A model generated the notes under the pieces. It saw nothing but the letters and a program-made list of their open reading frames with translations, was not told the origin of the DNA and made no database searches. From a virus: a DNA stretch of 27,077 nucleotides. Each line of letters begins with the position of its first letter. Position 1 is the stretch's first letter. Made by a program: the position numbers and the translations under genes. The stretch covers positions 1 through 27,077 of IMG/VR virus record IMGVR_UViG_3300030117_002970. One strand, written 5' to 3'. Below are positions 1-27,077 of this stretch, piece by piece.

Positions 1-2
1 AT

Positions 3-2957
3 ATTACTGGAACAGGGTACGCACTCGCTGACTTGAAACTAGGAACATTAGAAGCAACGACATTAGATATCTCAGGGAATGCAGATATTGATGGTACGTT
101 AGAAGCAGATGCTATTACCGTAGGAAGTGTTGCTCTAGCAGAAGTAATACAAGACACAGTAGGAGCCATGTTCAGTAGCAATACTGAGACTAACATTACT
201 GTAGACTACCAAGATGCTGACGGAACCATTGACCTAGAGGTAGCGGCAGGTACTGTTGGAGATGGACTCACTCTAGCGAATGGTGCAGATAACAGAATAA
301 TCACTGCTACCAGTACAACTGCATTGAACGGAGAGGCGAATCTGACATGGGATGGAACTAGTTTAGGAGTAGGCACTACTGCCCCAGTTAGCAAGTTGCA
401 TGTTGAGAAAACCGCCTACGACTTCGACTCATCACCCGCAGATGGTGACTTCCATCTCATGCTCAAAGCCACAGAAACAAGCACTGCCGGAGATGCAGTC
501 TCAATTGGTTTTGCACAGTCAAGTGATGGTACAACAGTAGGTGCGAAGATAAGCCATCTTATCAATGAAGACGGAAACCATTCATTTTCAAGAGGGTCAT
601 TAGTATTCTCAACTAATGATACTGCTTCTGCCGGAGATACAACCGCAGAGAGGATGAGGATAACATCAGCAGGTAATATGGGAATAGGTAGCAATGCACC
701 TGCATCTTTACTACACGTTGGTTCAAATGCATATGAATTATCAAGTGGTGCTTATCTAGTAAGTAGCGAACAACGTACTGCTAAGATGGTCATCCATGCT
801 GATGATGCAAACACCAACTGGTATTCTCAAGAAATTGGACTTGCCTTACATAATGAAGACCCAACAGATAACAACTGGGCTCCTCACATAGCATTCACTA
901 CTCATGAAGATGATGATGGTAATCCTGCTAATGCAAACCCTGTAGCAGTAGCAGCTATCTCGGCCACATATAACACTAGAGTTGCAAACGGATGGGCTAA
1001 AGGAGACTTAGTTTTCTTCACCAACAATGCTGGCTCAGGTAATGCTGAAAGGATGAGAATAGATTCTGCTGGTAATATTGGCATAGGTACTACGAGTCCT
1101 TCAACAGAACTCCATGTATCGGGTGCTGACCATCCTTCAATAAGAGTCACTGGAACTGACAATGCTAATGCTGACCCTGCAATTGAGTTATTGGGAACTG
1201 CTGATAACTTTACCGAAGGTGGGCAACTATGGTATGATAACGGTACAGGGGTTCTTCACCTTGCATCACTTTACGACAACGATGCCGCAGACATACAATT
1301 CCATACAAAGACTGCCGCAGATAGAAGCACTTCAAATGTAAGGATGACAATCGCAGGTGATGGCAAGGTAGGGATAGGAGACACCAACCCTATTGCGGCA
1401 AAACTTCATGTTGAGGTATCAGGAGATACTACGACATATGCCTCAACAAATGAAACGTATCGTTATGCAATGCTATTGAGAAATAACACAGATACTACAG
1501 ATGCCTTCACAGGTATAGCATTCGATGTCAGTTCAGAAACAGACTTTGACAGTATGGGAGCATCAATAGCGGCGGTAAGAGATACAAGCGCAGGTTCTAC
1601 TGCGGCTAATCACGATGCCAATCTAGTCTTTGCTACTAATGATGCAGGTGATGATGGCCTATCAGAGAGAATGAGAATCACCCATGATGGCCTTGTCGGA
1701 ATAGGCAATACAGACCCTAGTGAAAAACTAGATGTTGCAGGTAATGTGCTTGTAAACAACAATGGAAGTGTTCTAGCCAATGGTTCAGGCTATCTAAAAC
1801 TAGGAAATACTAACAGTGGTCACGTTCATATTCATGGAGATACAGGTAGTTCAATTGTCGAAGGATTTGGAAACCACTTGGTTTTACAGACTGTTCGTGA
1901 CGGTGACGACATACGATTCAGGGTTAATGCAGGGGGAACAGAATCCGATGGTACGCAAGCAGAAGCCGTGATTATAGAGGGCAACACAGGTAATGTCGGA
2001 ATAGGCACTACAAGTCCCTCAATGCCACTTCATGTTGAAAGTGCAGACAATGACTTAGCACTATTCAAATCAACAGATGCAAACGCGGGGATAAAGATAG
2101 ACACACCTAATGATGGATATGCAGTAGTGTTCTTCTCAGAAGCGGGAACTAACAAGTGGAGTCTTGGTAAGTTAGCAAGCAACTCGGATAAGTTCTCCAT
2201 CTATGATGAGGTGAATACCACACCGAGGCTAGTCATTGACACATCGGGTAATGTCGGAATAGGCACTACGAGTCCTGCTTTCCCATTAGAGGTAGATGGC
2301 TTTATTTCAACAGCAAGTGGAATTGTGCATACAGGAGATACTAACAACACCATTACATTTGGTACTGATACTCAATCTTTCAACACTGACTCAAATACTA
2401 GGATGCACATAACAAGCGCAGGTAGGGTTGGAATAGGCACTACGAGTCCCGAAGCGGAATTGCAAGTTGCGGGTAGTGCGGTTGTTAATTACGCCTTAGC
2501 ACACGGCGGAGAAACTTCGCAAAACAGAATTATCTTTACGACTGGCACTCAGTCATTCCAAACTGGCGGAACCGACAGGATGGTTATCGCCTCTAGTGGA
2601 GCAGTCACAGTAGCAGGTGCATTTTCAGCCGCTACGAAGTCTTTCGATATAGAACACCCAACAAAAGAGGGGATGAGACTACATCACGGTTCTCTGGAAG
2701 GACCGGAACACGGTGTCTACATCAGAGGCAGATTAGAGGGAGATGTAATCGAACTACCTGACTACTGGCTAGGTCTAGTTGATGAGGATACAATCACAGT
2801 TCAACTGACTCCCAACAAGGGATTCCAACAGATATACGTTGACCACATAGAGAACAACAAGGTGTATGTTGGAACTCAGACTGATACTCCAATAGACTGC
2901 TTCTACTTCATACAGGCCGAGAGAAAAGATGTCGAGAAGATGGTGGTGGAATACTAA
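3..2957 (+). CDS. Giant tail-fibre-like protein, 5'-truncated by window edge
   Basis: The frame is open to the window edge: upstream of the first possible start (TTG at 33) it still reads ITGTGYALAD, so the true start lies outside. At least 984 residues are visible. The body alternates two motif types: RM(R/H)ITSAG-like strands and (N/K/R)(V/I)GIGTTSP-like turns followed by LHV. Eight such turns lie between about bases 361 and 2450. This is typical of beta-structured trimeric phage tail fibres. The last ~105 residues form a distinct C-terminal domain starting SFDIEHPTKEG, with LEGPEHGVYIRG, PDYW and ERKDVEKMVVEY. As I recall, this domain type is common at the ends of marine (cyano)phage fibre proteins. 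Likely role: host recognition at the virion tail. The stop overlaps the next start by one base (TAATG). Exact tail position is not determinable. Confidence 0.8.
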   Translation: MTGTGYALADLKLGTLEATTLDISGNADIDGTLEADAITVGSVALAEVIQDTVGAMFSSNTETNITVDYQDADGTIDLEVAAGTVGDGLTLANGADNRIITATSTTALNGEANLTWDGTSLGVGTTAPVSKLHVEKTAYDFDSSPADGDFHLMLKATETSTAGDAVSIGFAQSSDGTTVGAKISHLINEDGNHSFSRGSLVFSTNDTASAGDTTAERMRITSAGNMGIGSNAPASLLHVGSNAYELSSGAYLVSSEQRTAKMVIHADDANTNWYSQEIGLALHNEDPTDNNWAPHIAFTTHEDDDGNPANANPVAVAAISATYNTRVANGWAKGDLVFFTNNAGSGNAERMRIDSAGNIGIGTTSPSTELHVSGADHPSIRVTGTDNANADPAIELLGTADNFTEGGQLWYDNGTGVLHLASLYDNDAADIQFHTKTAADRSTSNVRMTIAGDGKVGIGDTNPIAAKLHVEVSGDTTTYASTNETYRYAMLLRNNTDTTDAFTGIAFDVSSETDFDSMGASIAAVRDTSAGSTAANHDANLVFATNDAGDDGLSERMRITHDGLVGIGNTDPSEKLDVAGNVLVNNNGSVLANGSGYLKLGNTNSGHVHIHGDTGSSIVEGFGNHLVLQTVRDGDDIRFRVNAGGTESDGTQAEAVIIEGNTGNVGIGTTSPSMPLHVESADNDLALFKSTDANAGIKIDTPNDGYAVVFFSEAGTNKWSLGKLASNSDKFSIYDEVNTTPRLVIDTSGNVGIGTTSPAFPLEVDGFISTASGIVHTGDTNNTITFGTDTQSFNTDSNTRMHITSAGRVGIGTTSPEAELQVAGSAVVNYALAHGGETSQNRIIFTTGTQSFQTGGTDRMVIASSGAVTVAGAFSAATKSFDIEHPTKEGMRLHHGSLEGPEHGVYIRGRLEGDVIELPDYWLGLVDEDTITVQLTPNKGFQQIYVDHIENNKVYVGTQTDTPIDCFYFIQAERKDVEKMVVEY
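361..2450 (+). repeat. GIGTTSP-type tail-fibre repeat units
   Basis: Eight degenerate copies of a short coding unit (GVGTTAP, GIGSNAP, GIGTTSP, GIGDTNP, GIGNTDP, then three GIGTTSP) lie near bases 361, 672, 1072, 1365, 1691, 1990, 2248 and 2424. Spacing is irregular, about 180-390 bases. The last copies are nearly identical as DNA: 1989-2011 matches 2247-2269 over 23 bases, and 2256-2275 matches 2430-2449 over 20 bases. They are part of the fibre gene, not a CRISPR array. Near-identical units could recombine and change fibre length. Confidence 0.8.
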
Positions 2958-3688
2958 TGCACTATGGTCCCAAAGTAACACAGGCTAACATGGATTATTG
3001 TATTGACATACAGAATCCAAAAAATGGCACTAACACGGATTCACAAACCGGAGTTGCTAGTGATATTTCTACGGGTGCTACTGTCACAGTTAGTGGTGCT
3101 GTTTACAATGCATCGAACAAATCCTTTGATTTTGATGGAACAAATGACTTCGTTCAGATTGCACACGATAACTATCCTGCTACCTTTGCTGACCCATTCT
3201 CGTTAGAATGTTGGATATATGTACCTACAGGCTCTACTTGGGACAATGGATTTCGGGGGTCGATACTATGCAGAGGCAACTATGATGGCTCTCATGGGCT
3301 ATGGCGACATTCAACTGATTTGGTAGTAAGCGCATGGTGTAGAGTCAGAGCATCTGACAATACAGTAACAATCAAAGAAAGAACAGTTAGCATATCGAAT
3401 GATGAATGGACTCATTTGGCTATGACATGGGAGAATGACACTCTGATTGCAATATACAAGAATGGGGAACTAGGTCAGTCTATGGACCCCGGCGATTTGA
3501 ATGCCGCAGGTTCATTATACAATGCCGACCAAAACGATTGGATATTCTGTGGCAAAAATGCCGCAAGTGGAGCGCAAAGTAGTTTCTTTGACGGCCAAGC
3601 GTCAATGGCTAGAATGTATAGAAGAGCGTTAACAGCGGCAGAAGTCAAACAGAATTTTGAAGCGACTAGAGGGAGATTTGGTGTATGA
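2957..3688 (+). CDS. LamG/concanavalin A-like lectin-fold protein 1 (tail adhesin)
   Basis: 243 aa. The pattern is that of a LamG/pentraxin-type jelly roll: a central FDFDGTNDFVQI strand near residue 55, LECWIYV, WTHLAMTWEND and IYKNGELGQ. It ends in MARMYRRALTAAEVKQNF, the usual closing signature of such domains. No signal peptide is present, which fits a virion protein. Likely role: glycan or cell-surface binding at the tail tip. The start overlaps the fibre stop by one base, and its stop overlaps the next start by four bases (ATGA). Two more proteins of the same fold lie downstream with low mutual identity, so this is an old tandem expansion. Ligand unknown. Confidence 0.75.
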   Translation: MHYGPKVTQANMDYCIDIQNPKNGTNTDSQTGVASDISTGATVTVSGAVYNASNKSFDFDGTNDFVQIAHDNYPATFADPFSLECWIYVPTGSTWDNGFRGSILCRGNYDGSHGLWRHSTDLVVSAWCRVRASDNTVTIKERTVSISNDEWTHLAMTWENDTLIAIYKNGELGQSMDPGDLNAAGSLYNADQNDWIFCGKNAASGAQSSFFDGQASMARMYRRALTAAEVKQNFEATRGRFGV

Positions 3689-4017
3689 ACACGTATTACA
3701 TAATTGATTCATCTGATTTGGAATTAGTAGATTTTACTAAGACTCTAGACGATAGAGAAACAATAAGACTCAATGTAGAGGAGACAAGAGCATTAGTACG
3801 ATGGGTGGAAAGATGCAATTGTTGTGATAGGAAGTTCCCAAAGCCCTCTTTTATGAACAAGATAAAAGATGCAGAAGGGCCGTATAATCAAGTTGAGATG
3901 AGACAGATAATTCTAGGGGATGAGTGGAACGAACCAGTAGTAGAAGAAGACATCTATGCTCCTGATTATGAACCATTAACTTTTGAAGACGCAATGAACA
4001 AATCGGAGGAAGAGTAA
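3685..4017 (+). CDS. Unknown 110-aa protein between lectin genes
   Basis: I do not recognise this protein. It is acidic with a Glu-rich C-terminus, and carries CNCCDRKF near residues 44-51, whose cysteines could bind a metal or be redox active. No membrane segment or signal peptide is visible. It overlaps the upstream lectin gene by ATGA and shares one base with the next start (TAATG). The next gene's ribosome-binding site (GGAGGAAGAG) is embedded in the codons for its EEE tail. Position suggests a tail-adhesin accessory, possibly a chaperone, but this is only context. Confidence 0.6.
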   Translation: MNTYYIIDSSDLELVDFTKTLDDRETIRLNVEETRALVRWVERCNCCDRKFPKPSFMNKIKDAEGPYNQVEMRQIILGDEWNEPVVEEDIYAPDYEPLTFEDAMNKSEEE

Positions 4018-4748
4018 TGGGATTTTACAATGGTGCTAGGGTCGTTGATGATGGTTTGGTTTTCGCTTTGGATGCGGGTAATTCTAAGTGTTTCTCTAAT
4101 GGAGCAACTACCGCTACTTGTTTGGTTTCTGGATACTCTGTGACAGGGGCTAATGGTAATCCCGGTAGTGGTACGCATACCAAAAGCGATGCCAACATGC
4201 CAGCGTATAATTCTGCCAAGGGAGGGGTTTTCGACTTTGACGGAGAGCGTGGGATGAACGTCGAGGGTGACTTAGGTGGTTCAGGTAGTGGAGCCGCTAG
4301 TTGGTGCGTGTGGTACAACAAGAGTGCTAATGGGGCCGCGGGTGGAAATACGGACTACTTCTTTGATGGTAGGAATGACGGTGGTAATTGGTGTCTGTCG
4401 AACTACCAGAGCCATAACGTAAACTGGCATTCTACATTGGAGTACAATGACGGTGGTTCCTTCACGGCAAACAACACAAACATATTCAATGATGCATTTC
4501 ACTATCTCGTAGTGACATCTGATTCCAGTGGGTCGAAGGTCTACATCGATGGAGTCGATGTGACAGGCACGGCAGATACAACAAATTCCTGTGATGAGGA
4601 ATTCGGCAATAATTTCAGAATAGGAACTAGATACACCACTTCCGGGGAATGGTCAGGCTACATGGGAGTAATCAAACTATACAACAAGAAACTCTCGGAT
4701 GCAGAAGTATTGCAGAACTACAATGCACATAAAGGGAGGTTTATCTGA
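4017..4748 (+). CDS. LamG/concanavalin A-like lectin-fold protein 2 (tail adhesin)
   Basis: 243 aa. It opens with VFALDAGNSKC, has VFDFDGERGM, a Gly/Ser/Asn-rich central sheet region, VYIDGVDV, and closes with IKLYNKKLSDAEVLQNYNAHKGRF, the canonical end of LamG-type phage adhesins. The GGAGGAAGAG ribosome-binding site sits just before the ATG. Compared with the protein at 2957 it differs greatly in the central region but keeps the closing helix. Likely a receptor-binding or virion-decorating protein. Its stop shares one base with the next start (TGATG). Confidence 0.75.
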   Translation: MGFYNGARVVDDGLVFALDAGNSKCFSNGATTATCLVSGYSVTGANGNPGSGTHTKSDANMPAYNSAKGGVFDFDGERGMNVEGDLGGSGSGAASWCVWYNKSANGAAGGNTDYFFDGRNDGGNWCLSNYQSHNVNWHSTLEYNDGGSFTANNTNIFNDAFHYLVVTSDSSGSKVYIDGVDVTGTADTTNSCDEEFGNNFRIGTRYTTSGEWSGYMGVIKLYNKKLSDAEVLQNYNAHKGRFI

Positions 4749-5482
4749 TGGGTGTAGCAGGTGGGCCTTCGATTCCGCAAAGCGGTATGCAGTTGAATCT
4801 GGATGCTTCCAATAGCAAGAGTTCTCCCGGTAGCGGAACGACTTGGACTGATGTAAGCGGAAATGGTAGAGACTTTACTTGGTCATCTGCACCCACATAC
4901 AATACAAGACCTGTTGTTGGTGGATATCAACAACCGGATTCGATTGATTCGGCTATGGCTAGTGGCCCTGCCTCTAATTCCTTTGGAATAGACTCATCGA
5001 GTGGTGCTTCCTTTGTCTTCTACTGCACTAATGATTCTATAACGGCTAAGTCTGCTTTCAAGTGGTATATGGGAGATGGTACTGGAACTGACGCTAGAGG
5101 ATACTTTGCACATTTACCGTGGAGCAATTCTCAGATTTACTTTGATACCAACGGTTCAACTTCTACTAGTAGTGGGGGTGGTAGAGTAAACACTAGTAGT
5201 AATCCGGGTAGTCATGTCAATTACTTTTGGGTTCACGTTTTCACCAAATCAGCAGATGGTGCAACTATGAAGATATATCGAGATGGAGAGGAAATAGCAT
5301 CGAGAACAAATGCAGGTGCTTGTCCGACATTGAGTGATGACGCGGCAACTGTTGGTGGAGATGATGTGTATGCAAGTGGCTGGGATGCCAAGATGGGTGC
5401 TTTTCTCTGCTACAACAGGGAACTCAGTGCGACAGAGGTAAAGCAAATAACTGCCGCATTGCGTGGAAGGGATGGTGCTTAG
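4748..5482 (+). CDS. LamG/concanavalin A-like lectin-fold protein 3 (tail adhesin)
   Basis: 244 aa. It opens with MQLNLDASNSKS followed by WTDVSGNGRDF, a very common start of phage LamG-like proteins. It continues with KIYRDGEEIAS and ends with FLCYNRELSATEVKQI, then a short RGRDGA tail. Ribosome-binding site GGGAGG at 4735-4740. It is more similar in architecture to gene 2 than to gene 1. Together the three genes make a tandem adhesin array, which in phages commonly governs host range. Ligand specificity cannot be inferred from sequence. Confidence 0.75.
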   Translation: MGVAGGPSIPQSGMQLNLDASNSKSSPGSGTTWTDVSGNGRDFTWSSAPTYNTRPVVGGYQQPDSIDSAMASGPASNSFGIDSSSGASFVFYCTNDSITAKSAFKWYMGDGTGTDARGYFAHLPWSNSQIYFDTNGSTSTSSGGGRVNTSSNPGSHVNYFWVHVFTKSADGATMKIYRDGEEIASRTNAGACPTLSDDAATVGGDDVYASGWDAKMGAFLCYNRELSATEVKQITAALRGRDGA

Positions 5483-6835
5483 ATGGCAGATAGCGATAAG
5501 GACATCCTGATTACTCCGAATGTGAGTCAGACTTCCCAACCAGAAATCAAACTGGTAGGTAAGGACAACTCTCCAATGTATCTCAAGGTGTTGGATGACA
5601 ATACCCTATCCTTTGAAGGGACAGAGGGACAGGTTTTCTCAATCGGACCTACGATGTCAAGCGGTGATATATTCAGCGTCAATGACATATCAGGTATTCA
5701 AAGCATGAAAGTTAATGCGGATGGAACTATAACAATAGACGCACAGACTAAATCAACTACGATAAAGAATAGTGCATCTAACACTTCTACTCTCATTCTT
5801 TCCAATAACAACGCAGATGCAGTTGATGGGCCTATCTTGGAATTCTTCCGAGATTCTGCTTCACCCGCAGATAACGACCATATGGGAAGTCTAGTCTTCA
5901 CAGGTAGGGATGACGCAGGAAACAAGCAAGAGTATGGTAGAATAACAATGCATAATGATGATGCTACTGCGGCATCTAATGGTGGAGAGTTAGTATTCAA
6001 ACTCACAGAAGCAAATTCCGATGAGCAAGAATACATGAGACTCCGAGCATCCTCTAGACAGATTGAGTTCAATACACAATCAGATGATATTGACCTCACT
6101 TACAATACAGACGCTACTAATGATTTTTTCTTCATCAATGCTGGCACACAACGGATAGGAGTTGGGGATGCTGGTTCTGCTCCTGACCATCTATTACACC
6201 TAGAGGGAATAGATGGTGGTAATGGAGAATTATTCGTTGAAAGAGCCAGTGGTGCAGGAATAAAAACACAGGCACAATCGGCCACAGGAGTATTCGGAAC
6301 CTCGACCAATCACACTCTAGCATTGATGACGAATGGTTCTCAGAGAGTCAAGATAAACAATGTCGGGGGAATCGAAGCAGTATCGAATGCGAATGGTTGG
6401 AACCTTTGGCATAAATTGACTTTTGGTGCATTGGATTATGGAACTGCCACAGGTCAGGGTAATGGACTGAAATTATTGACATTTGATGATAACGAAGCAG
6501 GTCTACCGAAATACGCCTTACCTAGAGATATCACCATACGAGCAGTTGCATTTCACACCAATGGAGTTGTTCTTTCTGGTTCTGATGCTCAAGTGTTTAG
6601 GATATTCGCAAATGGAGATGCAGGAACAGGAACGCTAACTAATATCTCTTACAACGCCAGTCAATTCACAAGACAGAATAGTGAGAACTCTAATGCAACT
6701 GACCATTATCTAGTAGTCACAGGAGTAGATGCTTCATACAGTGCAGGGGATACACTAGCATGTAGAAGGGAATCCGGTGCAGTGGACATGGGTGATTACG
6801 TGGTACATATTTGGTATAGTATTGATAACGCTTAG
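5483..6835 (+). CDS. Second tail-fibre-like protein
   Basis: 450 aa, starting immediately after the preceding stop. The N-terminal ~200 residues have fibre-like strand repeats (MKVNADGTITID, EYMRLRASSRQIEF). A single RIGVGDAGSAPDHLLHLEG unit near residue 225 matches the GIGTTSP-LHV unit of the first fibre gene. From about residue 300 a different globular domain follows (YALPRDITIRAVAFHTNG ... YVVHIWYSIDN), rich in beta strands. This resembles C-terminal tip domains of marine phage fibres, but I do not recognise a named family. Likely a shorter fibre or whisker acting with the first fibre and the lectins. Confidence 0.65.
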   Translation: MADSDKDILITPNVSQTSQPEIKLVGKDNSPMYLKVLDDNTLSFEGTEGQVFSIGPTMSSGDIFSVNDISGIQSMKVNADGTITIDAQTKSTTIKNSASNTSTLILSNNNADAVDGPILEFFRDSASPADNDHMGSLVFTGRDDAGNKQEYGRITMHNDDATAASNGGELVFKLTEANSDEQEYMRLRASSRQIEFNTQSDDIDLTYNTDATNDFFFINAGTQRIGVGDAGSAPDHLLHLEGIDGGNGELFVERASGAGIKTQAQSATGVFGTSTNHTLALMTNGSQRVKINNVGGIEAVSNANGWNLWHKLTFGALDYGTATGQGNGLKLLTFDDNEAGLPKYALPRDITIRAVAFHTNGVVLSGSDAQVFRIFANGDAGTGTLTNISYNASQFTRQNSENSNATDHYLVVTGVDASYSAGDTLACRRESGAVDMGDYVVHIWYSIDNA

Positions 6836-6840
6836 GTGAT
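6834..6840 (+). promoter_or_regulatory. Ribosome-binding site AGGTGAT for the tail chaperone-like gene
   Basis: AGGTGAT is the exact complement of the archaeal 16S rRNA 3' end and lies three bases before the ATG at 6844. It overlaps the stop of the preceding fibre gene. Confidence 0.6.
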
Positions 6841-6843
6841 AAT

Positions 6844-7158
6844 ATGGTTGAACATGGTGAAGAAGAGCAGGAAAGAAACCCAAACGTGACAGTGGATTAC
6901 AATGTGGGTCCGGGTCATTCGTTATATGATGAGACAGAAGCAGATGCATTTGCTTGGGAGGAACTCAGAGCGAAAAGAAACTTCCGCTTGAAGAGAGTAG
7001 ATGTGTATCAAGGGGTCTTACTTTACAATACCTTGACAGAGGCACAACAGACTGAGTTGGCTACATACAGACAGGCACTTCTGGATTTGCCAAGTGACTA
7101 TGATGACCCATATGAAGCGATGGCAAACCTACCAACAATACCATCTTGGCTAAATTAA
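6844..7158 (+). CDS. Phage tail assembly chaperone-like protein (Phage_tail_APC type)
   Basis: 104 aa. The C-terminal ~65 residues read RAKRNFRLKRVDVYQ, then LTEAQQTELATYRQALLDLP and a closing IPSWLN. This is the layout of the Phage_tail_APC family (RN.LL..TDW ... W..YRQALRDLP ... P). Such small proteins are usually encoded at the end of tail-fibre clusters and assist tail or fibre assembly without always being in the virion. It is the last gene of the plus-strand module and faces minus-strand genes. The acidic, Tyr-rich N-terminal ~40 residues are not recognised. Confidence 0.7.
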   Translation: MVEHGEEEQERNPNVTVDYNVGPGHSLYDETEADAFAWEELRAKRNFRLKRVDVYQGVLLYNTLTEAQQTELATYRQALLDLPSDYDDPYEAMANLPTIPSWLN

Positions 7159-7265
7159 CTCGCAGTCCCACCATCGAAAGCGGTTCAATCTGACCTTCTT
7201 CAACGGTAAATCCAAAATGCAACCCCATTGTAAATTAGTTTTCTAAATGACCGTTTTACCCCACC
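7159..7265. other. Convergent intergenic spacer between tail module and minus-strand micro-operon
   Basis: About 107 bases between two converging stop codons. It contains short T-runs readable from both strands (around 7230-7258), consistent with T-tract archaeal termination from both sides. I see no strong hairpin. Confidence 0.35.
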
Positions 7266-7427
7266 CTAGAGAGCCTCACTTTTGGCCCACTCCATTGCAA
7301 GGTAGTCCAACCTACCCAACCACGAAATTAGACCGCTTGCGAGGACTACTAGGTAGGGAGCATAGAAACCCAAAGGCACTTCAATACTAAAATTATCTAG
7401 AAGGCTCATGTCCAAAATTTCAATCAT
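7266..7427 (-). CDS. 53-aa membrane microprotein
   Basis: Begins MIEILDMSLLDNF and holds one hydrophobic segment (YAPYLVVLASGLISWLG, residues ~22-38), then a short amphipathic tail ending AKSEAL. Its ATG overlaps the stop of the 40-aa gene by ATGA, strong evidence for translation. With the three upstream genes it forms a four-gene cluster at the structural/replication junction. Possible roles include holin-like lysis or envelope modification, by position only. Confidence 0.6.
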   Translation of the reverse strand: MIEILDMSLLDNFSIEVPLGFYAPYLVVLASGLISWLGRLDYLAMEWAKSEAL

Positions 7428-7546
7428 GTGTCCTCACTCCTGAAATACTTGGCTAGTTCCTTGAACTCATTCACTAAAAGAAATGTAGCACAGAAGAAAA
7501 AGAAACCCATCAAAATATAGACGGGTAGAAAAGGGCTATACTCCAA
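7424..7546 (-). CDS. 40-aa membrane microprotein
   Basis: Likely TTG start two codons after the preceding stop, with GGGAG about nine bases upstream; an internal ATG at residue 13 is the alternative. One very hydrophobic segment (VYILMGFFFFCATFLLV, residues ~9-25) is followed by a charged helix (NEFKELAKYFRSED). Stop and next start overlap as ATGA. Function not recognised. Confidence 0.55.
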   Translation of the reverse strand: MEYSPFLPVYILMGFFFFCATFLLVNEFKELAKYFRSEDT

Positions 7547-7549
7547 CTC

Positions 7550-7618
7550 TCATTTCTCCCTGTACAGTTCCCCTTGATTGTAATAAATCTCAAACTCAAT
7601 TTTAGTAGTGTGTATCAT
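7550..7618 (-). CDS. 22-aa microprotein
   Basis: Reads MIHTTKIEFEIYYNQGELYR plus EK. The start overlaps the previous stop by ATGA, and its last codons (AGG GAG AAA) contain the ribosome-binding site of the next gene. It may be a real peptide or mainly a translational coupler. Confidence 0.4.
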   Translation of the reverse strand: MIHTTKIEFEIYYNQGELYREK

Positions 7619-7704
7619 GTAACCTGTGCCACCCAGTAGTCCCAGTCCCAATCAGGGTGTTTTTTCTTCATCGAATCAATATGCCTATCTTTCTCATTAG
7701 CCAT
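7615..7704 (-). CDS. 29-aa microprotein, first gene of the junction cluster
   Basis: Reads MANEKDRHIDSMKKKHPDWD and then WDYWVAQVT, with four tryptophan/tyrosine residues close together near the C-terminus. An excellent ribosome-binding site GGGAGG (7718-7713) lies eight bases upstream of the ATG. Not recognised. The strong initiation site and overlap with the next gene are the main support. Confidence 0.5.
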   Translation of the reverse strand: MANEKDRHIDSMKKKHPDWDWDYWVAQVT

Positions 7705-7727
7705 TCAGTTTTCCTCCCAACATCCAT

Positions 7728-7748
7728 GTGGTGCAGAATTTACACCAC
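7728..7748. repeat. Inverted repeat GTGGTG-N9-CACCAC
   Basis: A 6-bp perfect inverted repeat in the leader of the minus-strand micro-operon, 10 bases upstream of its ribosome-binding site. It could be an operator or a leader hairpin. Confidence 0.35.
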
Positions 7749-7853
7749 TAGTTATTTTACTTTTTTATTAGATGTGAAATTTTTTGTTGTGTAGTGCAGA
7801 CTTTCGACTGGGCCGCAACCAGTTTCGGAAGTGAAAAATCACACATTTATTCG

Positions 7854-7861
7854 TATTTAAA
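7854..7861 (-). promoter_or_regulatory. Candidate archaeal TATA box (TTTAAATA)
   Basis: On the minus strand CGAAG-TTTAAATA resembles a BRE/TATA element. Expected initiation ~25 bases downstream gives a ~125-base leader before the micro-operon. An alternative AT-rich element (TAATAAAAAAG, about 7757-7768) lies closer. Which is used cannot be decided from sequence. Confidence 0.35.
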
Positions 7862-7957
7862 CTTCGGAGGAGGGTCTTTTTACACAAAAAATAGTTTATT
7901 CCTAATGCAGAACGAATTCGTGAGGATTCGACTAGTAAAAGTCACAATTTTTGCGAT

Positions 7958-7996
7958 AAAAAAAGCGGAGCCTTGGCCGGAAATTAATCCGACCAA
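7958..7996 (-). terminator. Hairpin plus T7 tract ending the replication gene run
   Basis: Minus strand: TTGGTCGGA (7996-7988), six-base loop, TCCGGCCAA (7981-7973), a 9-bp stem with one mismatch. Eight bases further is a run of seven T (7964-7958). It sits at the stop codon of the last minus-strand zinc-ribbon gene, the right place for a terminator of the long unidirectional cluster. Confidence 0.5.
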
Positions 7997-8118
7997 AGCC
8001 CCTTACATTCTCTACACTGCCAAATCTTCATCTTGACAGGAGAGCCTACTATCTGCCCTTGTATGCGAATAGGAATAGTTTCCTTTCCACAGAACCTACA
8101 TGTTTCCTTGAGAGCCAC
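7984..8118 (-). CDS. 44-aa zinc-ribbon microprotein
   Basis: Starts at a GTG inside the previous gene (23-base overlap), with GAGGAGATG upstream. Reads MALKETCRFCGKE, then a linker, then CRECKGLWSD: two CxxC knuckles 24 residues apart, the minimum for a zinc ribbon. Last gene of the replication run; the terminator hairpin overlaps its stop. Probably nucleic-acid or protein binding. One of several tiny zinc-ribbon proteins here. Confidence 0.55.
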   Translation of the reverse strand: MALKETCRFCGKETIPIRIQGQIVGSPVKMKIWQCRECKGLWSD

Positions 8119-8266
8119 TACGTTCCATCTCCTCAGCAATCAACTTGTCCATGTACTCTTCTATGTTAGTCTCTGAATACTTGGAACCGCCGAACGCCGC
8201 GAAGAAAAGTAGGCTAATCACAAGTACAAATACTGTCCATGCCACCCATTCCAATGCCGTTGCCAT
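8096..8266 (-). CDS. 56-aa single-pass membrane protein
   Basis: The start shares one base with the exonuclease stop (TAATG). One membrane segment (WVAWTVFVLVISLLFFAAF, residues ~7-25), then a charged cytoplasmic or external tail (YSETNIEEYMDKLIAEEMER). Not recognised as a family. Confidence 0.6.
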   Translation of the reverse strand: MATALEWVAWTVFVLVISLLFFAAFGGSKYSETNIEEYMDKLIAEEMERSGSQGNM

Positions 8267-8859
8267 TACCAATCAACTCCTAAATCGAGGACTTCCTCTT
8301 GGTCTATTGAGAACCCCTTTACCATTTTATTGTTTTGGCCGTGTTGCCAAAGGTCATACACCAACTGGCAGTCTTTCAAGCAGTAATCTGCTACCTCTGA
8401 GTATCCACCAGCCTTCCATACTTCGGGAGCCATTGCGCTCTCCATCATCTTGTCAGAACCAAGAGTGTGCTGTACCAGATTCGATAGAGAGTATCTCTCG
8501 CCGTATTCCTTGTTGAGTATCCTACTCGTATCGATGTATGCCTTGTTATCCATATACTTCTTGATGCAGTAGATGTCCATTGCGTTCTTCAAAACAGGTA
8601 GGTCAAAGCCAGCGATGTTATGTCCAAGCAAAGTGCCTCCCTTCTCAAGGTGGTCATCCAAGTCAAACTTCAATTGTGACAGAGGTTTGATTTCTATGTT
8701 GCTCTTCTTCAAATCATCCACTGCTTTGTCAATGTATATGGTTCCCTTGTCACCATCCCATGTACATACCGTTGACACTTGGAACATGTGGGTATTACCC
8801 CAACCGCCTATGTCGTGAGACATATTCTTGGTTTCCAAGTCAATTGCTAAAACGCTCAT
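8266..8859 (-). CDS. DEDDy-type 3'-5' exonuclease (DnaQ/RNase H-fold)
   Basis: 197 aa. All DEDDy signatures are visible: Exo I AIDLET (D7, E9), Exo II GHNIAGFDLP (N81, D86), Exo III DYCLKD (Y159, D163). Such stand-alone exonucleases degrade DNA or RNA from the 3' end with two metal ions and may proofread or process recombination ends. The viral PolB-N half also keeps its own Exo motifs, so this enzyme is probably not its replacement. The start overlaps the upstream stop by ATGA, and the stop overlaps the next gene by TAATG. Confidence 0.8.
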   Translation of the reverse strand: MSVLAIDLETKNMSHDIGGWGNTHMFQVSTVCTWDGDKGTIYIDKAVDDLKKSNIEIKPLSQLKFDLDDHLEKGGTLLGHNIAGFDLPVLKNAMDIYCIKKYMDNKAYIDTSRILNKEYGERYSLSNLVQHTLGSDKMMESAMAPEVWKAGGYSEVADYCLKDCQLVYDLWQHGQNNKMVKGFSIDQEEVLDLGVDW

Positions 8860-9101
8860 TCTTTGCCCTCATCACCAGACCACAACTCTGCAATCTTACT
8901 CTGCTTAGTTTGTTCGGGGTTGGGAGCCTCTATCAAAGTGGCTTTCTTCAAATAAGCAACAATGTACTGACCCTCGTTTATGGTTATCATTGTAGCCAAT
9001 TCCCAACCGTCAGCACCGTAGGTATTCAAAGATTCTAGGATTACCTTGGGTCCATCACTGGTGTTAAAAACAACATATTTGTTCTCAAATATACTACTCA
9101 T
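8856..9101 (-). CDS. DUF4177-like small protein
   Basis: 81 aa from the ATG at 9101, chosen over a longer frame from 9128 because GGAGG lies ten bases upstream and the overlap with the helicase stop is then only eight bases. It contains YVVFNT ... LNTYGADGWELATM ... YIVAYLKK, the layout of DUF4177 domains (small alpha/beta, LN..G.eGWEl). Biochemical function of that family is not established. The C-terminal ~30 residues are polar and charged. Confidence 0.6.
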   Translation of the reverse strand: MSSIFENKYVVFNTSDGPKVILESLNTYGADGWELATMITINEGQYIVAYLKKATLIEAPNPEQTKQSKIAELWSGDEGKE

Positions 9102-10569
9102 TACCCTCTGCCTCCTTAAACCGCACATAAGCCCTTCGCCCTATCATCTTTGTCTCAAAATTGTCGCCTAAGTCATTGAACCAGCGATAAACTGTGGCTT
9201 GTCCCTTGCGACTTTCCTTCCTTACGGAGTCCAACATTGCGGTTTTGTTAACCCAATCGTCATCTCCCTTGCGAAGTTGCTTGTATGTTTTCTTGAATAT
9301 CGCTAGGTTTGCTCTGTCCTTCAATCCATTCGCTTGAACCTTCAATGCCATGTCCAACCAAGAGACTAGTGACTGATAGCATTGTCTTACGAGGAACGAA
9401 GCCTGTCTTACGTTTCTCTCAGTTACTATGAATCTCTTTGTCTTGTCTGTGATGCTCGGTGCTTCCGCTATCGCAGATAAAACAGCCATCCGGATGAGAG
9501 TACCGTTCAACCTAGTGATGAAGTTGCTTGCAATCTCAAACACTTCTGGTCTACTGTTGGTAACGTAGTTTCTCATCTTCCAAGACTCGTTCTTCAAAGC
9601 ATCTATGACACCATCACCAAACTTCACTGTGGACAATGGGTCTTCTCCATTCTCCTCGTAGTGTTCTTTCAATACCTCGTACATCTTCACGAAGTTGTTG
9701 GCGAACTTAGTGATAGGCAAATCCCTGTTTCGGATAGTGCCTACTTCTTCTAAGATAGCATCACGAAGTTCGTCTTGGATTGTTTGAGGAACCTCACGAA
9801 TGTAGATAGCGCATCTTTGAATCACACCCTTCTCAGCGATAACTCCTGTCAGTGTCTTCGGTATGTATGTAGTAGCGAACAGTGACCTTTGACATCTGCA
9901 CTCAATGGTATCCCCTTCCTTGAGTTTCTTTGTTATGACCCAATTCTCACCATGTAGAGAATTCATAAAAGTGTTGAGATACATCACCACGTTCTCTTTG
10001 TGCTGTGATTGCTTGAACACTCCCGAATACTCAAACTCATCGTATGCGGCTAGTCCTTCGCCTTCCAACGCTCCATCGATTTGAATGGCAACCTGTCTTC
10101 TGACCATATTACCGTTCTCATCTTCTTCTTCCTGAATCTCGCTTCCCATAGAACCAACCAGTGCCGCATCAGTAGTATCCTTCACTGAGAATATATCAAA
10201 CTGAGTACGGTGCTTTTGATTGATTAGGTCGAACGTCAACTTGGACACAGGCCCAAAGAAATCGTATAGAGTGGACTTACCAGTACCGGATGTCTGCATC
10301 CATAGGAACTGTATCCTAGTGTCGTCTATTCTCCTACCATGTGGTATTGCTACCATGTCCTTGCACAACTGTCCTAGTAGCACATAGAACGACATGGCCG
10401 AGGGAACAGGATTGTGCAGAGATACCTCTGATGCACTTCTCATGTATGCCTCGACTACCTTCGGTAGAACCGACGCTTGCGTTCTTCTTTGCATCTGAGC
10501 AAAAGAAGCGGTGTTCTCCTGTTGCTCAAAATACAATCTGTCTTCTTCATCATTATCATATATTTCCAT
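9094..10569 (-). CDS. AAA+/P-loop ATPase with C-terminal wHTH, putative replicative helicase
   Basis: 491 aa. Walker A QTSGTGKST (K98) and Walker B AAYDEFEY (D177, E178) are intact, with a large helical N-terminus before the P-loop. The last ~60 residues look like a winged helix (WVNKTAMLDSVRKES ... ATVYRWFNDL ... RRAYVRF). Arginine candidates lie in QRCAIYIREVP near residue 252. The gene follows the ERCC4 nuclease directly, and AGGTGAT lies before its ATG. No MCM- or DnaB-type protein is otherwise visible, so a helicase role (DUF3987-, MCM- or SF3-like) is the best inference. The exact family is not settled. Confidence 0.6.
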   Translation of the reverse strand: MEIYDNDEEDRLYFEQQENTASFAQMQRRTQASVLPKVVEAYMRSASEVSLHNPVPSAMSFYVLLGQLCKDMVAIPHGRRIDDTRIQFLWMQTSGTGKSTLYDFFGPVSKLTFDLINQKHRTQFDIFSVKDTTDAALVGSMGSEIQEEEDENGNMVRRQVAIQIDGALEGEGLAAYDEFEYSGVFKQSQHKENVVMYLNTFMNSLHGENWVITKKLKEGDTIECRCQRSLFATTYIPKTLTGVIAEKGVIQRCAIYIREVPQTIQDELRDAILEEVGTIRNRDLPITKFANNFVKMYEVLKEHYEENGEDPLSTVKFGDGVIDALKNESWKMRNYVTNSRPEVFEIASNFITRLNGTLIRMAVLSAIAEAPSITDKTKRFIVTERNVRQASFLVRQCYQSLVSWLDMALKVQANGLKDRANLAIFKKTYKQLRKGDDDWVNKTAMLDSVRKESRKGQATVYRWFNDLGDNFETKMIGRRAYVRFKEAEGNE

Positions 10570-11253
10570 TCATATCACCTGTTTGTCCTCTGAGTTCAAT
10601 AACTCATGGATTCTCTCTGCTAACACTTTACCGAACCCATCTAGCATAGCAATCTCCGATGGTGGTGTTTCTCCTATCTCCATGATAGAACCAAACTCAT
10701 CAATGAGTAGTTTGGCTTTCTTCTCACTTATTCCCGGTATGGTCGTGAGTACATCTAATCTCAAATCAGTAGTGCTGATTCTCTTCTGTTTAATCAGTCT
10801 AGGGTTATACACATCCCTAGCGATTGGTTGCATCTTGCAGACTACACAAATCATGTGTGCCGCAGTCTTCGCATCTTTGACCCATAGTATGCTTGAGTCC
10901 AAGTCTAGTATTATCTTGCCCATGGCTCCATGGAACTTATTTGATACAGTGTTGAAGTGGCCCTGTCCATATGCCTTGTAGGAGTCGAATGCTGACTTGA
11001 AGTCACCATACACTATCACTACGTTGTTGTCGAATGCCCTGTCCATGTTGTCTAGTTGATTCCACAGTCTCTTGTTCATTACAGACTGTAGAAAATCAAA
11101 AGACGACTTGGCTTCAAAGCATACATCATTGAATACATAGTCACCAATTTCCAACCATTCCTTCTCATATTGAATGTTCATCTTCGTGGCCTTGTCAATC
11201 ACATAGGCGGTCAAGTCCGAATCCTCTCTGCTGTCAATCACCAACTTATTCAT
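10570..11253 (-). CDS. ERCC4/XPF-family nuclease with C-terminal HhH
   Basis: 227 aa from ATG 11253; GGAGG lies about seven bases upstream and the start overlaps the primase stop. The ERCC4 core is visible: IDSRE (D7, R9, E10), EIGDYVF, and FEAKSSFDF (E47, K49, D53), matching the GDx(n)ERKxxxD signature with A in place of R. A C-terminal helix-hairpin-helix pair follows (LTTIPGISEKKAKLLIDEF and AMLDGFGKVLAERI). XPF/Mus81/Hef-type enzymes cut branched or 3'-flap DNA at forks and recombination intermediates. Here it probably resolves replication or recombination structures. Confidence 0.8.
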   Translation of the reverse strand: MNKLVIDSREDSDLTAYVIDKATKMNIQYEKEWLEIGDYVFNDVCFEAKSSFDFLQSVMNKRLWNQLDNMDRAFDNNVVIVYGDFKSAFDSYKAYGQGHFNTVSNKFHGAMGKIILDLDSSILWVKDAKTAAHMICVVCKMQPIARDVYNPRLIKQKRISTTDLRLDVLTTIPGISEKKAKLLIDEFGSIMEIGETPPSEIAMLDGFGKVLAERIHELLNSEDKQVI

Positions 11254-12253
11254 CGTGATACCTCCAACACTTTCCCACACAATATCCCTGTGGTATCAAT
11301 ACGTTCTTACAACCGGGAGCATGATACCCACGATTGACAATGAAATCGACATGGCTCTTCGTTTTAGCCTCATCCCAATCCAACCATATCTCATCATTAC
11401 TGGCAATGGTTGTGAGTTCCTTCATTATCCTGTCAGTGATTTGCTTCCTTGAATCCATGTCCACATCACGCACACCAAGACTCAACAAGTCACGATACCA
11501 CTGAACCAGATACACCCTAGCATAGTGACTAGGGTTCTCGACAGTAATGGCATTATGCAAGCAAGGAAGTATGGGTAGAGTTCCTAATGATTCAGGAACT
11601 TCTATCTCTACCTCTGATACTGCAACTGGCTTTACCTTCGGCCATCGTATTAGTTTATCTCCGGTTGGAGAATCAATTTTAGTAGCCCTAGAATAAATTA
11701 GATACGTTTTAATTCTATTTGGCATAAACTTCCCAAATGGTTTTGGATTAATATGATAACAGTACAGTCCCTCTTCTGTGCTAAGATTCATCGTATTAGG
11801 AATCCTACGAAGTCTATTGGTTTGTATACCAGTTCTATCAAGCGTAGGATAATGTTTAGCCAAGTCGGTATAATACCGTTGAACGCTTCGGATATCATCA
11901 GCCACCTCACCGTAAGCGATGATGTGAAATCCTTTCCCTGAGAATATCGTGTCATGCTTGATATTGTTACTAACAAAGTATTCGTGGACTGCTAGGAAAT
12001 CCTGATATGCATTCTCAAGAGGCTCATCGTGAGCATCGAAATCTAAGAACATCCTATCGATTACGACAGAGGAATCCACCTTCGCATTGTCAGTGAAATC
12101 AGCATAGTCATAGACTGTCGTGTAGCAGTTCATCCTACCGTTGTAGGTATTGACCCAATCAACGAATTCCTGCTTACTCTTCACTATTCTTCTTTTCATC
12201 TGTGGTGCGTTTCTTAGATGGCTTCCCGCCCACACTTCCCTTGGGAACCTCAT
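11246..12253 (-). CDS. Archaeo-eukaryotic primase, PriS-like domain fused to PriL-like 4-Cys domain
   Basis: 335 aa from ATG 12253, chosen because GGAGGAG lies eight bases upstream; the longer frame starts at 12268. N-terminal AEP motifs: FLDFD (D71, D73), FSGKGFHI (S105, H110) and RLRRIPNTMN. The C-terminal ~110 residues carry four cysteines in a PriL-like order: PCLHNAI (C231), then APGC (C315), then GYCVGKCWRYH (C325, C329). In PriL these bind a [4Fe-4S] cluster needed for initiation. One polypeptide thus appears to combine catalytic and Fe-S functions that cellular archaea split between PriS and PriL. The intervening PriL N-terminal domain seems absent. Confidence 0.75.
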   Translation of the reverse strand: MRFPREVWAGSHLRNAPQMKRRIVKSKQEFVDWVNTYNGRMNCYTTVYDYADFTDNAKVDSSVVIDRMFLDFDAHDEPLENAYQDFLAVHEYFVSNNIKHDTIFSGKGFHIIAYGEVADDIRSVQRYYTDLAKHYPTLDRTGIQTNRLRRIPNTMNLSTEEGLYCYHINPKPFGKFMPNRIKTYLIYSRATKIDSPTGDKLIRWPKVKPVAVSEVEIEVPESLGTLPILPCLHNAITVENPSHYARVYLVQWYRDLLSLGVRDVDMDSRKQITDRIMKELTTIASNDEIWLDWDEAKTKSHVDFIVNRGYHAPGCKNVLIPQGYCVGKCWRYHDE

Positions 12254-12554
12254 TCTTATCTCCTCCATTAAAATTTACATTTGCATTCATTAGTTCTTCT
12301 TTCAGGTATTTTGCTACATAACTTTGCAGTGTGGATTGTCTTATACGCCAAAACAAATCGCCAAAGGTTGTCTCTTTAGACATATATTCGACTATTGGTT
12401 CTGCTTCACACAACCTAGCAATGAAACCATAATCCAGTTCCTTTTCTAGGATATCAGCAAACTCTTTCACAATACTTTCCATGTTCTGTAAGTCTGCAAA
12501 AGTCCATTCTTTTTCATTCAACAATTCTCTAACTCTATTTTCTATTCTTTCCAT
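12174..12554 (-). CDS. Unknown 126-aa helical protein with basic/acidic tail
   Basis: I do not recognise it. Residues 1-90 are predicted helical with heptad-like spacing (IENRVRELLNE ... ESIVKEFADILEKEL ... LQSYVAKYLKEEL). The last ~35 residues are low-complexity, Gly/Lys/Glu rich. It starts directly after the small membrane protein's stop and overlaps the primase start by 80 bases. The primase ribosome-binding site lies within it. It may be a primase or polymerase partner, by position only. Confidence 0.55.
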   Translation of the reverse strand: MERIENRVRELLNEKEWTFADLQNMESIVKEFADILEKELDYGFIARLCEAEPIVEYMSKETTFGDLFWRIRQSTLQSYVAKYLKEELMNANVNFNGGDKNEVPKGSVGGKPSKKRTTDEKKNSEE

Positions 12555-12692
12555 TTATATCAACTCAAATACTTTCGCTATCAACACCAACGACAGGAAG
12601 ATGTTCAATCCTGCCGCTATTGTCCTAAACAAGGCCATCCTAGCAAAATGGTCTTGCCCCCAATGTTCTATGTCATTTCCGTTCAGAACCAC
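12555..12692 (-). CDS. 45-aa small membrane protein
   Basis: Candidate GTG start overlapping the PolB-C stop; an in-frame ATG at residue 19 is the alternative and no clear ribosome-binding site decides. The C-terminal half is a hydrophobic helix (LFRTIAAGLNIFLSLVLIA). The stop abuts the next ATG. It fills an otherwise empty gap, which supports it. Confidence 0.45.
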   Translation of the reverse strand: MVLNGNDIEHWGQDHFARMALFRTIAAGLNIFLSLVLIAKVFELI

Positions 12693-13555
12693 TCCCCCAA
12701 CGTGCTTTGGCTCAAATCCCTCTTTATTTGCATTGTGTCCCAGCCCATCGCCCTGAAAACTGGCTCTGCCTTCTTGATGACTGAATCAGCATAGTGCGCC
12801 CAATCAGCCTGATACACAGCGAAGTCAGCCTCAGTCAAACCTGCCACATAGTTTGGCTTGACGTAATCCTGCTTGATGGGATGCCAATAGTTCAGATGAT
12901 TCTCCTTGACTCTGAGGAACAGATACGAGTCCTCGATGGGAATGTTGTTCACACTGTTGTAGTAAACAACCCCCTCGACACCAGCACCAACTGTTGGCCT
13001 CTTACCCTCAAGAGTCTGTAAGTTCATGTTGTTGCAACATGGCCCTTTAGTCAACTCATCCAATGTCTTCTTCCTCTTGCAATTACCACACTTGACCGAA
13101 AACCTAGCCTCTCTATATCGACTACGTTTCAATACTTCACTAATCGGAATCTGTCCTGATAAAACTTGATTATATCTATCTCTCAAAAAATCCGCTATTT
13201 CTTGTTCAGTATTATTCTCGACCCACATGTTCAGCACAGACAACTGAGTATCCTTCGCAAGTTTGGTTTCTGATAATCTCTTAGCAGTAAACCCCGTCAT
13301 CACGAATTCCTTCTCATCCAAGAACTTACCATCCTTCCAAGTAATCAGACCAGCGTTCCTGTTCTTCGTCGCTCCGACACCTAGACTCTCAAAGTATTTC
13401 TCAAACTCTATGACGACTGGATGCTCATTCAACTCTAGCAGATTAGGAAAGTAACTTCTAACGTGTTCGTTCAATTCCTCAAGCACGTTTTTTGCTTGCT
13501 CTACTGAATCAACAGTACAATAGATGGAATCAGTGTGTCCGTAAACTACCTTCAT
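12683..13555 (-). CDS. polB-C: Family B DNA polymerase, C-terminal half (motif C, thumb, PIP box)
   Basis: 290 aa. It begins MKVVYGHTDSIYC: polymerase motif C (usually YGDTDS) starts at residue 5. The first Asp is His here, but the catalytic Asp (D9) is kept. The following region matches the palm end and thumb (VIEFEKYFESLGV, KNRNAGLITW, FTAKRLSETKLAK). A small cysteine cluster (CGNCKRKKTL ... CCNN, residues 156-174) is inserted. The last eight residues, QSTLGEWF, fit the PCNA-binding consensus QxxLxxaa. It cannot work alone because motif A and B lie in the protein at 14740-16452; the halves should assemble. Start overlaps the 32-aa gene by ATGA. Confidence 0.85.
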   Translation of the reverse strand: MKVVYGHTDSIYCTVDSVEQAKNVLEELNEHVRSYFPNLLELNEHPVVIEFEKYFESLGVGATKNRNAGLITWKDGKFLDEKEFVMTGFTAKRLSETKLAKDTQLSVLNMWVENNTEQEIADFLRDRYNQVLSGQIPISEVLKRSRYREARFSVKCGNCKRKKTLDELTKGPCCNNMNLQTLEGKRPTVGAGVEGVVYYNSVNNIPIEDSYLFLRVKENHLNYWHPIKQDYVKPNYVAGLTEADFAVYQADWAHYADSVIKKAEPVFRAMGWDTMQIKRDLSQSTLGEWF

Positions 13556-13650
13556 TCTTCCTCATCTCCTAATTGTTTTTGCAGTTGCCTTGCATTTACT
13601 CGGCCTTGATTCAATCTATGCATCATAGACCAGTACATACCAGAGTTCAT
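13552..13650 (-). CDS. 32-aa microprotein in the PolB split region
   Basis: Reads MNSGMYWSMMHRLNQGRVNA, ending LGDEEE. ATGA overlaps at both ends. Its final GAG-GAA codons contain the ribosome-binding region for PolB-C. Not recognised; may mainly couple translation. Confidence 0.5.
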   Translation of the reverse strand: MNSGMYWSMMHRLNQGRVNARQLQKQLGDEEE

Positions 13651-13895
13651 TCTTCCTCACCCTGAGCGTTAAAAGGCCAACCCGCCTTCTGAGCGACTGT
13701 CATAGGTTTGTAAGTAGTAGCATACATTTTCTTCTCCAATAACTCGATTTGATACTCAATGATACCCTTCTCTTTGGCTAACCATCGAATAGATGTTGGA
13801 TGTACATCTCTTCTATTCAGGATACCAAGTGCTAACCTTATTCCTTCATGTTTCCCTTTCAGGTATTGGTAGTCTGCTCTTTCATCTATTTCCAT
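13647..13895 (-). CDS. Unknown 82-aa helical protein in the PolB split region
   Basis: Strong ribosome-binding site GGAGG eight bases before the ATG. Predicted helical throughout; charged (GIIEYQIELLEKKMYAT). No cysteine motif, membrane segment or HNH/GIY-YIG motif. Ends in GEEE with ATGA overlap to the next gene. Not recognised. Confidence 0.6.
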   Translation of the reverse strand: MEIDERADYQYLKGKHEGIRLALGILNRRDVHPTSIRWLAKEKGIIEYQIELLEKKMYATTYKPMTVAQKAGWPFNAQGEEE

Positions 13896-13971
13896 TTCTT
13901 TTCCTCCATTGTCTAAACTTTATCTTGTATGCTTTCTTTGCTCTGTAGTAATCCTTCCATGTCTGACTCAT
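13882..13971 (-). CDS. 29-aa highly basic microprotein
   Basis: Reads MSQTWKDYYRAKKAYKIKFR and then QWRKRNGNR; about ten Lys/Arg in 29 residues. GGGGAGG lies eight bases before its ATG. Overlaps the next gene by 14 bases. It could bind nucleic acid or an acidic partner. Confidence 0.45.
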   Translation of the reverse strand: MSQTWKDYYRAKKAYKIKFRQWRKRNGNR

Positions 13972-14145
13972 TCACTCTTCCTCCCCAAAACTCCTGTAGA
14001 CGATTCGTCTTAGTACTTCATTCTTGATGCCAAGGTAGGACTCTAGTTGCTCCTCTGATGCATCTCTCATGTATGTCTCCATCCATCGTAAGAGGGAGTT
14101 TAATTCCTCATACCTAGCAAAATCAATAGCCTCTTTTCTGTTCAT
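13972..14145 (-). CDS. Unknown 57-aa helical protein
   Basis: Starts MNRKEAIDFARYEELNSLLR and ends FGEEE. ATG overlaps the preceding stop (ATGA); GGAGGAGAAG is the ribosome-binding site. All-helical, no recognised family. Confidence 0.55.
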   Translation of the reverse strand: MNRKEAIDFARYEELNSLLRWMETYMRDASEEQLESYLGIKNEVLRRIVYRSFGEEE

Positions 14146-14321
14146 TCTATCTTCTCCTCCTTGTATTCATCCAACAAATGCCCTGCCCTTGCTTGCAATT
14201 CATAGGCATAACATTGTTTACAGTAATGAGTCTGTGACACTAGACCACTTCTTTTTGAGGGATATGTTCTGTGGCCTAAGTCAGTAACAGTTGCAGGTTC
14301 TTCACAATCATAACATTTCAT
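14142..14321 (-). CDS. 59-aa zinc-ribbon protein
   Basis: CYDC at residues 3-6 and CKQC at 34-37, spaced as a zinc ribbon, then a charged helix ending EEKIE. ATGA overlaps at both ends. The 3' end repeats the preceding gene's end (both stop in GAGAAGATAGAATGA), which carries the next ribosome-binding site. Confidence 0.6.
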   Translation of the reverse strand: MKCYDCEEPATVTDLGHRTYPSKRSGLVSQTHYCKQCYAYELQARAGHLLDEYKEEKIE

Positions 14322-14554
14322 TCTATCTTCTCCTTGTAATCGTCGTGGTCTTTAGGCAACTTGTGTTGTCTCCTATCCATCATGTTTCGTAGATACCCAC
14401 TGATGTTAGTTGCGCCCTTCCTGAATCTCTTCTCAGCAACCTTGTCTCCTTTAGGAACCATCTCAGCCATCAGACCATCTAACCATGCCCGGTCTCCAAC
14501 CCATTGCAGTATCTCATATTCTACATGTGCTACGCTTCTTGCTCTTCTTGTCAT
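14318..14554 (-). CDS. Unknown 78-aa basic protein
   Basis: Starts MTRRARSVAHVEYEILQW; Arg/Lys rich, with GYLRNMMDRRQHKLPKDHDD near the end. Despite the location inside a split gene there is no HNH, GIY-YIG or LAGLIDADG motif. ATGA overlaps at both ends. Not recognised. Confidence 0.6.
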   Translation of the reverse strand: MTRRARSVAHVEYEILQWVGDRAWLDGLMAEMVPKGDKVAEKRFRKGATNISGYLRNMMDRRQHKLPKDHDDYKEKIE

Positions 14555-14739
14555 CTATTTTCATCTCCTAATTTGAATATATCATTTTGATTTAAGTGTG
14601 TAAATGGATTTACCATTTTTATGTAGTCCTCTAACCAGTGGCCTACACAGGTTCTACACGCGAACCCATGTGCAGTCATACAACCCTCAGACGTTTCCGC
14701 CATCAACTTGCAGACCTTACATCTTGTCTTGTTTCCCAT
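14551..14739 (-). CDS. 62-aa zinc-binding protein
   Basis: CKVC at residues 7-10, C20, and CRTC at 28-31, a compact zinc-knuckle layout, followed by a hydrophilic tail. It starts one base after the PolB-N stop, with GGAG upstream. Not recognised further. Confidence 0.6.
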   Translation of the reverse strand: MGNKTRCKVCKLMAETSEGCMTAHGFACRTCVGHWLEDYIKMVNPFTHLNQNDIFKLGDENR

Positions 14740-16452
14740 TCAATTCATCTCCTTGACTTTGAATGCGGCTAGACGTATTGCTTCTCTCGCACTAGCAGTG
14801 ATGCAAGCGGCGAGTTCGACGTTAGCCCATCCGAAGCCTTGGTACGCGATGATACCATAGAAGGATGCCATGAGCCTCTTAACTGCAAGTTGGTTATTAT
14901 TCCACTTGTTGTAATCACTTTCAGACTCGGCATTCCTAGCCAATGATTTGTATTCATTCCTTAGTGTTTTCAACTCTAGAACTGCTCTTGGTAGTAAGCC
15001 AAGTTCATCCACTTTGAAATATTTCATATCATATTCCTTTACTTCGCTGAAATCTTTTGGTGTCCTGATATTGACTGCAAAGGCAGTTGGTTCTTCCGAT
15101 ACGGTCTCCCAACTGATATTCCTAGCGATTATCATAGATGGATACAATTGTGCGTAGTCGAATGCCGCGACACCTAAATGGAGTCCATTTGTGGACTCGC
15201 TGAGAGGGTCATACACCATCGCGCCGTCGTAGGACACCCGCTGTCCTTTCTCGCCCGTAGGAGCCTTCCAAGGGGCGTTTCGCATGAAGTATATTCCACC
15301 CATGTTGCTCGCATAGAAGCAAGCATCGAAGGGAGCCTTGAGAAGCCTTTGGAGTGATACGATTGCTTCTGTTGTGTGTTGCATTTCATCTATTAGGACT
15401 AATAGTTCAACGTCTACTTTAGCATACTCAACGTATCTCTGTGTATCCTCAAGCCACCCTCTTGCAAAGAACTCATTCTTATCAGGGAACTTTTCACTGA
15501 CTAACTTCTTGCGACCTAGTACAGTCTCAGAGATGTAGTCCAGTGACATCGATGCTAGTGTTCCTCTCTGTGCATCGTTCCATTGTCTCTCAAATGCCAA
15601 GTCAAGTGGAACACAAATCCTACCTTTGATTGGTTGTGCTATCGGAGAGTAGGAAGTTACCGTTCCCTCATCCATGGTTGGTTTGCCGTTCTTCCAAGAG
15701 ACACCAGTGACCTCGTTCCATGGTGACAGTAACTTGGGGTCAACCCCATGATGTACCATTCTCTCAATCAACTTCGGCAAATCGAACTTCCAACCGAACC
15801 AAGAGATAAGCATGTCAGGGTCATCATCTATCATATCAGATAAGAAGCATATCAGCATCTTCTCCTCAGAGTCAAACAGACGAGAAGTCGAAACGTCATA
15901 TCCTTGTTCCAAGAATGATTCCATCTCTGGTTGCCAAAAGTAAGTACGATACCTTTTCATGTAGTTATCATACACTACGATACAAGTGATAGCACCATCA
16001 TGCTCACCACCTTGCATCCACTCCATATCCCAATACCACTTACGCATCTCATACTCAGGCATCTCATCGATGCAATCAACAGCATACCTGTAGTGGTGTG
16101 AGACATCTGCCTCGTATGAAGCATGAAAGTTGTTCCTCAAACGATACGAGTACGATGGCCGTGGTGGACTCCAAGTCACCTTGACTAGTTCATCGCCTTC
16201 TAGGTTCTTGTAGTCACCGTGTTGGAATTTCACATCTAAATTGAAGTTCCCCCACTTATCCTTGAACCGCATTACTTTCTCTTGACCATCTTGATATTCA
16301 ATCCTGTCACCGTGTTCAGTCCACCCATGTTTCTTCTTCACGAAGAAGTGTGGTGGAAACTCATGGAAGGAGACCTCCTTGCTCTCTCTTTCAAGAGTCT
16401 TGGGGTCTCTCCATCTAAGTCCTATTCCTTCTTTCAGTTTGTCTATTATCAT
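14740..16452 (-). CDS. polB-N: Family B DNA polymerase, N-terminal half (exonuclease, motifs A and B)
   Basis: 570 aa. 3'-5' exonuclease: Exo I WDMEW (D142, E144), Exo II WFGWKFDLP (D224; the usual Asn is replaced), Exo III YAKVDVELL (Y343, D347). Polymerase motif A is FDYAQLYPS (D432). Motif B is KRLMASFYG (K525), where the usual Asn before Ser is Ala. The protein ends ITASAREAIRLAAFKVKEMN, exactly where a one-piece PolB would continue into the YGDTDS strand. The missing part is encoded at 12683-13555; the two halves join without loss or duplication, 860 aa in total. Neither half has both catalytic Asp residues. Encoded just after the clamp and a zinc ribbon. Confidence 0.88.
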   Translation of the reverse strand: MIIDKLKEGIGLRWRDPKTLERESKEVSFHEFPPHFFVKKKHGWTEHGDRIEYQDGQEKVMRFKDKWGNFNLDVKFQHGDYKNLEGDELVKVTWSPPRPSYSYRLRNNFHASYEADVSHHYRYAVDCIDEMPEYEMRKWYWDMEWMQGGEHDGAITCIVVYDNYMKRYRTYFWQPEMESFLEQGYDVSTSRLFDSEEKMLICFLSDMIDDDPDMLISWFGWKFDLPKLIERMVHHGVDPKLLSPWNEVTGVSWKNGKPTMDEGTVTSYSPIAQPIKGRICVPLDLAFERQWNDAQRGTLASMSLDYISETVLGRKKLVSEKFPDKNEFFARGWLEDTQRYVEYAKVDVELLVLIDEMQHTTEAIVSLQRLLKAPFDACFYASNMGGIYFMRNAPWKAPTGEKGQRVSYDGAMVYDPLSESTNGLHLGVAAFDYAQLYPSMIIARNISWETVSEEPTAFAVNIRTPKDFSEVKEYDMKYFKVDELGLLPRAVLELKTLRNEYKSLARNAESESDYNKWNNNQLAVKRLMASFYGIIAYQGFGWANVELAACITASAREAIRLAAFKVKEMN

Positions 16453-16600
16453 TTCTTATCATCCTCATTCTCATTGGTAGCACAACGCTATAGTTGCATT
16501 GACTACAACATCTTCCCTCTTTCACAGGAGAAGCATTATGACCATGCTTCCATCCATATTCCTCTTCTTCTATCTGTAAGTTACAAATTACGCACTGCAT
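16415..16600 (-). CDS. 61-aa zinc-ribbon protein between clamp and PolB-N
   Basis: Start at ATG 16600 because GAGGTGATG, an ideal archaeal ribosome-binding site, precedes it; a longer frame would run into the clamp gene. CVIC at residues 3-6 and CCSQC near 30-34 form a zinc ribbon. The C-terminal ~25 residues are Met/Arg rich and overlap PolB-N by 38 bases, so the tail may be relaxed. Function unknown. Confidence 0.6.
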   Translation of the reverse strand: MQCVICNLQIEEEEYGWKHGHNASPVKEGRCCSQCNYSVVLPMRMRMIRNDNRQTERRNRT

Positions 16601-16604
16601 GTCA

Positions 16605-17417
16605 TCACCTCGATAGATAGGGTGCTTTGATGAGCAACCTGTTTGGTGAGTAGAACATAACAGGACTATCATCCTTTAGGAACACACTCACAAGCCCACT
16701 GACAAAACCACTGAATGGCCCAGTGAACTCAACAGTCGAATCAACACCATCGGCATTCACCATGTCAACGGATACCTCGACTCTATCAACCTCGGTCTTC
16801 TGAGAAGATATTGTGAGTTTGGTATCCCTTGGGTTTGAGTTTGGCAACACATCACCAGATGTGAAGTCAAACTTGTATCTAGCCAAGTTAAGAACATCAC
16901 ATGCCTTTGCCGCATCAACAGCATCATCCTCAAGAAGAGTAACCATACTATCGAACTGAGTCTTACCAAACTGCACTATACCCAACTGGCCCGCTCTCTG
17001 TGACCTCGATAGTGGGCCAAGGTCGTATTCCAATATCCTGTTTATCATATCCATGTGCGGATGTGTCAGTGCCTTGGACAGGGATGCCTTCTTCGTGCTG
17101 TCAGTCATTACGATGTGGTCGTTGCAGGTGAACTTCATATCACCGCTGAACACTTTCAGATGCTTGAGTACATTAGCGATGTCAATGATACATGCCCCTT
17201 GACTCACATCCTGCTCATCCGTAAAGTGATGGTCTATCCTACAAGCGACAGATGGACTTGCATTTGCAATCCTCAACTCACCTGTATCCTCGACTGACAT
17301 CATGGCATAATCAGAAAGTATGCCGTTCTTCGATGATGCACCATCGTAATACTTACCCTTTAGGTATACGTCTTCTAAGTAATTCTTCAATCTCTTTGCT
17401 TCTATTTCTATTTTCAT
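16605..17417 (-). CDS. pcn: PCNA-like sliding clamp
   Basis: 270 aa from ATG 17417 (ATGA overlap with the nuclease; a TTG lies two codons earlier). The size and two-domain beta-rich pattern match PCNA: ISDYAMMSVED-like strand, ACIIDIANVLKHLKVF helix, a linker near the middle, a second FGKTQFDSMVTLLEDDA helix, and an end of PVMFYSPNRLLIKAPYL resembling the PCNA terminal strand. Divergent from cellular PCNA. Context is strong: it lies just upstream of PolB, and the locus encodes RFC subunits and at least two PIP-box proteins. It should ring the DNA and tether polymerase, and perhaps ligase and nucleases. Confidence 0.75.
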   Translation of the reverse strand: MKIEIEAKRLKNYLEDVYLKGKYYDGASSKNGILSDYAMMSVEDTGELRIANASPSVACRIDHHFTDEQDVSQGACIIDIANVLKHLKVFSGDMKFTCNDHIVMTDSTKKASLSKALTHPHMDMINRILEYDLGPLSRSQRAGQLGIVQFGKTQFDSMVTLLEDDAVDAAKACDVLNLARYKFDFTSGDVLPNSNPRDTKLTISSQKTEVDRVEVSVDMVNADGVDSTVEFTGPFSGFVSGLVSVFLKDDSPVMFYSPNRLLIKAPYLSR

Positions 17418-18280
17418 AACCAACTCTCCTCGTTAGCCGCGTCACAGATTCCGTAGAAACTGCAACTCGCGCACGTTTTTGCGAAGTATTTCGTAGGGAA
17501 GATGCCTTGCTCATATGAGTGTAGCATCTGTGCGATACCCTTGATGACTGATGTGTAACTGCCTTTCTTCGCTGGCTCCACATACACGTAGTTCGATGCA
17601 GGATAGAACCAACCCCAATGTGTGATGGGTATGTTACCATCAAGCCCATGAGTGTCCAGTAGTTCTCTTGGACAGTTCTCAAACAACAACTGATAGAACG
17701 CCATCTCCTTTCTCATCATCGTCTTCTTGTAGTCTTTCCAAAGACCAGTCTTCAACTCCATGGGAATGTAAGACCCCTCCTCATAGAACATACGGTCAAT
17801 GATTCCCTGTAGATGAACCACGTAGTCCCTCGACAGTGGATACTTGTCTGTCGTGTCAGCATCTATCGTTATCTCTGCATCGAACATAATCTCATTCACA
17901 GCAGGTACGAAGTTCTCCAACATTCCCTCTTCTTTGGCCTCTAGAAACCTATTGGCCTCAAAGATGGATATTGTCTCATACATCTCACTGTAGTCATCTA
18001 TGGGATGTAGGCTCATGTTGTAGTTTACGAGTTCCGAGTAGGAGAGGTTCTCCGCCTTCTTTATGTCGAAGGCATTGAAGAAGTCCTCTCTAGCATTGTG
18101 AACAATCGTTCCCTTTGCCATTGCCTCGGTCTGGTCTTGAGGCAACCTCTCGATATAACTGAACTCGTACTTCTTTGGACACCACTGATAGGAACCGAAA
18201 GAAGACTTCGTTATTTTCAAAACCGGGGATTCCGGATTATCGTAGTTCTCAGGCAAGAACTGATACGTGTACTCTCTCAT
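17414..18280 (-). CDS. Cas4/RecB-like PD-(D/E)XK nuclease with Fe-S cysteines
   Basis: 288 aa from ATG 18280 (ATGA overlap, GGAAGGGG upstream). Catalytic layout of RecB-family nucleases: H61 (GTIVH), D162 (GIIDRM), E175-x-K177 (MELKTG), Q197 (YQLLF). C34 (YQWCPKKYEF) pairs with C270, C273 and C279 (CASCSFYGIC), the four-cysteine Fe-S pattern of Cas4 and AddB. There are no cas1/cas2 or CRISPR repeats nearby, so a role in viral DNA end processing for recombination or replication is more likely than adaptation. It sits between a RecA-like ATPase and the clamp, which fits recombination. Confidence 0.85.
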   Translation of the reverse strand: MREYTYQFLPENYDNPESPVLKITKSSFGSYQWCPKKYEFSYIERLPQDQTEAMAKGTIVHNAREDFFNAFDIKKAENLSYSELVNYNMSLHPIDDYSEMYETISIFEANRFLEAKEEGMLENFVPAVNEIMFDAEITIDADTTDKYPLSRDYVVHLQGIIDRMFYEEGSYIPMELKTGLWKDYKKTMMRKEMAFYQLLFENCPRELLDTHGLDGNIPITHWGWFYPASNYVYVEPAKKGSYTSVIKGIAQMLHSYEQGIFPTKYFAKTCASCSFYGICDAANEESWL

Positions 18281-19137
18281 AGTTCCCCTTCCTTGAGGAA
18301 GGGAAGACCAGTCCAATCAACCTTGCCGTTCTCAATTGTAAGAACAGTATGTCTAGTACCAATCAGTTCGGGCTTACTAGCACTTGCCTCAATCAGTGCG
18401 ACATATGTGGTAGGTCCGTTCTTCTTTATCTTACGCTCCATCCGAATCGTAGATGTGAAGATGTCCTCAGTGGAGTCGTGCCAGTTGGCAACTACACCAA
18501 CAGGGTTGGCATCCACGTACTTCTCCTTTGAGTGCGCTATCACTATCCTGTGACAGTCCATCTCTAGTATCTTCTTGTGCAAGAAGTTCTTGTAAGGAGT
18601 GTTCCTATCTCCCCACACGAAGGGCATCTGCTTGATTACAGTGTCAGCATCTAGGTTGTGCTTGACCCTCATGTATGTCTCACACACATCAGTCAGGAAC
18701 TTGTCGGCTCCATCTACTATCACTGCTTTCAGTTTGCCATCTTTCAGATATGACATGGCCTCCTCGTAATGCATCTGCGCATTGTGCTTGGTGGCTTCAA
18801 TGTCTACCAGTGTATCAGGATGTCTCTCGATGGGATTGAACACGACTAGGTTCTCGATGTTGGCGTAATGATTCCTCTTTACGTCAATGAACCTGTTGTC
18901 GTAGTCCCACACGAAGACATGCATACCATTCGCTATGTCCTCTTCCGTGAGGATGTCTGCCGCTACTCCGGACTTGGCTGATTTAGCCTCACCCCAAATA
19001 CCAACACAAAGGAAGTTCTTGTTCCTATCCTGTGCTTCCTTTCTCTTAGCGAGATACGCTTCCCTTCCCAATGCAAAGGAACCCTTCTCTTTTTCAGTCG
19101 TCGTTATTGCTTCCGTCTTAGTTGTACTCCACGCCAT
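18277..19137 (-). CDS. RecA/RadA-like ATPase (Sak4-like)
   Basis: 286 aa from ATG 19137, chosen because GGTGAT lies just upstream. The P-loop is GEAKSAKSG (G49, K55, S56), with Ala where Walker A normally has Gly before Lys. Walker B is KAVIVDGAD (D142). Later it has HRIVIAHSKEKY, compatible with a sensor strand. The overall pattern resembles phage AAA_24/Sak4-type RecA-core proteins, single-strand annealing or strand-exchange factors that work with an SSB. An SSB-like gene lies just upstream and a RecB-like nuclease just downstream. Confidence 0.65.
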   Translation of the reverse strand: MAWSTTKTEAITTTEKEKGSFALGREAYLAKRKEAQDRNKNFLCVGIWGEAKSAKSGVAADILTEEDIANGMHVFVWDYDNRFIDVKRNHYANIENLVVFNPIERHPDTLVDIEATKHNAQMHYEEAMSYLKDGKLKAVIVDGADKFLTDVCETYMRVKHNLDADTVIKQMPFVWGDRNTPYKNFLHKKILEMDCHRIVIAHSKEKYVDANPVGVVANWHDSTEDIFTSTIRMERKIKKNGPTTYVALIEASASKPELIGTRHTVLTIENGKVDWTGLPFLKEGEL

Positions 19138-19402
19138 TCTCATCACCATTCTCATCATAATGTACCATACGGTTTCCACAGGTTGTTAGTATCCTGTTGA
19201 GGTCATCGTATGAAACCTTCAATCTCACTTCCTTACCAGACATAGTGTGTAGTTTAACCCAAAACTCACCTGTCTCATGGTTCTTCTTCCAAGTAACAAA
19301 ATCGACGTTACTCGCAGGGATAGAATAACTACCCCCATGTATCACATGGTCATCATCACGATAGTTACTGATGTGATACGATTTGTAATATCCCTTGCTC
19401 AT
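19118..19402 (-). CDS. Unknown 94-aa protein
   Basis: Start at ATG 19402 (ATGA overlap with the SSB-like gene; a TTG lies four codons earlier). Beta-rich central part (NVDFVTWKKNHETGEFWVKL, then VRLKVSYDDLNRIL) and an acidic tail. Not recognised; probably coupled to the SSB-like/RecA-like pair. Confidence 0.55.
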   Translation of the reverse strand: MSKGYYKSYHISNYRDDDHVIHGGSYSIPASNVDFVTWKKNHETGEFWVKLHTMSGKEVRLKVSYDDLNRILTTCGNRMVHYDENGDENGVEYN

Positions 19403-20619
19403 GTGAAAAACCAATCCGTTTCTTCTTCCTCGTTGAACTCAATAGCGTCAGGGCTACCGCCTCTTGACTTGAGAACATGAAGTCCTGTTACGTTTATCGT
19501 TACGTTCTGTAGATTTCCTTCCATGTCTGTTGACTGTGAGGTTCTACCCACTACAACCACGTTTGAACCAATACCGAAGTCAATGTCCATGTGTGGTGGT
19601 ATCCAGCATGTCGTTCCACTCCACCCATCGTTGTCGAAGTCGAAGTCGGTGTTCAAGTCATCAAGCGTCAGAATCCTGTTACCATTCTTGGTAGGAGTCA
19701 TGTTGATACTCGTAACACTACCATCAGTAAATACGAACCTGTCGTTGTATTCCTTCTGCCCGACTGTGCTGTGGAATCTCTCCAAGTCAATCAGTGGGCT
19801 AAAGTTGCCTTCTGACTGTTCCATGAGGGAATCCTGTATCGATATGTCTGATACATCCATCGCATCAGGTAGGTCGTTGTTGTAGACCAATGAGGATGCA
19901 GTCGTATCTGTGACACCATGTATCCTCTCAGGCTTGCTTGAGTTGACGATGCATGTGAACTGCACGAACTCAAACGTCTTCGGGTTGAAGTTGACCGAGT
20001 GTGGTCCCTTGTAGTTGAAGAAGTATTTACCTAGATTACCAGCAACCTCTCCGATGAACACTCCTCCTCTCCTGAACTCCGACTTTGGTAGTGGCTTACC
20101 GTAGTTCTTGTTGACATACGTGCCGTACTTCTCAGTGGCATCAAGAGGAACTAGGAACTCTCCACTGTCCAACTCAACGTTGTTCTCAGGTAGTTTCGGG
20201 AATACACGGTTAACAACCTCTCCATCCTTTACCATGGAACCATCGTACTTACCATCATTCATGGGTGTGAAGATAGCAACCTTTCCCATGTCAAACGTAG
20301 TGTCTGCATCTCTGTGGTAGTCTGCTACAATCCTATCTCTCTGGATTGCCATCATGTCCCTTGCTTCGTCAATGGATATGAAGAAACCAAACGCAGTCTT
20401 CAACAGGTCATTGTCACCTGCCGCTGATGCTGGTCTTTGCTGTGCTAGTCTAGCACTGCTAAAGTATTGTCTCCACAGTCCCTTTGCCAACAGAGGTTCC
20501 TCTGTGGCATTCAGATTATTCTGAGCGCAGATATCATTGAACTTAGCCAACGCCTCATCTTCGCTCATGCCGAGTAGTTCGGCGGCTTTATTTATCTCAT
20601 TCATTATTTCATCATTCAT
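19399..20619 (-). CDS. SSB/RPA-like single-stranded DNA-binding protein
   Basis: 406 aa. The N-terminal ~100 residues are helical. The middle and C-terminal parts show OB-fold-like strand patterns (GGVFIGEVAGNLG ... FVQFTCIVNSS, and GSNVVVVGRTSQSTD ... NVTINVTGLHVL). It ends in an acidic, aromatic tail (FNEEEETDWFFT) like the partner-recruiting tails of bacterial SSB or T4 gp32. The gene lies before the RecA-like ATPase and nuclease, the usual place for a replicative SSB. No zinc finger is seen. The family call is by pattern and context. Confidence 0.55.
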   Translation of the reverse strand: MNDEIMNEINKAAELLGMSEDEALAKFNDICAQNNLNATEEPLLAKGLWRQYFSSARLAQQRPASAAGDNDLLKTAFGFFISIDEARDMMAIQRDRIVADYHRDADTTFDMGKVAIFTPMNDGKYDGSMVKDGEVVNRVFPKLPENNVELDSGEFLVPLDATEKYGTYVNKNYGKPLPKSEFRRGGVFIGEVAGNLGKYFFNYKGPHSVNFNPKTFEFVQFTCIVNSSKPERIHGVTDTTASSLVYNNDLPDAMDVSDISIQDSLMEQSEGNFSPLIDLERFHSTVGQKEYNDRFVFTDGSVTSINMTPTKNGNRILTLDDLNTDFDFDNDGWSGTTCWIPPHMDIDFGIGSNVVVVGRTSQSTDMEGNLQNVTINVTGLHVLKSRGGSPDAIEFNEEEETDWFFT

Positions 20620-20621
20620 TT

Positions 20622-20861
20622 TTATTCACCTTTCCTTTTTGTTTGTAAGATTTCCAATACTGCTTCTGCACTTATGACAACACCTGCCAAAATCCAGAAC
20701 CAATCGGAATCTAATGTCAATACCCCTGCTAACTTTAGCAAGGGAAGTATAGTCAGGAGCAAGCCCCCGACTAAGATTATTTCATATCTAAGCAATAGAT
20801 GCTTGATATCTTCCTTGTCTATTTTCCCATCATCATTAAAATCTAATATTTGTTTTACCAT
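20622..20861 (-). CDS. EF-hand loop fused to two-TM membrane protein
   Basis: 79 aa from ATG 20861 (GGTGAT upstream; the longer frame starts at 20873). Residues 7-18, DFNDDGKIDKED, fit the EF-hand loop, with D/N/D/D/D at coordination positions 1, 3, 5, 9 and 12. Two membrane segments follow (IILVGGLLLTILPLLKLAGV and FWILAGVVISAEAVLEIL) and a basic tail. A calcium-sensing or calcium-stabilised small membrane protein. No family recognised. Confidence 0.6.
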   Translation of the reverse strand: MVKQILDFNDDGKIDKEDIKHLLLRYEIILVGGLLLTILPLLKLAGVLTLDSDWFWILAGVVISAEAVLEILQTKRKGE

Positions 20862-20878
20862 TCTCATCACCATTCATA

Positions 20879-20965
20879 TTAATTCCATCTCCTATTATTA
20901 TCGAATATCACTTTATACAATCCTCTCATTATAACAAATGCAAAAAATACCTCTATTCCGCTCAT
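20879..20965 (-). CDS. 28-aa hydrophobic microprotein
   Basis: ATG overlaps the RFC small-subunit stop (ATGA). Reads MSGIEVFFAFVIMRGLYKVI, then FDNNRRWN. Short hydrophobic helix with a basic end. Support is the coupling overlap only. Confidence 0.4.
   Translation of the reverse strand: MSGIEVFFAFVIMRGLYKVIFDNNRRWN
20912..20917 (-). promoter_or_regulatory. Possible internal TATA box (TATAAA)
   Basis: GTATAAAGTG on the minus strand, about 50 bases before the EF-hand gene ATG, could start transcription of the EF-hand/SSB/RecA segment. It lies within the 28-aa reading frame. Chance occurrence is possible in this AT-rich stretch. Confidence 0.25.
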
Positions 20966-21873
20966 ATCATCTGTCCTATCATCCAAGAAGCCAGTACCTT
21001 TGGGGTCATGCTACTGCTCCGCCACTCTGCTTCCCCGACAACCCTTAGTAATTTGAATTTTTCACCGTGAGTCATATCCGTCTTGATGATGGTATCATGC
21101 AAGCCAACGCATATGGCTTTCATCTCAACTGAGTCGTATAGTAGGTTATGCACTTTCTCCACCGCATTCGTATATTCATTGTTATTTACTAATTCTAATA
21201 ATTCAGTGTAGGGCATCAACTGTTTGTCTATCATGTTGAGGAGACTGGACTTGCTTGAAACAGCCGCTTGTAACTCCGTCAACCCTCTCCTCAAATCTCC
21301 ATGTAGGGAGCCTATGAAGATTTCCAAATCATCCTCGCTGATGTGAGTGACTCTTTCCTTTTCCAACACATCGAATATTACATTCCTAATGGCATCGTTA
21401 TTCAATCTCTTGAATGAATAGTTAGCGCATCTCGATATAAGAGGATGGATAATCTTGTGCCTATCATTGCAAGTTATAATGAACCTACAATTATCAGCAT
21501 ACCGTTCCATGATTCTCTTGAGTGCATTCTGTGCATCTCTAGTCATACCATCCATCTCATCAAGGAGTATAATCTTGAATGGTGCTTCACCTATCTTGCT
21601 CGTTGATGCAATCTCCTTGATTCTCGTTCTGACTGTTTCCAACTTCCTGTCATCTGATGCATTGATTTCAAAGAAGTTAGCCTTGACATCATCACCTAGC
21701 ATATCGTTTGCAAGTGATAGAGCGGCGGCAGTCTTACCCACACCCGCTACACCATACAACAGGACATTAGGCATCTCTTGATTAGTCACCCAATGCTCTG
21801 CATCAAGCACGAAGTTCGATTGTCCAACCACATGCATGAGTTTAGTTGGTCTGTATTTCTCTGTCCACAACAT
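20962..21873 (-). CDS. rfcS: Replication factor C small subunit (clamp loader)
   Basis: 303 aa, close to the usual ~320. Signature TEKYRP at residues 4-9, Walker A GVAGVGKT (41-48), Walker B LLDEMD (D105, E106), sensor 1 FIITCND (131-137) and the arginine-finger motif SRC (147-149). The C-terminal collar helices follow. An AAA+ ATPase that opens and loads the sliding clamp onto primer-template junctions; it should act with the clamp at 16605-17417. A candidate large subunit is encoded three genes upstream. Shares one base with the upstream stop (TAATG). Confidence 0.92.
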   Translation of the reverse strand: MLWTEKYRPTKLMHVVGQSNFVLDAEHWVTNQEMPNVLLYGVAGVGKTAAALSLANDMLGDDVKANFFEINASDDRKLETVRTRIKEIASTSKIGEAPFKIILLDEMDGMTRDAQNALKRIMERYADNCRFIITCNDRHKIIHPLISRCANYSFKRLNNDAIRNVIFDVLEKERVTHISEDDLEIFIGSLHGDLRRGLTELQAAVSSKSSLLNMIDKQLMPYTELLELVNNNEYTNAVEKVHNLLYDSVEMKAICVGLHDTIIKTDMTHGEKFKLLRVVGEAEWRSSSMTPKVLASWMIGQMI

Positions 21874-22097
21874 TACTCCTCACTCCTGCTCTCATCCATA
21901 ATCATACTAGATATATCCATGAAATGGTTTATCTTTTCATCTGCTTCTTTCCTGAATTTGTGTACTTCAAAATTCAGTTCTGTAACCCTCTTGTTCATCC
22001 ACATGATGAGTTCTATTGCATCTAGCGCAATCTGCTGTCTAGATTCAATTGCATGACTCACGTTCTCTATTACTTCATTTGTTTTCTTATTGCTCAT
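21873..22097 (-). CDS. Small coiled-coil protein
   Basis: 74 aa, almost entirely helical with heptad-like hydrophobics (IALDAIELIMWMNKRVTEL ... VHKFRKEADEKINHFM). GAGGAGG lies before the ATG. Between two clamp-loader genes; function not recognised. Confidence 0.6.
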   Translation of the reverse strand: MSNKKTNEVIENVSHAIESRQQIALDAIELIMWMNKRVTELNFEVHKFRKEADEKINHFMDISSMIMDESRSEE

Positions 22098-22099
22098 TC

Positions 22100-22357
22100 T
22101 TATTCCTCCTCATCTAATTGTCCTATATACTGCCATTTCTCCTGACTAGGGTAGAACCTGAAATCAGGATGTATTCTGATTAGACTGGTTAGTTGTACGG
22201 CAGTAGTACCAGTCTGCTTGTGTATCTTACCATTTACACCAATGAAGTTATTCAGATAATATCTCATCTCCTTGAGATTGAATAACTTCCTTCCTTGTTC
22301 TTTACCGAACTGTATCATTGCTCTCTTGCGATATACATGCTTTATCGGTCCAGCCAT
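22100..22357 (-). CDS. Small winged-helix-like protein
   Basis: 85 aa from ATG 22357 (TGATG overlap; GTG three codons earlier). Basic N-terminus (HVYRKRAMIQFGKEQG), then a helix-turn-helix-like stretch (TTAVQLTSLIRIHPDF) and an IGQLDEEE end. The QL..LI..HPDF pattern resembles small wHTH proteins of marine archaea and their viruses. Tentative DNA-binding role. Confidence 0.45.
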   Translation of the reverse strand: MAGPIKHVYRKRAMIQFGKEQGRKLFNLKEMRYYLNNFIGVNGKIHKQTGTTAVQLTSLIRIHPDFRFYPSQEKWQYIGQLDEEE

Positions 22358-23208
22358 CACAGCCACTCCTCAAGAGTCCCTTGTGGAATGATTGGTGCAT
22401 ATCGCTTCTTTCTCTTCTTCTCACCCAACTTCAACATTCTACATTCAGTGTTGTCTAGTTTAGTTTTAGCATATTCCTTGAATTGTTCATCCTTCAACAA
22501 GTCCTTCAACAGATGGGCATCTGCTCTTCTCAGTCTCAACTTGTAGCATATCTTCGGTATCGTGGAATACGCCCTTCTCTTTGGCATGACCATCTTCCTC
22601 TGCATCCTACCATCGTGAGAGTACGCTAACATCTCATAGAAGTATTCGTTAGACCACCTTCTCTTCACATAGAAGTCAACGAAGCCTAGTTTGTTGGGAT
22701 GTATGTTTGGTGCTATCCAAGACAGTAGTTGTATGTCTGGTGGTTTGCTCACCATCAGCATGTCCTTGACTTCCTCTCTGTCTGTATTGCGAAGATACTC
22801 TCGTATCAATGAGAAGATGTCAACATCGAAGTTCACTGGTTCATCTGACCTTGGTGCTATCTCCTTAATCTCCTCAAGCATCGTCTTCTTCGTAGCCCTC
22901 TTCAATTGACAGATGCTCAGTAGTTTCTTGGACACATCCTTCTGATTGTCAGATAGCAGAACTACTTGTCCCCTATATTCCAGTATAGTCTTGCGTATTA
23001 GTTCGATGTTGGCCTTGTAATGCACCTCATCGATTATTATGCCACGCTCTGGTGGAATCGAATAGTTGTCAGTTATGTCATACTCGTTGGCATATACAAC
23101 TATCGGGTCATCGGAAACAAAGGTCATTGCCTTTGTCATCTTCTCTGTATCTGTTTTTCCTACTACTATTATTGCTCTATTCTGATTCATCGTTTTCATT
23201 AGGCTCAT
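22357..23208 (-). CDS. Divergent AAA+ ATPase with C-terminal PIP box, candidate RFC large subunit
   Basis: 283 aa; start at ATG 23208 supported by GAGGG six bases upstream (ATG 23190 is the alternative). GKT at 17-19 is a degenerate P-loop lacking the first Gly. Walker B GIIIDEVHY (D60, E61) is intact. A helical collar-like region follows, then a basic stretch (KKRKKRYAPI) and a terminal QGTLEEWL, which fits the PIP consensus. Archaeal RFC large subunits likewise end in a basic tail plus PIP box. Together with RfcS downstream, a viral two-component clamp loader is likely. Much shorter than cellular RfcL (~480 aa). Confidence 0.6.
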   Translation of the reverse strand: MSLMKTMNQNRAIIVVGKTDTEKMTKAMTFVSDDPIVVYANEYDITDNYSIPPERGIIIDEVHYKANIELIRKTILEYRGQVVLLSDNQKDVSKKLLSICQLKRATKKTMLEEIKEIAPRSDEPVNFDVDIFSLIREYLRNTDREEVKDMLMVSKPPDIQLLSWIAPNIHPNKLGFVDFYVKRRWSNEYFYEMLAYSHDGRMQRKMVMPKRRAYSTIPKICYKLRLRRADAHLLKDLLKDEQFKEYAKTKLDNTECRMLKLGEKKRKKRYAPIIPQGTLEEWL

Positions 23209-23503
23209 CTATAACCCTCACTTCCATTATTTCTTCATACTTCGCTTCGCATTTATCACAGTGAACTTGAAGTATAAACCACTTCAAATTGTTCTCTTCC
23301 TTTACACCAGCCTGATAACCGAAGTCATTGTTACCACACTCTACACAACCACGCTTGACTCTCTCAAAGACATGGTGTTCTATTATCTCCTCATCAGTGA
23401 TAGTGTCTGCCTTTGCTTTATTCAAGGTGACAGTCACATGACAAGCACCACACAGTTCCCCCTTCGTAGCAGGGCGAAGATTACAACGTGGACACCACTT
23501 CAT
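23177..23503 (-). CDS. Double zinc-ribbon protein
   Basis: 108 aa from ATG 23503 (ATGA overlap). Four CxxC knuckles: CPRC and CGAC in the first ~20 residues, CVEC and CDKC in the second half. The second half (RGCVECGNNDFGY ... LQVHCDKCEAKYEE) looks like a classical ribbon with beta strands. Possible transcription- or replication-associated factor. Acidic C-terminus. Confidence 0.65.
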   Translation of the reverse strand: MKWCPRCNLRPATKGELCGACHVTVTLNKAKADTITDEEIIEHHVFERVKRGCVECGNNDFGYQAGVKEENNLKWFILQVHCDKCEAKYEEIMEVRVIDEPNENDESE

Positions 23504-23895
23504 GTGAAGCCCTTCAATTCCAATATCTTGTCGAGACCCTTCTGTGTAAGGTGTTCTCCATTCTGACACATCTCCAATATATCTTGGAATACATGCCAAA
23601 ATGGATTACAAGGTAGGTCGGGTATCAATTGCCCACAAACCTTGTCTACGTTTTCTAGTCCATTGACTAGCAGTATCGGCCTTGGTCTAGCCTTACTCTC
23701 CTTCTCCTTGTATGTAGCATCTATTTCATATTGCAACAGTGAGCGTTGTATCGCTGAGAGAAACACGCTATGTCCTCTCAAGGATATTCGTAATCTAACA
23801 CGATAGCCTAGTCTCACACCATTGTCTCTTGCGACAATAACTTCTGGTATGCTAGATGCAAGCATAATGCCTTGAAGTTGGTCTTTGTTAAACAC
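23500..23895 (-). CDS. LAGLIDADG-fold-like protein lacking the acidic motif
   Basis: 131 aa from GTG 23895 (TTG 23901 possible); no ribosome-binding site, but a TATA-like element ~28 bases upstream suggests a leaderless mRNA. The order helix (LQGIMLASSIPEV), strands (RLGYRVRLRISLRG), helix (FLSAIQRSLLQYEI), strands (RPRPILLVNGLENV) recalls a single LAGLIDADG domain. The catalytic acid of the motif is missing. Probably a domesticated, non-cleaving DNA-binding form. The family call is from memory and tentative. Confidence 0.45.
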   Translation of the reverse strand: MFNKDQLQGIMLASSIPEVIVARDNGVRLGYRVRLRISLRGHSVFLSAIQRSLLQYEIDATYKEKESKARPRPILLVNGLENVDKVCGQLIPDLPCNPFWHVFQDILEMCQNGEHLTQKGLDKILELKGFT

Positions 23896-23916
23896 AAGCA
23901 ATCGTCTGCAAATTGG

Positions 23917-23929
23917 TATTAATATTTTA
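23917..23929 (-). promoter_or_regulatory. Candidate internal promoter (TAAAATATTAATA)
   Basis: AT-rich TATA-like element overlapping the ligase stop codon. Its centre is ~28 bases before the GTG of the next gene, the spacing expected for a leaderless archaeal transcript. One of the few spots where the gene run is not coupled by overlap. Confidence 0.4.
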
Positions 23930-25456
23930 TGCCAATGCTACAACGTCTTCCATCTTATTGATGTCTGACACATACTTGTCCCTTCTGATTCTCTTCACTC
24001 TTGGAAACCTGACAGAGTATTTACCATCAACATCCCTAGTTATCAAATCGGCTGTTATCTCAATAACTACTCTAGGAAGGAAGTGGAATGTATTGTTGTC
24101 GTACACATCCACAATCCTCTTCAATTCTGTAGTTAATAACATCAAGTCCGTATCAGAAAAACCACTGCCGACTGAGCCTATCTCAGTGAACTGCCCATGA
24201 CCATCGTTGACTGAGATACCAAACGAACCGAATACATCCGACCTCTTGCCTTGTCCATACTTGGCAGAAGTGATGACGACATCCAGTTCTATTCTTGCTG
24301 GCTTGTGTTTGAGAATCGTATTAGACCTCTTGCCAACATCATATGATGTAGTCTTGTCCTTTATCATAACACCCTCATATCCCAAACTTATCGCTATGTT
24401 GTAAGCGGCTTCGATTGAGTGATTGTTGTTCCATGATATGGCTCGGTACTCACTTGGGAAGTCCTCGACATAGCCTAGTCTTGTTGAGTAGGGCTTGTCA
24501 ATCATCGGCTCTTCCATGTAATACAACACATCGAAGATAGCGAGATTGACAGGACACTCACGAACAGCCATGGCTTTGTCCTTGGAATGTACTCTCTTCG
24601 CAAGCAACTTGTGTTCAGCAGGTCTACCTCTGTTATCAATAGGGTATATCTCAGTGTCAATGATGAACTGATGAGCATTGAAGTTCTTCACTATGTCAAC
24701 CACATCAGGATACTGCTCAGTAACAACATTGCCCTTTCGATTGAATATGATGACACTATCATCCATCCTGTGTATCTGGTATCTATTGCCGTCATACTTC
24801 ACATCAACGTGATAGTGTTCTGGAATCTTACCGTTGAAGGGCTTTGCCAAAACGCAAGGTATGAACCCCCCATGTAAAACTGTACATGGTGGGGTTTGGT
24901 CGTTAACGAGATACCTATAGACAATCGAAGCCTTGTGGAACTTACCGTAAAGCAATACATCCTTATCAGAGAAGTAATCTGCTAGTGCCTTCTCCACTGT
25001 GGATACTGATACACCATTCCTCGGTGTTCTCAACCAGTATCGTAGGAACCACTTGAGTTCTAGTCCGGACATCTTGTTGACAGACTCCCTGAACAACTGA
25101 TAGGAATACCCATCACTTCTAGCACAATCCATCGTCAACAGACTCATCAGTGTCTTCAATGAGATGTCAGAATCCTCCTTGTCCAAGCCAATGAACTGAT
25201 TCATCCCCTCTCCGATATCAGACCAAGTTCTCTCTGCCTCTGCTACTTCCTCATCGAAGATGCCGAAGGATGTGGCTATCCACTTCCTTGCTGTCTTCTC
25301 TCCGATGTTATTGGATTCATATTCCTCGCACAGTATGCGAACAAGTAACTCACCATCAGTGAAGGAAGACAGGTTCTCCGATAGAGTCTGTCTCTTCTTC
25401 GTTGGCTTCTGCTTCTCCAATACTTCGCACAGTCTGCTGAACTTACTCAGTGTCAT
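23927..25456 (-). CDS. lig: ATP-dependent DNA ligase
   Basis: 509 aa, close to archaeal Lig1 (~550-600). An N-terminal helical DNA-binding domain is followed by the nucleotidyltransferase domain: motif I KYDGNR (K220 becomes adenylated), motif III IIDTEIYPID (E269), motif IV EGVMIKD (E361), motif V LKHKPA (K383, K385). A C-terminal OB-fold follows (LDVVITSAKYGQGKRSDVFG). It seals nicks between Okazaki fragments or repair patches. No terminal PIP box is visible. The start overlaps the PC4-like gene by 14 bases. Confidence 0.92.
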   Translation of the reverse strand: MTLSKFSRLCEVLEKQKPTKKRQTLSENLSSFTDGELLVRILCEEYESNNIGEKTARKWIATSFGIFDEEVAEAERTWSDIGEGMNQFIGLDKEDSDISLKTLMSLLTMDCARSDGYSYQLFRESVNKMSGLELKWFLRYWLRTPRNGVSVSTVEKALADYFSDKDVLLYGKFHKASIVYRYLVNDQTPPCTVLHGGFIPCVLAKPFNGKIPEHYHVDVKYDGNRYQIHRMDDSVIIFNRKGNVVTEQYPDVVDIVKNFNAHQFIIDTEIYPIDNRGRPAEHKLLAKRVHSKDKAMAVRECPVNLAIFDVLYYMEEPMIDKPYSTRLGYVEDFPSEYRAISWNNNHSIEAAYNIAISLGYEGVMIKDKTTSYDVGKRSNTILKHKPARIELDVVITSAKYGQGKRSDVFGSFGISVNDGHGQFTEIGSVGSGFSDTDLMLLTTELKRIVDVYDNNTFHFLPRVVIEITADLITRDVDGKYSVRFPRVKRIRRDKYVSDINKMEDVVALA

Positions 25457-25664
25457 CTATATCATCCACTATCTTATTCAGAGCCTTTGAGAGCAACACT
25501 GCTTCTTCCATGTTAACTCTCAGTCCTTTCTTGGTGGGCTTTCCGTTGTTGAACCATCTCAGGTCAACCACATCTAACTTCCAATACTTACCGCTCTTCA
25601 CGATAACTTCGTTGTTTGAGTCTCTCTGTATTCTTGCTATTATCTTCCAATCATCATTGTCCAT
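25443..25664 (-). CDS. PC4/p15-like ssDNA-binding protein
   Basis: 73 aa. GKYWKLDVVDLRWFNNG followed by KPTKKGLRVNMEEAVLLSKAL matches the PC4 coactivator core (strands, then dG..kPTkKGi.l.leew..L helix). PC4-type proteins dimerise and bind melted or single-stranded DNA and act in transcription and repair. GGAGG before the ATG. Immediately upstream of ligase, so a DNA-transaction role is likely. Confidence 0.6.
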   Translation of the reverse strand: MDNDDWKIIARIQRDSNNEVIVKSGKYWKLDVVDLRWFNNGKPTKKGLRVNMEEAVLLSKALNKIVDDIDDTE

Positions 25665-26055
25665 CTTGTATTCCTCCTTTGAATTCCTGTAATTGTTTCA
25701 GTGACTTGAAGTATCTAGGTGACTCCAACTCATCTACTCTATGAGCCACCCAACACACACCACCTAGACTACTAATCTTCACCAGTTCGTATGTCTTGTT
25801 CCCGACTTGAAACATGTCCTCGGTCTCGACATCGGGAACCAAACCGAAATGCTTTGTTAGTTCAAACGAAATGTCACTGAGGTTCTCAGCAACGTACTGA
25901 ACTATCAGATGCCTGTGGATGGGAACCTTGGCATCAACTGTGACTTCGATTCTTCCTCGCATCTCACATACTCTGCACTTGTTACCCTCACATATCGGAC
26001 AGGGAATCTCAGCAGGTAGTGGTGCTGGGAAGCGAACTGTCACGGCTCTCTTCAT
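25654..26055 (-). CDS. Zinc-binding protein of unknown function
   Basis: 133 aa. CPIC (19-22) and CRVC (27-30) form a DnaJ-like or rubredoxin-like knuckle pair near the N-terminus, preceded by strands (KRAVTVRFPAPLPAE). The rest is mixed alpha/beta (LIVQYVAENLSDIS, YELVKISSLGGVCWVAHRV). Shares one base with the previous stop (TGATG). Not recognised. Confidence 0.6.
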   Translation of the reverse strand: MKRAVTVRFPAPLPAEIPCPICEGNKCRVCEMRGRIEVTVDAKVPIHRHLIVQYVAENLSDISFELTKHFGLVPDVETEDMFQVGNKTYELVKISSLGGVCWVAHRVDELESPRYFKSLKQLQEFKGGIQDGQ

Positions 26056-26336
26056 CAGCGTCTACCCCACGATGGAAATCTCTTCGTTAGTTTAGCAAAG
26101 TGACCTTCCTTACCTACGTTGGGGCAGTGGAACGAATCAGAGAGATGCTCCTTTCCATACATGCTTCGCTTAGTCATAACATTCCTCTCCACATCCATCT
26201 TCGCATCACATGCCCTACAGTATGCCTCGTCAACAGTTCCGGGGTCTACATGTAAACAACTGATTCCCCTGTGGTACGCTTTGGGTTCGTAGTGCTTGCG
26301 TTCAAGTTGAAAGTCTCTAGGCCAAATCTTACTCAT
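26055..26336 (-). CDS. Unknown Cys/His-rich 93-aa protein
   Basis: Cysteines at 27, 40, 43 and 71 with several His residues (CLHVDPGTVDEAYCRACDAK ... SFHCPNVGKEGH) suggest one zinc site. Basic, ends KRFPSWGRR. GAGGGTGAG is the ribosome-binding site. Not recognised. Confidence 0.55.
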   Translation of the reverse strand: MSKIWPRDFQLERKHYEPKAYHRGISCLHVDPGTVDEAYCRACDAKMDVERNVMTKRSMYGKEHLSDSFHCPNVGKEGHFAKLTKRFPSWGRR

Positions 26337-26338
26337 TA

Positions 26339-26557
26339 CTACTCACCCTCCATACAAAACTCGCAACAGTAGTTGTCGCTTATGGTAGACCTCCCATTAA
26401 CAACATAGAATGGTTGAACGTAGCGTTGCTTTGGTTTGTTGCGCTTCGTTGTCATCATAGCACCACAAGTGCCACACTTCCATATCTTCGCCTTGGTTGT
26501 TGTGTAACCAGCAAAGGTAATCGTACCATTATATCCCGCTAAAGTCACAGTTCCCAC
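26339..26557 (-). CDS. Zinc-ribbon protein
   Basis: 72 aa. CGTC at 28-31 and CCEFC near 64-68 form a zinc ribbon. The N-terminal part repeats GYNGTITFAGYTTT-like strands. The start is uncertain: GTG 26557 or GTG 26548, both within the lipoprotein gene's end. Function unknown. Confidence 0.55.
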   Translation of the reverse strand: MGTVTLAGYNGTITFAGYTTTKAKIWKCGTCGAMMTTKRNKPKQRYVQPFYVVNGRSTISDNYCCEFCMEGE

Positions 26558-26928
26558 AACCTGTAGACAACAGTGCAGTTGTAGTCATAGCCATGTAATT
26601 CTATCAGGTTCAATGTTACTTCACCCATAACAGGAGCGACTCCTGTTTGGAACCACATGTCTCCTATCAAGAAGTATGGCTTCTTCTCCACAGTCATGTT
26701 AACTGTCTCATTGTACAGTGTTACACTTGCTGAGAATATGTCTACCAACGTGTCGTTGCTACCAAATGAAATAGTAGGCATTGTGCTGTTGTTGGTATCC
26801 TCATACGTGAAGTTGTGATACTCCGTAATCCATACAGGGTCATTTCCCTCAACTGGCGGGTCAGGTATCATCTCTGCACATCCAGCAAGAGAGGATGATA
26901 CGAGAAGTAGTATTACTAAACTCCTCAT
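26545..26928 (-). CDS. Secreted lipoprotein with seven N-glycosylation sequons
   Basis: 127 aa. N-terminal signal peptide MRSLVILLLVSSSLAGC with lipobox LAGC (C17 to be lipidated and become residue 1). The mature part (~110 aa) is beta-rich and has seven N-x-S/T sequons (N39, N46, N47, N58, N73, N77, N117), fitting an archaeal glycosylated surface protein. Likely anchored outside the host membrane; possible superinfection exclusion or envelope role. GAGGAGG before ATG. Confidence 0.7.
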   Translation of the reverse strand: MRSLVILLLVSSSLAGCAEMIPDPPVEGNDPVWITEYHNFTYEDTNNSTMPTISFGSNDTLVDIFSASVTLYNETVNMTVEKKPYFLIGDMWFQTGVAPVMGEVTLNLIELHGYDYNCTVVYRLWEL

Positions 26929-26930
26929 GT

Positions 26931-27026
26931 CTATTCCTCCTCTTCGGTTTTCTTAGTAAAAGTAAACCCGTATTCTTCCAGCGTTGTTTGTCTTGTGTTT
27001 TCTCCGGTTATTCTTCTCATTTTCAT
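26931..27026 (-). CDS. 31-aa PIP-box-like microprotein
   Basis: Reads MKMRRITGENTRQTTLEEYG then FTFTKKTEEEE. GGAGG with ~4-base spacing precedes ATG 27026; a second in-frame ATG is at residue 3. QTTLEEYGF resembles the PIP consensus QxxLxxaa, except that Gly follows the Tyr. Basic flanks (RQ..., TKK) are typical of clamp-binding peptides. The start overlaps the upstream stop by ATGA. Probably a clamp-binding peptide; target (viral or host clamp) unknown. Confidence 0.5.
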   Translation of the reverse strand: MKMRRITGENTRQTTLEEYGFTFTKKTEEEE

Positions 27027-27077
27027 TCCTCCTCCTTTTTTATTTGTTCATCTATTTCTATTACAGACAGTTCCTCT
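27023..27077 (-). CDS. 3' end of a gene cut by the window edge
   Basis: Open frame to the window edge, ending EELSVIEIDEQIKKEEE then TGA, with ATGA overlap to the next start. The last codons carry the GGAGGAGG ribosome-binding site of the next gene. Too short to identify. Confidence 0.5.
   Translation of the reverse strand, partial: EELSVIEIDEQIKKEEE

Follow-up and report, generated by a model that had tools for sequence, protein, structure and literature searches.

A tiny conserved viral gene probably blocks or redirects the replication clamp during infection, judging from sequence comparisons among related contigs. In the window, by which we mean the whole stretch of DNA analyzed (27,077 nt, an entire IMG/VR virus record), this gene is a minus-strand ORF for 31 residues. 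Its conservation, selection and translation signals indicate that the ORF is a translated, selected microprotein, the only conserved part of which is a PIP-type peptide, R-Q-T-x-L-x-E-[FY]-G-[FLI].

The microprotein gene and its surroundings

The window is a magrovirus-type contig, in which the PolB, clamp, clamp loader and ligase genes occur together. Among its products are a family-B DNA polymerase in two pieces, an AAA ATPase of RFC-small-like type, a DNA ligase of the ATP-dependent kind and a nuclease with an ERCC4 domain, and the replication gene set of magroviruses (Aoguangviridae, viruses of Poseidoniales) matches that of the window (PMC10768690). The microprotein gene and the features around it are as follows.

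26545–26928, minus strand: lipoprotein-like gene downstream of the microprotein, with a signal peptide and the lipobox LAGC; two other lineages have it joined in frame to the PIP peptide
26931–27026, minus strand: PIP-like microprotein gene, 31 aa; ORF read from the letters, with family conservation in relatives
26964–26990, minus strand: core motif QTTLEEYGF, peptide residues 13–21; from the translation and position-by-position constraint
27028–27035, minus strand: GGAGGAGG, ribosome-binding-site-like sequence just 5′ of the microprotein start codon
27023–27077, minus strand: 3′ end of a JAMM-motif gene, with the tail EELSVIEIDEQIKKEEE before its stop; truncated at the contig end, complete in a close relative (L013:7247–7906)

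The ORF translates to MKMRRITGENTRQTTLEEYGFTFTKKTEEEE, followed by a stop codon, and is immediately preceded by AAAAGGAGGAGGA. Its ATG overlaps the TGA of the upstream JAMM-motif frame (ATGA), and the lipoprotein-like gene starts 2 nt past the microprotein stop. Since the window is the whole record, the ORF lies 51 nt from the contig end. Its position at the head of the replication run, pointed out in the first-pass annotation, is an effect of this contig end; in the relatives the sequence runs on upstream into genes for a JAMM-motif protein, a ThiF protein and a protein with a TFIIB-type zinc ribbon.

Loose PIP-like matches in small ORFs numbered five in the window versus 4.15 per shuffled window, and the microprotein motif alone is not above chance. 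Because such small ORFs are common by chance, relatives are needed to give the motif any meaning, and it is significant because it is conserved in them.

Conservation and selection of the core

The nine-codon core was found in 38 distinct DNA versions, 16 of which encode exactly QTTLEEFGF and differ from one another, on average, at 5.15 of the 27 nucleotides. Over the core, pN/pS was 0.16, where pN at the restricted positions is a lower bound because the collecting pattern itself (Q1 fixed; positions 2, 4 and 6–9 restricted) limited them. This pattern does not account for the saturation of synonymous changes, nor for L4 and G8 staying constant where alternatives were permitted. Across the 38 versions, Q1, L4 and G8 are invariant and T2, E6 and F/Y7 almost so, while positions 3 and 5 vary, like those of PIP boxes. 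The first-pass annotation would have counted a lack of conservation of the QTTLEEYGF core in relatives as a refutation; instead, a QTTLEEFGF-type core is kept in many divergent relatives under strong purifying selection.

When QTTL[ED]E[FY]G[FL] was searched as a DNA pattern over all IMG/VR contigs, 57 stretches matched, and the reversed pattern gave none. Around 55 of these 57 stretches lie genes related to those for the window's replication proteins or to the ThiF and JAMM-motif genes. The two exceptions (L129/L156) carry the core within one 252-aa protein with no magrovirus genes alongside and were set aside as apparent chance matches.

Translation signals are strongly enriched in the family. 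A ribosome-binding signal precedes 33 of 42 distinct family ORFs, compared with 13.5% of 2139 control small ORFs, and coupling of the start to an upstream stop was found in 26 of the 42, compared with 9.7% of the same controls. Both signals together occur in 60% of the family ORFs and 1.9% of the controls. A conserved element acting at the DNA level was rejected on the basis of the synonymous variation, the multiple neighbourhoods and the controls.

Distribution and neighbourhoods of the family

Scans with the window's ligase, lipoprotein and 133-aa neighbour gathered 93 loci. The core RQTTL[ED]E[FY]GF recurs in small ORFs of related contigs (mostly 19–52 aa). Many loci carry an ORF of 19–36 aa with this core upstream of the lipoprotein and 133-aa genes, for example MRVRMTMENSRQTTLEEFGFTFE, and the members of 22–23 aa end three residues after the core. 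Other loci encode two tandem copies of the core (MKMRQTKLSEFGFTFGERQTTLEEFGFIFE), an arrangement that is frequent in the family. In two lineages (L037/L041 and L043–L046), the peptide reads in frame into the signal peptide of the lipoprotein. In these fused forms, the clamp-type motif sits in the n-region of the signal peptide; the early start codon may have been a matter of assignment, yet L043 has no later in-frame Met that would keep the signal peptide.

When mapped on a tree built from the 133-aa neighbour, family members occur at 37 of the 62 loci that could be scored and fall in both deep branches; one clade of 17 rows has none. The other 25 of the 62 loci showed no family member, an absence that is uncertain since the contigs are fragmentary; because of these loci, the peptide does not seem essential for all magroviruses.

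At least five neighbourhoods occur. The peptide gene lies between a JAMM-motif gene and the lipoprotein and ligase genes; between the clamp loader gene and a 406-aa-type gene; after a clamp-like gene and PolB; or between ThiF and a JAMM-motif gene. In the fifth, the core is inside an ORF of 97–98 aa, with a RecB-type exonuclease gene on one side and a primase-like gene on the other. The settings beside the ligase gene, between the clamp loader and 406-aa-type genes and directly after PolB all belong to replication gene clusters. The conserved unit is the ten-residue module, not the genomic setting.

The ThiF/E1-like gene upstream of the peptide in the nearest relative of the window (L013:5848–6447) matches Pfam ThiF with an E-value of 1e-16. 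The protein at L013:7247–7906 has a JAMM-type HTHPFG..xSGTDW motif and no Pfam match. In many magroviruses both genes are kept close to that of the PIP peptide, which would suit a role in a system for ubiquitin-like conjugation or removal.

Comparison with PIP boxes

The window also encodes a candidate target of the microprotein and proteins with PIP or PIP-like tails of their own.

12683–13555, minus strand: C-terminal half of the split family-B DNA polymerase, with the canonical PIP QSTLGEWF at its end (12686–12709)
14740–16452, minus strand: N-terminal half of the split family-B DNA polymerase
16605–17423, minus strand: viral sliding clamp, the candidate target; AlphaFold2 pLDDT 92.2, Foldseek matches to archaeal PCNA
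22357–23208, minus strand: 283-aa protein without a Pfam match, with the C-terminal PIP-like tail QGTLEEWL (22360–22383)

In Foldseek, the window clamp groups with archaeal PCNA and bacterial beta clamps (E about 1e-11; TM-score by target about 0.7 for PCNA). It has no match to the PCNA models of Pfam and no reliable sequence match in the PDB, and its likeness to these clamps is structural only. Two helices are predicted in its inter-domain region. Viral clamps outside the nearest kin of the window clamp share 25–56% identity with it. The L132 protein upstream of PolB is likely a clamp, as suggested by its model; the fold is poorly predicted (pLDDT 57), and its better-predicted N-terminal part matches clamps.

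The first-pass annotation described the 31-aa ORF as carrying a PIP-like motif. The ORF proved real, but the motif is not canonical, since it reads Q-x-x-L-x-x-Y-G-F instead of Q-x-x-L-x-x-F-F. The Gln of canonical position 1 is invariant in the 38 versions, partly by construction of the search pattern, and is confirmed by synteny. The aliphatic residue of position 4 is always Leu, though Ile and Val were permitted, and the aromatic residue of position 7 is Phe in 34 versions and Tyr in four. The second aromatic residue, at position 8, is missing: all 38 versions have Gly there, though Val was permitted, and a hydrophobic residue follows at position 9. Gly at position 8 also occurs in Spd1 (IQGSLMDVGM; PMC6881253). 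In the clamp-binding motif of Pol IV, RQLVLGL, replacement of LGL by LF leaves binding unchanged (PMC11139829).

The viral PolB provides an internal comparison: within the window's group, almost all lineages end this protein with Q-x-x-L-x-E-W-[FWL]. Positions 1, 4, 6 and 7 are fixed in both the PolB PIP and the microprotein, which differs by the Gly at position 8 before its last hydrophobic residue. In 16 distinct versions of the PolB PIP, the entropy is 0 at positions 1, 4 and 7 and 0.34 at position 6; in the microprotein core, it is 0 at positions 1 and 4, 0.49 at position 7 and 0.30 at position 6. Position 2 behaves differently, with an entropy of 0.18 in the peptide, where Thr is fixed, versus 2.35 in the PolB PIPs. 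PolB consists of two ORFs in the window's group (12683–16452) and of a single ORF of 770–800 aa without a C-terminal PIP in the sister group (L132, L142, L154).

Proteins of 81–85 aa in L138, L140, L142, L167, L179, L182 and L141 have the core followed by a canonical PIP, QTKLTDFY or QTKLTDYF. This second motif has the aromatic residue at position 8 (L138/L142/L141) and is very like the p21 motif RQTSMTDFY, a high-affinity PIP (PMC6881253).

Comparison with known clamp-binding proteins and catalogued families

The C-terminal PIP peptide of p21 (CDKN1A), RQTSMTDFYHSKRRL, has in common with the viral peptide that it is short and disordered and carries R-Q-T-[ST]-[LM]-x-[DE]-F (PMC6881253). The isolated p21 peptide is able to block other PCNA partners (PMC6204406). 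On the other hand, position 8 of p21 is Tyr and the protein includes a CDK-inhibitory part, whereas the viral peptide has Gly and then Phe and usually nothing more. TIP, the Thermococcales inhibitor of PCNA, had been proposed as an analogy; only the idea of a small clamp-blocking protein carries over. In TIP, a non-canonical PIP continues into an amphipathic helix of 17 residues that is part of the breaking of the PCNA trimer (PMC6204406). The viral peptide has no counterpart of this helix, as many of its versions stop only three residues past the core, and the sequences give no sign that the microprotein is a TIP homologue.

Twort phage Gp168 is likewise a virus protein that disables the host clamp, but the site it fills is the DNA channel rather than the partner pocket (PMC11139829). 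SocB, a Caulobacter toxin, has a clamp-binding motif that docks in the partner pocket of the clamp and blocks replication elongation (PMC9690074); it is a bacterial toxin-antitoxin component acting on the beta clamp and is likened to the viral peptide by description. Like the viral peptide, the Pol IV motif is led by Gln and has a Gly separating its two terminal hydrophobic residues (PMC11139829), but it is part of a polymerase and serves a bacterial clamp, unlike the free viral peptide.

Searches of sequence collections gave little. Two of the peptides had no sequence match in the PDB, where the family profile hit only a cystatin (E 0.24), short queries having little power. The window peptide had no PHROGs match at 0.001, and one family member reached E 0.055 only. 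Two relatives, of 81 and 97 aa, were scanned against Pfam without a match. The phage collection contained no relative of the 133-aa neighbour; the best clamp-loader matches there were haloarchaeal tailed viruses such as HVTV-1, among whose few short annotated genes that were translated there was no such peptide. The magrovirus papers examined, among them PMC10768690, do not mention the peptide, and we found nothing relevant in the literature on PCNA-binding viral microproteins. A scan of a genome collection matched only magrovirus-like contigs filed under a Maricaulis MAG. These NZMJ01 contigs (L098, L099) carry magrovirus replication genes, L098 also with the peptide core, and are apparently mis-binned virus DNA.

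Possible roles of the microprotein

We consider that the microprotein has about an even chance of being a dedicated clamp-pocket blocking peptide with host PCNA as its target. The pocket in which a sliding clamp receives its partners would be filled by the Gln, the Leu, the aromatic residue and the final hydrophobic residue, and other PIP proteins would thereby be kept away, much as they are on human PCNA by the C-terminal peptide of p21. Because most members have nothing else attached, the effect would have to be the occupation of the pocket itself. With its PCNA blocked, the host would cease to replicate and repair its DNA, whereas viral forks would go on. Host PCNA seems the more likely target because the virus encodes a clamp of its own, which is very divergent, along with a loader, polymerase and ligase; magroviruses seem to depend little on replication factors of the host (PMC10768690). 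A host target also appears more likely from the core being near constant while the viral clamps diverge widely, an indirect argument because the PIP pocket may stay constant while the rest of a clamp diverges, and from position 2, nominally free but fixed as Thr in the peptide and variable in the PolB PIPs. We infer clamp binding, competition with other partners and the preference for the host over the viral clamp from these sequence patterns.

The main alternative, possible but rather unlikely, is that the peptide instead acts on the viral clamp and controls which partners occupy it, for example by displacing PolB for the ligase or nuclease, or supplies a clamp contact in trans where PolB has no C-terminal PIP. 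The peptide genes do adjoin those of the clamp, PolB, clamp loader or ligase, the L132/L171 peptide gene overlaps the PolB stop codon (ATGA), and Glu at position 6 is common to the peptide and the viral PolB PIPs. However, the window's group has both the PolB PIP and the peptide, and the core hardly changes while the clamps diverge strongly. PolB without the Q-x-x-L-x-E-W-F tail in L138, L141, L154, L139, L163 and L171, a loss seen in lineages whose peptide gene comes after PolB, would fit a contact in trans, but its association with the peptide is biased because those contigs were found through the motif. The Gly at canonical aromatic position 8 could also mean that the motif merely resembles a PIP box and docks onto a different host or viral hub. 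We regard this as quite improbable, given that its anchors coincide with those of the viral PolB PIPs, that a canonical PIP stands beside the core in one virus group and that the context is consistently one of replication.

The location of the peptide directly upstream of the lipoprotein gene, together with the fusions in L037, L041 and L043–L046, would suit a cis-acting leader peptide or an unlinked piece of the lipoprotein's signal sequence. This explanation is very improbable: the peptide also lies upstream of unrelated genes and after PolB, tandem copies exist, and conservation is at the amino-acid, not the DNA level; the leader peptide was rejected on the synonymous variation, the multiple neighbourhoods and the controls. 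A chance ORF, which the frequency of loose PIP matches in small ORFs would allow, has a practically negligible probability, being refuted by the conservation in the family, the empty reversed-pattern scan, the purifying selection and the translation signals.

With a probability that we place somewhat below even, magroviruses and related marine-archaeal viruses encode an undescribed class of free PIP microproteins, a portable ten-residue module that moves between sites, duplicates in tandem and becomes membrane-tethered through lipoprotein fusion, and that would shut off or capture host PCNA so that the virus replaces the host replisome through clamp switching. Should binding be confirmed, these peptides would be among the smallest virus-encoded clamp inhibitors, spread across a group of marine archaeal viruses that is abundant worldwide; the literature examined describes no factor by which this group takes over host replication. 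They would bear on how self-replicating archaeal viruses separate their own forks from those of the host and would offer a natural, minimal and highly conserved probe of archaeal PCNA. Gene callers readily overlook genes as short as these, at about 23 codons.

Other proteins of these viruses have PIP-like tails. Many relatives of the window's 283-aa protein also end in a PIP-like tail, Q..L..[WY][LF]. Near the peptide gene, proteins of roughly 98 aa have the PIP-like tails QTTLEGGW, QQQLGEF and SQATLEEGF (L009:6886–7182, L048:1719–2015 and an L011 ORF ending in SQATLEEGF), which may represent another small clamp-binding protein.
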